A model generated the notes under the pieces. It did not search any database. It saw nothing but the letters and a program-made list of their open reading frames with translations, and had not been told where the DNA came from. Source: Deltaproteobacteria bacterium (lineage in GTDB: Bacteria > Myxococcota > JADLHZ01). Taken from it: a stretch of 60,876 nucleotides of DNA. The stretch spans positions 1 to 60,876 of the forward strand of contig JADLHZ010000153.1 of the NCBI GenBank assembly GCA_020848545.1, in the 5' to 3' direction. This document shows, piece after piece, positions 1 through 60,876 of the stretch. The position numbers and the translations under genes were made by a program. The number at the start of each line of letters is the position of its first letter. Within the stretch, counting starts at the first letter, position 1.

Positions 1-683
1 ACATGGTGATCGTCGAGGTCGAAGACAATGGAGTCGGCATTCCGCAGGAAAACCTCTCTCACATTTTCGAGCCGTTCTTCACGACTCGCGCGCAGGCCGG
101 CGGCAGTGGCCTCGGCCTCGCCGTCTGCCGATCGATCGTCGATTCATACGGCGGGCGCATCGAAGTCCGCTCCTCCGCCGGAGGTACGAAGTTCCTGGTC
201 AGCCTTCCGCGCATGACAAGTCAGACGACCGGCGCCGTACCGGACCGTCTTGATGATGGCCTGCGCGTCTTGCTCATCGACGATGATCCGGACACGTTGT
301 CGAGCTTGCGCCGAGCGTTCGTCGGACACCGCGTCGTTATCGCGAACGATGGCAAGGAGGGCCTCGCCTTTGCGCTCAACGGTGGATTCGACGTGGTGCT
401 GTACAATCCAAATGTCTTCGGTGAGGTCGATGTCTATCAAGAAGTGATCCGAGCGGGTCGCTGCGATCCGAAAGGCTTCGTGCTCGTCGTCGGTCGCGAG
501 CAGGATAGCCACACGCGGGAGCTCGTCAACGCGTTCCCCGGGCTCGTCTTGGCTAAGCCGTGCGACGAGACTGCGCTCGCTGCGATCATTGCAGACAGGC
601 TCAAAAATCGCGAGGTGAAGGCCGCGAGCGACCCTCGGCCGAAGTCGAAACCTTCGATGCATCGAGAGGTCACGAGGCCTTGA
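1..683 (+). CDS. Histidine kinase C-terminal part with degenerate receiver (5' partial)
   Basis: The gene runs off the left edge; the readable frame starts at base 3. Visible are the ATP-binding domain of a histidine kinase (G1 box DNGVGIP, F box IFEPFFTT, G2 box GGSGLGLAV) and then a receiver-like domain beginning LRVLLIDDDPD. In that receiver the usual phospho-acceptor aspartate is replaced: the strand reads DVVLYNPNVFG, with Asn where Asp is expected. The C-terminal lysine (VLAKP) is kept. It probably ends in a pseudo-receiver that cannot be phosphorylated in the normal way. The stop overlaps the TTG start of the next gene, so the two are probably translationally coupled. The sensory and dimerisation parts lie outside the window. 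Confidence 0.85.
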   Translation, partial: MVIVEVEDNGVGIPQENLSHIFEPFFTTRAQAGGSGLGLAVCRSIVDSYGGRIEVRSSAGGTKFLVSLPRMTSQTTGAVPDRLDDGLRVLLIDDDPDTLSSLRRAFVGHRVVIANDGKEGLAFALNGGFDVVLYNPNVFGEVDVYQEVIRAGRCDPKGFVLVVGREQDSHTRELVNAFPGLVLAKPCDETALAAIIADRLKNREVKAASDPRPKSKPSMHREVTRP

Positions 684-1795
684 GCACGCAGGTCGCGATT
701 GTGGACGACGACGCAGACGTGCGAAAGCTCATCGCAGCCAACGTTGCGAGCGCTGGCTACGATCCCGTCTGTTTTCCGAACGGCGCGAGCCTTCTGCTCG
801 AGTTGGATCATGGCTTCACTCCGCATCTTTTCTTGCTGGACATCATGATGCCAGCGATGGACGGCTTCGACCTCTGCCGTGCGCTTCGCGCTCGTGCTGA
901 GCATGCCGACGCCCCTGTCGTCTTTCTCACCGCGATGAGAGAGCGCGATGCTGAGCAGCGGGCGATCGACGCTGGCGTCGACGACTTCTTGACGAAGCCC
1001 ATCCGCCGTACCGAGTTGCTTGCTCGTGTTCGCTCTCTCTTGCGCCAAGCCGCTGACCGGCGGCTTGTTCGCGCTGCGCATCGAGCGGCCGTCGTTCAGA
1101 ATGAAGCACTCGCTGCGGCCGCCGCGCGAAATCGAGAGCTTCAAGCGATGGTCGTACACGACTTGAAAACGCCTCTTGCAACCTTGGCCGCGAACCTTAG
1201 ATATCTCGGCGAGCGTGAGCAAGACGCGGAGACGGCCGACAGCATAAGCGATTGCCAAGAGCTGACAAGCACGATGCTTCGTCGCGTGGCGACGATACTC
1301 GACCTCGCGCGCGACGCCGCGGGTCAGATGTCGACACACGTCCAGCGCGTTTGCGCCGCCGATGAGCTTCACCGTATCGCACACCAAGAGCGTCGGCGAG
1401 CGGAGCGACGACGCGTCACGCTCGTGACAGTATGCACGGCCGAGATCGCCGTCCACGCGGACCCAGAGCTCTTTCGGCGCATGCTCGAGAATCTGACGGA
1501 CAACGCGATGCGCTTCGCCGAGCCAGGGACGGAGGTTTTGCTTCAGGCAACGGCCGATGGCTCGCGCGTCTCGATCGAAGTTGCGAACGCAGGCGTCAGC
1601 CTCGACGCGAGCGCGCGGGCGCGGCTGTTCGAAGGTTTCGCGCATAGCGGGACCACAGATGACGAGGGTGCGCATCACGTCGGCCTCGGCCTTGCGTTTT
1701 GCCGCATCGCTGCCCGCGCTCAGGGGGCCGAGATCGAAGCGCGCGATCACCCGCCCCGTGGTGTGGCCATCCGCATGGATTTTCCGCGCGCGTGA
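680..1795 (+). CDS. Response regulator-histidine kinase (REC-HisKA-HATPase)
   Basis: 371 aa. A receiver domain (about residues 5-120; acidic VDDDADV, phospho-acceptor D54 in LFLLDIMMP, lysine in LTKP) is followed by a helical linker, a dimerisation helix with the H-box MVVHDLKTPLATL, and an ATP-binding domain with N-box NLTDNAMRF and G2 box GLGLAF. The G1 box is altered to VANAGVS, Asp replaced by Asn, so ATP binding may be weak. I place the start at the TTG overlapping the upstream TGA (TTGA), because the receiver begins at once and GAGAGG lies upstream; an ATG at 560 would add a non-homologous extension. Soluble. It converges on an HDOD gene with only 5 bases between stops. Confidence 0.85.
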   Translation: MSTQVAIVDDDADVRKLIAANVASAGYDPVCFPNGASLLLELDHGFTPHLFLLDIMMPAMDGFDLCRALRARAEHADAPVVFLTAMRERDAEQRAIDAGVDDFLTKPIRRTELLARVRSLLRQAADRRLVRAAHRAAVVQNEALAAAAARNRELQAMVVHDLKTPLATLAANLRYLGEREQDAETADSISDCQELTSTMLRRVATILDLARDAAGQMSTHVQRVCAADELHRIAHQERRRAERRRVTLVTVCTAEIAVHADPELFRRMLENLTDNAMRFAEPGTEVLLQATADGSRVSIEVANAGVSLDASARARLFEGFAHSGTTDDEGAHHVGLGLAFCRIAARAQGAEIEARDHPPRGVAIRMDFPRA

Positions 1796-1800
1796 TGATG

Positions 1801-3024
1801 TCAGGCTGACGATCGCAGAGGTCGAAGCTCTCGTGCGTTCACTTCGAAGAACGAACGGGCAACCTCTTCCCAGGCGGGGAGCCGAGACGTCACCCCGACC
1901 TTGTTGAGGTACGGCATGTCGAGCTCGAATTTCTTGCCGTCGAGCTCGCGGGCAACGAGCGCGTCCGCGATATGCACGAGGGTGAGCGCGCTCGGCTCCG
2001 TCCGTCCGGCACGCCTCGGCGTATGGTGAAAGGCGACGACTTCGCAGATCTCGTCCGGCAAGCCCCAAAGTCGCGTCAGGTACCCGCCGAGGACGGCGTG
2101 GCTGACGTTACCCACGTCGTCCGCGGCGCTGTGTGAAGGTGTGCTCGTATGGATGGAGTCGCGTCGCGCTGTGTACAACAGTGCGAGCTTGCCGACGTCA
2201 TGCAACAACCCCGCGGAGAGCACGAGGTCGACGTCGCTGCGCCGTTCGCACAGCATTGCTGCGAGTCGGGCTGTCATCAGGCCGTGTCGCTGCGTCTCCA
2301 TGACGGCGGCGAGCGCCAGCGGCGTCCCATCGAGCATCGCGTACAACTGCGCTGCCATCGCTAGCGCTCGCATCATCGCGGTCCCAAGGTAGCTTACGGC
2401 TTGATGAACCGACGCAATGCGCCTGCCGAGGCCGAAGTAGCTCGAGTTCACCATTTGCAAGACACGCGCGCACAGCGCGACGTCGGTCTCGACGATGCGG
2501 GCGAGATCTCGAGCCGAGGTCGTCGGGCGGCTTGCTTCGCAGATCAAGCGGGCGAAAACCCGGTTGGCGGATGGCAAGCGATCGAGACGAGTGAGGAGCG
2601 GCTCCAACTTGGCCGAACGCAGGAGATCTTGGAGATCTGCTACCTGGGAGAGCGCCGATCGCAGCGCCCGTCGATCGCTGTCGGAGGCGAGAACGCAGTG
2701 GGCGAGCCAGTAGGCGTCGGACGAGGTGCTGCTAGACGATTCTTCTCGCCCGCGCCGATTCGCGATGAGCGCGCGCGCCATTTGGGGGTGAGTGCGCCGA
2801 ACCTCAGCGAGGAACGCGGGCCAGGCGTCACCGGCGTTGGGGGCGAGCACGAGCATGTCGAAACGCTCGTGCTCGAGTAGCGCGGAGGCGGCCACAATGT
2901 CGGATACCAAGCGCGCGCGATAGGAGCGACCCTCGCCAAAAAGGCCGTGCGGAGTCGCGTCGAGGAAGCGATTTGCGCTTCCCACGAAGAGAACGCTCTT
3001 TCGGTCATCGTTGGTCGTGCTCAT
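1801..3024 (-). CDS. HDOD-domain signalling protein with N-terminal receiver-like region
   Basis: 407 aa. Residues 1-130 resemble a worn receiver fold (SVLFVGSANRFLD, DMLVLAPNAG) with no usable phospho-site. Residues 150-350 form an HDOD domain, with LARIVETDVALCARVLQMVN and GLLHDVGKLALLY; the HD pair of the parent HD family is retained, although most HDOD proteins are not known to be hydrolases. HDOD proteins commonly act as regulatory scaffolds in motility, c-di-GMP and stress circuits. It is one of three HDOD genes in the first 8 kb. It lies 71 bases downstream of a membrane kinase gene on the same strand. The start is ATG with a weak ribosome site. Confidence 0.85.
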   Translation of the reverse strand: MSTTNDDRKSVLFVGSANRFLDATPHGLFGEGRSYRARLVSDIVAASALLEHERFDMLVLAPNAGDAWPAFLAEVRRTHPQMARALIANRRGREESSSSTSSDAYWLAHCVLASDSDRRALRSALSQVADLQDLLRSAKLEPLLTRLDRLPSANRVFARLICEASRPTTSARDLARIVETDVALCARVLQMVNSSYFGLGRRIASVHQAVSYLGTAMMRALAMAAQLYAMLDGTPLALAAVMETQRHGLMTARLAAMLCERRSDVDLVLSAGLLHDVGKLALLYTARRDSIHTSTPSHSAADDVGNVSHAVLGGYLTRLWGLPDEICEVVAFHHTPRRAGRTEPSALTLVHIADALVARELDGKKFELDMPYLNKVGVTSRLPAWEEVARSFFEVNARELRPLRSSA

Positions 3025-3095
3025 CTCGCATACCGATGTCGAAAGCAGCCGGCGGATCGTTCAGCCTGTCGTTTCCCTATCTGGGCGCGCCTCTG

Positions 3096-4427
3096 TTAGG
3101 CGGGCCGCAGCTCGACCCAAACTTTCGAGCTGCCAGTCGCTCCCGCTACAAGCGTTCCGCCCAGCTGCTCGACGATTCGCTCGCTGACGACGAGCTCGGA
3201 CGCTTCGCCGAGACGCTTCGTTCTCATCGGTGGCATATCGGTTGTATCAGCCGAGACGATGAGGCGATGAGGTTCGACTCCATCCGTAGCTTGGATCGAA
3301 ACCAGCACCTTCGGGTGCGGCGCTTCGCTGCATGAACGAACGGCATGGCGAAGCAGGTTGAGCAGGAGCAGGAGGAGCGCTGATTCGTTCGTGCGAACGA
3401 AGACCGGAGCGGGTGGTAGCTCGAGCTCGAAAGCGACCCGGTCGAAGTTCGGCCGCAGGATGCGCAGCGCGGTTCGGCTCGTCACGCACAGGTCGATCAC
3501 GGGTACATCGGCTTCGTCGATGCGCGTGAAGGCGCGCAGATCACGCAGGATGGTGACGATGCGCTCGGTGGAGGTCCGTGCGTCGGCCAGAGCGCTCGCG
3601 ACGTCAGGATCCTCGAACCGCGTCCCGCGTTGCGCGCTCGTTGTGCAGAAGCGCAGATTCTGATCGATCACCGTCAACGGGCTGTTGACCTCGTGCATCA
3701 GCGACTTCGTAATGATCGCGAGCGACTCCGCGCGCGATCGTTCTACGAGTCGCGTCAACTGCTCTGCAGAAAGCCGCTCTCGCTCTGCCGTCGCGCGTTC
3801 CGTGAGCGCAATCCCCTTGAGGCGTTCGTAGATCGAAAATACGCCGAAAAGCGCTGAGGAGAACAAGACTGCGCCCAGCGTTTCCACCGCGAGCTTGCGA
3901 TCGGGGGCCAGCGTGTCCGCAAACACGTGGCCCGTGGCGCGCGCTGTCGCGAACGAGCCGATCACGAGCACGTGTAGCAAGAAGTAGACGATGCCTGTGC
4001 GCGGTCCCGCGATGAGCAGTGCGGCGCCTGGAAGCAGGCCGAGTCCAAGCAGCACGGGCGCGCCTACACCGCCACGCTGATATGCCATCCCTGTCCCGAG
4101 CGCGAAGAGGGGTGCGAACAAAAGGTGCACGGCAAGCGCGAGCGATGTTTTCTTGCGCAAGAGCCAGAGAGCTGCGGCGATGTCGAGGATCAGCACCTCG
4201 ACGAGGATGCCGTGGACCACGAACCCGCTGAGCATCAAGCTGAGTCCGCGAAACAGCGACAGCAGAGCAACGAGTGAGGCAACTCCGATGAACAGGCGTG
4301 CGCGTGTCGTGGTGTCGAGGTCGACGCCTGCGGGTACGAACCTGTCGATCCACCTCACGAGCGTGCCCTTCGTCGTCTTCACTGAGGCGAGAACAGCATG
4401 TTTGGAAATGGCGAACAATGTCTGCAT
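3096..4427 (-). CDS. Membrane histidine kinase with degenerate ATP-binding domain
   Basis: 443 aa. The N-terminal half (about 40-200) carries about six hydrophobic segments with short loops and no recognisable extracellular sensor domain. A dimerisation helix follows, with H-box MHEVNSPLTV. The C-terminal domain aligns to HATPase but has lost key residues: the N-box is NLLRHAV (second Asn replaced by His), the G1 box reads SADTTDMPP without the DxGxG glycines, and the glycine-rich lid is missing. It is therefore probably a poor kinase, perhaps a phosphatase, heterodimer partner or pseudokinase. Its ATG directly follows the stop of the HDOD gene upstream, so the pair is co-translated. Confidence 0.8.
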   Translation of the reverse strand: MQTLFAISKHAVLASVKTTKGTLVRWIDRFVPAGVDLDTTTRARLFIGVASLVALLSLFRGLSLMLSGFVVHGILVEVLILDIAAALWLLRKKTSLALAVHLLFAPLFALGTGMAYQRGGVGAPVLLGLGLLPGAALLIAGPRTGIVYFLLHVLVIGSFATARATGHVFADTLAPDRKLAVETLGAVLFSSALFGVFSIYERLKGIALTERATAERERLSAEQLTRLVERSRAESLAIITKSLMHEVNSPLTVIDQNLRFCTTSAQRGTRFEDPDVASALADARTSTERIVTILRDLRAFTRIDEADVPVIDLCVTSRTALRILRPNFDRVAFELELPPAPVFVRTNESALLLLLLNLLRHAVRSCSEAPHPKVLVSIQATDGVEPHRLIVSADTTDMPPMRTKRLGEASELVVSERIVEQLGGTLVAGATGSSKVWVELRPA

Positions 4428-5345
4428 CTAAGCGTCGAGCCCCGACACAGCCTCGAGGGCGTGCGTGCGCAGCAACGCCTCCTGCTCGGCGTCGAGCTCC
4501 AGCAACCCGCGGGCGCGACGGCTCATCAGCTCGCTCTTCGGCTCGAGCAGCGCGGGAGAGGGAGCGGCGGAGAAAGACAGCTCGCCCGCGAGCGTGTCTG
4601 CCACGTAAAGCGCGGCCGCCAAGCGGGCGTCTTCGGTTTCAGCCATGCCATGGTGGCTCTCGACGGCGCCGACGACTTCGTGGCTCAGCTTCCATGCGCG
4701 GGCGACTTGGGCTCCCGCGGCTTGATGCAACTCCATGATCGCGGGCCAGGCTTCGTCGACCGGCAGCGGCGAATCACGCCTCGTTTCGCTGAGCACATGC
4801 AGCAAGACGACCGCGCCGACGTCATGAAAGAGGCCGGCAACGAACGCATCGTCGCTCGCAACGCTCGTTAGACGACAGACGACCTTCGTGATCCGGGCGA
4901 CCGCGCGCGCATGGCGAAAGAGCGACTCCATCGCGCTCGAGTACACAGGCGAGCGAAAAATCTTCGAGTTCAACGACACGTCGAGCACGACGTCGCGCAG
5001 CGTCTTGAGACCGAGGCGAACAGCCGCGTCCTGCAGCGTCCGCACGCGATCAGGGTCCGATACGAAGCTCGCCGAGCGCGCTGTTTTCAGCACGCGGGCG
5101 GCGAGCATGGCGTCGTCTTCGAAGAGTCCGACGAGCTCGCGCATGCTGGCGTTCGGAGCGCGCGACAGCTCGAGGATGCGGACCGCTGCGGAAGGTAAGA
5201 TCGGCGGCGTGTAGGACGGCGACGCTAGCCGCGCCTGAAGCTCACTCGAGAGCGCGGTGGCGTCGAGCGGGAGATCATGCTCGTCGATGCGATGAATGCC
5301 GAAGTGCTGTTTGCTCGCCCGCGGACCTGCAGCGTTCGCTCTCAT
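4428..5345 (-). CDS. HDOD-domain protein
   Basis: 305 aa. After a short variable N-terminus, the HDOD domain covers about residues 40-240, with the helix-rich start PSAAVRILELSRAPN, the segment ARVLKTARSASFVSD and the HD-like motif AGLFHDVGAVVLLH. The C-terminal ~60 residues are helical and specific to this protein. The stop directly abuts the start of the membrane pseudo-kinase, which suggests a two-gene unit. The upstream spacer shared with the divergent GGDEF-like gene has a 6-bp inverted repeat at 5388-5406. The ribosome site is poor. The output partner cannot be named from sequence. Confidence 0.85.
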   Translation of the reverse strand: MRANAAGPRASKQHFGIHRIDEHDLPLDATALSSELQARLASPSYTPPILPSAAVRILELSRAPNASMRELVGLFEDDAMLAARVLKTARSASFVSDPDRVRTLQDAAVRLGLKTLRDVVLDVSLNSKIFRSPVYSSAMESLFRHARAVARITKVVCRLTSVASDDAFVAGLFHDVGAVVLLHVLSETRRDSPLPVDEAWPAIMELHQAAGAQVARAWKLSHEVVGAVESHHGMAETEDARLAAALYVADTLAGELSFSAAPSPALLEPKSELMSRRARGLLELDAEQEALLRTHALEAVSGLDA

Positions 5346-5387
5346 GCTCTATCTGTCGGGGAGCGCCGAGGTTCCTCAAGCTTTGGT

Positions 5388-5406
5388 CTGGGTAGGAAAA
5401 ACCCAG
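5388..5406. repeat. Inverted repeat in divergent promoter region
   Basis: CTGGGT and ACCCAG form a perfect 6-bp inverted repeat with a 7-base A-rich spacer. It lies between the divergent HDOD gene and the GGDEF-like gene. It could be an operator half-site pair or a short hairpin; nothing in the sequence decides between these. Confidence 0.4.
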
Positions 5407-5510
5407 GGCTGAACGCGTGGCTGCGGCGCTTCGACAGCCAGCCTGAATGAACGGTGCGTCGAAAGAGCGGCGACAATCGTCGGACCGCGGCACAGAAACG
5501 GGAGGCTCCG

Positions 5511-6473
5511 ATGCATGATGAAGCCCTCGACACGGCCGTGTCTTTCTTGAAATCGCTCGCTGATCACGCCCTGACGGATGAAAAGGAACAGACACGACTC
5601 GTCCGGCAGAAGGCGACGGCTTGGGTGCGTCACCTCTCCATCGGCGCGGATCACCCGGAGATCGCGCAGCAGACGAAACGGGATTTCGCCGGCGCGCGGC
5701 GCTTCGTTTCTCGTACCCTGCGTGACGGCCGCGCGCTCCAAGAACGTACCGACCAACAATTTCGCGATACCGCCTTCAGCTTCGCCAGTGAGTTGCACGC
5801 AATCGTCGCGGGCGACGTGCATGACGACGCACAGCTGCGCGCCGGCATGGAAACACTCGAGCGAACCGCCGACGAGGGAACGCTCGACGAGCTACGCGTC
5901 GTGACGGCCCGGATCGCGCGCGAGCTTTTCGCCCTCGTTGCCGCTCGGGAGGAGCGACGTGCGCAGGCCGCCGCCCACGCCGCAGCGCGCCTGCCGGATC
6001 TTCTCGATGTGTTGCAACGGAGCACGAGCCTGAGTGTCGATCCCATTACGGGCTTTCTCGACCGCGACGGCCTGGTCGAGGCCGCTGAGCGCGTGTACCT
6101 GCTTGGCAGCCTGGCCGAGGCGCCCGTCTCATTGTCGATCTTGGGGCTGCAAGGCGACTCGCTCAGGCGGGACACGGCTGACTCGTTCATGGCGGCACTG
6201 GCGCCCACGCTCTCGCACGCGTTCCTATCAAGAAACGACATCATCGGTCGGGAAGGGGAGACCTCCTTTGCCATCATCTCCGTCGGCGCCGATGTCACAC
6301 GCGCGCGACAAGCATGCGCGCGAGCCAAGGAGCTCATCTGCGGCGCCGCCCGAGACAAGGCGCAGGAGCTTGGTCTCGCTCGAATGGAGCTTGTCCTCGG
6401 CGTCGCGCCGTTGAAGACGCCGGTGACGTCGGCGTTTCAACGTGCACGACCGGCGTACTCGGAGGGCCTATGA
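5511..6473 (+). CDS. Degenerate GGDEF-domain protein
   Basis: 320 aa. The N-terminal ~170 residues are helical, with acidic and basic runs and no transmembrane segment. The C-terminal domain starts with the GGDEF-family entry motif DPITGFLDRDGLVEA. The catalytic loop, normally GGDEF, reads REGETSF, so diguanylate cyclase activity is very unlikely; a binding or scaffold role is possible. The start at 5511 is chosen over a further upstream ATG because GGGAGG sits seven bases before it. The stop overlaps the start of the next small gene (ATGA). Confidence 0.75.
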   Translation: MHDEALDTAVSFLKSLADHALTDEKEQTRLVRQKATAWVRHLSIGADHPEIAQQTKRDFAGARRFVSRTLRDGRALQERTDQQFRDTAFSFASELHAIVAGDVHDDAQLRAGMETLERTADEGTLDELRVVTARIARELFALVAAREERRAQAAAHAAARLPDLLDVLQRSTSLSVDPITGFLDRDGLVEAAERVYLLGSLAEAPVSLSILGLQGDSLRRDTADSFMAALAPTLSHAFLSRNDIIGREGETSFAIISVGADVTRARQACARAKELICGAARDKAQELGLARMELVLGVAPLKTPVTSAFQRARPAYSEGL

Positions 6474-6775
6474 ACGACGGAAAGAACGCACAAATCGGCG
6501 ATCTCGCCGCCGAACTGTCACACCAGGTCAATAACCCGCTCGCGGTCGCCGTCGCGTGCGCGGCGACAGTCGAACGGTTGGTCACGGAGCTCAACCCTGA
6601 GCATGCGACCGAGTCGCAACGGAGCGATCTCGTAGAAGTACTGGGCGACTTGCGGCATGCACTCGAGCGCATCCGGCTCGTCGTCAGGAACATCAACACC
6701 CTCTCGTTCAAGCACACCGTCCCCCCGCCATCAGAGCTGCTTGGCGATCCTTTTCCCGCCGCGCAAAAAAAGTGA
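6470..6775 (+). CDS. Stand-alone histidine kinase dimerisation/phosphotransfer domain
   Basis: 101 aa. The whole protein is a HisKA-like four-helix unit: the H-box ELSHQVNNPLAVAVA is close to the start, and a second helix ends LVVRNINTLSF. No ATP-binding domain follows, and the gene ends with a natural stop 35 bases before a convergent gene. It may act as a histidine phosphotransfer protein or be a kinase remnant. The ATGA overlap with the GGDEF-like gene and the lack of damage in the frame favour a working small protein. Nearby pseudo-kinases make a phosphorelay or heterodimer role conceivable. Confidence 0.75.
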   Translation: MNDGKNAQIGDLAAELSHQVNNPLAVAVACAATVERLVTELNPEHATESQRSDLVEVLGDLRHALERIRLVVRNINTLSFKHTVPPPSELLGDPFPAAQKK

Positions 6776-6810
6776 GGACGCGGGCCTCGCACCAGGCTTG
6801 CGGAGGGTCG

Positions 6811-7689
6811 CTACGTCGGGCGAGCCGGCGGAGCGACGGCACGAACGATCTTGTCGCGCACAGCACACCATGCGCTTTCGTAGCGGTCCCGCGCAATGAG
6901 GTCTGTCGGAGCGCCGCAGCAGAGCCAAGACAGTCTGACCTCGGCAGCTTCCCCTGGGATGCGATCGAACGCTTGGTAAGCGATGAGCTTTGCGCCTTGG
7001 ATGATCCATAGAAGGACGGCGCCCTCCCCCGTTACCCGCCCTTGCGTGAGCGCGTCGGAAACGGCGTGGTACTGTGCGCAGTCCGCGATTTCGTGCCCGA
7101 GGCTCCAGGCGCGAGCGATCGCCGCGCCGAGATCACCCGGGTGGAAGCCGAGGAGTGCGCAGCAGAGCGCATAGCCATCTTCCTCGCTCAGGCGATTCGC
7201 AAAGCAGCGGTCGTAGGTATCCGGTCGGGCTCGCCGCAACGCGACCTTGCCGATGTCGTGCAACAAGCCGGCGACGAAGGTCTCGCCGGATCCGCGATGA
7301 TCGAAGATCTCACAGGCCATCCGGCTCGCGGTCGTGGCGACCGCGAGGGTTCTCCGCCATCTGGCTTCTGCCTCAGGGTCGCTCGTATCCACCGCTTGTA
7401 AGCTCGCCGCGACGGCGAGCTCACATACCGGCCGAAACCCAAGCATGATGATCGCGGAGACGATGTCTCGGATCGGCTCGCGTGCGCCGTAGAAGGCACT
7501 GTTGGCGTGACGCAGGACCGTCGATGCGAGCGCGGGATCGAGGGAGATGCACTCCGCAAGCTGTGTCGTCGTGCTGTTCGCATCATGGGCCAGCCGAACG
7601 GCGCGTTGCGCGACCACGGGCATCGTTCGAAGCTCCGGCACTTTGTCGACGAAGAGCGCCGCCGCGACAGAATCGCCCTCGCGAATCAC
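6811..7689 (-). CDS. HDOD-domain protein
   Basis: 292 aa. The HDOD domain spans about residues 15-215: VPELRTMPVVAQRAVRL, LDPALASTVLRHANSAFYG and AGLLHDIGKVALR. A conserved C-terminal segment includes ARAWSLGHEIADCAQYH. I place the start at GTG 7689, which overlaps the stop of the upstream glycosyltransferase gene (GTGA) and has GCGAGG before it; a TTG at 7719 would enlarge the overlap. Coupling to the fliS-glycosyltransferase genes suggests it belongs to the late flagellar unit. It is the third HDOD protein of the region. Confidence 0.85.
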   Translation of the reverse strand: MIREGDSVAAALFVDKVPELRTMPVVAQRAVRLAHDANSTTTQLAECISLDPALASTVLRHANSAFYGAREPIRDIVSAIIMLGFRPVCELAVAASLQAVDTSDPEAEARWRRTLAVATTASRMACEIFDHRGSGETFVAGLLHDIGKVALRRARPDTYDRCFANRLSEEDGYALCCALLGFHPGDLGAAIARAWSLGHEIADCAQYHAVSDALTQGRVTGEGAVLLWIIQGAKLIAYQAFDRIPGEAAEVRLSWLCCGAPTDLIARDRYESAWCAVRDKIVRAVAPPARPT

Positions 7690-9782
7690 TTCGCACCTCG
7701 CCGGAGCGCTTGCTCCCAATCGTCCGACATCCCCTGGGCTTCGATGAGACCTTCGATAGTAACGCCGCTCGGAACGGCGAGAAGGTTGGCCGCCGGTTGG
7801 CGCCGCACAGAACCCGCCCGAGATGCCTCACGCGCAGTCGCCGGCGACAGGTGCCAGTACGCACGATAACCGAGCTCGGCGATCGCGGTGAGGATCTCCC
7901 GGGATCGAACGAGGCTGTCGTTGCGCACGAAGAGCAGCGGTGCGGTAGTACGAATGAGCGTTCGACTTCCGCGCAGCACGGCCGCGGCCCCTTCCGTGAG
8001 CCCGATGCGCACGAGGCGGCATTGGGCGAGTTCGAGCGCATCGAGACGGACAACATCGGTCGCGTCGCCGGCGGCCGCTAGGACGGCGTCTACGTTGTGC
8101 ACCCCGTTCAGCGCGAGGTTGGCGCACAACAGGCGGTGCGGCAGCGTGCCCCGCTCTATCGCGAGCACGCGCCCGTGCGGGCCGACCGCTCGCGCAAATG
8201 CGACGGCGTGCACACCTAAGCTTGCGCCGACATCAACGACCAGCGAATCCGGGGCGAGCAGCGGCAAAAGCGCTTCGAGCTCCGCCTCGGCAAACTCGCC
8301 GTTTGCTTCGAGTGTCCGGCTCACGCTCGTTCCCGCGCGGTCGACGAGGAACGTGCCGCGCCGGGTCACGACGAGGGCCACGTGCTCGTTCGCGAAGAGC
8401 GCTCGCCGAGAAACAACCGATGCAAGTGCCACCACCGCTTCTTTGGCGAGCGGCAGGATCTCCGGATCGCGACACGCTCCCTGGTGATCACACACCCGCT
8501 GCATCGCCGCGCGCGCCTCGTCTCGCCGGTCGAGCTCGAGCAACGCCTGTCCGACGAAGAAATGCAGATCCGGCGACGTTGGATGCGCTTCGAGAGCTTC
8601 CTTGCCGAGTTGCAGAGCGCGCTCGTGCTCGCGGGTCGCAACGAGGAGACGCAGCAGACAGCATTGCAGGTCGAGCAGGTACGGTGGGCGCGCGTCAACC
8701 GCCAAGCGCGCAACGGCCGCATCGAAGCATGCGATCGCGTCGGCGTAGCTTCGCTGCATCATATGGTTCTTTCCGAGCTGATAGCGCCAGTACGGATCGT
8801 CCGGGGTCGCTGCGATCTCTGCGGCGAGCATGCATTCGTTTCGTGCGAGCTTGCCGGTCTCGTGCAGGATCTCGCTCGTGTAGCCGTCGTGCGAAATGAC
8901 GACCGCCGACTCGATCGCAAGAAACCCCGCACGAGCGAGCGACGGGGTAATCTGCTCGTGAATGCGGCCCTCGTAACGCACGAGTGGATGGCGACGGAAC
9001 ACCCGTATCATGCGCTCTTTGTAACGCCGCCCCCCGTCTAGATGCTCGTCGAGCTCGACGCTCACGGCTCCGGCGGTCGCCTGGGCGATCGTTTGCAGCA
9101 ATAGGGCGCCGCTCTCTTTTGTCAGCTGCTCATCGGCGTCGATGGTGAGAATCCAGTCGCCCGTAGCCACGTCTAAAGCGGCGTTGCGAGCGGCAGAGAA
9201 GTCGTCGACCCAGGGGGTGTCGACGACGCGAACGCCGTGGGAAAGTACGATCTCTTTCGTCGCATCGGTTGATCCGGTATCTGCTACGACGACTTCGTCG
9301 CACACACCGACGAGACTTTGGAGGCATCGCCCGACGCGCGCCTCTTCGTTCTTCACGATCAGACACGCGCTCAACTTCGGCTTCGCGCGCAGCTGCGCGA
9401 CCCATGCGCGCGTCTGTTGCGATGGATGACCGCGCTTCAGGTCGGCGACGGCGGCACGGGCGCGCGCGTCGTTCGGATGCAAGGTGCACAGTCGGTCGTA
9501 GATCGCACGCGCATCCGCCGTTCGGCCGAGCGCGCAGAGTGCAGAGCCGACGAGGTGCCAATGGCGAAGAAGCCATGGTTCGCGCTCGGCCGCCGCGATC
9601 GCAGCGACCAGCGCTCGCGAGAACCCTTTGCCGCGCAGCGCCGAGATGGCCGCGTACGCATAGGCGCGGGCGTCGTCCGGGCACAGCTCGGCGGCGAGCG
9701 TCGCGAGCGCTTCCGCTTCGGAAAAGCGGCCCGCTGCAAACGCTGTCTCGATCGCCGCAAACGTATGCTTTGGCTCCACCAT
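7686..9782 (-). CDS. TPR-glycosyltransferase family 2-methyltransferase fusion, probable flagellin modification enzyme
   Basis: 698 aa. TPR-like helices cover about 1-125. A family 2 glycosyltransferase follows, with LIVKNEE at 141-147, DTGSTD at 168-173 and a metal-binding DADE near 215. More TPR-like helices come next, and then a C-terminal FkbM-like SAM methyltransferase region with VVDVGASLGVHA. Soluble, no signal peptide. The start at ATG 9782, just after the fliS stop, has a GAGG site; upstream in-frame sequence overlaps fliS and is not homologous. Its position immediately after fliC-fliD-fliS strongly suggests glycosylation, and perhaps methylation, of flagellin. This is inferred from context; the sugar cannot be named. 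Confidence 0.85.
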   Translation of the reverse strand: MVEPKHTFAAIETAFAAGRFSEAEALATLAAELCPDDARAYAYAAISALRGKGFSRALVAAIAAAEREPWLLRHWHLVGSALCALGRTADARAIYDRLCTLHPNDARARAAVADLKRGHPSQQTRAWVAQLRAKPKLSACLIVKNEEARVGRCLQSLVGVCDEVVVADTGSTDATKEIVLSHGVRVVDTPWVDDFSAARNAALDVATGDWILTIDADEQLTKESGALLLQTIAQATAGAVSVELDEHLDGGRRYKERMIRVFRRHPLVRYEGRIHEQITPSLARAGFLAIESAVVISHDGYTSEILHETGKLARNECMLAAEIAATPDDPYWRYQLGKNHMMQRSYADAIACFDAAVARLAVDARPPYLLDLQCCLLRLLVATREHERALQLGKEALEAHPTSPDLHFFVGQALLELDRRDEARAAMQRVCDHQGACRDPEILPLAKEAVVALASVVSRRALFANEHVALVVTRRGTFLVDRAGTSVSRTLEANGEFAEAELEALLPLLAPDSLVVDVGASLGVHAVAFARAVGPHGRVLAIERGTLPHRLLCANLALNGVHNVDAVLAAAGDATDVVRLDALELAQCRLVRIGLTEGAAAVLRGSRTLIRTTAPLLFVRNDSLVRSREILTAIAELGYRAYWHLSPATAREASRAGSVRRQPAANLLAVPSGVTIEGLIEAQGMSDDWEQALRRGAK

Positions 9783-9790
9783 GATCGACC

Positions 9791-10171
9791 TCAAGGAAGC
9801 GGGGCGCTGACCGCGTCGCGAAAGGCGCTGTGGATGACATTGAGCACCCGAGCCGCGTGGTCGAAGGCCGCAGGATCGAGCGTTGCGCTTCCTTCGAGGA
9901 GTTGCCGATGGGTGAACGCGTAGAGGCCCATGAGGCGCGCGGCCAGATCGGGGGCCACCGAGGCGTCGAGCGCCTTCGTGAGCTCGCCAATGACGCAGAG
10001 CGCTCGATCGACCGCTCGCGTCTTCGCTTGGATGTCGCGCTCGACGACCGCGGCCTTCGCCTGCGCCACGGTCGCGCACAGCCCCTCGAGCAAGCGCAAG
10101 AGGACCTGCTCTGGCGGCATCGTCTTCTCGTGGATGGTCCGGTATCGGTCTAGTGCGGCGCTGTGGTTCAT
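9791..10171 (-). CDS. fliS: Flagellin export chaperone FliS
   Basis: 126 aa, the usual FliS size. The typical opening with alternating small and aromatic residues is seen (ALDRYRTIHEKTMPPEQVL), followed by the helical bundle and a conserved MGLYAFTHRQLLEGS region. FliS holds flagellin unfolded in the cytoplasm before export. It sits between fliD and the glycosyltransferase gene, 9 bases from fliD, the common fliD-fliS order. The C-terminal ~20 residues are variable. Confidence 0.93.
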   Translation of the reverse strand: MNHSAALDRYRTIHEKTMPPEQVLLRLLEGLCATVAQAKAAVVERDIQAKTRAVDRALCVIGELTKALDASVAPDLAARLMGLYAFTHRQLLEGSATLDPAAFDHAARVLNVIHSAFRDAVSAPLP

Positions 10172-10180
10172 GACGTGCTC

Positions 10181-11524
10181 CTATGCTTTCGTCGCGAACA
10201 CATTCGCGGCTTGGTTCAGCTTGGTGACGGCTTGCTCCATGGCGGAGAACTGCTTTTGGACGCGCGTCTGGTACGCGTCGAGCGCGCGGTTCATGACGTC
10301 GAGCCGCTTGTCCATGTCGCTGACGCTGCGATCCATGCTCTGCTTCTTCGCGACCAGCGTACCCGTCGTGCCGTTGACGAACGCGTCGATCGCGTCGTCT
10401 AGCTTGCTGGCGACTCCGGTCGTGCCGCTGCTCGTGACGAAGAGGCGGGTGACGCCGGTCGGGTTCCCTGCGAGCAACCCGTCGAGCTTCGTCTCGTCGA
10501 GCGACAGCGTCCCATCGCGGTTCGTGGAGACGCCCACTTGCGAAAGAGCTGACAGCGTCTGGTCGAGCCCACTCACGGGAGCACCGATGACGGCGCGCAA
10601 TCTCGCCGTGATGCTCTGTACTCCGGCATCAGGGTTCTTTTGGCTCGTCGAAAAAGCCTTGACGCTTGCGTTGACGTCGTTGAGCGCTGTGACCATGTCC
10701 TTGATCTTCTGTTTGATGGCCGCCGCATCCACGCCCACGCTCAGCTCAGTTGCGACGCCACCTGAGATCTTGCCGGTGTTTGTGTCGTAGGTGGCGCCGT
10801 CGGTGACGGCCGAAAGCTTGAGCGACAAACCGGGCACGGCTTGAGCGAGCGTGTTGGTCGCGCTCGTCACGGTGAAACCATCGATGGAAACGCGCGCGTC
10901 TTGTGCAGCCACCACTTGGTTGTCCGGCTTCGATAGGCCGAGCGTCGTGCCTTGCTCGGAGAATGTGATGGTGTTCGCGGCGCCCGTAGCGAGGCCCGCG
11001 ACCTGCAGGCGATACGACGAGCCGTCGTAGACGATACTCGAGCTGACGCCACTCACGGCGTTGAGCTTCTCGGAGATGCTTTCGAGCGTGTCCGCCGGAT
11101 CGACCGTCACGTTGACGGCGGCGGCTTGCCCTACAGTCACAGAGATCGTCCCCGCGCCGAACACGCCTGCCGTGGACTTGTCTTGTGTGCCATCCGAATA
11201 CGTGCGCTGCGCCTTGGCGAGCTGCGCGACGCGTACTGAATAGCTGCCGGGCGAGGCCAGGCCGGTCGACGTCGCTGTCAGGTTACCGGTGGCGCTGGTC
11301 GTCACCGAAGTAGCGTTCATCTTGTCGGATGTTTCGAGGCCCTTCGTGAGCGTTTGTAGCTTTCTCAGCTTGTCCGTCAACGCTTGCACTTGCTGCGCTT
11401 GGCTCGCCTTGGCGCTCCGCTGGGTCTGCAGTCGCGCGATCGGCTGTCGCTCGACCGCCACGAGTTGGTTCACAAGCGACGTGGTGTCGATTCCGGAGGC
11501 TAGGCCGCTCAAGGTGATAGTCAT
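10181..11524 (-). CDS. fliD: Flagellar filament cap protein FliD (HAP2)
   Basis: 447 aa. The FliD N-terminal domain opens MTITLSGLASGIDT and has the coiled-coil ERQPIARLQTQRSAK. The middle is Ser/Thr/Gly-rich beta structure, and a C-terminal FliD domain ends in a coiled coil (MDKRLDVMNRALDAYQTRVQ). FliD caps the growing filament and inserts flagellin. The start at ATG 11524 is chosen because the conserved N-terminus begins there and GGAG lies nine bases upstream; a longer in-frame start adds unrelated residues. It follows the fliC terminator, so it may have its own promoter, but I could not identify one. Confidence 0.95.
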   Translation of the reverse strand: MTITLSGLASGIDTTSLVNQLVAVERQPIARLQTQRSAKASQAQQVQALTDKLRKLQTLTKGLETSDKMNATSVTTSATGNLTATSTGLASPGSYSVRVAQLAKAQRTYSDGTQDKSTAGVFGAGTISVTVGQAAAVNVTVDPADTLESISEKLNAVSGVSSSIVYDGSSYRLQVAGLATGAANTITFSEQGTTLGLSKPDNQVVAAQDARVSIDGFTVTSATNTLAQAVPGLSLKLSAVTDGATYDTNTGKISGGVATELSVGVDAAAIKQKIKDMVTALNDVNASVKAFSTSQKNPDAGVQSITARLRAVIGAPVSGLDQTLSALSQVGVSTNRDGTLSLDETKLDGLLAGNPTGVTRLFVTSSGTTGVASKLDDAIDAFVNGTTGTLVAKKQSMDRSVSDMDKRLDVMNRALDAYQTRVQKQFSAMEQAVTKLNQAANVFATKA

Positions 11525-11603
11525 GTCAAATGCTCCGCAATTGGTGTCGAGCGGTTCGGCAGCGACGCTAAGCGCCGCCACGGTCGATCAAGAAACGAAC
11601 GAA

Positions 11604-11634
11604 GCCGCCGATGTGCACATGCAGCATCGGCGGC
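11604..11634 (-). terminator. Rho-independent-type terminator of fliC
   Basis: A perfect 10-bp stem (GCCGCCGATG / CATCGGCGGC) with an 11-base loop lies 28 bases past the fliC stop. On the minus strand it is followed by a T-rich run, TTCGTTCGTTTCTT. This would make fliC largely monocistronic and keep fliD-fliS expression lower. Confidence 0.8.
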
Positions 11635-11662
11635 CTGTTCGTGGGAGTGTCTGTTTCTTCGA

Positions 11663-12490
11663 TCAGCGACCGAGCAGGGACAGCGCGGCCGACGGGAGTT
11701 GGTTCGCTTGCGACAGGATACTGACCCCCGCCTGCGACAGGATCTGCGAACGCGTCATCGCCGCGGTTTCTTCGGCGAAGTCCACGTCGCGGATGCGCGA
11801 GTTCGCGGCGGAGGTGTTTTCGTAAGCGGTGCTCAGGTTGCTGACCGTGACGTTGAGACGGTTCTGCACTGCGCCGAGGCTGCCGCGCGCCGCGGAGACC
11901 GTGTCGATCGCGGCATCGATCGACGTGAGCGCTGTCGTGGCGTTGGCGGCGGAGTCGACGGCGGCGCCGGTGACACCGAGGCCGGCGGCGGTGAACGCGG
12001 TGCTGATTCCCATGGTGATCGTGTCGTTAGCCGACGTGCCGGTGCCGACCTGGAGCGACGCCGAGAAGGTTCCGTCCAGCAACGAAGTGCCGTTGAATTT
12101 CGTGACCGCACCGATGCGAACGATCTCGTTGAGGCTGGCTTGGAACTCGGAGTTGAGCGCCGTGCGATCCGACGTGCCGAGCGTGCCGTTCGCCGACTGC
12201 ATCGCGAGCTCGCGCATGCGCGTCAACAGGCCACCCGCTTGATCCATCGCGCCGTCGGCGATCTGCGACGCGGAGATGCCGTCCTGGGCGTTGCGCGACG
12301 CTTGCTGCAAGCTACGCATGTTCGCCTTCATCCGCTCGCTGATGGCGAGGCCGGCCGCGTCGTCCGCAGCCGAGTTGATGCGCTGGCCGGACGAGAGGCG
12401 TCCGATCGACTGAGAGAGCATGCTCTGCGTCTTGCTCAAGTTGCGTTGCGCGTTGACCGATTGTGGGTTCGAGAGAACTGAGATCGCCAT
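11663..12490 (-). CDS. fliC: Flagellin
   Basis: 275 aa, a short flagellin. The N-terminal D0/D1 domain (about 1-135) has NAQRNLSKTQSMLSQSIGRL and SSGQRINSAADDAAGLAISE. The C-terminal D1/D0 domain (about 195-275) has GAVQNRLNVTVSNLSTAYEN and ends QANQLPSAALSLLGR. Only ~50 residues of Ser/Thr/Ala-rich surface sequence lie between, so the exposed D2/D3 domains are essentially absent. No cysteine is seen. The ribosome site AAAGGAG seven bases before ATG is one of the best in the window, as fits an abundant protein. FliA (sigma-28) is the expected sigma factor; a consensus site is not obvious upstream. Confidence 0.97.
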   Translation of the reverse strand: MAISVLSNPQSVNAQRNLSKTQSMLSQSIGRLSSGQRINSAADDAAGLAISERMKANMRSLQQASRNAQDGISASQIADGAMDQAGGLLTRMRELAMQSANGTLGTSDRTALNSEFQASLNEIVRIGAVTKFNGTSLLDGTFSASLQVGTGTSANDTITMGISTAFTAAGLGVTGAAVDSAANATTALTSIDAAIDTVSAARGSLGAVQNRLNVTVSNLSTAYENTSAANSRIRDVDFAEETAAMTRSQILSQAGVSILSQANQLPSAALSLLGR

Positions 12491-12704
12491 GACTTGCTCC
12501 TTTGCGGCCCTGGGGCCGAATGATTCATGCGGGCCTCATTGCCCAGAGCGCATCGCGCTCACGCCTCTCATGTCGAGGCGGTGGCGGTCTCCGTAAACAA
12601 GGAGGCAGCGTCGATGTGTCAGCGGCAAGCGGAGGCAAGCGCAGCGCGGCCGAGCAGCGGCGGGAACGGGGAAAGCGCGGAACCCGAAGACAATTGTAAT
12701 CGGT
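12491..12704 (-). promoter_or_regulatory. fliC: fliC upstream region, promoter not resolved
   Basis: This 214-base spacer precedes the only flagellin gene and must hold its promoter. I see the fliC ribosome site (AAAGGAG) but no convincing sigma-28 (TAAA, then GCCGATAA) or sigma-54 pair. A CCGATTA sequence near 12704 resembles a sigma-28 -10 element but lacks a -35 partner. Two CAATTG hexamers about 15 bases apart (12691-12711) flank it. Confidence 0.35.
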
Positions 12705-14636
12705 TCAATTGTCCTTGAGGCGCCGATCGATGAGTCGTTGCAGCGCGCTCATGTCCAGCGGCTTCATCAAGCGATCGTTCTGCACATTGTCGAGGAAACG
12801 TCGCGCCGTCGGCGTGAAAGCTCCACCGGTGATGAAGATGAGCTTATCGAGATCGGCGTCGCGGTCGACGAGCGCGGAGTAGAATTCCATCCCGTTCATC
12901 TGCGGCATCATGATGTCGCAGAGAATCACGTCGAACTCGCGCCCCCGATTCATCAACTCGAGCGCTTCGCGGGCATCGGTGACGGCGGTCACTTCGTGGC
13001 TACCGCCGAGCAGACGCTGGAGGGCGCGCCCGATCGCCGGTTCGTCGTCGACGACAAGCAGCCGCCCACGGCGAGCGCTCGCTTGCGCGTCGTGGCGCTC
13101 GATGGGAGGCGACGCGTTGCGATCGGCGGCCGGTAAGCGAATGCGAAACGTCGCTCCGCGACCGCGCGAAGTTGCCTCGATCGTTCCCCCAAATGACGAG
13201 ATGAGGCCGTGGCAGATCGAGAGCCCGAGGCCGGTACCGACGCCGATCGGTTTCGTCGTGAAGAAGGGATCGAAGATGCGAGATAGGACGTCGGGCGGAA
13301 TGCCAATTCCGGTGTCGCTCACCTCGATCTCCACGTTTCGCTCGATCATGCGCGTTGCGACCGTGATCGAGTTGTCCGCTGCGTTGCCTTCGATCGCCTG
13401 CGCAGCGTTCATGAGAAGATTGACGACCACTTGACCAAGCTTGCCGCGGTTGGCGAGAACCTGTTCAACCTCGCCGAGACGTAATTCCACGCGAGCGCGG
13501 TGCCGGACTTCGTTGGAGACGAGCGCGAGGGCGCTCTCGACCACCTCGCGCACGGAGACGAGCTCCAAACGCTCGTTGTCCCCGCGGGAAAAATCCCGCA
13601 TTTGAGCGACGATCTTCCGTATTCGTTCGCTGCCTTGTTGGGCGTCTTCGAGCGCATCGATGGAGGCGGCGATCGGGTCATCGACACCGAAACGGCTGAA
13701 TAGGTTCGAAAATGTGACACCTCGCGCCTCGAGCTCGGGTTGCAGCGCGCGCAATACACCACTCGCGAAGTGAATGTTGTTCATGGTGTAGGCGAGTGGG
13801 TTGTTGATCTCGTGCGCGACTCCAGCCGCGAGAGTACCCAAGGACGTCATGCGATCGGCTTGCATGAGCTGTGTGCGCAACTGCTCCCGTTCTGACACGT
13901 CGTGCAGAATGATCAACAACGCGTTCTCGCCGTCTTCGTCAAAGCGCGCCACGGAGGCGAGGACGTGAGACATCTCGCCGCTCGGACGCCGCAGGATGAA
14001 GGGCTCGCCCTTCGTTTCGCCCACCGCGAAGAACGCCCGCTGCAGGCGCTCGCGAGCGTCAAAAACCCCCATTGCTACGATCTCGTCCAACCCCAAACTG
14101 TCGACGGACTCCGCACCGACGAGACGCAAGAACTCCGCATTTGCCTCGCTGATCGCTCGGGTTGTCGGGTTGACGCGCGCGATTCCCACCGGACTCCGGT
14201 CGGCGAGCGCAGCAAGGCGTCGCTCGCTCGTTTTGCGCGCGCGCTCGGCCGTGATTTTTTCCCTGCGTTGTTGCGCCGCACGTTCGGCCACTGCGAAACG
14301 CGTCTGCAGCAAGTCGTGCGCGTACGGCTTCGGCACATAGTCGTCTGCACCTGCGGTGAGGCCGGCTTCTATGTCCGCCGGCGTGATCCGGCCCGTGGCG
14401 AGCAAGATCACGGGCTCTTCACCACCGGGCAACGCACGCACCAGTCGACATAAACTCACGCCGTTCATCGCCGGTAATTCCCAATCGGTGATCACCACGG
14501 GGAACTTACGTTCTTTCAGCAGGTGGACCGCCGCCTCCGCGCAATCCACGGCAGCGACGCGGTGCCCGCGTGACTCGGCCACCATTGTGAGGAGCGTGCG
14601 TGCGGTCTCTGAGTCTTCGACAATCAACACGTCCAT
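12705..14636 (-). CDS. Hybrid histidine kinase REC-PAS-HisKA-HATPase-REC
   Basis: 643 aa, soluble. The order is: receiver 1 (phospho-site D51 in VVITDWELPAMNG), a coiled linker, a PAS domain (about 140-265, ALADRSPVGIARVNP), a dimerisation domain with H-box AAGVAHEINNPLAYTM, an ATPase domain (NLLMNAAQAI; DTGIGIP; FFTTKPIG; GTGLGLSI) and receiver 2 (VILCDIMMPQMNGM). All catalytic motifs look intact, unlike several kinases at the left end. It lies 8 bases after flgL on the same strand, as the last gene of the large flagellar operon, and just upstream of fliC. It is a plausible kinase for the sigma-54 activators, but that pairing is inferred. Confidence 0.9.
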   Translation of the reverse strand: MDVLIVEDSETARTLLTMVAESRGHRVAAVDCAEAAVHLLKERKFPVVITDWELPAMNGVSLCRLVRALPGGEEPVILLATGRITPADIEAGLTAGADDYVPKPYAHDLLQTRFAVAERAAQQRREKITAERARKTSERRLAALADRSPVGIARVNPTTRAISEANAEFLRLVGAESVDSLGLDEIVAMGVFDARERLQRAFFAVGETKGEPFILRRPSGEMSHVLASVARFDEDGENALLIILHDVSEREQLRTQLMQADRMTSLGTLAAGVAHEINNPLAYTMNNIHFASGVLRALQPELEARGVTFSNLFSRFGVDDPIAASIDALEDAQQGSERIRKIVAQMRDFSRGDNERLELVSVREVVESALALVSNEVRHRARVELRLGEVEQVLANRGKLGQVVVNLLMNAAQAIEGNAADNSITVATRMIERNVEIEVSDTGIGIPPDVLSRIFDPFFTTKPIGVGTGLGLSICHGLISSFGGTIEATSRGRGATFRIRLPAADRNASPPIERHDAQASARRGRLLVVDDEPAIGRALQRLLGGSHEVTAVTDAREALELMNRGREFDVILCDIMMPQMNGMEFYSALVDRDADLDKLIFITGGAFTPTARRFLDNVQNDRLMKPLDMSALQRLIDRRLKDN

Positions 14637-14644
14637 GGCTCACC

Positions 14645-15523
14645 TCACAGGTAGTCGATGAGGCTCAGCTTCGTCGCTTGCGCAGCGGTCTTGAGCGCCG
14701 CGTCGAGCGCGTTCGATGCTTGGGCCAAGTCGGTATATGCGCTGAGCGGATCGGCATCGACGCTCGCGGCGCGCGCTGCGCTCAAGCGCAGATCCGAGTC
14801 GTCGAGCCAATCTGAAAAACGCTGAACCAGGTTCATAGCGTCGCCAACGGCGCCGCGCCCGTCGACAACCTGCTCGATCGACTTCTGCACGCTGTCGAGC
14901 GACGCGCGGATCGCCGGGCCATCGTTGGTGTCGAGGGCCGTCGCCACAGCGTCGAAGACAGAAAAGATCGCGACGCCCCCGGCCGGCGTGAACACGCTCG
15001 TCGAGTCGATCCCCGCGGCGGCGGTCTTGCCGCTGCCAGCGTCGACCTGCATGACGTTGTTGTCGCCCAAGAAGTTGCCGCTTGCATCGAACGGGGGGCT
15101 GTTCGTGCGAAAGCCGCCGAAAATGAATTGACCATTCGATTGTGCGTTGGCCGCGGCGAGCGCTTGCGATTTCAGCGATCGAACTTCGTTCGCGAGCACT
15201 CGCCGATCGTTCGCTGCGTAGGTGTCCGTCCCTCCCTGTACGGCGATCTCCTGCAACCGGGCGAACAAATCGGACACGCTCGACAGCGCGCTCTCGGTCG
15301 CCTCGAGGCGCGTGCTGGCGGCCGCGAGGCTTTTTCGGCTGCGATCGTTCATCAGCCCGTCGCTGCGCGTGCGGCTGTTCAGCTCGAGCCAGGCGGGATC
15401 ATCGGAGCCCTTGACGTTCTTGAGCCCACTCGCCGCGACGGTCTGCGCTCGATCGACGCGCGCGCGCGCTTGCTCCAATAGTCGCAACCGCGTGCTTGCG
15501 GCGTCGAGATCCGTCGTCCTCAT
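14645..15523 (-). CDS. flgL: Hook-filament junction protein FlgL (HAP3)
   Basis: 292 aa. The N-terminal helix and the C-terminal region SAYTDLAQASNALDAALKTA match the flagellin-like terminal domains of FlgL. NGQFIFGGFRTNSPPFD is the well-conserved FlgL signature. It forms the junction between hook and filament. The start overlaps the flgK stop by four bases (ATGA). The product is secreted through the flagellar export gate without a cleaved signal. Confidence 0.94.
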   Translation of the reverse strand: MRTTDLDAASTRLRLLEQARARVDRAQTVAASGLKNVKGSDDPAWLELNSRTRSDGLMNDRSRKSLAAASTRLEATESALSSVSDLFARLQEIAVQGGTDTYAANDRRVLANEVRSLKSQALAAANAQSNGQFIFGGFRTNSPPFDASGNFLGDNNVMQVDAGSGKTAAAGIDSTSVFTPAGGVAIFSVFDAVATALDTNDGPAIRASLDSVQKSIEQVVDGRGAVGDAMNLVQRFSDWLDDSDLRLSAARAASVDADPLSAYTDLAQASNALDAALKTAAQATKLSLIDYL

Positions 15524-16905
15524 AGCTTCACCAAAGTGTCGAGCATCTCGTTGACGGTGGCGATCACTTTCGCTGACGCTTGATAGGCGCGCTGAAATTG
15601 CGCGAGCTGAATCATCTCTTCGTCCGTGCTGACGCCGGTCGCGCTTGAGAGCAGGCTGGCTGTCAGATCGCTCTGCGCTACCGCATCGTCGCGGTCGGTG
15701 TTGGCGTTCTGCGCCGCGCTGGCCACAGAGCCCGCGCGGCTGCGCTCCGCTTCGGCGAAGGTGGCGGTGCCGGACGATGCTGCAGGTTGCGTGTAGAGCG
15801 CCGCGAGCGCGAGCGCCGCACGGTTGTCACCAGGGAGCGTCGTTGCGCTACTCGCTGCCGTGACGTAACGTGGAGACTGTGCGGTCGTCGGATCCACGCG
15901 CAGCGCAGCGGCCGCTCCCGCCTTTGAGCTCGCTCCAGCGAACAACGCCCGGCCGCTCGCGCCGTCGAGGCCAACACCCGCTTGGTGTACGCCGTTGACG
16001 GCCGTTTGTACGTCGAAAGCGAGCGCGTCGAGTGCGTTCGTTTGAGCCATGAGGTCACGATCGCGTACGGAGATGAGCCCGCCGATCTCTCCTTGCGTTG
16101 CGCGCGCCGTGACGACGGCGGATTCTTTTCCGTAGCCCGTCACCACGACGTCGAGCTTCCCAGACGTTGCGTTGCGTGCGGTCGACAGCGAGAGGGCTTC
16201 CTTCCCGGCGACGATGCTGGTGCCGAGCGCAATGATGTTCACGTTGCCGTCTTTGTCCGTCAGCACGTCGCCGCCGACGATGCCGGCGAGCTCTTTTGCG
16301 ACTCTGTCACGCTCGTCGAGCAGCGACGACGGCTGATCGGGGCTTGGCGCCGAGCTGCCCACGCGCTGATTCAGCTCGGCGAGCTGCCGAGCGAGGTCAG
16401 AGGCGTGAGTCGTCGCCGAGCTCAAGCGTGCATCTACTTGCGAGGAGAGTGCGCTGATGTCCGCAGCAGTCGAGTTGAACGCAACGGCGATCGCTCGTGC
16501 CTGCGTCAACACCGTTTGGCGCGCGGCCACGCTGCTCGGATCGCTCGCGAGAGCGCTTGCGCTCGAGAAGAACGATTCGAGGGCATGTTCGACGCGGCTG
16601 CCGTCAACGGGGGCGAGCACACCTTCCATTTGTGAGAGCAGGTCCGCCCGAGCGCTTGCGTAGCCGTTCTGCACGTTGGCGCGGATCGACGACGCGCGCA
16701 AGAACGGCTCGTCCTTGCGGCTGACACTCACGACCGTGACGCCGGAGAGGGCGCCGTTTTGCGGGTTCGCGGCGAGGATCACCTGCCGCGCGGAGTAGCC
16801 AGGCGTCGCGGCGTTCGCCACGTTGGCGCCCGCGGTCTGAACACCGAGCTGATGCGCACGAAGCGCGGCGCCGGCGGTGTAAAGAGTGGCGGACAGGCCT
16901 GACAT
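15520..16905 (-). CDS. flgK: Hook-associated protein FlgK (HAP1)
   Basis: About 461 aa. The N-terminus carries the rod/hook family motif GVQTAGANVANAATPGYSAR; the C-terminus has SDLTASLLSSATGVSTDEEM and a helical end (AYQASAKVIATVNEMLDTL). FlgK is the first hook-filament junction protein. I choose ATG 16905, which overlaps the flgN stop (TGATG), with GGAGAG at good spacing; a GTG one codon earlier is also possible. The order flgM-flgN-flgK-flgL is the classical late export module. Confidence 0.95.
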   Translation of the reverse strand: MSGLSATLYTAGAALRAHQLGVQTAGANVANAATPGYSARQVILAANPQNGALSGVTVVSVSRKDEPFLRASSIRANVQNGYASARADLLSQMEGVLAPVDGSRVEHALESFFSSASALASDPSSVAARQTVLTQARAIAVAFNSTAADISALSSQVDARLSSATTHASDLARQLAELNQRVGSSAPSPDQPSSLLDERDRVAKELAGIVGGDVLTDKDGNVNIIALGTSIVAGKEALSLSTARNATSGKLDVVVTGYGKESAVVTARATQGEIGGLISVRDRDLMAQTNALDALAFDVQTAVNGVHQAGVGLDGASGRALFAGASSKAGAAAALRVDPTTAQSPRYVTAASSATTLPGDNRAALALAALYTQPAASSGTATFAEAERSRAGSVASAAQNANTDRDDAVAQSDLTASLLSSATGVSTDEEMIQLAQFQRAYQASAKVIATVNEMLDTLVKL

Positions 16906-17333
16906 CACGCTCTCCGAGTGAAGATAGCGGGCTCTTTCGAACGCGTGTGGCCGTTCGGATCGTAACCGCTAGGGGCGTGCTGCTGTGCCGCGAGCACGGT
17001 TTGCGTCAGCTCTTGGGCGAAGTGGATCAAGCGGTCGTTGCGGGCGAGCAAGCGGCGAACATCGAGCATCGCCTCACGGTACGCGCGAACATCGCGCTCG
17101 AGGGCCGTGTCAGATGCGTGATCCTCCTTCATCATCTCTTTGCGAAGGGTCGCACTGATGAGCCACAGCTCTTGCATGAGCGCTGTCTTCTCGCTGGTAC
17201 AGGTGGCAATCGTTGCCGCGTCAAAGGCGAGCACGGCTTGCCGTTCCCTGACGATAAGGTCGCGCATGCCCTCCATGACGGCGCGGGCGCGCTTGAGCAG
17301 CTCAGGAGGCGAAACGCGCGTGGGCGATGTCAT
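16905..17333 (-). CDS. flgN: FlgN-type export chaperone
   Basis: 142 aa, almost wholly helical and charged (EGMRDLIVRERQAVLAFD, SEKTALMQELWLISATLRK), as in FlgN, the chaperone for FlgK and FlgL. Sequence similarity within this family is always low, so the name rests on size, helical pattern and position between flgM and flgK. The C-terminal ~25 residues are basic and probably unstructured. It overlaps flgM by four bases. Confidence 0.8.
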   Translation of the reverse strand: MTSPTRVSPPELLKRARAVMEGMRDLIVRERQAVLAFDAATIATCTSEKTALMQELWLISATLRKEMMKEDHASDTALERDVRAYREAMLDVRRLLARNDRLIHFAQELTQTVLAAQQHAPSGYDPNGHTRSKEPAIFTRRA

Positions 17334-17590
17334 ACTTCACCAAACGCGTCGGCCATGATGCCGTCAGCGATACGACCGGAGTCCACGATGTTCTTTCCGG
17401 TTGCGAGCGCATGCTTCAGCTCTTTCACCTTCGCCGGCGAACCCTGGTCCGCGGCTGAGAGCTCTTCGGCGAGCGCGCTAATCTGCACGCTGTCCTTGGG
17501 TGCGGCGGCGCGCGCAGCCGGCTGCTGCGCGCGCGCAGTCGTTTGCGGCTTCGCATCGAAGACGCGCGTCGAATCGTTCGTCACCTTCAT
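17330..17590 (-). CDS. flgM: Anti-sigma-28 factor FlgM
   Basis: 86 aa, the usual FlgM size. The N-terminal half is rich in Ala, Gln and Pro (disordered, the export part). The C-terminal half has the sigma-binding pattern VQISALAEELS and KVKELKHALATGKNIVDSGR-type helices ending in IADGIMADAF. FlgM blocks FliA until hook completion lets it leave through the export gate. The matching fliA is in the same operon at 22334-23056. It overlaps flgJ by four bases. Confidence 0.92.
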   Translation of the reverse strand: MKVTNDSTRVFDAKPQTTARAQQPAARAAAPKDSVQISALAEELSAADQGSPAKVKELKHALATGKNIVDSGRIADGIMADAFGEV

Positions 17591-18369
17591 AGAGGCTCCT
17601 TCGACGGGCTTTCGCCCCGTAGGTCGACGCGACTCAATCGCGCAGACAAATCATCTGTCGAGTCCATGGGTGTGGTCGTCAACCACGTAGCCGGATCGAT
17701 GGAGCGCACACCTTGACGCACCTCGAAGTGCAGGTGAGGTCCGGTCGCAGTGCCACTTTCACCTACCTCGCCGATCTTCGTGCCTGGCCCCACGGACTCG
17801 CCTGCGGACGCGGTGCGGCGGCTCAGGTGGGCGTAGACGCTGTGACTGCCGTCCGCGTGTGAAATCTCTACCACCTCACCAAAGCCGCCTTTCGTACCAG
17901 AAAAGCTCACCAAGCCCGCACGGGCAGCCGTCACCGGTGTTCCGGTTTCTGCCGGGAGGTCCCAGCCATGGTGAAATTTCTGTTCGCCCGTCACCGGATG
18001 TTGGCGCAGCCCATAGCCGGACGAGATGCGGTGAAAACCAGGGAGCGAACGCAAGCCGTCCCTTTCGAGCTCGGCCGTGCGCTGTGTGGACAGCTCGCGC
18101 ACGAGCATGTCCTTGAGGCCGAGCGGGCTATCTTTGGCCATGCTTTCGGCGAGCTTCTCATCGAGCATGCCTTGATAAACGGAGCCAGACAGGCCGCTGC
18201 CGAACGTGGAGCCGCCCGCCGCGTGCATTTGGCCGAGCACCCGAGACAAAAAATGTGCTTCGAGTTGCTCGGCAGCACGCTCGAGCTTCGGGTCGGCCGT
18301 CTGCCCCCTGACGATCGCGCGCTGCGTCGGCGCGATCGGGACTGACGAGCCACTACCGATCGGATCCAT
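17587..18369 (-). CDS. flgJ: FlgJ rod-binding domain fused to M23 peptidase
   Basis: 260 aa. Residues 25-95 match the FlgJ N-terminal rod-cap domain (LERAAEQLEAHFLSRVLGQM, YQGMLDEKLAESMA). Residues 115-235 form an M23/LytM zinc peptidase with HHGWD (133-137), YAHL (His181) and PHLHFE (HxH at 212-214), so all metal ligands are present. In gammaproteobacterial FlgJ the C-terminal domain is instead a glycosidase. The rod is thus probably driven through the wall by peptide cross-link cleavage. No Sec signal is visible, so export via the flagellar gate is likely. It lies between flgI and flgM. Confidence 0.92.
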   Translation of the reverse strand: MDPIGSGSSVPIAPTQRAIVRGQTADPKLERAAEQLEAHFLSRVLGQMHAAGGSTFGSGLSGSVYQGMLDEKLAESMAKDSPLGLKDMLVRELSTQRTAELERDGLRSLPGFHRISSGYGLRQHPVTGEQKFHHGWDLPAETGTPVTAARAGLVSFSGTKGGFGEVVEISHADGSHSVYAHLSRRTASAGESVGPGTKIGEVGESGTATGPHLHFEVRQGVRSIDPATWLTTTPMDSTDDLSARLSRVDLRGESPSKEPL

Positions 18370-18384
18370 CTCGTCCCTCCTTCC

Positions 18385-19479
18385 TCATTGCACTTCGACC
18401 TCCGCGCGTAACGAGCCAGCGCGCCGCAATGCTTGGAGGATCGCGATCAAATCTCGCGGCGTGGCGCCGAGCCCGTTGAGCACGCGCACCACGTCGTTCA
18501 AGCTCGCGCCTTCGACGAGATGAACCTGACCGCCTTGCTCTGCCGCGCGCACATCGCTCTCTGGAATGACTGCGGTCTGACCGCCTGAGAACGCGCCCGG
18601 CTGGCTCACGACGTATTGTTCGCGCACTTCCACCACGAGGCCGCCGTGCGCGACCGCCGCTTTGCCGATTCGCACGTCTGCGCTTGCGACCACCGTGCCT
18701 GTGCGCTCGTTGACCACGACGCGCGCGCGTCCGTCGACGACGGCATCGAGCGACTCGAGCTTTGCGACGAGCTCGGCCACGCGCCCAGCGTATTCCTCCG
18801 GCACGTTGATGCGCACCGCCGAGGGGTCCAAAGCCTTCGCTGTGCCTTCACCGAGCGTCTTCGTCACGGCTTCGGCGATGTTTCGCGCGGTAGTGAAATC
18901 GGCTTCGCGCAGCGCCCACACGATCTCCTTCGCTTCGAGAAAGCCGCTCGGAACGAACTCCGTTTCCACGGTGGCGCCGAGCGGAATGCGCGCTGCCGTG
19001 AGGTGGTTTTTGTGGATTGCCGTGCCCGTTCGGCCTGCCACCTCGAAGCCCCCGATGGACAGGCTGCCTTGGGCGAGCGCGTAGGTACGCTGATCCGGAC
19101 CAATGAGCGGTGTCTCGAGCAGCGTACCGCCCTGCAAGCTCGTGGCGGTGCCAAGCGAAGAGACCGTCACGTCGATACGCACACCGGAACGCGCGAACGG
19201 CGGTAGGCGCGCCGTCACCATGACGGCAGCCGCGTTGCGCAGGCGGAGAGCCTTCGGGTCGACCTGTACGCCCAAGCGGCGCAGCATCGTCGAGACGGAC
19301 TGCGGCGTGAACGCCGAGCCTTGATCGTCACCGGTGCCTTTCAACCCGACGACAATGCCGTAGCCGACGATTTCGTTGTCGCGCACGCCACGTACGAACC
19401 CGAGATCCTTCAACCGATCCGCGAACGCAGGCGCGGCGCTGAGCAGGACAAACAAGATGGCGAGAGCCGTGACACGCAC
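18385..19479 (-). CDS. flgI: Flagellar P-ring protein FlgI
   Basis: 364 aa. A Sec signal peptide (VRVTALAILFVLLSAAPAFA) precedes the mature start DRLKDLGFVRG. Conserved blocks include VGYGIVVGLKGTGDD, KALRLRNAAAVMVTA and the C-terminal LVEGASLNDVVRVLNGLG. FlgI forms the periplasmic ring in peptidoglycan. The start is GTG 19479 with GAGG six bases upstream; a longer open frame upstream only shadows flgH. It lies 8 bases after flgH. Confidence 0.96.
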   Translation of the reverse strand: MRVTALAILFVLLSAAPAFADRLKDLGFVRGVRDNEIVGYGIVVGLKGTGDDQGSAFTPQSVSTMLRRLGVQVDPKALRLRNAAAVMVTARLPPFARSGVRIDVTVSSLGTATSLQGGTLLETPLIGPDQRTYALAQGSLSIGGFEVAGRTGTAIHKNHLTAARIPLGATVETEFVPSGFLEAKEIVWALREADFTTARNIAEAVTKTLGEGTAKALDPSAVRINVPEEYAGRVAELVAKLESLDAVVDGRARVVVNERTGTVVASADVRIGKAAVAHGGLVVEVREQYVVSQPGAFSGGQTAVIPESDVRAAEQGGQVHLVEGASLNDVVRVLNGLGATPRDLIAILQALRRAGSLRAEVEVQ

Positions 19480-19487
19480 GTTGCACC

Positions 19488-20177
19488 TCAGAGCGGAGAC
19501 AAGATGGTGAAGAGGCGCGCGAGCCAGCCTTGCCGCTGGTTGTCGCTGAGGACGCCGAAGCCGTTGTAGACGACCTGGGCATCTGCCACGCGTGAAGAGG
19601 CGACGGAGTTGTCGGGTGAGACGTCTTGTTGGCGGATGACCCCACTGATGTAGAGGTGGTGGTCCTCGCCGTTGACGGCCACTACCTTCTGGCCCTCCAA
19701 GTACAGGTCGTCGTTCGGTAGCACGCGCTTGACGCGCGCCTGGATGGTGGCGATGAGTTTCCCCGACCGCGCGGTTTTGCCCTCGCCATCGAACTTGCTG
19801 CCCATAGACACTTCCATGAGGTGGTTCAGGTCGACGCCGGTCATGCCGGCCGCTTGCAGCCGCGCAGCGATGTCGAAGAGCGCGGGCATGGCCGCTTTGA
19901 TCGAGCTGTCGCGCGAGAGGTTCGTCGACGCCTCGTGCGACGCCACCTCGGACTCGTCGACCTTGATCGTAATGATGTCGCCGAGGCGCGCTGCGCGCGT
20001 GTCTCGGAACAGGCCGGTCGCGCCGGCGTTGTAGAGCGAGCCTGCTTCGTTGGCCGGGAGGCTCGAGGCGTAAGTATCCGGTTTGTAGTTTCGAACGTGG
20101 TTGACGTACGGGTAGGGAAACGCGGCGCAGGCGGAAACGAGAAGCGCGGCGAACAGTGCGCGTAGGCTGAGCTTCAT
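19488..20177 (-). CDS. flgH: Flagellar L-ring lipoprotein FlgH
   Basis: 229 aa. The lipoprotein signal ends in the lipobox LVSAC at residue ~17. The mature domain has GSLYNAGATGLFRDTRAARL and GDIITIKVDESEVASHEAST, typical of FlgH, and a conserved end DAQVVYNGFGVLSDNQRQGW. FlgH makes the outer-membrane ring and so shows that the cell has an outer membrane. It overlaps flgA by four bases. Confidence 0.95.
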   Translation of the reverse strand: MKLSLRALFAALLVSACAAFPYPYVNHVRNYKPDTYASSLPANEAGSLYNAGATGLFRDTRAARLGDIITIKVDESEVASHEASTNLSRDSSIKAAMPALFDIAARLQAAGMTGVDLNHLMEVSMGSKFDGEGKTARSGKLIATIQARVKRVLPNDDLYLEGQKVVAVNGEDHHLYISGVIRQQDVSPDNSVASSRVADAQVVYNGFGVLSDNQRQGWLARLFTILSPL

Positions 20178-20821
20178 GGCAGCATCTCCACCGACGTCGC
20201 GTCGAGCACTCGGGCGAGCACAATCTTCGAGGAGAGCAGGTTGATGACGCGAATGGTATCGCCGCGCGCGCCGGCTTGTTGCGCTTCACCGGGCGCCGAT
20301 GCGAACAGCGCGCCGCTCTTCATCGTCACGCGCACGGGATCCTTCGGGTGGACGATCGGAATCGCCTCGAGGTCCCTCGGCAGGAGCGTGCTGCCTGCCG
20401 CCGCATCCGAGCGCAGGCGCTTGCCTAGGCACAGCGCGAGATCTCCGATCGGGCGCTCGAGCGCGTCGACGGACCGGGCCTGTTCGACAACAACATCAGC
20501 GCTTGCGATGATATCGCCCTTGCGCGCCGCCCGTGCGAGCCGCACCACGCTGTAGATTTGTTCGACGACGAGCACGATCTGAAAACGCAGCGTGCGGTCG
20601 CCGATGCGCAGCTCCACTTTTGCCGGCACACGGCCTACGAGGCGTCGCGCCAGCGGAGTGACCGCGACGTCGACCGGCGCCGTGGACTTTGGAAGCTTTG
20701 GCACGGACGCCACGGAGACCAGGCGAACGTCGTCAGGAAGCGAACGCTCGGCGGCGGCCCGCAACAAGAGGTCGAGATCGGACGGTGCGGCAGCGAGCAG
20801 AATAAACATTGGGATCAACAT
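20174..20821 (-). CDS. flgA: P-ring assembly chaperone FlgA
   Basis: 215 aa. A short hydrophobic start (MLIPMFILLAAAP) is probably a signal peptide. An SAF-like region follows, with ARAARKGDIIASADVVVEQ and LGKRLRSDAAAGSTLLPRDL. A C-terminal beta region GDTIRVINLLSSKIVLARV is the strongest FlgA signature. It assists FlgI polymerisation in the periplasm. It lies between flgG and flgH, the common order. Confidence 0.92.
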   Translation of the reverse strand: MLIPMFILLAAAPSDLDLLLRAAAERSLPDDVRLVSVASVPKLPKSTAPVDVAVTPLARRLVGRVPAKVELRIGDRTLRFQIVLVVEQIYSVVRLARAARKGDIIASADVVVEQARSVDALERPIGDLALCLGKRLRSDAAAGSTLLPRDLEAIPIVHPKDPVRVTMKSGALFASAPGEAQQAGARGDTIRVINLLSSKIVLARVLDATSVEMLP

Positions 20822-20833
20822 GAATCACTTCCT

Positions 20834-21619
20834 TCAACGCAGTTGCGTGGTGGTCCGCAGCATCTCGTCCGCAGCCTGAATGACCTTCGAGTTGACGTCG
20901 TAAGCGCGTTGGCCGGCGATGAGATCGATCATCTCTTCCACTACCTTCACGTTCGACATCTCGAGTGTCCCCTGCATGAGCGTGCCCCGGCCCTGCTCAC
21001 CCGGCTTGCCGCTCACCGCCACGCCGGACGACCCAGTGGGCACGAACAAGTTGTGTCCGAGCGCGTTCAGGCCGGCTGCATTCGTGAACGAGGAGAGCTG
21101 AATCTGACCGAGCTCGACCGGTTGCTGCTGCCCCGCTACCACGGCGCTCACGGTGCCGTCCGCGCCGATCGTCAGCTGCGTGGCGTCGGAGGGAACCGCG
21201 ATCGGCGGGTCGAGCGAAAGCCCTTCCGACGTCACGATTTGCCCATTCTGGTTCATCCGCAGGTTGCCGCCACGCGTGTAGGCGGGCTGACCACTCTGCT
21301 GCGTCACCTGCAGAAAGCCGTCACCGTCGATGGCGACATCGAGCGGGTTGTTCGTCTGCTTGAGCTCGCCCGACGACTGCATGCGCTCGGTCGACACCGC
21401 GCGCGCGCCGAGACCCACTTGCAGGCCCGTCGGGTTTGTGACGCCTTGTGCCTCATAGGTGCCGGGCGCGCGCACGGTCTGATAGAGAAGGTCGTTGAAC
21501 TCGGCGCGCGATTTCTTGAATCCGTTCGTGTTCACGTTCGCCAAGTTGTTGGCGATGACGTCGATACGCGTCTGCTGCGCTTCCATGCCGGTGGCTGCTG
21601 TGGTCAATGCGCGAAACAT
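20834..21619 (-). CDS. flgG: Distal rod protein FlgG
   Basis: 261 aa. The N-terminal motif of rod/hook proteins is present (MFRALTTAATGMEAQQTRID, ANNLANVNTNGFKKSRAEF), as are the FlgG-type segment LDVAIDGDGFLQVTQQSGQP and the C-terminal helix EMIDLIAGQRAYDVNSKVIQ. FlgG builds the distal rod. The length is the standard ~260 aa. It lies 11 bases after flgF. Confidence 0.97.
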   Translation of the reverse strand: MFRALTTAATGMEAQQTRIDVIANNLANVNTNGFKKSRAEFNDLLYQTVRAPGTYEAQGVTNPTGLQVGLGARAVSTERMQSSGELKQTNNPLDVAIDGDGFLQVTQQSGQPAYTRGGNLRMNQNGQIVTSEGLSLDPPIAVPSDATQLTIGADGTVSAVVAGQQQPVELGQIQLSSFTNAAGLNALGHNLFVPTGSSGVAVSGKPGEQGRGTLMQGTLEMSNVKVVEEMIDLIAGQRAYDVNSKVIQAADEMLRTTTQLR

Positions 21620-21630
21620 TCGTCTCTCCT

Positions 21631-22341
21631 TCAGCGCCGCGAGAGGCCCGCGGCGGTCTTGCTGTCGATTTGTTTGTAGGTGTCGATCGCGTTCATCGTC
21701 GCGTCGAAGAGTCGGTTCGTGCTGATCATCTCCGTCATCTGATGCAGCACATTCGTGTTCGAGCTTTCGAGCGTCTCGCCGCAGACCCGCCCGATGTCCA
21801 GTTGCGTGGGCCGCGCGCCGTCTTTGATCGTGAGGAGGCTACCTCCGAGCGGCCGCAGATCGCCCGCGTCGTAACGAACGAGCGAGAGCTTTTCGACGGG
21901 CTCATCGCCGTCGAGCACTTCGCCTTCCGCCGAGAACGACACCCGCGCTGCGGGGTCAACGCGGACGGGACCGTTCGCTCCAAGCACTGGCAGGCCGTCT
22001 TCGTTGACGAGCAAGCCTCCTGCGTCGACGCGAAAGTGGCCGTTGCGTGTGAGCACGGGACCGTTGTCGCTCTGCAGGCGAAAGTAACCCGGCCCGTCGA
22101 GCGCGACGTCGAGCGCGCGACCGGTGCGCACGAGGGCCCCTTGCGTGTCTTTGACACGCGTGCCGTCGACGAGCGCTTGCCTCACCTCACCTTGGCCGCT
22201 CGCGGCGAGCACCTCGCGAAACGAGAGCGCCTGCGCGCGGAAGCCGTTGCTGCTCGCGTTTGCCAAGTTGTTCGCGACGACGTCGAGCTGTTCCATCCTT
22301 GCGAGCGCGCCACTCGCGGCGTTGTAGATTCCGTCAGCCAT
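21631..22341 (-). CDS. flgF: Proximal rod protein FlgF
   Basis: 236 aa. It opens MADGIYNAASGALARMEQLD, with VANNLANASSNGFRAQALSF, LDVALDGPGYFRLQSDNGP and the end MTEMISTNRLFDATMNAIDT, as in FlgF-type rod proteins. The start at ATG 22341 has GGAGG six bases upstream; an earlier in-frame start would overlap fliA much more. As placed, it overlaps the end of fliA by eight bases. Confidence 0.94.
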   Translation of the reverse strand: MADGIYNAASGALARMEQLDVVANNLANASSNGFRAQALSFREVLAASGQGEVRQALVDGTRVKDTQGALVRTGRALDVALDGPGYFRLQSDNGPVLTRNGHFRVDAGGLLVNEDGLPVLGANGPVRVDPAARVSFSAEGEVLDGDEPVEKLSLVRYDAGDLRPLGGSLLTIKDGARPTQLDIGRVCGETLESSNTNVLHQMTEMISTNRLFDATMNAIDTYKQIDSKTAAGLSRR

Positions 22342-23056
22342 GGCGGTCCTCCGCGTCGCGCTCGCCAAGGCGCTGGCGAATGCGGTGGACGGCCTGTGCG
22401 TGCAGTTGACACACCCGCGCGGCGGTCAGGTTCATCACCTCCCCGATCTCGCGAAACGACAGGTCATGGTCGTAGTGCATGGCCATCACTTGCTGTTCTT
22501 TGAGCGGCAGAAGGTCGATCGCTTCGATCAATGCCGCTCGTAGCTCACTGCGTTCGGCTCGTTCTGCTGGATCTGAGGCTGCATCGCGCGCGTCGCGCAG
22601 CATCGGCTCTTCCGGATCTACGGCGATCGCCTTCACCGTCGCCACTGAGTCGAGCATCGCCAGGTACGCTGGCAACGCGACGCCGAGCTCGCCGGCGATC
22701 TCCTCTTCGCTCGCCGCGCGGCCGAGCTTCTGCGATGCGTTCGTCATCGCCGTCTGCAGCTTCTTCGAGAGCGTGCGCAAATCCTGCGACAGGTCGTCGG
22801 CCTTGCGCAGCTCGTCGATCATCGCCCCGCGGATGCGCAGCGTAGCATAACCGACGAAGCTGTCGGCGCGCGTCGGATCGAAGCGCTTCGATGCCTCGAG
22901 GAGGCCCATCATCCCCGCGCTCAAAAGCTCGTCGTCCCGGACGCGCGCGTGCGGTCCACGCGAGAGCTTTTGGACATGGCGGCGCACGACGGGAATCAGT
23001 GCGCGGATGACGCCGTCCCGGTCGAGCTCGTGGCTCAAGGTGATCTGACTTTTCAT
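22334..23056 (-). CDS. fliA: Flagellar sigma factor FliA (sigma-28)
   Basis: 240 aa. Region 2 (DDELLSAGMMGLLEASKRFD; YATLRIRGAMIDELRKADDL), region 3 and region 4 (LPLKEQQVMAMHYDHDLSFR, NLTAARVCQLHAQAVHRIRQ) are all in place. FliA directs RNA polymerase to late genes such as fliC and is held by FlgM. The ATG at 23056 overlaps the flhG stop (ATGA). The flhA-flhF-flhG-fliA string is common among polar flagellates. Confidence 0.96.
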   Translation of the reverse strand: MKSQITLSHELDRDGVIRALIPVVRRHVQKLSRGPHARVRDDELLSAGMMGLLEASKRFDPTRADSFVGYATLRIRGAMIDELRKADDLSQDLRTLSKKLQTAMTNASQKLGRAASEEEIAGELGVALPAYLAMLDSVATVKAIAVDPEEPMLRDARDAASDPAERAERSELRAALIEAIDLLPLKEQQVMAMHYDHDLSFREIGEVMNLTAARVCQLHAQAVHRIRQRLGERDAEDRHG

Positions 23057-23853
23057 GACACAACCTCTGCAGCGGCGGCCAATCGGCGCCAGAACGACAC
23101 GCCGCGGTTGCCGCCCTCTTCGGGATCTCTCAGGCGGCAAGCGAGCACTCGCAGGCAATGGCTGGCCGGCGCCGTCGGGCGGTCCACGACGAACGGCACG
23201 CCCTGGCGCCACGCGGCTGGGATCGCAGCGTCGCGGCAGACGTAGCCGACGAGCTCGACGCGTAGCTGCAGAAACCGCCGCGCCATCAGCTCGATAGTCT
23301 CGTAGGCGACCTGCGCGTCTGCGGCGGTCTCGACCATGTTGACGAGTAAGCGCACGCTCTTGACGGCGAAGCGCTGTGACAAGACCTTCATGGTCGCGTA
23401 TGCATCGGCCATCGAAGCGAGCTCGCGCGTGGTGACGACGATGATCTGCGACGCGGCGGCGGCGAACGTCATGGCCGTCGCACCAATACCGGCGCCGGTA
23501 TCGATGATGATCGTGTCAAAGCTGCCCTGCAGCGTCTCGACCGCATGCAGAAGACCCATCCGACGGTGCTCGTCGAGATTCGCAAGATCGAAGCTGCCAG
23601 CGTAGGCTGGGAGCAGCTTCACGCCGCATGGCGTCTCGACGATCGCGTCGGCGATCGCCACTGAGCCATCTATGACGTCGCGCAAGCTGTGCGCCGGCCG
23701 GACGTTGAAGGCGATGTTCATGTCAGCGAGGCCGAGATCGGCGTCGATCACGAGCACGCGGGCGCCGGTGTTTTGCAGCGACACGGCGAGCCCGGACGCG
23801 AGCGACGTCTTACCGACGCCGCCCTTGCCGCTGGTGATGGCAATCACGTTCAT
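23053..23853 (-). CDS. flhG: FlhG (FleN/YlxH) MinD-type ATPase
   Basis: 266 aa. The deviant Walker A TSGKGGVGKTSLASG is at residues 7-21, the second motif VLVIDADLGLADMN follows, and IIIDTGAGIG sits near 110. The C-terminus ends FWRRLAAAAEVVS, which could be a membrane-targeting amphipathic helix. FlhG limits flagellar number by acting on FlhF. The N-terminal DQAxxLR activation helix found in many FlhG proteins is absent: the ATPase begins at residue 2. It overlaps flhF by four bases. Confidence 0.93.
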   Translation of the reverse strand: MNVIAITSGKGGVGKTSLASGLAVSLQNTGARVLVIDADLGLADMNIAFNVRPAHSLRDVIDGSVAIADAIVETPCGVKLLPAYAGSFDLANLDEHRRMGLLHAVETLQGSFDTIIIDTGAGIGATAMTFAAAASQIIVVTTRELASMADAYATMKVLSQRFAVKSVRLLVNMVETAADAQVAYETIELMARRFLQLRVELVGYVCRDAAIPAAWRQGVPFVVDRPTAPASHCLRVLACRLRDPEEGGNRGVSFWRRLAAAAEVVS

Positions 23854-24998
23854 ACGAAGCGCTCCTCCACGACGATGCTCTCACCGCACAACGCCGTGAT
23901 GAGGCTCGGCACCACTCGCGAAACGACGCCGGCGGTTGAGACGAGCTCGATGTCTTCGGGGATGCGCTGTCCCGTGGTCCAGTAGGACAGCGGCAGACGA
24001 TCATTGGCGATCACCGCAGCGAGCGGCGCGAAGTCATGCGTTTCATCGATCTTCGTGAAGCAAATGCGGTTCACCGAAAATCCGCGGTAGCTCTGCACCA
24101 CCGCTCGCAGTGCGCGTGGACCATACATGGCAGGCAACGCCAGGTGGATCTCGGTGCGTTTGTCGCGCGCGATGAGCTTCTTGCCGATCTCGACGAGCTC
24201 CGGTTGCGTCGACGGGTCGCGGCCAGGGGTGTCGATCAGGATCAGATCCGCTGCCGCATGCGCATCGAGCGCCGCCATCAGCTGCGCGGCATTCTTTGCG
24301 GTCAAGAGCTCACAGCCGATGAGCTTCGTGTAGCGTGCGAGCTGCTCGATGGCGCCGGCGCGAAAGGTGTCGAGCGTGATCACGACGACGCGCTTGTTCT
24401 CTTCGAGCGCCGCGGCGGCGGCCCACTTCGCGATGGTCGTGGTCTTGCCCGCGCCAGAGGGCCCCACGCACATGCACACACGCGCACCCGCCGCGCCGAC
24501 CGGGCCGGTCAGATCGACGGCGTCCCACACGAGCTTTTCCACAGCGACCATGAAGTCTTTGCTTTGCGTGATGCGTGCCGACCACGCGCGCGCCATTTCC
24601 AGGGAAAAACCAAGCGAAATGAGGTGTGCGACAATGGGCGTGTCAGAACTCGCATCACCCAAGTGGCCACCTCTGACAGCGCCCGGGCGCGAGACGAAAG
24701 AGACGAGCTGCGCGCGGAGTCGACGCATCTCGGCCTCGAGAGGCTTCAGGCGCTCGTCGAACGCCGGGCCTTTTGGCTCGGGAGCCGTAGCGGTGCGATA
24801 GGCGGCGAGCGCTATTTCGTTGCGCGGGAGCGGTGTCGCTGCGGTATCTGGTTCTTGGGCGACGACTTCGACCGCGCGTCCGAATAGACCGTCGCGTACG
24901 CTAGCGGTCGATACGACGAGCGCCTCCTCGCCGAGCGACGACTTCACCGCGGCGAGTGCTTCACGCAGGTCGCGACCACGGAAGGTTTGCTGAGTCAC
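23850..24998 (-). CDS. flhF: Flagellar SRP-type GTPase FlhF
   Basis: 382 aa. The N-terminal basic B region (FRGRDLREALAAVKSSLGEE) is followed by a helical N domain and a G domain with CVGPSGAGKTTTIAKW (about 177-192), VVITLDTFRAGAIEQL, ILIDTPGRDPS and the guanine-specificity motif TKID. FlhF marks the site of flagellar assembly at the membrane. The start is GTG 24998, with GAGGAGG five bases upstream; a TTG ten codons earlier lacks such a site. It lies 44 bases after flhA. Confidence 0.95.
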   Translation of the reverse strand: MTQQTFRGRDLREALAAVKSSLGEEALVVSTASVRDGLFGRAVEVVAQEPDTAATPLPRNEIALAAYRTATAPEPKGPAFDERLKPLEAEMRRLRAQLVSFVSRPGAVRGGHLGDASSDTPIVAHLISLGFSLEMARAWSARITQSKDFMVAVEKLVWDAVDLTGPVGAAGARVCMCVGPSGAGKTTTIAKWAAAAALEENKRVVVITLDTFRAGAIEQLARYTKLIGCELLTAKNAAQLMAALDAHAAADLILIDTPGRDPSTQPELVEIGKKLIARDKRTEIHLALPAMYGPRALRAVVQSYRGFSVNRICFTKIDETHDFAPLAAVIANDRLPLSYWTTGQRIPEDIELVSTAGVVSRVVPSLITALCGESIVVEERFV

Positions 24999-25042
24999 GA
25001 GTGCCTCCTCTGCGACGAGGAGGAGCAATCAACGTGCCACGG

Positions 25043-27097
25043 TCAGGGTGCGACGGTGCCGAGGCTGACGACTTCGGTACGCGCGTCGATCTCGCGCAGG
25101 CTGATGACGGTGAGGCCAGGAACATAGCGGCCGACAAGCGTCTGAACCGAGCGTCGCACATCCGGAGCCGTCACGAGCACCGGCGGGCTCGCAGCGCTCC
25201 TCATGCCGACCATCGCGGTCTCGAGCGACTTCAACACGCGGCCGAGCGCGTTGGGATCCTGTCCCGCGACACCGCGTTGCATCTGTCTAAAGATCTCTTC
25301 CACCTTCGGATCTAGAAAGAGGCCATGCAACTGACCGCTCGGCCCGCGCAGGCGGCCGCTGATATGACGGCTCATCTTCTGTCGTACGAGCTCCGTCAGC
25401 TGTTCCACGTCACGTTGCCCTGGGGCGTGCTCGAGCAGCGCTTCGACGATGGTTCGCATATCGCGGATCGACTGCCCTTCGCGCAGGAGGAGGCGCAGCA
25501 CGCGCACGACGTCGGTCGCGCTCAACACCGCGGGGACGAGCTCCTCGAGCACCTTCGGGTACTGGGACGAGAACAGGTCGAAGAGCTGCTGCGCCTCTTT
25601 GCGCCCGAGCAGGTCGGCCGCGTTCTGCCGGATGAGTTCGCTCAAGTGCGTCGTGAGCACCGTCACCGGGTCCACTGTCGTATAGCCGAGGCGCTCGGCG
25701 CGCTCACGCTCCGTCGTAGCGATCCAGCGCGCCTCGATGCCGAAGGCCGGTTCGCGCGTCAGCTCGCCTCCGATGTCGAGCGCCTGCGGCGAAGGGTTCA
25801 TCGCCAGCAGGCGGCCCGAACGCAGCTCGGCGCGGCCGATCTCGTTGCCGCTGAGCAACACGCGATACTCGCTCGGCTTGAGCAGGAGGTTGTCGCGCAC
25901 GTTCACTGCTGGCACCACGAGCCCGAGCTCTTGCGCGAACTGTTTGCGTAGCCCTTGGATCTTCTTGATCAGCTCGCCGCCGCGCGCAGTGTCGACGAGA
26001 GGCACGAGATCGAAGCCCACCTCGAGGTCGAGCAAGCCAAGCTGCAGCGACTCTTCGATCTCGTTGCGCACGGGCGCGGGAGGCGGCGCGTCCGCGCTCT
26101 TCTTTTCTGCGACGTTGCGAGCGCCAGCGGCCTGCTTCGCCCGCCGTGCAGCGTAAGCGAGAAGGCCGGCGAGGCCGAGGTACGCCAAGTGCGGCATGCC
26201 CGGCATCACGCCGATGCCGAAAAGCACGATGGCACCGAGCTGCAGCGGCCGCTCTTGCCCGAGCATTTCGCCGGCGAGCATAGTGCCGAGCGCCGAGCCG
26301 GAGGCCGATCGCGTCGACAGGATACCGGCGGCGCTCGAGACGAGCAGTGCCGGGAGTTGAGAGACGAGGCCGTCGCCCACGCTGAGCACCGTGTAAACCT
26401 GAGCGGCCCGCCCGAGCTCCATGCCCTGCTGCAGGACGCCGACGAGAAAGCCCCCGACGATGTTGATGAACGTGATCACGATCGCGGCCACGGCGTCACC
26501 GCGTACGAACTTGCTGGCGCCGTCCATGGCGCCGTAGAAGTCCGTCTCTCTCTCGAGCGTGGAGCGGCGCGCGCGCGCCTCCTTCTCCGTGATGTGGCCG
26601 GCCGCGAGCTCGGCATCGATGCTCATCTGCTTGCCGGGCAAGGCGTCCAAGGTGAAGCGCGCCGAGACCTCGCTGATGCGACCGGCGCCTTTCGTGATCA
26701 CGACGAAGTTGATGGTCACGAGGATGGCGAAGACGACGAGCCCGATGACGTAGTTGCCGCCGAGCACGAGCTCGGCGAACGAACGCACGACGCGGCCGGC
26801 TGCGGCCTCGCCCTCGCTGCCATGGGTGAGGATGAGACGCGTCGTGGCGACGTTGAGGGCCAAACGAAACAGTGTGCTCACGAGCAGCACCGTCGGGAAG
26901 GTGGAGAACTCGAGCGGCTTTTGCACCGTGACAGTGACGAAGAAGATGACGATCGAGACTGCGAGCGACGTCGCTAGGAGCACGTCGAGCGCGCCGGCCG
27001 AGAGCGGTAGGACCATGACGGCGAGCGACGCGATGAGGCCAAGGCCGATGACGAGATCACGCCTTGCGCCCGAGGAAGTTGTCACGACCTCGCTCAC
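25043..27097 (-). CDS. flhA: Flagellar export gate protein FlhA
   Basis: 684 aa, the standard length. About eight transmembrane helices fill the first ~310 residues, including FPTVLLVSTLFRLALNVATT and the FHIPEP-type loop LDALPGKQMSIDAELAAGHI. The cytosolic C-terminal domain contains TVDPVTVLTTHLSELIRQNA and RVLRLLLREGQSIRDMRTIV. FlhA forms the nonameric export ring. It overlaps flhB by four bases. Confidence 0.98.
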   Translation of the reverse strand: MSEVVTTSSGARRDLVIGLGLIASLAVMVLPLSAGALDVLLATSLAVSIVIFFVTVTVQKPLEFSTFPTVLLVSTLFRLALNVATTRLILTHGSEGEAAAGRVVRSFAELVLGGNYVIGLVVFAILVTINFVVITKGAGRISEVSARFTLDALPGKQMSIDAELAAGHITEKEARARRSTLERETDFYGAMDGASKFVRGDAVAAIVITFINIVGGFLVGVLQQGMELGRAAQVYTVLSVGDGLVSQLPALLVSSAAGILSTRSASGSALGTMLAGEMLGQERPLQLGAIVLFGIGVMPGMPHLAYLGLAGLLAYAARRAKQAAGARNVAEKKSADAPPPAPVRNEIEESLQLGLLDLEVGFDLVPLVDTARGGELIKKIQGLRKQFAQELGLVVPAVNVRDNLLLKPSEYRVLLSGNEIGRAELRSGRLLAMNPSPQALDIGGELTREPAFGIEARWIATTERERAERLGYTTVDPVTVLTTHLSELIRQNAADLLGRKEAQQLFDLFSSQYPKVLEELVPAVLSATDVVRVLRLLLREGQSIRDMRTIVEALLEHAPGQRDVEQLTELVRQKMSRHISGRLRGPSGQLHGLFLDPKVEEIFRQMQRGVAGQDPNALGRVLKSLETAMVGMRSAASPPVLVTAPDVRRSVQTLVGRYVPGLTVISLREIDARTEVVSLGTVAP

Positions 27098-28158
27098 GTG
27101 CGCACCCCGTGACGCGTCCTACTACGTTGCTTGTACACGAATGCGAGTACCTCGGCGACGGCACGGTACAGCTCGACTGGGACGTCGCGTCCGACCCGCA
27201 CCTGTGCATGCAAGGTGCGCGCGAGGGGCACGTTCTCGACGATCGGGACGCCGCGCTCGGCCGCGATTTCTTTGATGCGCGCGGCGAGGTGGTCGACACC
27301 CTTAGCCACCACGCGCGGTGCCCGCATTTTCTTCGAGTCGTAACGCAGGGCCACGGCGTAATGCGTCGGGTTCGTGATCACGACGTCCGCCCGCCGAACC
27401 TCCGCCTCCGTCTGTTGTTTCGAGAGCTGCCGGGCCAGCGCGCGGCGGCGCGATTTGAGTTGCGGCGAGCCCTGCTCTTCCTTCGCTTCGCGCTTCACTT
27501 CTTCTTTGGTCATGCGCGCATCGGCCATCATGCGCCGTCGGCCGCGAAGATAGTCGAACGCGCCGAGGGCTACGAAGGTCACCACGGCGACGATGGCAAG
27601 CTTCTTCATGAGCAAGAAGAGCGCGGACATCGCCTCGAAGAGCGAGAGCGATGCGAGCTCACCTAGGCGCACCAACTGGCCACCGAGCGCGACTGCGAAG
27701 ATGGAAGCCACGATAGCGAGCTTCATGATCTGCGCGAGCAGCTGCAGCACCGCGTCCTTGCCGAAGATGCGGCGGATCTTGGCGAGCGGATTGAACCCGG
27801 GGCGCCCCTCGCGAAGGAGGCTCAGCTCGTTCGGTAGTCCCACTTGAGCTATGCCTGCGACGATCGCGAGTAGTAAGCAGGCCGCGAGCGTGGGAAACGA
27901 TACCTGAGCGAAGAACGCGGCGCCGCGCAGCAGCGCGTCCGTCGGAGTCACCGCGGACAAGTCGGACAGCGTGAGTCGAAAAGCGTCGAAGGCTGCGCCG
28001 CCAATCGCTCGCGCGCAAAAGAAGAGCACCGCTGTCGCGCCGGCAAACGTGGCCGCCCCGACGAGATCGCGGCTAAACACAACGTGGCCTTGCTTTCTCA
28101 GCTCGCGCAGGCGTCGCTCGGTCGGTTGCTCCGTTTTCTGTTCGCGATCTTCGCTCAT
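27094..28158 (-). CDS. flhB: Flagellar export specificity switch FlhB
   Basis: 354 aa. Four transmembrane helices (about 32-205) are followed by a cytosolic domain with the autocleavage motif NPTH at 263-266 in VVITNPTHYAVALRYD, which switches export from rod/hook to filament proteins. The N-terminal EQKTEQPTERRLRELRKQGH is typical. No real ribosome site precedes the ATG (GGCGGGCGCGTC), but the start overlaps the stop of a 39-aa ORF (ATGA), so its translation probably depends on coupling. Confidence 0.97.
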   Translation of the reverse strand: MSEDREQKTEQPTERRLRELRKQGHVVFSRDLVGAATFAGATAVLFFCARAIGGAAFDAFRLTLSDLSAVTPTDALLRGAAFFAQVSFPTLAACLLLAIVAGIAQVGLPNELSLLREGRPGFNPLAKIRRIFGKDAVLQLLAQIMKLAIVASIFAVALGGQLVRLGELASLSLFEAMSALFLLMKKLAIVAVVTFVALGAFDYLRGRRRMMADARMTKEEVKREAKEEQGSPQLKSRRRALARQLSKQQTEAEVRRADVVITNPTHYAVALRYDSKKMRAPRVVAKGVDHLAARIKEIAAERGVPIVENVPLARTLHAQVRVGRDVPVELYRAVAEVLAFVYKQRSRTRHGVRT

Positions 28159-28274
28159 GACGCGCCCGCCGCGATGAGAGAAGGCATTGTCCCCCTGGAC
28201 AGTCCTGCTGGCCTAGTATCGCCGGCTGGGCGCGTCATTCTGTCTGACCGACTCCGCAGGCTCCGTCGTGTCAT
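28155..28274 (-). CDS. Small Arg-rich ORF between fliR and flhB
   Basis: 39 aa, MTRRSLRSRSDRM at the start and LIAAGAS at the end; eight Arg residues. The ATG overlaps the fliR stop (ATGA) and the stop overlaps the flhB start (ATGA), so it fills the whole 112-base gap. A strong ribosome site, GGAGG, sits five bases before the ATG inside the end of fliR, while flhB itself has none. That points to real translation and to coupling of flhB to it. I recognise no homologue. The last ~19 bases nearly match those of the 32-aa ORF at 50609-50707. It could be a leader-type coupling ORF, not a functional protein. Confidence 0.5.
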   Translation of the reverse strand: MTRRSLRSRSDRMTRPAGDTRPAGLSRGTMPSLIAAGAS

Positions 28275-29044
28275 GGCAGCCTCCAGGCCGCGCCGAGCAT
28301 CGGGGCCAGGCGCTCGCTCACGAGAGCGCCCACCTTCACCGTTTCGTCGAGGCACAAAACGAGCAGCAACAACCCGGCGAGCGTCATGGCAGGAAACGCG
28401 AATGAGAAGGGGTTGAGCTCAGCGACCACGCGGCTCACGAGCGCCATGGCAAGCTGCAAGATCAGCATTCCGGCGAGCACAGGCAGGGCCAAGCGCACTG
28501 AGAGCGCTATCGCCTCACCGATCCAACGGACAATCCCCGCGACATCGAGCGTGAGCGCGGTGCCGGGTGGGATGCGGCGGACGCTGAGCGCGAGCGTGCC
28601 GACTATCGTTTGCAACCCACCGACGGCGAGAAAGCCGAGCCACCCGAGCGCGCTCATCAGGCGCGTTGTGACAATGGACTCTTCGCGCAAGAGCGGGTCG
28701 ACGCTGCCGGCGAAGGACAAGCCGAGCTGCACGCCGACCACCTGGCCGGCGGCGTCGACAGTGGAGAACAACGCACGTAAGCAAAACGCGACGCTCGTGC
28801 CCACGAGCAGCTCCGATGCGGCGGCGCCGAAGAGCACGGCGTAAGACAAACGGGAAGGAGAGAGGGGCGCCGCGATGGGCGGCAGATCGAGTGCCACCGC
28901 GGCGGCGATCACAAGCCCTACCGCGACGCGCGTGCGCGCCGGCAGCACGTCACCGACGAGTGGCAGGGCGAAAAAAAGCGCCGAGAAACGGCAGGCGACG
29001 AGCCCGAAGCCGAGCGCAAGGCTAGTGGCCGCCTCTGCATTCAT
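28271..29044 (-). CDS. fliR: Flagellar export gate protein FliR
   Basis: 257 aa with about six hydrophobic helices. Typical FliR blocks are ALFFALPLVGDVLPARTRVA, GQVVGVQLGLSFAGSVDP and LQLAMALVSRVVAELNPFSF. FliR sits with FliP and FliQ in the core export gate. It overlaps fliQ by four bases. The 112-base spacing to flhB is filled by a small ORF. Confidence 0.96.
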   Translation of the reverse strand: MNAEAATSLALGFGLVACRFSALFFALPLVGDVLPARTRVAVGLVIAAAVALDLPPIAAPLSPSRLSYAVLFGAAASELLVGTSVAFCLRALFSTVDAAGQVVGVQLGLSFAGSVDPLLREESIVTTRLMSALGWLGFLAVGGLQTIVGTLALSVRRIPPGTALTLDVAGIVRWIGEAIALSVRLALPVLAGMLILQLAMALVSRVVAELNPFSFAFPAMTLAGLLLLVLCLDETVKVGALVSERLAPMLGAAWRLP

Positions 29045-29304
29045 AGGGCACCTCCGGCGAACGTCACGATCGCTTCGCGCATCAGTCCGCCGAAACGCTC
29101 GAGCAGAAAGCCACCGGCGAGCGCGCAGGCGACGAGCAGGACGACGAGCTTCGGCACGAAGCCGATCGCGGGATCTTGCAGCTGAAAGACGCTCTGCGCG
29201 AGGCCCACTACGACCGAGACGAGGAGCAATACAGAGAGCAAGGGCGCCGCCGACAACAGCAAGACCTCGCCGCTCTTGTGCGCGATGTCGAAGATCTCGC
29301 TCAC
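29041..29304 (-). CDS. fliQ: Flagellar export gate protein FliQ
   Basis: 87 aa, two transmembrane helices, the expected FliQ size. The first helix (LLLSAAPLLSVLLLVSVVVG) and the loop LAQSVFQLQDPAIGFVPKLV match the family. It overlaps fliP and fliR by four bases each. Confidence 0.95.
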   Translation of the reverse strand: MSEIFDIAHKSGEVLLLSAAPLLSVLLLVSVVVGLAQSVFQLQDPAIGFVPKLVVLLVACALAGGFLLERFGGLMREAIVTFAGGAL

Positions 29305-30002
29305 GCGACCCCTCGCATCAACGAGCCTACGACCAAGCTCCAGCCATCCACGAACAAGAACACGAGCAGCTTCAGCGGAAGCGAGACGAGCATCGGCGAG
29401 AGCATCGCCATTCCGAGCGACATGAGAACGGAGGCAACCACCAAGTCGATGACGAGAAAGGGGATCAGAAGGACAAGGCCCATGCGAAACGCCGTGTGCA
29501 GCTCGCTCGTGACGTATGCCGGAACGAGTATCGCGAGGCTTAGCTCCGCCGGTGTACGGGGCAACGGCCGGCGCGCAGCGCCGTGGAACATGATGAGATC
29601 CTCTTCGCGCGTCGATCGCAGCATGAATTGTCGCAATGGGTCGGACGCAGCGGTCATCGCCACACGCTCATCGATCTTGCCGTCGAGGTACGGCGAAAGG
29701 GCCCGCTCGTGGATCTCTCCCGCCACCGGGCCCATCGCCGCTGCTGTCATGAACAGCGCGAGGCCCGTCATCACTTGCGCCGGCGGCGCGCCCTGCACGC
29801 CGAGTGCTTGGCGTAAGAACGCGAACACGATGGTGAAGCGCAGAAACGACGTCATGGTCAGCATGATCGCCGGTGCGAGAGAAAGCACCGTCAGCAAGAG
29901 CACGATCTTCACCGCCGCGGCGCCGGGCGTACCTGAGCCTACCTGCAACGACAGCGCGGGAGGGCCGTCGACGGCGATCAGCGTGTAAACGAGCGGTAAC
30001 AT
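29301..30002 (-). CDS. fliP: Flagellar export gate protein FliP
   Basis: 233 aa. It has a hydrophobic signal-like N-terminus (MLPLVYTLIAVDG) and the strongly conserved blocks IMLTMTSFLRFTIVFAFLRQ, TGLALFMTAAAMGPV and FRMGLVLLIPFLVIDLVVAS. FliP is the main part of the gate pore. I start at ATG 30002, one base after the fliO stop; upstream in-frame residues overlap fliO. Confidence 0.97.
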   Translation of the reverse strand: MLPLVYTLIAVDGPPALSLQVGSGTPGAAAVKIVLLLTVLSLAPAIMLTMTSFLRFTIVFAFLRQALGVQGAPPAQVMTGLALFMTAAAMGPVAGEIHERALSPYLDGKIDERVAMTAASDPLRQFMLRSTREEDLIMFHGAARRPLPRTPAELSLAILVPAYVTSELHTAFRMGLVLLIPFLVIDLVVASVLMSLGMAMLSPMLVSLPLKLLVFLFVDGWSLVVGSLMRGVA

Positions 30003-30003
30003 C

Positions 30004-30768
30004 TCAGCTTCCTCCGGCGCGGATCGCACGCGCGTGCTTCAATCGAACGATGCCTTCGATCTCTGGGCTCGGGTCAGGCTCGCGCTCCTCGGAGGCTGAA
30101 AGCTTCGTCGCCGCGGTGTCGAGCGCGCGCTCGAAGCTCGCGACTTTGTCGTCGAGCGTGCAGAGAAAGCGGATGCCGTCCGGCGACATGGCTACGAGCA
30201 AGCGGCGGCCATCCACGCGCAGCAGCTCCAACCGGTGCTTCGAGCCGAACGCGCGGCTCGCCATCACTTGGATGTCGGCAGCGTCCGTCGCGGCATTTTT
30301 TTTCCGCCGCCACATCGATAGGGCGCCCGCTGCTGCGAGCAGCACAGCGATAATGCCGATGAGGCGTCCATACGCTGGCGCTGGTTCGGGCGGCGGGGCC
30401 TCGGTTCTACTACCACCCGTGTGGTGGCGGAGAAACGTCGGTGCATCGAGGTCGGTCGCGGCGACCGCCGATGAGGAAATGGCACTGCTGGGAACGGTTG
30501 CCTGTGCTGTCTCCGCCGTATTGCGGTCCTCGGCCGGCGCCGATGTTGGTTCGCTCGCCGGTTCCGCGCGCACATGTTGCGACGGGGTGGGAGTCATAGA
30601 CTGCGGCACCGCCGTCAATGCGTTGACGCTCGGCGGCGGCTCTTTCGGCAACTGCGAGCGTGTATGCAAAACCGCGCGTGTGGCCGGTCGGCGCACCACG
30701 CGGCTCGGTGGCAGCGCGCACGCGGGCGACGGATCGGCGACCGCGATCAGGAAGAGCAGCGCGTTCAT
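30004..30768 (-). CDS. fliO: FliO-like flagellar assembly protein with long N-terminal linker
   Basis: 254 aa, about twice the usual FliO. Order: an N-terminal hydrophobic segment (signal or anchor), ~110 residues rich in Pro, Ser, Ala and Thr, a transmembrane helix near 135-155 (LIGIIAVLLAAAGALSMW), and a small cytosolic beta domain typical of FliO (GSKHRLELLRVDGRRLLVAM). FliO helps FliP assemble. The family is poorly conserved, so the name leans on position between fliN and fliP and on the C-terminal domain. Confidence 0.85.
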   Translation of the reverse strand: MNALLFLIAVADPSPACALPPSRVVRRPATRAVLHTRSQLPKEPPPSVNALTAVPQSMTPTPSQHVRAEPASEPTSAPAEDRNTAETAQATVPSSAISSSAVAATDLDAPTFLRHHTGGSRTEAPPPEPAPAYGRLIGIIAVLLAAAGALSMWRRKKNAATDAADIQVMASRAFGSKHRLELLRVDGRRLLVAMSPDGIRFLCTLDDKVASFERALDTAATKLSASEEREPDPSPEIEGIVRLKHARAIRAGGS

Positions 30769-31070
30769 GGCGGATCTCCCTGGTCGGCGGCTGCGCTCTT
30801 CTCCTCGCTAGAGACAACCTCCACGATGCGCACGCCATACGAGTCGCCTACGGAAACCGCCTCGCCCCGGGCCACCAAGCGATCATTGACCCGCACGTCG
30901 AGCGGCTCGCCTGCGGCCGACTGCAGCTCGATCACCGAGCCCGGGCCGAGTTGCAGCAGCTCGGCGATTCGCATGCGGCGCCGACCGAGCTCCACCGTCA
31001 CTTGCACCGGTACACGCTTCAACCGGGCGATGACCGGCGGTGCACTGTTGTCGTTGGTCGAATCTGCCAT
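30765..31070 (-). CDS. fliN: Flagellar motor switch protein FliN
   Basis: 101 aa. The SpoA/FliN domain covers most of the protein: VPVQVTVELGRRRMRIAELL, LGPGSVIELQSAAGEPLDVR and VNDRLVARGEAVSVGDSYGV. It forms the C-ring with FliM and FliG. Its ribosome site AGGAG lies inside a perfect hairpin in the fliM-fliN spacer, which could limit its translation. It overlaps fliO by four bases. Confidence 0.96.
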   Translation of the reverse strand: MADSTNDNSAPPVIARLKRVPVQVTVELGRRRMRIAELLQLGPGSVIELQSAAGEPLDVRVNDRLVARGEAVSVGDSYGVRIVEVVSSEEKSAAADQGDPP

Positions 31071-31074
31071 GCGT

Positions 31075-31098
31075 CAGCTCCTTTGAGATCAGGAGCTG
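31075..31098 (-). promoter_or_regulatory. fliN: Hairpin that hides the fliN ribosome-binding site
   Basis: On the minus strand CAGCTCCT, GATCTCAA and AGGAGCTG follow one another, giving a perfect 8-bp stem with an 8-base loop. The AGGAG in the right arm is the fliN ribosome site, seven bases from its ATG. The hairpin lies wholly in the 50-base gap after the fliM stop. No U-run follows, so it is not a terminator. Confidence 0.7.
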
Positions 31099-31120
31099 TG
31101 CAGGAACCGAGCCTAGTGCA

Positions 31121-32053
31121 CTAACGATCGCGCCAGCGATCGAAGGTGAGGACGAGGTGGGAGCTCTCCGCGCTCGGCGTGCCGCAAAAGACGGGCTCCC
31201 CGAACACTCTTACGTCTAGCTCGTCGTGCGCGGCGCGGTCGAGACGAAACACTTGCCCGGGCGACAGCGCGAGGAGCTCTTCGATCGTGAGCGTCGCCGC
31301 GCCGAGCTCGGCGACGAGATCCACGTTGGCGTCGACCACACGAAGTGAGAACTCGCGCTTCCAGGCTTCGCTTGGAGGAGGGCTCCTCCCGTGCTCGCGC
31401 GCTTCGACGGCGGCGCCCGGCAGGAGCAGCGTCAGACTCGGCTGCCGAGGATCGCTTTGTTCCCCCCAAGCAAGTGCGAGTAACGCGGCTCGCCCCATGA
31501 GCGCGGCTGCTTGCTCCAGCTTCGGTAAGATCGTCCGGTAGCGCAGCGTGGGCCATAGGTTTGCGCGCACGGCGTTGATCTCCGTGAGCAGCAGCTCGCA
31601 GAGATCGGCGGCGACCTGCAGCTCGAGCGGGGATCGTTGTCGGCCGGATGCCGCAGCGGCCTCGCCACGGCCACCAAAGCGCCGATCCACCACCTCTAAC
31701 AAGAGCGGCGCGGCGATGTGTAGGAGAGCAGCGCCCGTCGCGCCATTGCTTGCTTCCGAGGTGAGCGCACAGAGCACCCCCTCCGCGTTGAGGCGTGCGT
31801 CGCGTTCGGCCGATGCAATCATCGTCGACGGCTCGCCCACGATCTTCGTCGACCGCTTGCGCGCGCGCGTGAGCATGGCACCGAGCCGTTGCGCGAACGC
31901 CTCGCTCGCTTCGTCAACGAGCGACAGCTTGCTGCGCACGCGCGCTTCGGCGTTGAGTAGCTCGAAGGGGGCGACGGTGCGTGTGCTCGCGGCCTGCTTC
32001 GACGCGCTTTCGCGCAGCGCCGCGGCTTCGTCTTCATCGAGCGCCGCGCTCAT
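31121..32053 (-). CDS. fliM: Flagellar motor switch protein FliM
   Basis: 310 aa. The middle domain carries FELLNAEARVRSKLSLVDEA and the family motif VVDRRFGGRGE, and the C-terminal SpoA domain contains VAELGAATLTIEELLALSPG. The N-terminal CheY-binding peptide, usually LSQDEIDALL, is changed to LDEDEAAALRE, so CheY binding may differ or be lost. The ATG at 32053 overlaps the fliL stop (ATGA). Confidence 0.93.
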   Translation of the reverse strand: MSAALDEDEAAALRESASKQAASTRTVAPFELLNAEARVRSKLSLVDEASEAFAQRLGAMLTRARKRSTKIVGEPSTMIASAERDARLNAEGVLCALTSEASNGATGAALLHIAAPLLLEVVDRRFGGRGEAAAASGRQRSPLELQVAADLCELLLTEINAVRANLWPTLRYRTILPKLEQAAALMGRAALLALAWGEQSDPRQPSLTLLLPGAAVEAREHGRSPPPSEAWKREFSLRVVDANVDLVAELGAATLTIEELLALSPGQVFRLDRAAHDELDVRVFGEPVFCGTPSAESSHLVLTFDRWRDR

Positions 32054-32481
32054 TGAACGACGAGCTCGGTGAAGTACACGTGCTTGACGAGCTCTTTGCC
32101 GATCACCTTGTTCAAGCGTTGCTCGATCTTGTGAAGCAGCTCGACCTTTGCTTTCTCGCCGCGCAAGGCTTCGCTCGACAATGACGAAAGCAGAAGGATG
32201 AGCTCGTTTCGCACCACCGCCATGCGCTCGCCGATCAGGGTGCCGTCGGAGCCATTCTCTACCTCGAGCTCGATCGCGCTCTTTAGGTAGTGCACCTCGT
32301 CTTCGTCGTTCAGGTTCACGACGATCGGCTCGATCTTCACGAGCGGCGAGCCGGAAGTACCTCCGCCGCCCGAAGCGCTCGCCACCTTGGGAGGTGGTAG
32401 CGACCACCACACGCCGATCCCGAAGCCAACCGCCAACACCCACACCCACCGACCGCGCTTCACTTGCCTTGCTTGGGTCAC
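32050..32481 (-). CDS. fliL: Flagellar stator-associated protein FliL
   Basis: 143 aa. A short basic N-terminus and one transmembrane helix (WVWVLAVGFGIGVWWSL) are followed by a Gly/Ser linker and a periplasmic domain with VKIEPIVVNLNDEDEVHYLK and VEQRLNKVIGKELVKHVYFT-like sequence, as in FliL. It is the first gene of the leftward operon. The start is GTG 32481 with GAGG seven bases upstream. A strong sigma-54 site at 32506-32521 would give a leader of about 14 bases that just includes the ribosome site. Confidence 0.94.
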   Translation of the reverse strand: MTQARQVKRGRWVWVLAVGFGIGVWWSLPPPKVASASGGGGTSGSPLVKIEPIVVNLNDEDEVHYLKSAIELEVENGSDGTLIGERMAVVRNELILLLSSLSSEALRGEKAKVELLHKIEQRLNKVIGKELVKHVYFTELVVQ

Positions 32482-32505
32482 AGAGCACCTCGAGCGCGTT
32501 CAGAT

Positions 32506-32521
32506 TGCAGTCACCATGCCA
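32506..32521 (-). promoter_or_regulatory. Sigma-54 (-24/-12) promoter of the fliL operon
   Basis: The minus-strand sequence is TGGCATG, GTGA, CTGCA, against consensus TGGCACG-N4-TTGCW. The invariant GG and GC doublets have the exact 10-base gap. The predicted transcript start is near 32495, 14 bases before the fliL GTG. A sigma-54 activator gene starts 140 bases away, divergently. Confidence 0.82.
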
Positions 32522-32659
32522 AGGCAGGCGATCGTGTAAAACTGGTTCAAACGGAACACGGGAGCTAAACTGGAGATCAACTTGCAAGGAACTTGAACTT
32601 AACTTGCTCAGGTGCCGACCGAAAGAATTTGAACCGAGAGAATTTGAAGGGGCACTTCG

Positions 32660-34069
32660 ATGACGAATCCGGCACTCTCCATCCTGGTTGTCGACGACGA
32701 AGAGCTCCTCGCTAAATCTATCGTTCGCGATCTGGCGCTGCTCGGGTATCGCGCCGCGTTCGCCCCTACGGCCGACAGTGCGCTCGCGTTGCTCACGCAA
32801 CAGCGCTTCGACGTGCTGCTCACCGATATCTACATGCCGGGCGCGAATGGCCTCTCGCTGCTCGAGCAAGTGCAAAAGCAAAAGCTCGTGCGTGCCGCGT
32901 TCGTAATGAGCGGTAGCTTGAGCATCGAAACAGCCGTCACGGCGATGCGTCTCGGCGCGGTCAACGTATTCGAGAAGCCCTTTTCGGTCGAGAACTTCCA
33001 CCGTTCGGTGATCTCCCACTGGGAGCCGGGGGATAGCGCGCTCTCGTGCGAAGACGCCGGTGACTTGGGGCCGTGGCGCAAGAAGTTTGCGCCGAAGATC
33101 GTGGGCGAAGATCCGGCGCTCCTGCAGATGCTGCGCTCGATGATGCGCGTTTGCGACGTGGACAGCAACGTGCTCATCCTCGGCGAGAGCGGCACCGGAA
33201 AGGAGCTCGTCGCCCGCGCGCTACACGCAGCCGGCCGCCGCTCGAACGGGCCGTTCATTCCGCTCAACTGCGCCGCCATTCCGGAAACGCTGGTCGAGAG
33301 CGAGCTATTTGGCTACGCGAAGGGAGCGTTTACGGGCGCGGTGGCGGCACGACAAGGCCGCTTCGCCGCGGCCAACAAGGGCTCGATTTTCCTCGACGAG
33401 ATCGGCGAGATGGATCTGCTTACGCAAGCGAAGGTGCTGCGCGTGCTTCAGGATCGCGAGTTCACGCCCGTCGGGGACTCGACGCCGCAGACCTGCAACG
33501 TGCGCGTCATCGCCGCGACGAACCGCGCGCTACGACGGCGAGTGCAGGAGGGTGCGTTTCGCGAGGATCTTTTCTTTCGCCTCAGCGTCATAGTGCTGAA
33601 GCTACCGGCCCTGCGCGAGCGCAAGTCGGACTTACCCTTGCTCATCGAGAACGTGATCCGTCGCGTCAACGAGCAAAACGGGCGCCGAGTGACGGGCATA
33701 GAACCTGATGCCATGAAGTTACTGGAGGCCCACGCCTGGCCCGGCAACGTGCGCGAGCTCGAAAACACGATCGAGCGGCTCGTCGTGACGCGGGCGAGCG
33801 GGAACATCAACACCGCCGATTTGAACGATATCGAGTTTGGGCTGACGGAAACGAACGACACGTCGCCCCCGGAGCAGCCCACGGAAAACGACGCGCTTCC
33901 ACTCGAGGGTATCGACTTGAAGGCGGAGGTCGATCGCCACGAAGCGGCCATCATCAACCGCGCGCTGAAAACGACCGGCGGCAACCAAAAGAAGGCCGCG
34001 GAGCTGCTCCGCGTCAATCGCACCACGTTGATCGAAAAGCTGCGTCGCATGCACAGTCGAGCGGTTTGA
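32660..34069 (+). CDS. NtrC-family sigma-54 activator, probable flagellar master regulator (FlrC/FlgR type)
   Basis: 469 aa. The receiver (about 8-120) has phospho-site Asp in DVLLTDIYMPGANG and lysine in VFEKPF. The AAA+ domain has Walker A GESGTGKELVARALH, the sigma-54 contact loop YAKGAFTGAVAA and Walker B SIFLDEIGEMDL. The C-terminal Fis-type helix-turn-helix is NQKKAAELLRVNRTTLIEKL. All parts are intact. It sits exactly between two sigma-54 promoters, one for the fliL operon and one for the rod/hook operon, so it very probably activates both. The start is ATG 32660 with GAAGGGG upstream. Confidence 0.93.
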   Translation: MTNPALSILVVDDEELLAKSIVRDLALLGYRAAFAPTADSALALLTQQRFDVLLTDIYMPGANGLSLLEQVQKQKLVRAAFVMSGSLSIETAVTAMRLGAVNVFEKPFSVENFHRSVISHWEPGDSALSCEDAGDLGPWRKKFAPKIVGEDPALLQMLRSMMRVCDVDSNVLILGESGTGKELVARALHAAGRRSNGPFIPLNCAAIPETLVESELFGYAKGAFTGAVAARQGRFAAANKGSIFLDEIGEMDLLTQAKVLRVLQDREFTPVGDSTPQTCNVRVIAATNRALRRRVQEGAFREDLFFRLSVIVLKLPALRERKSDLPLLIENVIRRVNEQNGRRVTGIEPDAMKLLEAHAWPGNVRELENTIERLVVTRASGNINTADLNDIEFGLTETNDTSPPEQPTENDALPLEGIDLKAEVDRHEAAIINRALKTTGGNQKKAAELLRVNRTTLIEKLRRMHSRAV

Positions 34070-34215
34070 CTTCTCTGTCGATCGGCTGACACGCGGTTGC
34101 CCTTCCTGACAGGCTCAGATGTGCGATAGCCCGGAGCACACACTTCTCCGCTCGACGTGCGTCTCAAGACTGATAGCTGCCCTCATAGCTTTCCCTGGGG
34201 CGTGCGCCGCAGATC

Positions 34216-34231
34216 TGGCACGAGCCATGCT
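34216..34231 (+). promoter_or_regulatory. Sigma-54 (-24/-12) promoter of the rod/hook operon
   Basis: TGGCACG, AGCC, ATGCT matches TGGCACG-N4-TTGCW except for one T, with GG and GC at the exact 10-base gap. It lies 147 bases after the stop of the sigma-54 activator gene and just before the gene leading into flgB. The predicted transcript start is near 34242. Confidence 0.82.
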
Positions 34232-34243
34232 CTTTGGCAGTGC

Positions 34244-35350
34244 GTGCATCTCTTCCTATTCATCCTTTCTGCTTGCCCGCCTTCGATCGTGGTGCCGGAT
34301 CTGCTCGGCGCGGAGGCGTACGCTCGCGCCGACGGGCGCGGCATCTACGTGACCTTCGAGACCGCCGATCCAATCAACGCCGCGCGCGCGCTTCCTCTTG
34401 CGCGCATCGACGCGAGCGGCTTTGGCATGCTCCGCGTCGATGGCGACGCTGTCGCGCTCATCACGCAGCGGGGCCTCCTGACGTTCCGCTGCAGTAAGAC
34501 GTCTGTCGGCAGGGAGCTCGAGCCACTGCGGCTTGGGCTCGTCGAACCACCAGCGGGCATCGACGAGCCGTCTTGGCAGCGCGCGGAGCGCTTGTTTCAG
34601 CACTCCGATCCTCGCGCCAAGGACGCATACGACCACGTTTCGAAGCGAAAGCTGCGCCCGTATGCGGATCTGCGCCTCGCCGACCTGGCTCTACTCTCCG
34701 GCGCGGAGGATGCGGCGATGAAGCGGTATTCCGCATTGATAAAGGAGGGTCCGCGTGAGGTCTCGCTGCTCGCCCGCGCGACGAGCGACGAGATCGCGCT
34801 GTGGCGCGGAGAGCATCCGCGCCCAATCGAAACCTCAGACGAAGCGCTCTCGCAAGAAGCCGCATACCGTCTAGCGCGCGTGCGCTTGCTGCAAGGCGAC
34901 GATAGAGAGGCGGAGAGTCTCCTGCTCACGGCCGGCAGCGTCACCGTCATGGGGTTGCGCAATCTCGCTTTCGCCGAGCGTATTCGTGCCGATCGCATGC
35001 GCGAACGCTTTCTCGTCGGCGACGACGAGGCCGTGGTTCGCGCGCTGTCGGCCGACCCGCCACTCGCGCTGCGTCCGCTGCTCATGCATGCCTGGCTTGC
35101 GCTCGATGACGCCACGGAAGTTCTCGCGCGCATCGAGGAGTCCGATCGCGTCGCCGGGCCGCTCGGGCTTCTCGCTGTCGACGCTGAGATCGATCTGGGG
35201 CGTTGCAAGGAGGCGCACGCGCACCTCCTGACACAAGCCCGCGATCGGCGTGTGGCATTCCGCTTGAAACGACTAAACGCAATGCTGAATGAAATGCAGA
35301 CCGAAATGCCGAGCGATAGCGCAACTTCGTGCCGGAAGGAGACACCGTGA
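34244..35350 (+). CDS. Unknown helical repeat-like protein preceding flgB
   Basis: About 368 aa if GTG 34244 is used. I do not recognise the family. The N-terminus has a hydrophobic stretch ending in a cysteine (LFLFILSACPPS), like a lipoprotein signal but without a basic start. A small beta-rich part with GRGIYVTFETADPINAARAL follows, then ~250 residues of paired helices rich in Ala, Leu, Glu and Arg, resembling TPR/HEAT solenoids (AAYRLARVRLLQGDDREAES). It is the first gene after the sigma-54 site. The start is uncertain: GTG 34244 lies only about two bases past the predicted transcript start, and GTG 34289 or 34292 are alternatives. The stop overlaps the flgB start (GTGA). Confidence 0.7.
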   Translation: MHLFLFILSACPPSIVVPDLLGAEAYARADGRGIYVTFETADPINAARALPLARIDASGFGMLRVDGDAVALITQRGLLTFRCSKTSVGRELEPLRLGLVEPPAGIDEPSWQRAERLFQHSDPRAKDAYDHVSKRKLRPYADLRLADLALLSGAEDAAMKRYSALIKEGPREVSLLARATSDEIALWRGEHPRPIETSDEALSQEAAYRLARVRLLQGDDREAESLLLTAGSVTVMGLRNLAFAERIRADRMRERFLVGDDEAVVRALSADPPLALRPLLMHAWLALDDATEVLARIEESDRVAGPLGLLAVDAEIDLGRCKEAHAHLLTQARDRRVAFRLKRLNAMLNEMQTEMPSDSATSCRKETP

Positions 35351-35736
35351 TCCCACTTTTCGACTCCTTGGCACCGCTCGAGCGCACGCTCGACTACCAC
35401 GCCGAGCGTCAGGCGGTGCTCGGATCCAACGTGGCCAACCTGAACACGCCGGGCTTTGTGGCCAAGGATCTCGTCATGGACGAGACCACGAGCAACGGCA
35501 CACTCGCGCTTGCAGAAAGCGATAGCGCCCACTTGCAAGGCATCGAACGCGCAGCAGCAAGCGGGACGATGGTGAGTGACGAAAGCACGCCCGCGGGTCG
35601 CGACGGAAACAACGTCAGCCTTGAGCGCGAAATGGCGAAGATCATGGCGAGCTCGCTGCGTTACGACGCGGCGGCGGAGATCGTGTCGCGCCGGCTAGCG
35701 ATGATTCGCTACGCGGCCACGGACGGCCAAGGCTGA
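35347..35736 (+). CDS. flgB: Proximal rod protein FlgB
   Basis: 129 aa. The rod family motif is RQAVLGSNVANLNTPGFVAK near the start, and the C-terminal helix has NNVSLEREMAKIMASSLRYD. The start is GTG 35347, overlapping the upstream stop and preceded by the strong site GGAAGGAG. FlgB, FlgC and FliE follow in the usual order. Confidence 0.94.
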   Translation: MIPLFDSLAPLERTLDYHAERQAVLGSNVANLNTPGFVAKDLVMDETTSNGTLALAESDSAHLQGIERAAASGTMVSDESTPAGRDGNNVSLEREMAKIMASSLRYDAAAEIVSRRLAMIRYAATDGQG

Positions 35737-35749
35737 AAGGGAGTAAGAC

Positions 35750-36169
35750 ATGGACTTTTTCACTGCTGCAGACGTGCTCGCATCCGGCCTGACCGCCGAA
35801 CGCACGTTGATGAATACGACCTCCTCCAACTTGGCGAATGCCCAAACCACGCGCACCCAAGAGGGTGGTCCCTACAAGCGTCTCGATCCGGTGTTCGAGA
35901 CGAAGACCACGTTCAACGAGGAGCTAGACGCGCAGCTCGCGCCGGGGGTCAGCGTCTCGGAGATCAGGAGCGACGGATCGGCGCCGCGCATCGTGCACGA
36001 CCCGGGGCACCCGGACGCAGACAAGGACGGCAACGTCGCGCTGCCGAACGTCAACATGGTGGAAGAGATGGTCAACATGATTCAAGCGTCGCGCGCCTAC
36101 GAAGCGGGCGTGAAGGCGATGGGCACGCTGAGCGCGATGGCGGAGCGCGCGATCGGGATCGGGAAGTGA
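35750..36169 (+). CDS. flgC: Proximal rod protein FlgC
   Basis: 139 aa. It shows ASGLTAERTLMNTTSSNLAN at the N-terminus, the FlgC-type GGPYKRLDPVFETKTTF, the conserved DPGHPDADKDGNVALPNVNM, and a C-terminal helix ending EEMVNMIQASRAYEAGVKAM. The start has AAGGGAG upstream. The length is normal. Confidence 0.96.
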   Translation: MDFFTAADVLASGLTAERTLMNTTSSNLANAQTTRTQEGGPYKRLDPVFETKTTFNEELDAQLAPGVSVSEIRSDGSAPRIVHDPGHPDADKDGNVALPNVNMVEEMVNMIQASRAYEAGVKAMGTLSAMAERAIGIGK

Positions 36170-36171
36170 CC

Positions 36172-36474
36172 ATGACCACTCCGCTCACCCCCATAAACGC
36201 CCCGCGCCTCTCCGAGCAGGATCGGATCACGCTTTCTCCGCACGCCGCAGCGAACGCGCCGAGCTTCGAGCAGACGCTCGGCGCAGCCGTGGAGAAGGTC
36301 TCGAAGCTACACGCCGCCGCCGAGGTGCAAACGACGCAGTTTGCGTCGAGCACGAACGGGCAGCTCCACGAGAACATGATTGCGCTCGAGAAGGCCAACA
36401 TCGCGCTGCGGATGATGGTCAGTGTCCGCAACCGCGTTGTCGAAGCGTACCGCGACCTCATGCACATGAGCTGA
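36172..36474 (+). CDS. fliE: Hook-basal body protein FliE
   Basis: 100 aa. The conserved C-terminal half is QTTQFASSTNGQLHENMIAL followed by KANIALRMMVSVRNRVVEAY, and FEQTLGAAVEKVSKLHAAAE lies before it. FliE links the MS ring to the rod. I use ATG 36172 with GGGAAG upstream; a GTG two codons earlier, overlapping the flgC stop, is equally possible. Confidence 0.93.
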   Translation: MTTPLTPINAPRLSEQDRITLSPHAAANAPSFEQTLGAAVEKVSKLHAAAEVQTTQFASSTNGQLHENMIALEKANIALRMMVSVRNRVVEAYRDLMHMS

Positions 36475-36478
36475 AACC

Positions 36479-38053
36479 ATGGACATCGAAGCGCTCATCA
36501 AAGGGTTGAAGGATCGGGTCTTGGCGATGCCCGTCGCGAGCCGCTTTGCGATGCTCGCCGCGGTCGCAGCGCTCGGCATCGCCGGCGTCTTGGTCTCCGC
36601 GAACGACACCATTTCGGCCGACGCGTATCTCTTCACCGGGCTCGACGCGAGCGACGCTGGCGAGATCGTGTCGAAGCTGAAGGAGCAGCGCGTGCCGTTC
36701 ACGCTCGCCGCCGGCGGCGCCGCCATCATGGTGCCGGAAGCGAGGGTTCACGAGTTGCGCCTCGAGCTCGCACAGGCCGGTCTCCCGAAGGGCGGCGGCG
36801 TCGGTTTCGAGCTTTTCGATCGGCCGAGCTGGGGTCAAAGCGATTTCGTACAGCAAAAGAACTACGCGCGCGCGCTGCAGGGTGAGCTCGAGCGCACCAT
36901 CGGAGCGATGGCAAGCGTGATGAAGGCGCGTGTGCACCTAGTGCTCCCCGAGCGCCGGCTGTTCCGCGAACGTGACGAGCGTCCGAGCGCCTCAATCGTG
37001 CTACGCCTGCGGCCGGGGCGCGCGCTCGGCGAAGGACACGCGTCCGGCATCTTGCATCTCGTCGCGTCGAGCGTACCAGGGCTGAGCCCGGATCGCGTGA
37101 CCCTCGTCGATGACGCCGGCAACGTGCTGACGAGCCGCGGCGACGGCGTCTCTGGCGAAGGTCTCGATTTCCGCCGCACCCTCGAGCGTTCGCTCGAGCA
37201 GAAGGTGCAAGCCATGCTCGATCGGGCGCTCGGCGCAAACAAGAGCTCGGTAAAAGTGAGCGCGGACGTCGACTTCAGCCAGATCGAGCGCACGGAGGAG
37301 ACGTTCGACCCGGAACGCACAGCGCTACGCAGCGAGCAAGCGAACGAAGAGAAGCAAAACCGGGCCGCGCCGGCGGCAATGGGCGTGGCGGGTGCACGGG
37401 CGAATCTCGTCGCCACCAGTGGCGGCGTGCAAGCGCCGGAAGCCGCGAGCCAACCGGTGACGACGAACAGCCAGAAGACCACGACCACTCGCAACTTCGA
37501 GATCAACAAGGTGACGAGTCGCACGGTGCTCGCGCCCGCACGTGTCAGCCGTCTCGACGCCGCGGTGCTCGTGGACGGCGTCTACGGCGATAAAGGGAAG
37601 TTCTCGCCTCTGCCCAAGGAGGAGATGGAAGCGCTCGAGGCGGTGATCAAGCGCGCCATGGGTTACGACGAAAAGCGCGGTGACGAGCTCGCGCTGCGTT
37701 GCGTGCCGTTCTACAGCGCTCCGGAAACGCCGAGCGAGGCGCCGCCGATGCTCGAGAAGGTTTCAGAGCAAGCTCGGCGTTGGGCGCTCCCGGCCTCGGC
37801 CGTGCTCGTGGTATTGCTCGCGTTCGTGGCGATGCTCGCGGCCCTTCGCGGCCGGCGCGCGGCGGCGCATCTTCCGGCGCTGCTCCCGGCCGGACCGCGA
37901 CCGTTGCGCGAGATCGAAGCGCTCACCGCCGACAGGGTTGTAGACGGCACCGAGCAGCCGCTCGCGAGCGCGATCCTCGGTGACGGCAGCAGCGCGGCGA
38001 ACGTGGTGCGTGGCTGGCTGAGCGACGGCAAGCAGAAAGAAACGGGGCGCTGA
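36479..38053 (+). CDS. fliF: Flagellar MS-ring protein FliF
   Basis: 524 aa. A first transmembrane helix lies near 20-42 (RFAMLAAVAALGIAGVLVSA). The ring-building YscJ/FliF domain has LRLELAQAGLPKGGGVGFEL and DFVQQKNYARALQGELERTI. A second domain contains SSVPGLSPDRVTLVDDAGNV and the segment KVTSRTVLAPARVSRLDAAV. The second transmembrane helix is near 440-460, and the tail is short. The C-terminal FliG-binding tail is only about 60 residues. It lies 4 bases after fliE. Confidence 0.97.
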   Translation: MDIEALIKGLKDRVLAMPVASRFAMLAAVAALGIAGVLVSANDTISADAYLFTGLDASDAGEIVSKLKEQRVPFTLAAGGAAIMVPEARVHELRLELAQAGLPKGGGVGFELFDRPSWGQSDFVQQKNYARALQGELERTIGAMASVMKARVHLVLPERRLFRERDERPSASIVLRLRPGRALGEGHASGILHLVASSVPGLSPDRVTLVDDAGNVLTSRGDGVSGEGLDFRRTLERSLEQKVQAMLDRALGANKSSVKVSADVDFSQIERTEETFDPERTALRSEQANEEKQNRAAPAAMGVAGARANLVATSGGVQAPEAASQPVTTNSQKTTTTRNFEINKVTSRTVLAPARVSRLDAAVLVDGVYGDKGKFSPLPKEEMEALEAVIKRAMGYDEKRGDELALRCVPFYSAPETPSEAPPMLEKVSEQARRWALPASAVLVVLLAFVAMLAALRGRRAAAHLPALLPAGPRPLREIEALTADRVVDGTEQPLASAILGDGSSAANVVRGWLSDGKQKETGR

Positions 38054-38054
38054 C

Positions 38055-39029
38055 GTGGGCGCGCTCGCCGGAAAAGACAAAGCCGCCGTTTTCATCCTTG
38101 GTCTCGACAGGAATGTTGCCGCCGCGATCTTGAAGCAGCTCGACGACGACGAGATCGCCGAGCTGCGCGCTGCCTGCGAAGCGCTCGATCCGAAGGCAAT
38201 GAGCGCCTCGCGAGAGGTGTTCGATGAGTTCAAGTCCGCCGTGTCTGCACCGCAGCACAGCTCGCCGCGCTACGTGCGAGATCTGATCAATAGCGCCGTC
38301 GGCCCAGATCGCGCACGGCGCATCTTGTCCGGCGAAAAGCCGAATCGTCTCGCGATCGTCGAGCAACTCGACCCGCGCCTCGCCGCTGAGCTCCTCGAGC
38401 GTGAGCACCCGCAAGCGGTGGCAGCGCTGCTCTATCACTTGGATGACGCCGTCGCCGGCCGCATCTTGAAGAACCTCTCGAAAGACCGCGTCACCGACGT
38501 GGTTCGTCGTGTCGCCGCGCTGAGCAATGTCAGCGAAGAGGCGCTCGCACAGATCGAGCGTACGCTCGCTGCCACGCTCGGCGAACAGTCTCCCGAACAA
38601 GACAAGGTCAACGGGGTGTCAAAAGCCGCCACGCTGGTCAATTATCTCGACACCGAGCTCGCGACGAAAGTCATCGATGGCATCACGGAGACAGACAAAG
38701 ACCTCGGAAAGCGCGTGCGTGACGCGCGCTTCACCATCGAAGACGTAGCCAAGGCGGACGCGCGCGGTCTTCAGCTCGTGCTACGCGAGATCGAGAGCGA
38801 CAAGCTGTTGCTCGCCCTGAAGACCGCGTCAGACCTCGTGCGAGAAAAGCTCCTCTCATGCGTGTCGAGTCGTGTTGCCGATTCGTTGCGCGAGGAGCTC
38901 GCCGTGATGGGCCCGGTGCGCGTGAAGGACGTCGAAGACGCACAAAAGCGGATCGTCGAAGTGGCACTTCAGTTGCAGAAGGAAGGGAAGCTTCTCATCG
39001 CAGGGGCGCAGGGAGACGACTTCGTATGA
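38055..39029 (+). CDS. fliG: Flagellar motor switch protein FliG
   Basis: 324 aa. It has three FliG domains. The EHPQ motif of the middle domain is present in LLEREHPQAVAALLYHLDDA. The C-terminal torque domain has FTIEDVAKADARGLQLVLRE followed by a helix of charged residues (ESDKLLLALK). Start GTG 38055, one base after the fliF stop. The stop overlaps the fliH ATG. Confidence 0.97.
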   Translation: MGALAGKDKAAVFILGLDRNVAAAILKQLDDDEIAELRAACEALDPKAMSASREVFDEFKSAVSAPQHSSPRYVRDLINSAVGPDRARRILSGEKPNRLAIVEQLDPRLAAELLEREHPQAVAALLYHLDDAVAGRILKNLSKDRVTDVVRRVAALSNVSEEALAQIERTLAATLGEQSPEQDKVNGVSKAATLVNYLDTELATKVIDGITETDKDLGKRVRDARFTIEDVAKADARGLQLVLREIESDKLLLALKTASDLVREKLLSCVSSRVADSLREELAVMGPVRVKDVEDAQKRIVEVALQLQKEGKLLIAGAQGDDFV

Positions 39030-39691
39030 CCGCGCAGAATGTACAGGGCAGGGCAACGCGAGACGCGAGTTGGATGCGTGTGCTGCAAAAGCCAGAGGTC
39101 GGCGAACCCGGGTGGGTAAAACCTACCCGCGTAGCGGCCCCGAGCTTTCTTTCGCAGAAGGAGCCGACACCGCCCGATCCGCTTGCCTCCGAGCGGGCCG
39201 CGCTCGAGCAACAGAAACGCGAGCTCGAAGCGACCATCCGCCGGTATCAGCAAAGTATTGCGGCGATCGAAGACAGCAAGCAGGCGACTGACGCGCGCAC
39301 CATGAGCGATCTCACCGAGCTCGCCTTCAGTGTGGGGCGCGAGTTAGCGCTACGCGAGCTGCAGAACGACCCGACGCCGGTCGCCGAGTTGATCAAGAAG
39401 CTCGCTGCCGAGATGGCGACCGAAGCTCGTTTAGTCGTGCGTGTGTCTCCGCACGACTACTCGGCGCTCACCGCCGCAGACGCGTTGTCGACGCCGGAGA
39501 CCCGTCACCTCGAGATCATCGCCGATCCTGGGCTCGAGCCAGGCTCGTGCGAGCTCACCGGCCCGAAGACCAACGTCAGCTCGACGTTCAATCAACGCGA
39601 GCGCGCTGTCCGCCGCGAGCTTGCGCTGACAGACGAGCCGTACGCGCCGCAGCTGTTGAAAGCCGCCGAGCACGGGAGGGCGCTGCAGTGA
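39026..39691 (+). CDS. fliH: Flagellar export ATPase regulator FliH
   Basis: 221 aa. The N-terminal ~60 residues are Pro-rich and poorly conserved. A Glu/Gln/Arg coiled coil (ASERAALEQQKRELEATIRR) follows, then the C-terminal FliH/HrpE domain with LTELAFSVGRELALRELQND and a GS/GA-rich beta part ending in RRELALTDEPY. It binds and restrains FliI. A 9+9 imperfect inverted repeat at 39109-39129 lies in the coding sequence. Confidence 0.88.
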   Translation: MTAQNVQGRATRDASWMRVLQKPEVGEPGWVKPTRVAAPSFLSQKEPTPPDPLASERAALEQQKRELEATIRRYQQSIAAIEDSKQATDARTMSDLTELAFSVGRELALRELQNDPTPVAELIKKLAAEMATEARLVVRVSPHDYSALTAADALSTPETRHLEIIADPGLEPGSCELTGPKTNVSSTFNQRERAVRRELALTDEPYAPQLLKAAEHGRALQ

Positions 39692-40998
39692 ACGCTCCCT
39701 TCGCCGATCTCGCGGCACGCGTGCGCGGCGCCGCAACGCCACGCATTGAAGGACGCGTACAAAACGCCGCGGGTCTCCTGATCGAGGCCACCCTGCCCGC
39801 GGCGGCGATCGGCGAAGTGTGTGAGATTGGCGCGATCGGTAGCGGTCGTCTTGCGGAGGTCGTCGGTCTCAGGGACTCGACGGCGCTGCTCGTCCCCCTC
39901 GGCACGAGCACCGGTTTGCGATCGGGAGACATCGTGCGTCGGCTGTTCGAGCAGACCGTCGCTGCCGGAGACGGCTTGCTTGGCCGCGTGATCGACGCGC
40001 TCGGGGAACCGCTCGATGGAAAGCCGTCGCCGCGCTGCACTGCGACGATGCCACTCTACAGAGAGCCGCTCTCGCCGATGGCGCGCGGGTCGGTGAACAC
40101 CCCGTTCTCCCTCGGTTTGCGCGCGGTCGATGGCTTTCTCACCTTGGCGCGCGGCATGCGCATGGGCATTTTCGCTGCGGCAGGCGTCGGCAAGAGCACC
40201 TTCGTCGGCGCGGCGCTGCGCAACACGCGCGCGGCCGTCAACGTCGTGGCGCTCGTGGGTGAGCGCGGCCGCGAGGTCTCGGAGTTCGTGCAACACATCT
40301 TGGGCGAAGACGGCATGCGCCGGTCGGTGATCGTGGTCGCTACATCCGACCGATCGCCGCTCGAGCGCGTCCGCGCTGCGTTCTCCGCCACCGCGATCGC
40401 CGAGCATTTTCGCGATCGCGGAGAAGACGTGTTGCTCGTGCTCGACTCGCTCACCCGCTTCGGAATGGCGCAGCGAGAGATCGGCCTCGCAATCGGCGAG
40501 CCGTCTACGACGAAGGGGTACACGCCGAGCGTCTTCGCGCTGCTGCCGAAGCTCCTCGAGCGCGTTTGTCCGAGCCAACACGGCGGCAGCATCACCGGCA
40601 TCTACACCGTGCTCGTCGAAGGCGACGACATGAACGATCCACTCGCCGACGCTGCGCGCGGTTTGCTCGACGGACACATCGTGCTCAGCCGGCAGCTCGC
40701 AACCCGTGGACACTACCCCGCCATCGACGTGCTGCGGAGTATCTCGCGCGTGATGGACGCCACCGTGACGCGCGAGCATGCGCGCGCGGCGAACGATCTG
40801 CGCGAGGTGATGGCGAACGCTGCCGAAGCGCAAGAGCTGATGGACTTCGGCGCTTACACACCCGGCAAGAACGCACGCTTCGACAAGGCGCTCGAGCGGA
40901 TGCAAGGGATCAATGCGTTTCTCAGACAATCGCCCAAGGACGCCACCCCGATCCAGCAGACGATCGCGCAGCTCACGATGCTCGGAGCTCACTCATGA
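39688..40998 (+). CDS. fliI: Flagellum-specific ATPase FliI
   Basis: 436 aa. F1-type ATPase. Walker A is AAAGVGKSTF, with VVALVGERGREVSEFV, the Walker B strand VLLVLDSLTRFGMAQREIGL and the FliI-type loop EPSTTKGYTPSVFALLPKLL. It powers unfolding and release of export substrates. Start GTG 39688 overlaps the fliH stop (GTGA) with GGGAGGG upstream. The stop overlaps fliJ. Confidence 0.97.
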   Translation: MNAPFADLAARVRGAATPRIEGRVQNAAGLLIEATLPAAAIGEVCEIGAIGSGRLAEVVGLRDSTALLVPLGTSTGLRSGDIVRRLFEQTVAAGDGLLGRVIDALGEPLDGKPSPRCTATMPLYREPLSPMARGSVNTPFSLGLRAVDGFLTLARGMRMGIFAAAGVGKSTFVGAALRNTRAAVNVVALVGERGREVSEFVQHILGEDGMRRSVIVVATSDRSPLERVRAAFSATAIAEHFRDRGEDVLLVLDSLTRFGMAQREIGLAIGEPSTTKGYTPSVFALLPKLLERVCPSQHGGSITGIYTVLVEGDDMNDPLADAARGLLDGHIVLSRQLATRGHYPAIDVLRSISRVMDATVTREHARAANDLREVMANAAEAQELMDFGAYTPGKNARFDKALERMQGINAFLRQSPKDATPIQQTIAQLTMLGAHS

Positions 40999-41432
40999 AC
41001 CGACTGGTGAAGTCACGCCGCTTGGTAACCCTGCGCGCGCGTCAAGCGTTGCATGCGCGGGCTGCTGTTGCCGAAGCCGTCGCTGCGCTTGAAGCGGCGA
41101 ACGACGTCGTCACGGCGCGCCACGAGGGCCTCGCTCGCGCCGCCACGGCGATCGCGCCACAAGCGGGCGCCGTCATCAACGCTGCTAACCTCGCGCTCGG
41201 TTCGATCGTGCGAGAGCAAGCCGAGCTCAGCGTTCGCGAGGCTGTTCTTCAGCGCGGCGCGTGCGAAGTCGCGTCACGGCAGGCACGCGTAGCAGCAAGG
41301 GAAGCCGAAGGCGCGCTTCGCCGCGCCGAAGCGCGCCGAGACGGGATCGTCCAGGAGAAAGCGCGCGCGCTTGACAAATACCTCCAGGAGCTCGCCGACG
41401 GCGCCGCGCAGCGTAAACGGAGCCAGGCATGA
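40995..41432 (+). CDS. fliJ: Flagellar export protein FliJ
   Basis: 145 aa, an almost continuous coiled coil of Ala, Arg, Glu and Val with no motif beyond helical pattern, as is usual for FliJ. Size and place directly after fliI support the call. It is the central stalk of the FliI ring. It overlaps both neighbours by four bases. Confidence 0.85.
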   Translation: MNRLVKSRRLVTLRARQALHARAAVAEAVAALEAANDVVTARHEGLARAATAIAPQAGAVINAANLALGSIVREQAELSVREAVLQRGACEVASRQARVAAREAEGALRRAEARRDGIVQEKARALDKYLQELADGAAQRKRSQA

Positions 41433-41917
41433 AGGCATTTCGAGTCATCGCGATCTGCGCCGCGTTGCCGGGCGCCGCTTGCAACGCAGCCAAGGAACGG
41501 ATCTGCAGCGCCCAAGAAACGGTTCAAACCCTGCCGAGCTCGCAACCGGTGACCGAAGTTGCGGAAGAGCTCAAGGACAATCACCTGTCTCATAAACTGC
41601 GCGAACGACGACTCGCGCTCGAAGAGAAGCAGAGAACCATCGAGGCGAAGGAGAAAGAGCTCGAGCAACGCGAGCGTCGCCTTGCAGAAGCCACGAACGA
41701 GACGACGCCAGGCTTGGATCCGATGATCGGAATTCTGAGCACGATGCAACTCAAAGCGGCGGCCCGTATGCTCGACGCCATGCCCGAGTCGGACGCTGCG
41801 CGCGTGCTCCGGGCGATGGAGGTGGAACGTGCCTCCGCGTTGCTCGCTGGCATGGACGTTGCGCGTGCTGCTCGAGTTGGCCGCGCGATTTCGAAGACGC
41901 CTCGGGAGAAGCAATGA
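41429..41917 (+). CDS. MotE-like protein (coiled coil plus MgtE-N-like domain)
   Basis: 162 aa. A signal or anchor segment at the start (VIAICAALPGAAC) has a lipobox-like cysteine. A long charged coiled coil (RRLALEEKQRTIEAKEKELE) follows, then a small helical domain like the intracellular N-domain of MgtE (MQLKAAARMLDAMPESDAAR). This architecture and the place after fliJ match MotE, a periplasmic chaperone reported for MotC or stator proteins in other bacteria. MotC was not found here, so the exact partner is open. Confidence 0.8.
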   Translation: MKAFRVIAICAALPGAACNAAKERICSAQETVQTLPSSQPVTEVAEELKDNHLSHKLRERRLALEEKQRTIEAKEKELEQRERRLAEATNETTPGLDPMIGILSTMQLKAAARMLDAMPESDAARVLRAMEVERASALLAGMDVARAARVGRAISKTPREKQ

Positions 41918-42624
41918 AACAGAACCTCGAGCTGCAGCCGGCTGCGGCCTCTTGCATCGGGATCTCCGAAGCACCGAGGAGACCGTCGAAGCACGACCTC
42001 TTCGAGTCGTTGCTCGACGGTGACTCGCCGCAGCACGATCGCGACGACGACATCCATGACGTGGACATCGTGGTGGCGCTCGACGCGATGCCGCTCGTCG
42101 CGCCGGCCGTGCGCGCGGCCGACGAGGCGTTTGATCGAGTGGGCCTAAGCCGCCTCGCTGACGCGACGGAGGAGGTCCCGCCGCCGAAGCGAACGCAGAA
42201 AACGGCGCGCGACAGCGCTGTTGCGTTACCGCACGCGAACGAGCCGCAGCGACCCGCGGTCCCTTTGACGAAGCCGATCGCGCGCGTTCCTTCCGGCCCC
42301 AATTGGGCGAAGCCGGTCATGGATATGGCGCGCACCGCCGTCTTTCAGTGCGACGCGCAAGCCGCAGTGTCCCTGGAGCACCCGACGCTCGGCGCGTTGC
42401 AAGTGCGGGTGACGAAGACGGACGGTGTCTTCACGGTCGAGATCGCGGTCGCCTCCGAAGCGAGCCGCCAGGCGCTTCAATCGGAGCTGCCGGAGCTGCA
42501 CGCAGCGTTCGCGGAAATTGGCCTGCGCCTGTCGCGGGTCGGCTTCCAGCTGAAAGTTGGAAACACAAAGAAGCAAGGAGAGGACCATGGTAACCGGCGC
42601 CATCCAAACCACCGCGAACGTTAG
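41914..42624 (+). CDS. fliK: Short FliK-like hook-length control protein
   Basis: 236 aa, clearly shorter than usual FliK. Residues 1-145 are acidic and poorly structured, with Pro-rich stretches. The C-terminal part matches the hook-length domain: VSLEHPTLGALQVRVTKTDG and SRQALQSELPELHAAFAEIG. FliK measures hook length and tells FlhB to switch. The position before flgD fits. It overlaps flgD by 38 bases, so the last ~12 residues may be dispensable. Confidence 0.85.
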   Translation: MKQNLELQPAAASCIGISEAPRRPSKHDLFESLLDGDSPQHDRDDDIHDVDIVVALDAMPLVAPAVRAADEAFDRVGLSRLADATEEVPPPKRTQKTARDSAVALPHANEPQRPAVPLTKPIARVPSGPNWAKPVMDMARTAVFQCDAQAAVSLEHPTLGALQVRVTKTDGVFTVEIAVASEASRQALQSELPELHAAFAEIGLRLSRVGFQLKVGNTKKQGEDHGNRRHPNHRER

Positions 42625-43243
42625 TCAGGTCGGCGCCGCTGCGCCGCAGACTCAGATGGGGAAGGAGGATTTTTTGAAACTCCTGGTGGCCCAGCTCTCG
42701 CATCAAGATCCGCTGAAGCCACAAGAGGGCGCCGAGTTCGTGGCGCAACTCGCGCAGTTCTCGAATCTCGAGCAGATGATCAGCGCAAACGCGCAGCTCG
42801 CGAGTATCTCTTCTACGTCGGCGAGCCAGCGCGACGCCCAGGCTTACAACCTGATCGGCAAGCACGTCACCGCCAGCACGCGCACTGTCGAGATGGACGG
42901 GCTCAGCGGCGCCACGCTGCAGTTCAATGTCGGCGGCGCAGCGGAGAGCGCACGTATCACCATCACAGACGATAACGGTAACGTGGTGCGCGTCATGGAA
43001 ACTGGGGCGCTCCCCGCCGGCGCCGTCACGGTACCGTGGGACGGCATGAACAAAGACGGCGACCATGCGCAAGCCGGCACCTATCGCGTCGCGGTTTCGG
43101 CCAAGGCCAAGAACGGCGCGCCCGTGCCCGTCACGAGCGAAGCGGGCGGCGTGGTCAAGGCCGTCGTCTTCGTGAACGGAAAGACCATGCTCGATCTCGG
43201 GGCAACCGAGCTCCCACTCGAGACCATCACCAGCGTGCAGTGA
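42587..43243 (+). CDS. flgD: Hook-capping protein FlgD
   Basis: 218 aa. The N-terminal signature is GKEDFLKLLVAQLSHQDPLK followed by PQEGAEFVAQLAQFSNLEQM; the C-terminal part has an FlgD Ig-like domain (ITITDDNGNVVRVMETGALP; VPWDGMNKDG). Start ATG 42587 with AAGGAG upstream lies within the end of fliK. FlgD scaffolds hook growth by FlgE. Confidence 0.96.
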   Translation: MVTGAIQTTANVSQVGAAAPQTQMGKEDFLKLLVAQLSHQDPLKPQEGAEFVAQLAQFSNLEQMISANAQLASISSTSASQRDAQAYNLIGKHVTASTRTVEMDGLSGATLQFNVGGAAESARITITDDNGNVVRVMETGALPAGAVTVPWDGMNKDGDHAQAGTYRVAVSAKAKNGAPVPVTSEAGGVVKAVVFVNGKTMLDLGATELPLETITSVQ

Positions 43244-43271
43244 ACCTTCGAAGAAACCAAGGAGCAGCAAC

Positions 43272-44567
43272 ATGTCGATTTCCAGCTCAATGAACATCGG
43301 TGCCAGCGGCCTCTCGGCCCACGGCGACGCTATCGAGATCACCGGCGACAACATCGCGAATGCCAATACCATCGGCTTCAAAGGCAGTCGCGCAACCTTC
43401 GAGGACGTCATGGGCCAGACAGTGCTCGGCTCGGGTGGCCAGCCTGCGCGCACCGGCATGGGCGTGCGCCTCGGGCCGGTGGAAAAGAATTTCGATCAAG
43501 GCTCGCTGCAAAACACCGGCGCCGTCACCGACCTTGCGCTCGATGGCAGCGGCTTCTTCGTGTACGCCGGCACACAGGGCGGAGTGACCGGTGACTTTTA
43601 CAGCCGCGCCGGTCAGCTGCACATCGCGCAAGACGGTACCTTGCAGAACCCGCAGGGTATGCGCCTGCAAGGTCATCCCGTGGACGCTCAGGGCCAACTG
43701 CAGGCGAGCGTGGGCGACCTGCGCGTTGCGAACACGACGCTACCGCCGCTCGCGACCGCGAATGCGACGATCAACGCAAACCTCGACTCCGGCGCCACGG
43801 TCCCGGCCGCTTTCTCCACGGCCGACCCTTACGGCACGTCGAGCTTCTCGACGAGCGTGACTGCCTACGACTCGCTCGGGAACGCGCGCAAGATTGACGT
43901 GTTCTTCCGCAATGCCGGCGGCGGCACCTACGAATGGTACGCGCTCACCGACGGCAGCAACGTCACTGGCGGCACCGCCGGCACGCCGTTTCAGGGCGCA
44001 AATGGCACGCTCACCTTCAATACTTCCGGCGCCCTCGACACCGTCACCGGCAACGCGTCGACGTGGAACTTCCTTGGGGCGACGGCGGGTCAAGCGCTGA
44101 ACTTCGACTTCGGCGACGCCATCGCAGCCGGTGGCACTGGTCTCGCTGGCAGCACGCAATTCGCGGGCGCGTCTACCGTTCAGAAGCTCGAACAAGACGG
44201 ATATTCGGCGGGCACGATTCGCGGCATCAGCATCGGTGACGACGGGGTCATCACGGGCAGCTTCAGTAATGGTCAGAAGCGGACGATCGGCCAGGTCGTC
44301 GTGGCCACCTTTCCGAGCGACGCCGGTCTCGACCGCCTCGGGAGCTCGATGTTCGGTCAGACCGCCGCTTCGGGCGCAGCGATGCTCGGCGATCCGAGTA
44401 CCGGCGCACGCGGGCGCGTCGTCTCCGGGAGCCTCGAGCAGTCGAACGTCGATCTCGGCAAGGAGTTCGTCGACCTGATCGCGCTGCAGCGTGGCTTCCA
44501 AGCCAACTCCAAGATCGTCACCACCGCCGACGAGATGCTGCAAGAGACCATGCAGCTGAAGCGCTGA
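43272..44567 (+). CDS. flgE: Hook protein FlgE
   Basis: 431 aa. The N-terminus carries GASGLSAHGDAIEITGDNIA and NANTIGFKGSRATFEDVMGQ; the C-terminal helix is DLGKEFVDLIALQRGFQANS. The middle is a Gly/Thr/Ser-rich beta region of hook D1/D2 type. The ribosome site AAGGAGCAG is good. It lies 28 bases after flgD. Confidence 0.97.
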   Translation: MSISSSMNIGASGLSAHGDAIEITGDNIANANTIGFKGSRATFEDVMGQTVLGSGGQPARTGMGVRLGPVEKNFDQGSLQNTGAVTDLALDGSGFFVYAGTQGGVTGDFYSRAGQLHIAQDGTLQNPQGMRLQGHPVDAQGQLQASVGDLRVANTTLPPLATANATINANLDSGATVPAAFSTADPYGTSSFSTSVTAYDSLGNARKIDVFFRNAGGGTYEWYALTDGSNVTGGTAGTPFQGANGTLTFNTSGALDTVTGNASTWNFLGATAGQALNFDFGDAIAAGGTGLAGSTQFAGASTVQKLEQDGYSAGTIRGISIGDDGVITGSFSNGQKRTIGQVVVATFPSDAGLDRLGSSMFGQTAASGAAMLGDPSTGARGRVVSGSLEQSNVDLGKEFVDLIALQRGFQANSKIVTTADEMLQETMQLKR

Positions 44568-44578
44568 GGAGCTGAGTG

Positions 44579-44785
44579 ATGATCGCGCTTACCCGTATCA
44601 ACGGCACACCGTTCCACGTGAACTCGGACCTCATCGTGACGATCGAGCGAACACCCGACACGATGCTGTCGATGCAAAACGGCGAAAAGATCGCCGTGCA
44701 GGAACCGGTCGACGAGATCGTCAAGCGCATCGTCGCGTTTCGTCGTCGCATTCAGTTCGCCGACGTTTCGGCGCGGAAGGAGTGA
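44579..44785 (+). CDS. flbD: FlbD family small protein
   Basis: 68 aa. MIALTRINGTPFHVNSDLIV followed by TIERTPDTMLSMQNGEKIAV is the family pattern of the small FlbD (YlzI/SwrD) proteins found before motA in many Gram-positives and deltaproteobacteria. In some species it supports swarming torque. It is unrelated to the Caulobacter regulator FlbD. I use ATG 44579 with GAGGAG before it; a GTG one codon earlier is possible. Confidence 0.9.
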   Translation: MIALTRINGTPFHVNSDLIVTIERTPDTMLSMQNGEKIAVQEPVDEIVKRIVAFRRRIQFADVSARKE

Positions 44786-44788
44786 GCC

Positions 44789-45577
44789 ATGGATTTTGCC
44801 AGCATCGCAGGCCTGCTGCTCGCCATCGGAGCCATCTTGGGCGGGCAGGCGCTCGAGGGCGGTCATATCGGCTCGATTGCGCAACCGACCGCGGCGCTCA
44901 TCGTCGTAGGCGGCACGATCGGCGCGGTGGCGGTGTCGTTTCCAGGTCACGCGTTGAAGGCCGCGATTGCCGCAACGAAAACGGTGTTCAAACCGCACCA
45001 TGTAGACTACGGTGCCGTTGCGCAGCAGCTGATCGGCTTCGCGACACAGGCCCGACAGAACGGCATCATCGCCATCGAAAAGAGCGTTGCCGAGCTCAGC
45101 GATCCCTTTCTGAAGAAAGCGCTCAACCTCGCCGTCGACGGCACCGACGGCAAGGCGATTCGCAGCACGATGGAGCTCGATCTCGCGCGCGAAGAGGAAG
45201 AGGCCGAGGCCCCAGCCAAGGTCTACGAAGCCGCCGGTGGCTTCGCACCTACTGTTGGTATTTTGGGCGCGGTGCTCGGCCTCATCCACGTGATGGAGAA
45301 CCTGAGCGACCCGAGCAAGCTCGGGTCGGGCATTGCCGTCGCTTTTGTTGCCACGGTGTACGGCGTCGGGCTTGCGAACCTCTTCGTGCTGCCGATGGCG
45401 AGCAAGCTAAAGATGCGTGCTGCCGAGCACGCTCGCCTGCGCGAGCTCATGATTGAAGGGGTTGTGGCGATTGTCGATGGAGAAAATCCGCGCCTCATCA
45501 AAGAGAAGCTCGCGGCGTTGAGCGGTCAAGCGATGGACGGCGAAGGCGGCGACAAGGCCGTGAAGAAGGCGGCGTAG
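44789..45577 (+). CDS. motA: Flagellar stator protein MotA
   Basis: 262 aa. It has four transmembrane helices, the first two at the start (IAGLLLAIGAILGGQALEGG) and the second pair with GGFAPTVGILGAVLGLIHVM and VAFVATVYGVGLANLFVLPM, which carry the two functional prolines. The cytosolic loop (about 60-145) interacts with FliG. It lies 3 bases after flbD. Confidence 0.97.
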   Translation: MDFASIAGLLLAIGAILGGQALEGGHIGSIAQPTAALIVVGGTIGAVAVSFPGHALKAAIAATKTVFKPHHVDYGAVAQQLIGFATQARQNGIIAIEKSVAELSDPFLKKALNLAVDGTDGKAIRSTMELDLAREEEEAEAPAKVYEAAGGFAPTVGILGAVLGLIHVMENLSDPSKLGSGIAVAFVATVYGVGLANLFVLPMASKLKMRAAEHARLRELMIEGVVAIVDGENPRLIKEKLAALSGQAMDGEGGDKAVKKAA

Positions 45578-45579
45578 TC

Positions 45580-46389
45580 ATGGCACGCAAAAAGAAACCG
45601 CCCGAGCACGTCAACCACGAGCGTTGGCTCGTCTCCTATGCAGACTTCATTACGCTGCTCTTTGCTTTTTTTACGACGCTCTACGCAATCTCGACAGTAG
45701 ACGCGAAGAAAGCCGGAAAGCTCGTGATGTCGCTCCGCGCGGTGTTCGATCTCGACCCCTTCGTCAGTGACAAGCCGATGCTCGGCGCCGATTCCACGGA
45801 ACCGCCGCCGCTCTCTGGCACGGTGGCGCCGCGCCTTCGGCCGATCCGCGTCAGCGGCATTCCGTCGCCGAATCGACAGGTCAAGCGCATGAGTCGGCTC
45901 ATCCACCGCCTCACGACCGCGCTCGAGATCTACTCGAAGAGCGACCTCGTGCGTGTCACGAAGGAGCCGCGCGGCGTCGTCGTCACCTTGGACGCGGGCG
46001 GTTTTTTTTCCAGCGGGTCGGAGCGCTTGCTCCCCCGACCGCGTGCAGCGCTCGACCTCATTGCCGATACTCTCAAGGGCGTGCAGCTGCCGGTGCGAGT
46101 CGATGGCCACACAGACAGCGAGCCCGTGCGAGGCGGTCGTTTCCGATCGAACTGGGAGCTCTCGACCTCGCGGGCCGTCACGATCGTCTCCTACTTGTCG
46201 CAGAAGTACCGATATCCCCCGGACCTTCTCAGCGCCGCCGGCTACGGAGACACGCGCCCGGTGGTGCCGAATGACACAGCGACGAACCGCGCGAAGAATC
46301 GTCGCATCGAGATCGTCATCCTGCGCGAACCGGCGGCGGTTTTCCCAGCCAAGTGGGTCTTTGATACCCAGGGCGAGGCCGACGACTGA
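45580..46389 (+). CDS. motB: Flagellar stator protein MotB
   Basis: 269 aa. One N-terminal transmembrane helix carries the ion-binding Asp in RWLVSYADFITLLFAFFTTL. The plug region is followed by an OmpA-like peptidoglycan-binding domain (VDGHTDSEPV; FRSNWELSTSRAVTIVSYLS; NRAKNRRIEIVIL). The YADF pattern is of the proton-driven type, by family analogy. It lies 2 bases after motA. Confidence 0.96.
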   Translation: MARKKKPPEHVNHERWLVSYADFITLLFAFFTTLYAISTVDAKKAGKLVMSLRAVFDLDPFVSDKPMLGADSTEPPPLSGTVAPRLRPIRVSGIPSPNRQVKRMSRLIHRLTTALEIYSKSDLVRVTKEPRGVVVTLDAGGFFSSGSERLLPRPRAALDLIADTLKGVQLPVRVDGHTDSEPVRGGRFRSNWELSTSRAVTIVSYLSQKYRYPPDLLSAAGYGDTRPVVPNDTATNRAKNRRIEIVILREPAAVFPAKWVFDTQGEADD

Positions 46390-46421
46390 ACAGCCCGCTT
46401 GCCGCCTTCGACGTCTCTTTC

Positions 46422-47807
46422 ATGCAACCGTTCAGCGTGCTCATCGTCGACGATGAAGAACTGTTCTTGAAAGCGGTGTCGCGGGACTTGCTTCCGCTCG
46501 GCGTGGGCGTGCACTCCACGACGAGTGCGGCGGATGCGCTTACGCTGCTCGAGCAATACCGTCCGGCGGTCGTGCTCAGCGATATTCGCATGCCTGGGAT
46601 GAGCGGCATCGACCTCCTCGGCGAAATCAAGCGTGTCGATCCGACGACCGCCGTCGTGATGATAAGCGGCACCGCTCACGCAACGGAAGCGGTCACGGCG
46701 CTCAAGCTCGGTGCCTTCGACTACGTGGAGAAGCCGTACACCGATGCCGCCGAGCTGCGAGAGGTGCTCGCGAAGGCGGCTGCCGCTGCGCTGGTCGAGC
46801 GCGGAACGAGCGCCTCGTCGCCGCGCCTGCTCGGAGAGAGCGCTGCAATGCGACGCGTCCGCACTGCCATTGACACCGTTGCCCGTACCGACGCGACGGT
46901 GCTCATCGTCGGCGAGAGCGGTACGGGCAAAGAGCTCGCAGCGCGCGCGATCCACGATCGGAGCAGGCGCGCCACGAAGCCGTTCGTCGCGGTCAACTGC
47001 GCCGCGATCAGCGAGAGCCTCCTCGAGAGCGAGCTGTTTGGCCACGAGCGCGGCGCGTTCACCGGAGCCGCGACGAGCCGACGAGGCCTGTTCGAGGCCG
47101 CACAAGGCGGCACGATCTTCCTCGATGAGATCGGCCACGTTTCGCCGGGCGTGCAAACGAGCCTTCTGCGTGTCCTGCAGGAACGCGAGATCCGACGCGT
47201 CGGGGCGTCTGAAAGCACGAAGGTCGACGTGCGGGTTGTCGCGGCAACAAACGCCAACCTGTCGCGGCTGATTACAGAGGGACGGTTCAGGCTCGATCTC
47301 TACTATCGATTGAACGTCATCGAGCTGCAGCTGCCACCGCTCAGGCGCCGCGAGGGCGACGTGCTGCTGATTGCCGAGCACCTTCTGCATCGTTTCGCCA
47401 AGGAGCTCGGCAAGCAGGCGGTGTCTTTTTCTGCGGAGGCCATGCACGTGCTCGAGGCGCACCGTTGGCCTGGTAACGTCCGCGAGCTCGAAAACATCGT
47501 CTATCGCGCGGTGCTCGGCTCGAGCGGCCGCACCGTCGAGCGCATCGACCTCGAAAGAGAACAGACCCCGCTGCAGGCGCTCACCGACGTTCCGCCTCTG
47601 AGCACGGGGAACTATTCGGCGCAACGCCGCGACCTCGTACAGCACTTCGAACAACGCTATCTCGAGTTGCTGCTCGCGCGCACCGGCGGGAACTTGTCTC
47701 AGGCCGCGCGGTTGTCCGGAATCGACCGGTCGAACCTGCGCCGCATGTTGCGCGAGCACGGCCTGCGGCCAATGGCCGTGCATAGCGAATCGGAGCGAGC
47801 ATCATGA
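46422..47807 (+). CDS. Second NtrC-family sigma-54 activator
   Basis: 461 aa. The receiver has its phospho-site in VVLSDIRMPGMSGI and FDYVEKPY. AAA+ domain: Walker A GESGTGKELAARAI, sigma-54 loop ERGAFTGAATSRRG, Walker B TIFLDEIGHVSPGV. The Fis-type helix-turn-helix is GGNLSQAARLSGIDRSNLRR. It lies 32 bases after motB with no good ribosome site, at the tail of the flagellar unit. Its targets could be flagellar or the partner-switching genes downstream; the sequence does not decide. The stop overlaps the next receiver gene by four bases. Confidence 0.92.
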   Translation: MQPFSVLIVDDEELFLKAVSRDLLPLGVGVHSTTSAADALTLLEQYRPAVVLSDIRMPGMSGIDLLGEIKRVDPTTAVVMISGTAHATEAVTALKLGAFDYVEKPYTDAAELREVLAKAAAAALVERGTSASSPRLLGESAAMRRVRTAIDTVARTDATVLIVGESGTGKELAARAIHDRSRRATKPFVAVNCAAISESLLESELFGHERGAFTGAATSRRGLFEAAQGGTIFLDEIGHVSPGVQTSLLRVLQEREIRRVGASESTKVDVRVVAATNANLSRLITEGRFRLDLYYRLNVIELQLPPLRRREGDVLLIAEHLLHRFAKELGKQAVSFSAEAMHVLEAHRWPGNVRELENIVYRAVLGSSGRTVERIDLEREQTPLQALTDVPPLSTGNYSAQRRDLVQHFEQRYLELLLARTGGNLSQAARLSGIDRSNLRRMLREHGLRPMAVHSESERAS

Positions 47808-48376
47808 ACCCCACAGCCAAGGAGCCCACAGTCCTCTTCGTCGACGACGAGCCCCTGATCTTGAAGCTGATTCGCCGCGAGCTCTTCGGAGCGCCGTTTC
47901 GGATCCTCTGTGCAGACTCGCCGACCGAGGCGCTGCGTTGCATCGCCGAGCAGCGTGTTGACGTGGTCATCTCCGACATGCGGATGCAGGAGATGAGCGG
48001 CCTCGAGCTCCTCGATGCCGTGCGGTCCTTGGATCCGCACGTGGTGCGAGTGATTCTGACCGGTCAAGCAGACCTCGACTCGGCCGTACAAGCAATCAAT
48101 GGCGCCGCGGTCTATCGCTTTCTGCAGAAGCCGTGGGTGCCCGGTACCATGGAGCAGGAAGTGCTCAGCTGCCTCGAGCACGGGTCGAGGCTCAGGCGAC
48201 AATCGCCCGCGCATGCGTCGACCGTCGACATGCTCGAACGCCGGCACCCCGGTATCACGAAGGTACGGACTGGACCGGGGGCAGCTATCGAAGTCGAACC
48301 GGGGATGCTCAACGTCGACCTCGGTGCGTTCCTGCGACAGATGGAAGCGGCGAAGGACGAGCTGCAGGTGAAGTAG
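47804..48376 (+). CDS. Response regulator receiver protein
   Basis: 190 aa. An intact receiver (FVDDEPLILK; DVVISDMRMQEMSGLELLDA; ILTGQADLDSAVQAIN; YRFLQKPW) of the RpfG-type subclass, followed by ~60 residues without a known output domain; the end is a short acidic helix. Probably acts by protein contact. It is coupled to the sigma-54 activator by an ATGA overlap, so the pair may work in one pathway. Confidence 0.88.
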   Translation: MNPTAKEPTVLFVDDEPLILKLIRRELFGAPFRILCADSPTEALRCIAEQRVDVVISDMRMQEMSGLELLDAVRSLDPHVVRVILTGQADLDSAVQAINGAAVYRFLQKPWVPGTMEQEVLSCLEHGSRLRRQSPAHASTVDMLERRHPGITKVRTGPGAAIEVEPGMLNVDLGAFLRQMEAAKDELQVK

Positions 48377-48386
48377 TACGCGCAGG

Positions 48387-48800
48387 GTGACTTACGTTCA
48401 AGACCACACAATCGACAGTCATCTTATGAGCTTCGAGCGAATCGCCGATGGACATATTGAAGTGAGTTACACGAGCGCCGAGGATATGGCGCCAGAGCAG
48501 CAGCGGGCGTTGATCGACGCTATAGAACGCGAACTGTCTGCGAGGCGGCTCACGGTCTTGTTTCGTGTCGGATCGATCTCGGTGCCACCCGCGGTGCCGA
48601 CTTTCTGGCTGAATGTCACGAAAAAGCACGCGCCGAAGCTGCGCGCCATGGCTGTCGTATCCGACTCGGTCGCAGTGCGTGCCGCCGCAACCAGCTTCGG
48701 CATAGCCAATATTCTGCGCGGCGTATCCGTCGCAGTGAGACCGTTCAAGAACAGTGAGGTCGAGATCGCGCGACAGTGGTGTCAATCAAGCAACGCGTGA
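48387..48800 (+). CDS. SpoIIAA/STAS-like protein
   Basis: 137 aa from GTG 48387, or ~124 aa from ATG 48426; neither has a good ribosome site. The fold looks like the SpoIIAA-like (STAS/SEC14) family, with strand-helix repeats ending LRAMAVVSDSVAVRAAATSF and a closing AVRPFKNSEVEIARQW. No clear serine-phosphorylation motif is seen. Ten bases after the receiver gene and before a PP2C phosphatase gene, it fits as an anti-anti-sigma-like partner, though this is inference. Confidence 0.65.
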   Translation: MTYVQDHTIDSHLMSFERIADGHIEVSYTSAEDMAPEQQRALIDAIERELSARRLTVLFRVGSISVPPAVPTFWLNVTKKHAPKLRAMAVVSDSVAVRAAATSFGIANILRGVSVAVRPFKNSEVEIARQWCQSSNA

Positions 48801-48882
48801 GGCCGCCTCCATCCCGGCATTGCTGGCATCGATCTCGGCACACTCCACCATCAGCAATTCGCGAGCTGAGAAACAAAGAGGA

Positions 48883-48908
48883 AAGTTTTCGAGCGCGTTG
48901 TAAAACTT
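48883..48908. repeat. Inverted repeat just before the PP2C gene
   Basis: AAGTTTT and AAAACTT form a 7-bp inverted repeat with a 12-base spacer that ends four bases before the GTG start. This AT-rich patch could be an operator or part of a promoter. The surrounding 112-base gap has no clear sigma-54 or sigma-28 pair. Confidence 0.45.
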
Positions 48909-48912
48909 AGCC

Positions 48913-50079
48913 GTGAAGCGTTCGAGCCTGATTCTCCGTCTCGTCTTGCTCTCCTGCTTACCCATGCTCGTTGGTTATGGTTTGACGAGCAGCGTCGGTA
49001 TCGCGGTTGGTCTCAAGACTCAGAGCTTGCTCGGCCCCTTGCTCAATCGAGAGCCCGACGTTGCGGCACAACTGGAAGCGCATTACGATAGCATGCGTCG
49101 CGTGATGATCGGTCTCACACTCTTGACGCTCGTCGGTGCGACGGCAATGGCGGCTCTCTATTCGCGCGAGATCGGTCGCTCGATTCGGTCGATGTCGAGC
49201 GCGGCGAAGGCGATTGCAGATGGCCGATTGGACCTTGCTCCGCCACAGCCCACGCGGGTGAACGAGCTCCACACGCTAGGCGAAGCGCTTTTTGCGATGC
49301 AACAATCGCTCGTACGCGCGATCGACACCGAGCGACAAAAGGCGGCGCTCGAGAAAGAGGCCGCGGTTGGCGCAGCGGTGCAGGCGTTGTTCTTGCCGAG
49401 GAAAACGGCGCTTACCAGAGCAGGTTATGCTCTCGCTGGCTATCATCGCGCCGCCGCTATTTGCAGTGGCGACTGGTGGCATCACTGCTCGGACGATCCC
49501 GCGTACGTGCGGATCTTGCTTGCCGACGTGACGGGGCACGGCGTTGGCTCTGCCCTGGTCACGGCGACCGCGAGCGGCATGCTCGCTCAGCTCGAACGGC
49601 ACGCGCCTTCTGACCCTCGTGAGCTGCTGGAGTCGCTTCACCAGGGCATCCGCAAGCTCTGCGCCGGCGAATACAATATGTGCGTATCCCTATTGCAGCT
49701 CGATTGCGTGACCCGTGTCACGACTTGGGTCAACGCCGGCGCACCGCCGCTCTTCATTTCTAAGCCCTCGGGGGAAATCGAGGCCCATGTCGGCTACAGC
49801 ACACCGCTCGGAGGGGACGACTTGCAGTTGTCGTCCATGCGGTTTTCGCCTGACAAAGCCGCCCGCATCCTTGCTTTCACTGATGGCTTGGCGGAGCTAC
49901 AGTTGCCGACCGGAATGCCGCTCGGGCACGGTCAGCTGAAACGTTGGTTCGAAGATTCGATGAGGCTCGACGTTGTTTCGGCACGGGACGACATGGTCAA
50001 GCGAATTGATGCATGCACCGCCGGCCAGCCATTGAAAGATGACCTCACATTTGTGGTCATCACGAGCGAACGCGCATGA
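48913..50079 (+). CDS. Membrane HAMP-PP2C phosphatase (RsbU/SpoIIE type)
   Basis: 388 aa. Two transmembrane helices (about 6-34 and 63-83) enclose a short ~28-residue outer loop. A HAMP domain (84-135) follows, then a SpoIIE-type PP2C domain with CSGDWW (184-189), DVTGHGVGSALV (205-216), NAGAPP, TDGLAE and DDLTFVVI; the metal-binding acids are kept. It probably dephosphorylates a STAS-type protein, perhaps one of the two neighbours. Start is GTG 48913, lacking a near ribosome site. The stop overlaps the next gene (ATGA). Confidence 0.88.
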   Translation: MKRSSLILRLVLLSCLPMLVGYGLTSSVGIAVGLKTQSLLGPLLNREPDVAAQLEAHYDSMRRVMIGLTLLTLVGATAMAALYSREIGRSIRSMSSAAKAIADGRLDLAPPQPTRVNELHTLGEALFAMQQSLVRAIDTERQKAALEKEAAVGAAVQALFLPRKTALTRAGYALAGYHRAAAICSGDWWHHCSDDPAYVRILLADVTGHGVGSALVTATASGMLAQLERHAPSDPRELLESLHQGIRKLCAGEYNMCVSLLQLDCVTRVTTWVNAGAPPLFISKPSGEIEAHVGYSTPLGGDDLQLSSMRFSPDKAARILAFTDGLAELQLPTGMPLGHGQLKRWFEDSMRLDVVSARDDMVKRIDACTAGQPLKDDLTFVVITSERA

Positions 50080-50612
50080 GCGAATCGCGAATGCTTGTTT
50101 CGGAACGCGATGGCGTGGTGCTCGTCGAGCTCAGCGGGGTCGTCGAACAGCCGCTCGATTTCAATGCGCTTGCAAGCCGCGCGGTGCTCATGAACTTGCA
50201 GCACACCCGTCGCATTACCTCGTTCGGTGTCCGCGCCTGGAGAACGGGCATCAACGTGCTGTCTCCGCCCGTGTACTTCATTGGCGCGCGGCCACTTTGG
50301 GTGGCGCACTTCAATACGACCGCCGGCTTCGCTGGCTGCGGCGAGCTCCTTTCGCTGTTCCTCCCTTACGCGTGTCAACAGTGTAAGAACTTCTTCGAAG
50401 TTTTGTGGGATCGACGCGTCGTCGGGCCGTTCGACGGCAGCAGCCGCGTGCCGCAGCCACAGACGTGCCCAAGGTGCCGAGGCTCCGCAGATTTCGATGA
50501 CGTACCGAACGCCTATTTTGCGTGTTGTGCTCGCCAGGCGCTTACCCCTCGCTCGCCGGCGCTCGATGCGCTCATCGACAGCGAGCACCTTCGCGCGAGC
50601 GCCCCCACATGA
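50076..50612 (+). CDS. STAS-like protein with C-terminal zinc ribbon
   Basis: 178 aa. Residues 1-95 show a STAS-like fold (GVVLVELSGVVEQPLDF; RRITSFGVRAW), where Ser49 is in the place of the phosphorylated serine of anti-anti-sigma proteins. Residues 98-150 hold two CxxC pairs (CQQC at 100-103, CPRC at 131-134), a probable zinc ribbon. It is coupled by ATGA to the phosphatase gene. A substrate role for the phosphatase and the downstream RsbW-like ATPase is inferred from this gene set. Confidence 0.72.
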   Translation: MSESRMLVSERDGVVLVELSGVVEQPLDFNALASRAVLMNLQHTRRITSFGVRAWRTGINVLSPPVYFIGARPLWVAHFNTTAGFAGCGELLSLFLPYACQQCKNFFEVLWDRRVVGPFDGSSRVPQPQTCPRCRGSADFDDVPNAYFACCARQALTPRSPALDALIDSEHLRASAPT

Positions 50613-50707
50613 TGCGACGGAGCTGGTCTAGATCTAGTCGCCCATCCAGAGCGACGCGCCGAGCCGCGGTACAACGCCGCTCTCACTTCGCGGCAGGCGC
50701 GTCATGA
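50609..50707 (+). CDS. Small very basic ORF coupled on both sides
   Basis: 32 aa, MMRRSWSRSSRPSRATRRA at the start and HFAAGAS at the end, with nine Arg. Its ATG overlaps the stop of the zinc-ribbon gene (ATGA) and its stop overlaps the start of the ATPase gene (ATGA), so it fills a 91-base gap exactly. It has no clear ribosome site of its own. It may be a coupling ORF or a small basic protein. No homologue is recognised. Confidence 0.4.
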   Translation: MMRRSWSRSSRPSRATRRAAVQRRSHFAAGAS

Positions 50708-51615
50708 CGAGCCTTGGTCGCTGTTTGTTGATCGGAGACGTTGCGGAAGATGACGTCATCTATCGACGGGTTGCATTGAACGCGAGCACCGTTGCCATCA
50801 TGAGTAGTCGAGCGGGTGCGTGGCATCTCGACGGGACAGACACGCTATTTTTGTTCGCGTCACGGACTGAGCGTTCGACGCTCGACGCGATCCTCGATCG
50901 CGTCCCTCCGTCTTTGCGCGACGGACAAATCGTGGCGTTGTTCGACCGGCCGCATGGCGATCATGCGAGTCATTTGATTCAGCGAGACGTTCATCATGTG
51001 GTGAACCTCGATCACAAAAATGCCGAAAGGGATTTCGCATGGCTTCTGTCCCGCCTCGGCGTTCCCGAGACAGCGCCCGAACCGACGAGCGATTCGCTGC
51101 GGCTCGCGCGTCTGCTCGATTCGAGCGCTGCGATGTCGGATCTTCAACTCTCGACGGGCAAAGATCGAATCGATTTTTTGCGTGACATCGAGCGTCTGAC
51201 AACGCGGTCTGCGCTCCCTAAGCGGTTTTCGGAGCTACTGCAGCGCTCGGCCGAGGAGCTCATCAGCAATGCGCTTTTGGGTGCGGCGGACCAGGACTGC
51301 ATGGTCGAATCCATCATCATGACCGATGGTCGGCGCTGGATTCTGAGCGTGTCTGACGACAGCGGCACGCTCCAGTGGCCCGCGGTTCGACGTCATCTCG
51401 GCGCGGCGCTCACCGACCAAGACCTCGCGAGCAATCCATCTGGCGGTGGGCTTGGGCTATCGATGGTCCTACGAGGGTCCACGCATGTGCTCTTCGACGT
51501 GCTTGAGAACGAGCGTACGACCGTGACCTCTGTGCTGGATGTGACCGATACGTTCAGAGGCTTTGCGGAACGCGGCAAGTCGGTGTCATTTTCGAGTCAC
51601 CGAAAAAGTCACTGA
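50704..51615 (+). CDS. RsbW-like ATPase with N-terminal pseudo-receiver-like region
   Basis: 303 aa. The C-terminal half is a GHKL ATPase of the anti-sigma/serine-kinase group: N-box ELISNAL (185-191), DDSG (218-221) and the glycine lid GGGLGLSM (247-254). The N-terminal ~120 residues have a receiver-like strand order without the phospho-site. It lacks the dimerisation H-box of histidine kinases. With the STAS-like proteins and the PP2C phosphatase it completes a partner-switching set. No sigma factor gene is adjacent. The stop overlaps the convergent receiver gene by seven bases. Confidence 0.75.
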   Translation: MTSLGRCLLIGDVAEDDVIYRRVALNASTVAIMSSRAGAWHLDGTDTLFLFASRTERSTLDAILDRVPPSLRDGQIVALFDRPHGDHASHLIQRDVHHVVNLDHKNAERDFAWLLSRLGVPETAPEPTSDSLRLARLLDSSAAMSDLQLSTGKDRIDFLRDIERLTTRSALPKRFSELLQRSAEELISNALLGAADQDCMVESIIMTDGRRWILSVSDDSGTLQWPAVRRHLGAALTDQDLASNPSGGGLGLSMVLRGSTHVLFDVLENERTTVTSVLDVTDTFRGFAERGKSVSFSSHRKSH

Positions 51616-52124
51616 GCGTGTTCGGGCTTCGCGGGCGATGGTGGCGCTGAAACAAGACCGGCGGCCGCGACGACGCCCCGTCGCGATGGTGCAGTCTGCG
51701 AGAGGCCACAGGCCTCGCGTACGACGCGAACGAGCTCATGGGCACGTAGGGGCTTTGGCAGCAAGAACGCGGTATCGGCGAGCGGCATCGAGTCAAACAT
51801 GTCCTCTGGGACGCCTGTGACGAAGATCACGGGCAGCGAAGAGTATTTCGCGTCATGGCGAACCCGTTCGAGTAACTCGACCCCGTTCATGACCGGCATG
51901 TAGAAATCGCAGAGCAGCAGATCGAAGGTTCCCTGCACGAGGTGTTCGAACGCCGTTCCGCCGTCACAGACCTCGGTGATCGACACCTCGAGCTGGCGGC
52001 CGTCTGGCGCGAGCGCGCCAGCGAGGCGTCCGAGCCGAAATCGAAGAATGCGGCGTGCATGCTCGTCGTCGTCCGCGACGAGCACGCGAAGCTTCAGTGA
52101 ATCGGCGTGCTTGAGGTCGTTCAT
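51609..52124 (-). CDS. Response regulator receiver protein
   Basis: 171 aa. A receiver with VLVADDDEHARRIL, phospho-site in DLLLCDFYMPVMNGVELLER and the lysine in LLPKPLRAHEL. There is a ~15-residue insert early in the domain and a short Ala/Pro tail, no output domain. ATG 52124 is chosen because the domain starts there; GAGG is only one base away, so the start is not certain. It is downstream of the GGDEF gene on the same strand. Confidence 0.83.
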   Translation of the reverse strand: MNDLKHADSLKLRVLVADDDEHARRILRFRLGRLAGALAPDGRQLEVSITEVCDGGTAFEHLVQGTFDLLLCDFYMPVMNGVELLERVRHDAKYSSLPVIFVTGVPEDMFDSMPLADTAFLLPKPLRAHELVRVVREACGLSQTAPSRRGVVAAAGLVSAPPSPAKPEHAQ

Positions 52125-52251
52125 TCCTCGAACCCACTGCACGCGCCAGGCCGACCCGGGCGGCGTCCGAAACGGCGAGTTTTTGCTTGCGGGTGCGACA
52201 AGGCGAGATGGTTCTGGGGGGTACCGACCCAGCCAGGGCGTGGGTACTTCG

Positions 52252-53292
52252 TCACGGTACGGTCGCAGACGGAACCGCGTGCGCAGCACCGCGACGGCCG
52301 TTGACCATCGCCTGACCCGAGAGCGTTAGGCGGCCGATCATGTTGAAAACGACGGGCACCGCGTGCGGAGCCGCAGCACCCGAGTCTGCTACTCGGCGTG
52401 CCACTCTCGACGTACGTAGCCTCTTCTGCACGTACATCGCAGCGTCGGCGCGGTCCAAAATCGCAGCGAGTGAATCGCTTGGCGCCGAAGACTCGGCGAA
52501 GCCCACGCTCATGCGGAGCGTGATCCCGGCGTTGGTTGCGTTGAAGCTATCGATCGCGGCTTCGAGCCGCCGTAGCGCGCCCTCGGGATCGGCGTCCATC
52601 CCTGCGACGACGAACTCGTCGCCGCCGAGGCGGGCCACAACATCGGTGGAACGAAAGGTTTCGGCGAGCACCTTGCCGGCGCTTGCGATCGCCTGATCGC
52701 CCGCCGCGTGGCCGTGTTCGTCGTTGATTGCTTTCAGACCATCGAGATCGATCGAGAACACCGTCATCTTTCCGCTCTGGCGCCGCGCGATGCCGAACAA
52801 TCGCTCGGCGTGAGCTTCAAAACCCCGCCGGTTCAGCAGCTGGGTCAACGGGTCGCGCTCCGATTCTGTGTTGAGCCGATCGAAGCGCTCGCGAGCGCGT
52901 GCACGTTCGGCCCGTTGCGACGCGGCGAGCAGAAGCGCAGCCTTGAGCTCGGCCGGGCTGAAGGGTTTGCCCACGCATCCGGAGGCGCAGCCCTCTTCTA
53001 CCAGGTGCGTAGCGATCGCCTCGTCAAGTGCGCCAGACATGTAGACAACCGCGGTGGTGCCTGCGTTCGCGATCGCCCGGCCGACCTGTATCCCGTCTGC
53101 CGCGGTGCGGAGGTTGATGTCGACCAGCGCGACGTCCGGAGAGAGCTCTGTACACGCAGCGAGAGCTTCTTCGGCGGTGTGCGCGACTGACGCTACGGAG
53201 AGACCGAAGGTGCGAATGAGACGAACCACACTGCGAGTGAAGGCGGCGTCGTCATCGACGATAAGAATGCGCGCTGCGGGAGTGGTGATCAT
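52252..53292 (-). CDS. Receiver-GGDEF diguanylate cyclase
   Basis: 346 aa. Receiver: LIVDDDAAFTR, phospho-site D58 in VALVDIN, and VGKPFSPAEL. GGDEF domain: DPLTQLLNRRGFEAH, IDLDGLKAINDEHGHAAGDQ and RLGGDEFV with the active GGDEF at 223-227. The product-inhibition site RxxD (RSTD, 214-217) is exactly five residues before it. It should therefore make c-di-GMP under feedback control. It is divergent from the MinD-PilZ gene 171 bases away. Confidence 0.9.
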   Translation of the reverse strand: MITTPAARILIVDDDAAFTRSVVRLIRTFGLSVASVAHTAEEALAACTELSPDVALVDINLRTAADGIQVGRAIANAGTTAVVYMSGALDEAIATHLVEEGCASGCVGKPFSPAELKAALLLAASQRAERARARERFDRLNTESERDPLTQLLNRRGFEAHAERLFGIARRQSGKMTVFSIDLDGLKAINDEHGHAAGDQAIASAGKVLAETFRSTDVVARLGGDEFVVAGMDADPEGALRRLEAAIDSFNATNAGITLRMSVGFAESSAPSDSLAAILDRADAAMYVQKRLRTSRVARRVADSGAAAPHAVPVVFNMIGRLTLSGQAMVNGRRGAAHAVPSATVP

Positions 53293-53463
53293 GCACCCAG
53301 TGTCGAGTCTACCCACCCGATCGATAGTCGCGCGTACTCCGACCCACCAAGACCGCGGTTGTCGCACATCAACCGACCGCTTCGTGTCGTAGCGTTCACC
53401 TGGTGCGGTTCGCCGCTTGCAAGCTCAACCGGATTTGGCGCTGATCAAGGATGCTTCGACAGC

Positions 53464-54738
53464 ATGCGCATGCGAATCGTTGCGGTCGGCGGAGGCAAAG
53501 GGGGCGTTGGCAAGAGCCTCGTCGCGGCAAATCTGGCCATTGCTCTCGCCGAAGGGGGCGCTCGGGTCGTCGCCGTCGATGCCGACCTCGGTTGCGCCAA
53601 CCTGCACGCCTTGTTCGGAATCGAGCGGCCGCGCCATACGCTCGGCGCGTTCTTTGCGCGCGAGGCGGACACGCTCGGCGAGCTAGCGATCGCGACGAGC
53701 GTTGCCGGCTTGGAGCTCGTGGTCGGCTCGGGCGCGATCGTCGGCGCGGCGAACATCTCTTGGGCGCAAAAGCAACGGCTGCTTCGGCAGATTCTCGCGC
53801 TGGACGCGGACGTGGCGGTGATCGACGTCGGCGCCGGCACGTCGTACAACGTGCTCGATATCTTCGACGTGGCCAACGTGCGATTGATGGTCGTGAGCCC
53901 CACGCTCCCGTCGGTGCAGAACGCCTTTTCGTTCTGCAAGGGTGCTGTCGTGCGCGCGCTCCGCCAAGCCTTCGTCGACGCAGGAGTAGACCCAGCGCTC
54001 GGCGAGCGGCGCGAAACCGAGCGCCTGACGGCGACCATCGCGAGGTTGTCTCTGCAGCATCCGGCCCTCGGCGCGCGGATCGCCCACGCACTTTCACACT
54101 TCAATGCGATGATCGTCGCCAACCAGCTGACCCGCGTCGAGGATCTCGATCTCGTACACGCCCTCTGCCGGATGACACACGACTTTCTCGGCGTGTCGGC
54201 GAACATCGTCGGCCAGATCTATCAGCGCCCAGCGATCGCCCAGTCTGTCATCGCGCGGCGCCCGTTCCTACTCGGCGCCGAACGGGACGATCCAGAAGCG
54301 CGCATGTTCCGCCGCATGGCGCGCACTTTGCTTGACGGCGTGTTGGCTGAGCCGGGACGTGCTTCTAAAGCTCTTCCTCCCGCGGGCGGTCCCGACATGG
54401 GCGCGTTCGATCTCGATCCCTCGGCGTTGCGCGCGCACCCCCGGCACGCAGCGGACTGGGCGGCGACGCTCGAGACCGAGAACGGCATTGTCGAAGGGAT
54501 GATCGCGGACGTGTCGGAAAACGGCGTTCGCTTCATTGGCCCGTGTGGTCGCCCGATCGCGGTGAGCGGCACGGCCATTGTGTGCGTAGCGGGGTTTTCC
54601 GGCGCCGCAGAGGCATCCGTTCGCTGGGTGAGCGCTGCCGAAGGCGGCCGACTCGTCGTCGGGTTGGAGCTCACCGGCGGATCTTTGACCGGCGAGATCT
54701 TGACGAAGAGCGCGCTCCGTTACGCCGCCGCTGGGTGA
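53464..54738 (+). CDS. MinD/FlhG-like ATPase fused to C-terminal PilZ-like domain
   Basis: 424 aa. Residues 1-300 are a MinD/ParA ATPase: deviant Walker A GGGKGGVGKSLVAANL (9-24), VVAVDADLGCANLH (35-48) and VAVIDVGAGTSYNV. A helical insert of ~40 residues follows (about 165-205). Residues 320-405 look like a PilZ domain with RAHPR (RxxxR, 323-327) and DVSENG (349-354), the c-di-GMP-binding pattern. It is a second FlhG-like protein besides the operon copy. ATG 53464 or 53470 could be the start. I infer c-di-GMP control of a positioning ATPase. Confidence 0.82.
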   Translation: MRMRIVAVGGGKGGVGKSLVAANLAIALAEGGARVVAVDADLGCANLHALFGIERPRHTLGAFFAREADTLGELAIATSVAGLELVVGSGAIVGAANISWAQKQRLLRQILALDADVAVIDVGAGTSYNVLDIFDVANVRLMVVSPTLPSVQNAFSFCKGAVVRALRQAFVDAGVDPALGERRETERLTATIARLSLQHPALGARIAHALSHFNAMIVANQLTRVEDLDLVHALCRMTHDFLGVSANIVGQIYQRPAIAQSVIARRPFLLGAERDDPEARMFRRMARTLLDGVLAEPGRASKALPPAGGPDMGAFDLDPSALRAHPRHAADWAATLETENGIVEGMIADVSENGVRFIGPCGRPIAVSGTAIVCVAGFSGAAEASVRWVSAAEGGRLVVGLELTGGSLTGEILTKSALRYAAAG

Positions 54739-55305
54739 GCTGTGCGCCGCGGCATGAGCACGCTTCCGGCGTTTTCGAGACAGCCGAACCTACCTTATGT
54801 CTTTTGTTCCACTGCTCCCCGGAGGCCAGGTGCGCCAGCGAAGAATCGAAGTGTCGTTCGCTACTGGCCGACTGACCAAAAGGACAGTTGACTTTGATCG
54901 CGCTTGTTAGCTTGACGACCGCGAGGTCGAGCTTCTTGCGCAGACGGCAGCCGCACAGCCGACTGAGCAGCACCGGCCGGTGGGGCGACTCGTGACCAGA
55001 AAGATGTAAGAATAGTACGCTTTCTGCTCGGGTCACCGCCACGAATACGCATTGACGAACGCCTCGCGCCGATTTCGCTGACGCATGTCGAAAGTCTACT
55101 GCCCGTGAGGCCGTATGCTGCTCGTGCATGTACGGCGAGACGCGTTGTAGGTTCTGCTCTTCGAGCTGCAAGCCGTGTTTGCACAGCTTCGTCAAAACCG
55201 TTGTCTGCTGCGCGCCGTTCAGGAGAATGACGGCGTTTCGGCCAAGAGGGCGAGCGCTGGCGCAATTGGTCTGCCGTTCGGGGTCGTGCAGTCTTCGCCA
55301 CCACG
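54739..55305. other. Gene-poor stretch
   Basis: 567 bases between the MinD-PilZ gene and a receiver gene. No intact gene is convincing. It contains a probable helicase remnant on the minus strand (separate entry). I see no tRNA, insertion sequence or terminator. Confidence 0.6.
54951..55195 (-). pseudogene. Remnant of a UvrD-type helicase C-terminus
   Basis: About 80 codons read GVRQCVFVAVTRAESVLFLH and then HLSGHESPHRPVLL. This resembles motif VI of superfamily 1 helicases (VAxTRA) and the SG.pSPFL end seen in some of them. No earlier helicase motif is present in any frame, and the sequence after it has no similarity I can see. It is best taken as a decayed fragment; the match is short, so confidence is low. 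Confidence 0.35.
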
Positions 55306-55692
55306 TTACTGGGAGTCAGCCGCTGGGTGTCTCGCAGACATGCCTACGCTCTCGAGCAGCTGCGACATGGTGAACGGTTTCCTGACATAACCGTCGGCGC
55401 CGATGCGATGCGCCTCCCTCCCGTCCTTCGGCTCGCCGCGTGCGCTGAGCATGATGACGCGCGTCCCATCGAGCGCGGCCCTGCGGCGTAGCTCCGCGAG
55501 CACGCTCACGCCGTCCATGCCCGGCATCATGACGTCGAGAAAAATCACATCCGGGTGATCGCGCTCCGCCATCCGCAGCGCCTCGCGGCCATTCGGTGCG
55601 GTGCTCACCGTCACGCCGTGTGGCTCGAAGACACGCCGAACGAGGAGGCTGATCTCGAGATCATCGTCGGCGACGAGGACATGCTTGCTCAT
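55306..55692 (-). CDS. Response regulator receiver protein
   Basis: 128 aa. A complete stand-alone receiver: VLVADDDLEISLLV, phospho-site in VIFLDVMMPGMDGVSVLAEL, threonine-position Ser in IMLSARGEP and YVRKPFTMSQLLE. The start is ATG 55692. It is divergent from the broken MASE1 kinase, with a 281-base spacer in which I see nothing definite. It may serve that kinase. Confidence 0.9.
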   Translation of the reverse strand: MSKHVLVADDDLEISLLVRRVFEPHGVTVSTAPNGREALRMAERDHPDVIFLDVMMPGMDGVSVLAELRRRAALDGTRVIMLSARGEPKDGREAHRIGADGYVRKPFTMSQLLESVGMSARHPAADSQ

Positions 55693-55973
55693 GCCTTGGA
55701 TGTCGTTTGCGCGGGTCGATCGATCAAGCACACCCCGGCGCGGGAGGTGGGCACAGTGCCCAGCCCCACCGCGATCGCTCTCGCGGCCCCCGCAATGCGC
55801 GCGGCGCGCTCATGTGGCAGAAGGATGTCGTCTATGCGCGCGCGATAAGGGCACAGCCCATCCCGTGGCACCAAACCGGGTCACCTTCAGGGGACCATGG
55901 AGCGCAGCGCGTTTCGGCACAAGATCGCGGGTATATATGGGGCCTCCAATGAAGCGGTCTCGCAATACCCTCA

Positions 55974-58678
55974 TTGTCTTCGAGTAAGCCTAACTTGCCT
56001 GCACTCAAGACGTCGGCTCTACTCCCGAGCGTGCGGCCGCTACCAAAAACGTTTCTCGTGACGATCGGCATCGCCGTCGCGTACTGGGCAACAGGACGCC
56101 TCGGGCTGCTCTTGGCGATCCCTCCGGGTTACGCGACCGCCGCGTGGCCACCGGCCGGCATCGCGCTCGGCGCAGCGCTCATGCTCGGCCCGCGCGCACT
56201 CTTCGGGATATGGCTCGGGTCGTTCGCGGTGAACTTCGACCCCGCGCTTTTTCCGTCGGCCAAGGGGTTGCTCGTGCCGACGGCAATAGGCCTCGGTGCG
56301 GTCGCTCAGGCGGCCGTTGGCGTAACGCTCACACGCGCACTGATGCGCTCGCCGTTGACCTTGCTCTCCCCGCGCGATGTGACCGTCTTCTCTCTCGGCG
56401 ATCGGAAGCTGTCTCGTCGCGAGCACTTGGGCTACTGGCGTTTTGCTTGCGACCGGGCTTGCCACAGCGGACGCGACGTTCACTTGGTGGACGTGGTTTC
56501 TTGGCGACGCCCTTGGCTCCCTCATCTTCGCGCCTATCTGCCTCGTCCTCTTCGCGCAGCCCGCAAGGTATTGGCGTCCACGTCGAGTCGCTCTTTGTGT
56601 CACGTTATTCGTCGCTTTTTCCGTGGTCATCGGGGTTTTCGTCTCGTTTCGCGACTATGAAGATAGAGAAGACGCCGAGCGTCATGCGGCGATCGAGGCG
56701 CAAATCGTCCGGGCCCTCGAAGACGGGATTGCGCACGACCTGATGGCGTTGCGCGAGGTTCGCGATTTCGTGACGAGCGTGGCCGAGCTCGACGAGGCCG
56801 TGTTCGAGCGTTTCGCGAAGGGCATCGTCGCGCGCTACCCCTCGATCCAGGCGGTGTCATGGAATGCACACGTTGTGGCGGGGGAGCGGGACTCCTTCGA
56901 ACGCCGCCAGGGCCGCCCTATCGTCGACCTGACACCGTCGGGAGATCTCGTACGCGCAGGCAGCAGAGCCGAGTATTCCCATCACCTTGATCGCGCCGCT
57001 CGAGACGAACGCGAGCGTCCGCGGCCTCGACGTGTTTGCCATTGACGACCGTCGAGCGGCGATCGTCCGCGCGCGGACGGAGAACACCGTGGCGGCTACG
57101 GCGTTGCTCGAGCTCGTGCAAGCGGCGGGGAAAACGGACGGGCTCATCTATTATATGCCCGTCACGGAGAAGCCCGATGGCGTGGTCGCACTCGTGCATC
57201 GCACGCACTTGACCTTGCGACGCGTCTTTCACGATGTCATCGACGACACGATGAACGTCGCGGTGCGCGACGTGACTGAGAGCGACGCACCCGTGGAATT
57301 GTATCGATCCAGCCGTGATGTCCCGGCGGGGGCGATACGACGAATTGCGCCCCCGATCACGGTGGCGGGACGAAAGTGGGAGCTTTCGAGCTTTCAGGCG
57401 CCGCTGCAGCCGCGGCAGCGAGGCAAAGTCGCCTACTGGACCTTGGCAACCGGCTTTGCTTTCACGGGTCTACTCGGCGTGTTGATTCTCATCCTCACTG
57501 GCCACGCGCTCTCAGTCGAGGCCGAGGTTGGCGCGCGCCTCGCCGATCGCGAGCATCGCTTCCGCGCGTTGCTCGAATCGGCTCCTGATGCGGTTGTGAT
57601 CGCAGACGCCAACGGGAGCATCGCGTACGCGAACGAGCAAGTGCGACGGTTGCTCGGCTATGGCGTGGAGATCGTCGGCCGATCGGTCGAAACCCTGGTC
57701 CCGGCGCACCTAGTCGAAGGCCACCGAGCCCTGCGTGGTGACGCCGAGAGGGGCCGGATACCCCGGATGATGGGCGCGGGACGGATTCTCGGTGCCCGGC
57801 ATGCGGACGGGCATATCATCCCCGTCGACATCAGTCTGAGCATGATCCAAACGAACGAAGGAAAGCTGTTCTACGCTGCGATTCGTGACGCCACTGAGCG
57901 GCAGCACACGATCGAGCTACAGCGACGGGCGAGCGAGCTCGAGCAGGGCATTCAGCGGGCGAACGAGGCTAATCGATTGAAAGGTGAGCTCCTCGCGACC
58001 ATGTCGCACGAGTTGCGGACGCCTCTCAATGGCATTCTTGGCTTCGCGCAGCTGCTTCTCTCGGAAAAGCTTGGACCTCTTACTCCAACACACAAACAGT
58101 GCATCGCCGACATCAGGACGAGCGGTCAGCACCTCCTCCGCCTGGTCAACGACGTCCTCGACATGGCGAAGCTCGAGGCCGGCAAGCTCGAGTTGGCGTT
58201 GGCGGAGACGGACATCGGCGCACTGGTCAACGAAGTCGTCGAAGTGCTCTCTGTTCTCGCGCAGACGAAGCATATCGAGCTCGTCATGGAACCACCGGCC
58301 GTCGCAACCGCGCGAACCGACGCGTTGAAGGTGAAGCAGATCGTCTACAATTACGTTTCGAACGCAGTGAAATTCGCTCCAGCTCAAACCCGCGTTCGCA
58401 TCGCTGTGATCCGCGAGGGCGAGCACGCGTTCCGAATTGCCGTGCACGACCAAGGCCGTGGCATACCGATAGCGGATCAGGCGAAGCTCTTTAGCGAGTT
58501 CATCCAGCTCGGCACCGGACACGAACGGACCGCCGGCAGCGGAATCGGCTTGGCTCTCTCGAAGCGCTTGGCCGAGGCGCTCGGCGGCAGCGTCGGCGTC
58601 GAGAGCGATATCGGCAAGGGCAGCACTTTTTGGGTCGTACTGCCGCTGGAGACGAGGGCCCGAGAGGTGGCCGCGTGA
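55974..58678 (+). pseudogene. MASE1-CHASE-PAS histidine kinase with two frameshifts
   Basis: Three reading frames join into one protein of ~900 aa. Frame A (55974 to ~56400) has the first MASE1 helices (PPGYATAAWPPAGIALGAAL). Frame B (~56401 to ~56977) continues MASE1 (TFTWWTWFLGDALG) and starts a CHASE domain. Frame C (~56978 to 58678) continues CHASE (PITLIAPLETNASVRGLDVF), then a transmembrane helix, PAS (LLESAPDAVVIADANGSIAY), HisKA (MSHELRTPLNGIL) and HATPase (NYVSNAVKFA; DQGRGIP; GSGIGLAL). Each break is one extra base (or two lost), at about 56400 and 56977. The kinase core is intact, so the decay is recent, or these are sequencing errors. The start (TTG 55974 or near) is uncertain. 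Confidence 0.8.
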
Positions 58679-59052
58679 GCCTGCGCATCCTGGTCGTCGA
58701 CGACAATGAGATCAACGCTCGCCTCCTCCAACTCTCGCTCGGCGCCGACGGACACGTCGTGCGTGTTGCAGGCACTGCGGCGGAAGCAAGGTCGGCGATT
58801 TCGGAGTTCGATGCTGGCCTTTTCTTGCTCGACGTACATCTGCCAGGAGGCGATGACGGCTTGACGCTCTGCCGTGAGTTGCGCAGGAGCGGCGCACATC
58901 AGAAGACGCCGATCATCGCCATCACCGCTTTTGCGATGAAAGGCGACGAGGAGCGCGCGCTTCTTGCCGGCTGCACGCGCTATCTCTCGAAACCGATCGA
59001 CGTCGATGCGTTGTCTGCGATCATCCGCGACCTGTCGGGAGCCACGCCATGA
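58675..59052 (+). CDS. Response regulator receiver protein (DivK-like)
   Basis: 125 aa. A single receiver: LRILVVDDNEINARLLQLSL, LFLLDVHLPGGDDGLTLC, ITAFAMKGDEERALLAGCTR and YLSKPID, the class often paired with hybrid kinases. Start GTG 58675 overlaps the kinase stop (GTGA), so it belongs to the broken kinase's operon. The stop overlaps the next gene. All phosphorylation residues are present. Confidence 0.9.
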   Translation: MSLRILVVDDNEINARLLQLSLGADGHVVRVAGTAAEARSAISEFDAGLFLLDVHLPGGDDGLTLCRELRRSGAHQKTPIIAITAFAMKGDEERALLAGCTRYLSKPIDVDALSAIIRDLSGATP

Positions 59053-59822
59053 AGGGAACCGTGCTCGTCGTCGAAGACAACCCGGTCATGCTCCGGTTCC
59101 TGCAGCTCACGCTCGAAAGCGACGGCTACCGGGTGCTTGCTGTCTCAGATGCGCGCTCGGCGCTCGAGTTGTTGCGCAAGGACGCGCCCGACGTCGTCCT
59201 CCAAGATCTGATCCTCCCGGACTCTTTTGGTTTCTCGTTGATGGCAGAGCTGCAAGCATCGCCACACACGGCCGCCGTGCCGGCCATCGCCATCTCGGGC
59301 GTCAAGCCACGTTTGCAGGATGCCTGGAGCGGCGGTGTTGGCTTCGCTGCATACCTGCAAAAACCCGTTTCCCCTGAGGTGTTGTTGCAGACCGTCGAAT
59401 TCGTCCTGCGGCGCGCGCAGGTGGACGAAGCGGTCATCGGGCTTTCGCGAAGTTGCCTCGTCGTCGATCACGACGAAACTCAGCGCGAGCGCCTCCGGGA
59501 CCGGCTCGTTGCGATGGGTTTCTCGGTCGTGACTGCTCCATCGGCCAGTGGCGCGTTGGCCGAGCTCTCGACTCGAGACATCAGCCTAATCGTGAGCGCG
59601 GTTTTCATGCCTGGCGGAAACGGCTTTTCGCTCTGCTCCGCTGCTCGCGCGCTCGAGCGTTCGGCCTCGACGACGATCGTGCTCGTTGCCACGGTGGCCG
59701 GGACCGACAAGGACCGCGAGCGCGCGGAGGAAGCTGGCGCTGACGCGCTGATCATGGGGACTGAAACGTATTGGGGGCTCGAGCGCGCAGTGCGATATCT
59801 CCTGTCGCAACAGCCTGGGTAG
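59049..59822 (+). CDS. Dual receiver protein with inactive second receiver
   Basis: 257 aa. Receiver 1 (1-125) has VLVVEDNPVMLRFLQLTL, Asp in DVVLQDLILPDSFGF and YLQKPV. Receiver 2 (about 135-255) has LVVDHDETQRERLRDRL, but the phospho-site strand reads LIVSAVFMPGGNGF, with Ala in the Asp position, and lacks the final Lys-Pro. It is probably a phospho-dependent adaptor. No output domain. Coupled to the previous receiver (ATGA). Confidence 0.85.
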   Translation: MKGTVLVVEDNPVMLRFLQLTLESDGYRVLAVSDARSALELLRKDAPDVVLQDLILPDSFGFSLMAELQASPHTAAVPAIAISGVKPRLQDAWSGGVGFAAYLQKPVSPEVLLQTVEFVLRRAQVDEAVIGLSRSCLVVDHDETQRERLRDRLVAMGFSVVTAPSASGALAELSTRDISLIVSAVFMPGGNGFSLCSAARALERSASTTIVLVATVAGTDKDRERAEEAGADALIMGTETYWGLERAVRYLLSQQPG

Positions 59823-59959
59823 TGGCCATCCGTGATGCATCCGCGCTCACAAGACAGCGTGTACGCTGTGTAGAGCGCCCGCCGATCGGCGTAACCAAAA
59901 ATTGGTGCGGAGACAGCGCAAGTATTGGTCGCGCCCGGCTGCGCGCGCGGCAATCCTCC

Positions 59960-60060
59960 GCAGCAGGGAATTACTGGGCCGATGGCTGCGTGAGTTGCGC
60001 CTCGCGAAACGGCTGACGCAGAAAGCTCGGGCCTACTTCGACACTTTCGACGGGATGTTC
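59960..60060 (+). pseudogene. Possible XRE-type regulator N-terminal fragment
   Basis: The reading frame gives SRELLGRWLRELRLAKRLTQ, which resembles the first helix of XRE-type helix-turn-helix proteins, before losing similarity at KARAYFDTFDG. The match covers only about 20 residues, so this is a weak call. Confidence 0.25.
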
Positions 60061-60098
60061 GCCGCCGTTGCACAGCGCCGCGGGCTCGCGTGCTGCGG

Positions 60099-60388
60099 AG
60101 CAAGCGAGCGGAGTACGGCAAGCAAATAGTCTACGCACTGGGTATACGATTGAGCGCCGAGTTCGGCGACGGGTTTTCGAACAAGAACCTCTGGAACATG
60201 ATTCGATTCGCCGAGGTCTTTGGCGACGTGGCAATTGTCGCCGCGCTGCGTAGACAATTGAGCTGGACGCATTTCCGGCGGCTCATCTACATCGACGATC
60301 CATTGAAGCGTGATTTCTACGCCGAGATGTGCGCCATCGAGCGCTGGAGCACGAGGACGCTCGAGGAGAAGATCTCGAGCATGCTCTC
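60099..60388 (+). pseudogene. Truncated DUF1016 (YhcG-type) N-terminal fragment
   Basis: About 95 codons match the N-terminal domain of DUF1016/YhcG-type putative nucleases: RAEYGKQIVYALGIRLSAEF, NLWNMIRFAEVFGDVAIVAA, LRRQLSWTHFRRLIYIDDPL and KRDFYAEMCAIERWSTRTLE. Similarity stops abruptly after KISSML, so the C-terminal PD-(D/E)xK nuclease domain is missing. The 5' part before RAEYG is also gone. These genes often belong to defence or mobile islands. Confidence 0.75.
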
Positions 60389-60612
60389 GTGCCAAGCTCC
60401 GCTCGCGTGTAGCCGAGGAGCTTTGCCCATGCTTCGTCAGTGCGCGCTGCGCCCGTTTCGATGTTCCACTCCCACGTGCCCAGGTTGGTGCTTTCGTTGA
60501 TGCTCGCCAGGCGGTCGCGCTCGTCGCGAAGGGTCCGCTCCGTAGACCTGCGCTCGGTGATGTCGTGGGCGGAGACGAAGATCATGTCGCGCTCGTTGAT
60601 CGCTCGGGCCAT
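60388..60612 (-). pseudogene. PAS-domain sensor kinase fragment
   Basis: The minus strand encodes MARAINERDMIFVSAHDITE followed by ERTLRDERDRLASINESTNL and GTWEWNIETGAARTDEAWAK: the end of one PAS unit, a linker helix and the start of a second PAS domain. Similarity ends after LGYTRAELG at about 60388, exactly where the DUF1016 fragment ends on the other strand. Upstream coding sequence is also lost. This is a truncated remnant. Confidence 0.7.
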
Positions 60613-60876
60613 CGAACGACGCGCCCTTCAAAGGTATCGTGTTTCGCGCACAGCATACCGCCTGCTGTCGACGCCTCACCGAAAGCGTCAAGACGACGCG
60701 TGCTTTGACAGGTGCCAGAAAACACTGCACTGCCACCTGTCAGCAGAAAGCTTCGCCGCTCGCCAGAACTGACCCTGTCGTGCTCGCCAAGAATGGACCG
60801 GTGAATCAGCGCGGCGGCGAGCGTCGTTGCGCGGAGCAGTACCGAGCATCGAGGCATGGCTCGCAAGCGACCGTGC

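Follow-up and report, generated by a model that had tools for sequence, protein, structure and literature searches.

In Bacillus, the SpoIIAA/SpoIIAB/SpoIIE and RsbV/RsbW/RsbU systems each bring together a STAS phospho-substrate, a GHKL serine kinase and a PP2C phosphatase. In Pseudomonas aeruginosa, the HptB-HsbR-HsbA-HsbD system links a STAS switch to c-di-GMP and FlgM (PMC5085249), and in SiaABCD the phosphatase SiaA, the kinase SiaB and the STAS-like SiaC control a diguanylate cyclase (PMC8457831). An enzyme or FlgM as the target of a STAS switch has precedent, in HsbA (PMC5085249) and in SiaC and BgrV (PMC8457831). For myxobacteria, a 2010 account records very many eukaryotic-like kinases and few phosphatases, and notes that in Sorangium cellulosum such kinases are found fused to STAS domains (COG1366) (PMC2887360).

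The 60,876-nt stretch of DNA analysed here (the window) holds a run of four genes, A to D, of which B, C and D follow the logic of SpoIIAA/AB/E and RsbV/W/U: the three component types, their folds and the position of the predicted phospho-serine are shared with the Bacillus switches. The window module differs from these in that C has a predicted zinc ribbon, while in its model the first helix is almost absent and the final STAS helix missing; in addition, no Asp precedes the serine, D carries a pseudo-receiver and no sigma factor gene adjoins. Like the Hsb system, it is a STAS switch near flagellar genes, but HsbR is a single response regulator that acts as both kinase and phosphatase, roles that would here be split between D and B, and C has its predicted ribbon. 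SiaABCD is approached from two sides, as SiaA is the top NCBIfam match of B and the model of D matches SiaB. However, the score of B (31 bits) is far below the 700-bit SiaA cut-off, and SiaC is a DUF1987 protein, whereas C is a STAS domain plus ribbon with no DUF1987 match; judged by SiaA equivalog score and a DUF1987 SiaC, the window module is not a SiaABCD system. The available part of the Sorangium account is silent on the wider module, on its zinc ribbon and paired kinase D, and on the phospho-dead second copy described below (PMC2887360), and a search of the open literature, with subscription literature outside its scope, found no description of a zinc-ribbon STAS family or of its pairing with D. 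A conflict-system reading (PMC7159879) does not apply. We consider that B, C and D probably form a three-protein partner switch, whose partner would be a signalling enzyme acting on motility or c-di-GMP.

Organization of the locus

The features of the window that bear on the module are collected in Table 1. An earlier note on this DNA had placed four genes, all on the plus strand, in the interval given there for A to D, and its coordinates are correct.

Table 1. Positions in the window of the module, its elements and nearby or candidate partner genes.
Feature	Position	Strand	Basis or remark
FlgM	17354-17494	-	
FliA-like sigma factor	22334-23212	-	
Run of genes A-D	48387-51615	+	
A: SpoIIAA-like protein, 137 aa	48387..48800	+	PF11964; same gene run, outside the conserved module
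B: membrane HAMP + SpoIIE-type PP2C phosphatase, 388 aa	48913..50079	+	Pfam, motifs, hydrophobic segments, clustering of relatives
C: STAS + predicted zinc ribbon switch protein, 178 aa	50076..50612	+	AlphaFold2, Foldseek, Ser49/Cys conservation
Ser49 codon of C, predicted phospho-acceptor	50220..50222	+	SpoIIAA/RsbV alignment, 92/95 first copies
Predicted zinc ribbon of C: CQQC (residues 100-103), CPRC (residues 131-134)	50373..50477	+	Cys conservation; weak Zn_ribbon_8 matches
D: eroded pseudo-receiver + RsbW/SpoIIAB-like GHKL ATPase, 303 aa	50704..51615	+	Foldseek, invariant residues, adjacency to C
Receiver + GGDEF diguanylate cyclase, GGDEF intact	52252..53367	-	Candidate output; nearby, strand opposite to module

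Upstream of the run lie fliK, flgE, motA, motB, a sigma-54 activator gene and a gene for a receiver protein. Spacers are short (32 bp between motB and the activator gene, 10 bp between the receiver gene and A, 112 bp between A and B, 91 bp between C and D), and the reading frames of B and C share 4 bases, which fits the expectation for coupled translation. One long transcript from motB through D is possible; a scan of promoters and terminators gave sites no more numerous than in shuffled sequences. D converges with a receiver gene on the opposite strand, with a 7-base overlap, and the receiver-GGDEF gene precedes that receiver gene. The GC3 of A, B and D is 0.66-0.70 against a window mean of 0.76 (z -2.0 for D), and perhaps these genes arrived later next to the flagellar cluster. 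Nearby on the plus strand, positions 53359-54738 encode a MinD/FlhG-like ParA ATPase that ends in a PilZ domain, possibly a flagellar-placement ATPase that reads c-di-GMP.

Components of the predicted switch

C itself matches no Pfam STAS model. Its assignment to the STAS proteins is based on its relatives, of which 9/57 match STAS (PF01740) and 11/57 match STAS_2 (PF13466), and on a confident AlphaFold2 model (pLDDT 93.5, 57-sequence alignment) that resembles STAS crystal structures. The top Foldseek matches of this model, with E values of 1e-4 to 1e-3, are all anti-sigma antagonists: that of Haliangium (4hyl), and SpoIIAA and RsbV in their complexes with SpoIIAB and RsbW, respectively. Ser49, within the stretch ITSFGVRAW, is the first residue of helix 2 (residues 49-59) and shares an alignment column with SpoIIAA Ser58 and RsbV Ser56, which we take to be the phosphorylated residues of those proteins. 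The same alignment led us to drop Phe50 as the phospho-position, and with the conservation described next it bears out the original choice of Ser49.

Among 95 first or single copies of the C family, Ser49 is kept in 92, Gly51 in 93, Arg53 in 90, Trp55 in 94 and each cysteine in 92-95. An Asp before the STAS phospho-serine (DSSG/DSTG) is usual in partner switches, though not essential. It is not a feature of the C family, in which the preceding residue in the 95 copies is Asn in 45, Thr in 33, Ser in 14 and Asp in 1, and this counts against the partner-switch explanation. In 36 second copies, from tandem proteins, the serine is found in only 2 (Ala in 13, Pro in 13) and the cysteines are kept in 33-34. 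Because the serine is kept in first copies and lost in second copies, and the cysteines are kept in both, these alignments suggest that in first copies Ser49 has been selected as the switch residue, and that the ribbon is important to both copies irrespective of Ser49.

The final STAS strand leads directly into the first CxxC pair, so that the predicted ribbon would substitute for the usual last helix. The CxxC cysteines are near-invariant in the family and match Zn_ribbon_8 weakly; PDB zinc-finger matches of the C profile were rejected as homology, being mostly C2H2 fingers aligned through CxxC spacing. A STAS protein with two CxxC pairs had been called unusual from the window sequence. Unusual it is, but it is no one-off, as it belongs to a phylum-wide family found in 77/193 genomes of the phylum.

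B had been described as a membrane HAMP-PP2C phosphatase with all motifs, a description that holds. Two hydrophobic segments stand at the N-terminus, followed by a HAMP domain (31.5 bits) and a nearly full-length SpoIIE domain (PF07228, 90.5 bits, profile positions 2-190 of 192). The PP2C motifs SGDWW, DVTGHG, NAG, TDG and DDLT, including those for metal binding, are intact, as in a phosphatase of the SpoIIE/RsbU type. PP2C relatives of B also cluster with C and D at other loci.

D carries the N, G1 and G2 boxes and the catalytic Glu of a GHKL-fold serine kinase like RsbW and SpoIIAB. In Foldseek, its C-terminal part matched SpoIIAB (TMt 0.76-0.82), RsbW (TMt up to 0.87) and SiaB, and seven ATP-site residues are invariant in 20 sequences of its family (E185, N189, D218, G221, G247, G249, G251). 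The N-terminus of the family profile is a receiver (E 2.3e-6) in which the phospho-Asp is mostly missing; in the window copy this front is so eroded (low pLDDT) that it is detectable in the family profile only. An RsbW-like ATPase with a pseudo-receiver front, as first proposed, is an apt description. The window D is nevertheless divergent, with 13-23% identity to 19 aligned relatives, which counts against the partner-switch explanation.

The remaining gene fared differently. A matches PF11964 (SpoIIAA-like, 31.7 bits against a cut-off of 25) and neither of the STAS models PF01740 and PF13466 in the Pfam search. The related C/D loci hold no clear homologue of A, and a search of 58 genomes gave 3 marginal matches (E about 0.006-0.009). 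For these reasons we set A aside as lineage-specific and outside the module, to which it had been assigned.

Co-occurrence and distribution

The absence of conserved co-occurrence had been named as grounds for rejecting the module, and the opposite was found. In 97 genomes, D was fused to or adjoined a C-family gene in 18/20 non-self matches; the two exceptions are in another genome (G017, C67) and in the same genome as the window (C151, near 75.6 kb). The latter, an orphan D (L121:4956-5960), has a receiver-like front and no C-family gene in the 12 kb around it. Among clustered neighbourhoods, D is present in 23 loci and PP2C in 22, and clusters of PP2C, D and C occur in Myxococcota, Fibrobacterota, Eisenbacteria and Omnitrophota, the names of the non-Myxococcota metagenome-assembled genomes resting on their binning.

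Gene order varies among these loci, in which neighbour boundaries are approximate, the genes having been called by simple in-house scoring. The window has PP2C-C-D, and other arrangements are D-C-PP2C-TonB receptor (L043, L051), PP2C-D-C (Fibrobacteria L068, Eisenbacteria L099), PP2C followed by a D-C fusion (Omnitrophota L089), kinase-fused C followed by D and PP2C (L040, L091) and D-PP2C-C-(C+kinase) in Sorangium (L071). D-C fusions were seen at two loci, L089 and L062. Some modules (L041, L051, L043, L072) also include PhnD-like periplasmic binding proteins and TonB-dependent receptors, which suggests an outer-membrane or periplasmic input to those modules.

C-family domains were detected in 26/90 genera of the phylum and are rare outside it. 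A scan of 84,980 species genomes with one ten-residue pattern (seven-sequence C-family alignment) returned mostly Myxococcota, together with single loci in Fibrobacterota, Omnitrophota, Eisenbacteria, Bdellovibrionota and SAR324. Folds, motifs and co-occurrence are all in accord with the earlier proposal of a partner-switching phospho-module with a predicted zinc-ribbon STAS substrate.

Outputs of the family

C-family domains are fused to Ser/Thr kinases, FIST domains, or membrane or TPR tails. Among 61 immediate neighbours of C, the leading domains are PAS (18), HisKA (15), HATPase (14) and receiver (9), and no sigma family appears among the 25 of 38 neighbour families listed. No sigma gene was seen beside C/D in any related locus examined, and the window module itself has none adjacent, as had been observed before, though the window does encode a FliA-like sigma factor and FlgM. 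The same genome holds a paralogous D-C pair followed by a PAS-GGDEF diguanylate cyclase. These neighbourhoods indicate that in Myxococcota the usual connections of the module would be with protein kinases and sensors, not with a sigma factor.

In the tree, the window C groups with a kinase-fused paralogue on C31 of its own genome (95/86), within a kinase-rich clade (97/99). This placement rests on long branches, which counts against the partner-switch explanation. The paralogue, a twin-STAS-ribbon kinase, has no adjoining D, and the window locus and the kinase locus may therefore be two halves of one split module.

The final target had been left open in the earlier note, with FliA, a distant sigma factor or a motility protein as candidates. 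The expectation of a sigma factor is weakened by the wiring of the relatives to Ser/Thr kinases, PAS histidine kinases and diguanylate cyclases, and a FlgM/FliA link for the window module is possible.

Proposed mechanism and alternatives

The likeliest reading of B, C and D is a partner switch that is predicted to act on an enzyme. This target is favoured by the relatives, which are fused to Ser/Thr kinases or have PAS histidine kinases or a diguanylate cyclase as neighbours, and by the lack of sigma families among the neighbour families listed. In such a switch, D would bind unphosphorylated C and phosphorylate Ser49, and B would strip the phosphate from C when its HAMP/transmembrane input is active. 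C would bind and switch its downstream partner in one phospho-state only, with the putative zinc ribbon, in place of the last STAS helix, perhaps serving as a rigid docking surface for partners. Judging from the family pattern, the likeliest partner would be the twin-STAS-ribbon Ser/Thr kinase of the same genome or the nearby GGDEF protein, and not a dedicated sigma factor.

Two features of the window count against an enzyme target: the candidate output enzyme does not share an operon with the module, and the FliA/FlgM pair is in the window. The latter would suit an HsbA-type flagellar sigma switch, in which unphosphorylated C would sequester FlgM and free FliA, coupling B/D signalling to the late flagellar genes. 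Such a switch would also suit the position of the module, which has fliK, flgE, motA and motB upstream on its own strand. FlgM is bound by the STAS protein HsbA in Pseudomonas, where hsbA is near fliK in species other than P. aeruginosa (PMC5085249). However, fliA and flgM are 27-33 kb from the module on the other strand, none of the C relatives was found beside flagellar genes, and the neighbour families listed, as noted, are free of sigma factors; we regard this explanation as unlikely. The same genome has a second sigma/FlgM pair on a separate contig (C122, 64714-65313).

A classical switch of the RsbV/RsbW/RsbU type, with D as the anti-sigma factor for a distant sigma, would account for the fold relationship of D and C to SpoIIAB and SpoIIAA, and the genome does encode four sigma factors with region 3. 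These are one strong RpoD-like match, one unassigned 538-aa open frame and two with FlgM nearby; no sigma-B/F-like gene among them is next to a C/D pair, which, with the sigma-free C/D loci examined, makes this reading quite improbable. One might also see the four-gene set as a non-functional, decaying remnant, with C left over from a kinase fusion and the receiver of D lost, given the long branch of C among kinase-fused proteins, the poorly predicted pseudo-receiver and the low GC3 of D. Against such decay, B, C and D have open frames in which every catalytic and Cys/Ser motif is intact, B and C retain the overlap predicted by coupled translation, and we consider it very improbable.

If the partner-switch reading with an enzyme target holds, it is tempting to speculate that the window module belongs to a class of partner switches centred on Myxococcota. 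The adapter of this class would be a STAS domain with a zinc ribbon, served by a GHKL kinase and a PP2C phosphatase of its own, and its targets would be Ser/Thr kinases, histidine kinases and diguanylate cyclases in place of sigma factors. The kinase fusions would then combine a switchable and a phospho-dead STAS copy as a built-in switch, and in the window the free-standing adapter would act in trans on the kinase-fused paralogue. We put forward this wider proposal tentatively, and would not yet give it even odds. For the many eukaryotic-like kinases of myxobacteria, the STAS-ribbon family offers a candidate route of control: a switch that a GHKL kinase and a PP2C phosphatase of its own would set, and that is fused to or beside kinases across the phylum. 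For experiments, the Ser-bearing and Ser-less copies of the tandem proteins offer a natural built-in control.

Sorangium also encodes a 1640 aa protein (L071:7151-12073) that combines FIST sensor regions with two STAS-ribbon domains, and a PAS family with a Cys-rich motif recurs beside C (L037:7410-8396 and 26 loci), with HisKA-HATPase or GGDEF outputs.

Follow-up and report, generated by a model that had tools for sequence, protein, structure and literature searches.

Within the window (the whole 60,876-nucleotide stretch analysed here, contig JADLHZ010000153.1 of a myxococcotal Deltaproteobacteria bacterium), one open reading frame encodes a MinD-type ATPase followed by a PilZ domain (Table 1). 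Translation returns exactly the coordinates, frame and motifs of the initial annotation, with GGGKGGVGKS at residues 9-18, DADLG at 39-43, RAHPR at 323-327 and DVSENG at 349-354, including the 22 residues that separate RAHPR from DVSENG. Pfam matches ParA to residues 4-145 (54.9 bits), CbiA to residues 6-202 (52.1 bits), and PilZ (PF07238) to residues 322-408 (28.1 bits, where the cut-off is 22.5), and thus upholds the PilZ-type domain that had been read on the ATPase, with both motifs intact; the PilZ score rises to 31.5 bits in a scan confined to the C-terminal 112 residues, and a scan of the whole genome recovers the same domain at 30.9 bits as one of 48 PilZ matches. Third-position G+C in the frame is 0.80 over residues 1-300 and 0.76 over residues 301-424, with no sharp step at the junction (second-position values are 0.47 and 0.59); the frame is open from end to end, and no frame slip is visible in G+C by codon position. 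The joining of ATPase and PilZ domain in a single chain is a real fusion.

Table 1. Features of the window; positions count from its first letter.
Feature	Position	Strand	Basis
FlhG proper	23053..23853	-	tree; beside flhF
FlhF	23850..25028	-	Pfam SRP54; NCBIfam TIGR03499 158.6 bits, just below cut-off 174.15
motA and motB	44789..46389	+	Pfam
Sigma-54-dependent response regulator	46422..47807	+	Pfam
REC-GGDEF response regulator (diguanylate cyclase), head-to-head with fusion	52252..53292	-	Pfam; GGDEF motif intact; start codon
Divergent intergenic region, 171 bp	53293..53463	.	promoter scan
MinD-type ATPase + PilZ fusion, 424 aa	53464..54738	+	translation; Pfam
ATPase domain, residues 1-292	53464..54339	+	AlphaFold2 model mostly confident; best solved-structure matches FleN, FlhG
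Deviant Walker A GGGKGGVGKS	53488..53517	+	motif reading
PilZ domain (PF07238)	54427..54687	+	Pfam, score above curated cut-off
RxxxR motif RAHPR, R323 and R327	54430..54444	+	motif reading
(D/N)xSxxG motif DVSENG, residues 349-354	54508..54525	+	motif reading

The ATPase part carries the deviant Walker A, DADLG and DVGAG motifs, and in 20 aligned ATPase rows DADLG never varies and DVGAG hardly does. All that marks a deviant-Walker ATPase of the MinD/ParA kind (Walker A, DxD, Walker B and fold) is found in the fusion, and with its motifs both present and conserved the ATPase is likely active. The closest solved structure by sequence is FleN (1.1e-15), and the folds closest to the modelled ATPase are FleN-AMPPNP (TM by target 0.88) and FlhG (0.86). 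An insert of about 45 residues, predicted to be helical, follows residue 170; the last ATPase helix (residues 277-291), which is amphipathic and basic by a moment scan only, is followed by the PilZ domain.

The PilZ fold is a six-stranded barrel with a C-terminal helix. In the full-length AlphaFold2 model the PilZ part has pLDDT mostly below 50, though its strand order suits such a barrel; modelled alone from a three-row alignment, it has a mean pLDDT of 39 and lacks the C-terminal helix. A phmmer search of the PDB with this domain alone found no PilZ structure, a 13-row profile that includes it finds PDB PilZ structures by a match that the other rows could carry, and a search of viral contigs for further PilZ rows for modelling found none. 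The domain is divergent, with 11-21% identity to the 12 other PilZ sequences aligned. Across all 13, however, R327, S351 and G354 are invariant and R323 is nearly so, and the c-di-GMP motifs of PilZ domains are given as RxxxR and (D/N)xSxxG in PMC10333796. Of further alignments, A8 was taken, by eye, because trimming brought the motifs into register; A6 and A7, with the arginine motif out of register, were set aside.

The divergently encoded REC-GGDEF protein, with its intact GGDEF motif, bears out the active-looking diguanylate cyclase that the initial annotation had placed next door. A scan of the 171 bp between the two genes gave no clear promoter, the best sigma-54-like site having 3 mismatches and the best sigma-28-like site 5. 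The genome holds 26 GGDEF matches besides its 48 PilZ matches, so the fusion and the cyclase beside it need not form an exclusive pair. The interval from the motility genes to the fusion contains, at 48387-50079, a SpoIIAA-like and then a HAMP-SpoIIE protein. At 55974-58678 a MASE1 frame is followed by CHASE-PAS-HisKA-HATPase in a later frame, representing either two genes or a single kinase gene with frame breaks.

The window also has the plain FlhG that had been annotated in the flagellar operon; its frame overlaps that of flhF by four bases, whereas the fusion gene has no flhF neighbour. A third copy of the wider family lies in the same genome at C44:271764-272663. The fusion had been called a second FlhG/MinD-like ATPase, and of this the MinD-type assignment and the structural proximity to FleN and FlhG stand, but not descent from FlhG: in a tree of 53 rows the fusion falls in a ten-genome clade (100/97) apart from the 19 FlhG rows (100/100) and separate also from paralogues resembling the third copy, and a second tree of 37 rows supports the same clade at 100/99. 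The membership list of this clade was first drawn by bit score and afterwards tested by tree; rows without a P-loop match (L029, L064, L065, L066, L069, L070, L072, L073, and L076) were dropped, and the 37-row tree omits L145, L144, L146, L063 and 14 of the 19 FlhG rows and contains L142 re-cut. That the fusion is a second FlhG by descent is rejected on the split of the FlhG rows in these trees. Nor is it a cell-division MinD by the TIGR01968 equivalog model, where its 56.2 bits fail the cut-off of 212.9.

FlhG carries a C-terminal amphipathic membrane-targeting helix and, at its N-terminus, an FlhF-activating DQAxxLR stretch. The latter is absent from the fusion, and the window's own FlhG likewise lacks the N-terminal extension. 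Compared with the flagellar-number regulators FlhG/FleN/YlxH, which provide the best structural match, the fusion shares the ATPase fold, the Walker motifs and a flagellar context, but differs in its separate clade, its insert of some 45 residues, the lack of an flhF neighbour, and its C-terminal PilZ domain.

Nearest by sequence is a DnaJ-linked MinD paralogue, represented by the third copy (L108) and its relatives L109 and L110, which has the insert in common with the fusion. It differs in its MinD-DnaJ-RluD surroundings (read by eye, with an HNH gene in those of L108 and L110), in having no PilZ domain in L108, and in occurring without flagella; in G049, the genome of L109, the sole FliG match is below the cut-off. 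At L145 3778-5991 (minus strand) we noticed by eye a 672-residue chain with MinD-type ATPase, DnaJ-like and helix-turn-helix parts, a single chain where L108-L110 have MinD and DnaJ as neighbouring genes.

To place the fusion among its relatives, 195 genomes of the phylum were searched with the fusion protein, FliG_C and the window's FlhG. The clade was found in ten genomes of ten genera, all ten of which have a strong FliG match (E below 1e-24, a threshold fixed after the table had been seen) against 49 of the 195 overall (Fisher p 4.7e-7); on a looser count of 83/195 the p value is 1.4e-4, and because the genomes are kin both values make the association look stronger than it is. The clade is missing from 39 of the 49 genomes with a strong FliG, so flagella do not need its ATPase. 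Each of the ten has in addition, apart from the clade gene, a match to the window's FlhG (E 1e-20 or better), and six of these matches grouped with FlhG in the tree. Further FlhG-like matches occur in G102-G105, G140, G173-G175, G177-G180, G011, and G029, mostly at 31-36% identity, those in G173 and G029 being fragments at 40% and 48%.

Gene neighbourhoods were read in the window and around the clade gene of eight out of nine relatives (L100-L107), the ninth (G025) lying on a 3352-base contig; flagellar neighbours were identified by matching them to window genes with a Pfam name. Five relatives have the clade gene adjoining flagellar or FliA-like genes: i) in G134, G137, and G176 there are motB, fliL, fliN, flhB, and flhA matches nearby, joined in G137 and G176 by motA, for which the 16 kb read in G134 gave no match; ii) in G018 there are flagellin and fliD matches; and iii) in G172 the gene overlaps by four bases that of a FliA-like sigma-70 region-4 protein. 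No flagellar neighbours were read in G105, G138, or G173, and in G138 an FHA-GGEEF gene lies some 3 kb from the clade gene. Together with the distribution of FliG, the five relatives favor the flagellar link that the initial annotation had suggested.

Some of this gene order invites a reading in which the ATPase would place MotAB units or control their number, with c-di-GMP altering swimming through the stator. In G137 and G176 the clade gene stands between motA and a GGDEF-motB-fliL string, in G134 the same string lies to one side, and in the window motAB is 7 kb from the fusion. Other members, however, sit beside a FliA-like factor or flagellin genes or, in the f4 type described below, near flgB-flgC-fliE, and a partner cannot be named from gene order alone; we consider stator control quite improbable. 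More generally, the neighbourhoods vary among motor and export genes, filament genes, and a sigma factor, with basal-body rod genes in the f4 type, and because they differ in this way the partner cannot be read from them.

The PilZ domain itself is fused in two of the ten clade members. When the fused architecture was sought in other genomes, as had been proposed, one further case in the clade emerged, in G105 (33.6 bits); in the other eight members nothing passes the Pfam cut-off for PilZ. The tail of the G172 protein, with DVTQDG, looks by eye like a degenerate PilZ domain, and is called PilZ neither by Pfam nor by a custom profile. The PilZ domains of the window and G105 miss each other: with the window's as query there is no hit in G105 up to an E-value of 10, and with that of G105 as query other PilZ genes are recovered up to E 0.1, but the one in the window is not. 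A single ancestral PilZ fusion is therefore not supported, and the two fusions may have been gained separately, although short, fast domains can lose signal and a single old fusion may be hidden in this way.

The association with c-di-GMP does not end with the fusions. A GGDEF gene stands head-to-head with the clade gene in the window's genome (G000) and in G134, G137, and G176, where the ATPase has no PilZ domain and the GGDEF gene lies upstream of motB; the last three, all f8 cases, may reflect one inherited arrangement. With 20-28 GGDEF matches in each of these four genomes, a GGDEF neighbour on either side would be expected for fewer than 1% of genes (this and the corresponding PilZ expectation assume 1.1 kb per gene). 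In G003, G030, and G044, the only f4 genomes with FliG (3/9), all outside the clade, there is a second ATPase that belongs to the wider family, and a PilZ gene of its own standing, with both motifs intact (31.5, 42.4, and 28.9 bits), overlaps its end by 4, 14, and 29 bases respectively with likely ATGs. These genomes hold 38-51 PilZ matches, from which a PilZ neighbour on either side would be expected for about 2% of genes. At E up to 1e-40, full-length matches to this second ATPase occur only in the same three among the 195 genomes. The ATPase-PilZ pair of G003 and G030 is flanked by a sigma-54 regulator on one side and, on the other, by genes for basal-body rod proteins that we read as flgB and flgC. 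Placement of the f4 ATPases inside the fusion's clade is not rejected (AU p 0.261). A PilZ fusion in one lineage and neighbouring genes in another are what one would expect if the two parts function jointly. At L141 4475-6447, L142 5183-7130, and L143 3170-5126, all on the minus strand, the f4 ATPase ends in an extension of its own, some 90 residues long and similar in the three, after which comes the PilZ gene, whose product has a further N-terminal half.

The sigma-54 regulators raise the prospect of a transcriptional anti-activator in the style of FleN acting on FleQ, in which the ATPase would restrain a sigma-54-dependent flagellar regulator and c-di-GMP would release or strengthen its hold. 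Such a regulator lies in the window's cluster, matching ones lie beside the ATPase-PilZ pairs of G003, G030, and G044 and adjoin the clade gene in G172, and the fold of the fusion is nearest to FleN; in the trees, however, the fusion is not FlhG/FleN by descent, and the window's regulator is 5.7 kb away. We think this unlikely. A MinD-type ATPase with some other task, its PilZ domain idle or its response to c-di-GMP directed to pili, chromosome, or polysaccharide, would fit the three members in which no flagellar neighbours were read, the DnaJ-linked sister family that occurs without flagella (as in G049), and the divergence of the PilZ domain. The presence of FliG in every clade genome, the intact PilZ motifs, and the recurrence of PilZ and GGDEF association count against it, and we regard it as rather unlikely.

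We give an even chance to the reading that the fusion is a MinD-type ATPase acting on the flagellum beside FlhG, with its dimer state or partner binding set by c-di-GMP on its own PilZ domain. MinD-type ATPases are ATP sandwich dimers that bind membrane or a partner and are reset by hydrolysis. In the circuit we propose, a kinase would phosphorylate the divergently encoded REC-GGDEF protein, which would then make c-di-GMP; the PilZ domain, sitting where FlhG has its membrane-targeting helix, would bind it; this would alter how the ATPase dimerises with ATP or how it grips a flagellar partner; and flagellar assembly, number, or use would vary with c-di-GMP. It is because the PilZ domain takes the place of the FlhG membrane helix that we think of dimer state or partner contact as the step controlled. 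Binding of c-di-GMP, its supply by the neighbouring cyclase, the partner, and the direction of control are what we infer, and the relatives suggest that such ATPases are linked to both flagella and c-di-GMP.

A broader proposal, which we put forward tentatively and at somewhat less than an even chance, is that in flagellated members of the phylum a MinD-type family other than FlhG has come under c-di-GMP on several occasions, whether by PilZ fusion, by a neighbouring PilZ gene, or by a divergent diguanylate cyclase, so that a positioning or number-control ATPase would read the second messenger directly. A receptor within the ATPase chain would pose the direct question of how a second messenger sets the place and number of flagella, and if the proposal is true a ligand input would be added to the MinD/ParA positioning family, for which, to our knowledge, little is known of such inputs.

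The best-studied case of c-di-GMP reaching a MinD-type flagellar ATPase is FleQ-FleN of Pseudomonas, in which FleQ, a transcription factor, binds c-di-GMP and links it to the ATPase. That system likewise brings c-di-GMP and a MinD-type flagellar ATPase together, but the receptor of the fusion would sit in the ATPase chain itself. Other relevant precedents are i) the PilZ-DnaK fusions CsdK1 and CsdK2 of Myxococcus xanthus (PMC10313047), which also place PilZ on a nucleotide-hydrolysing machine, there a chaperone and not a positioning ATPase; and ii) YcgR-type proteins (xPilZ-PilZ), in which PilZ acts on flagella as well but which have no ATPase, YcgR being termed a flagellar motor brake (PMC10333796). 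A search of open-access titles and abstract openings, which misses most subscription papers, yielded no MinD, ParA, or FlhG fused to PilZ, and the available passages of PMC10313047, PMC10333796, and PMC10241942 do not mention such a fusion, in agreement with the initial annotation, which knew of no described system of this kind.

Beyond the phylum, a scan of contigs returned 37 relatives, none extending past query residue 297, with four of its six patterns in the ATPase and hence weak for fusions, and a scan of plasmids returned one weak ATPase match. Within the clade, an HDOD gene (Pfam) directly precedes the MinD-type gene of G018 with 12 bases between (L107 6977-8824), and an HDOD-like match lies upstream of the clade gene in G025 (L010).
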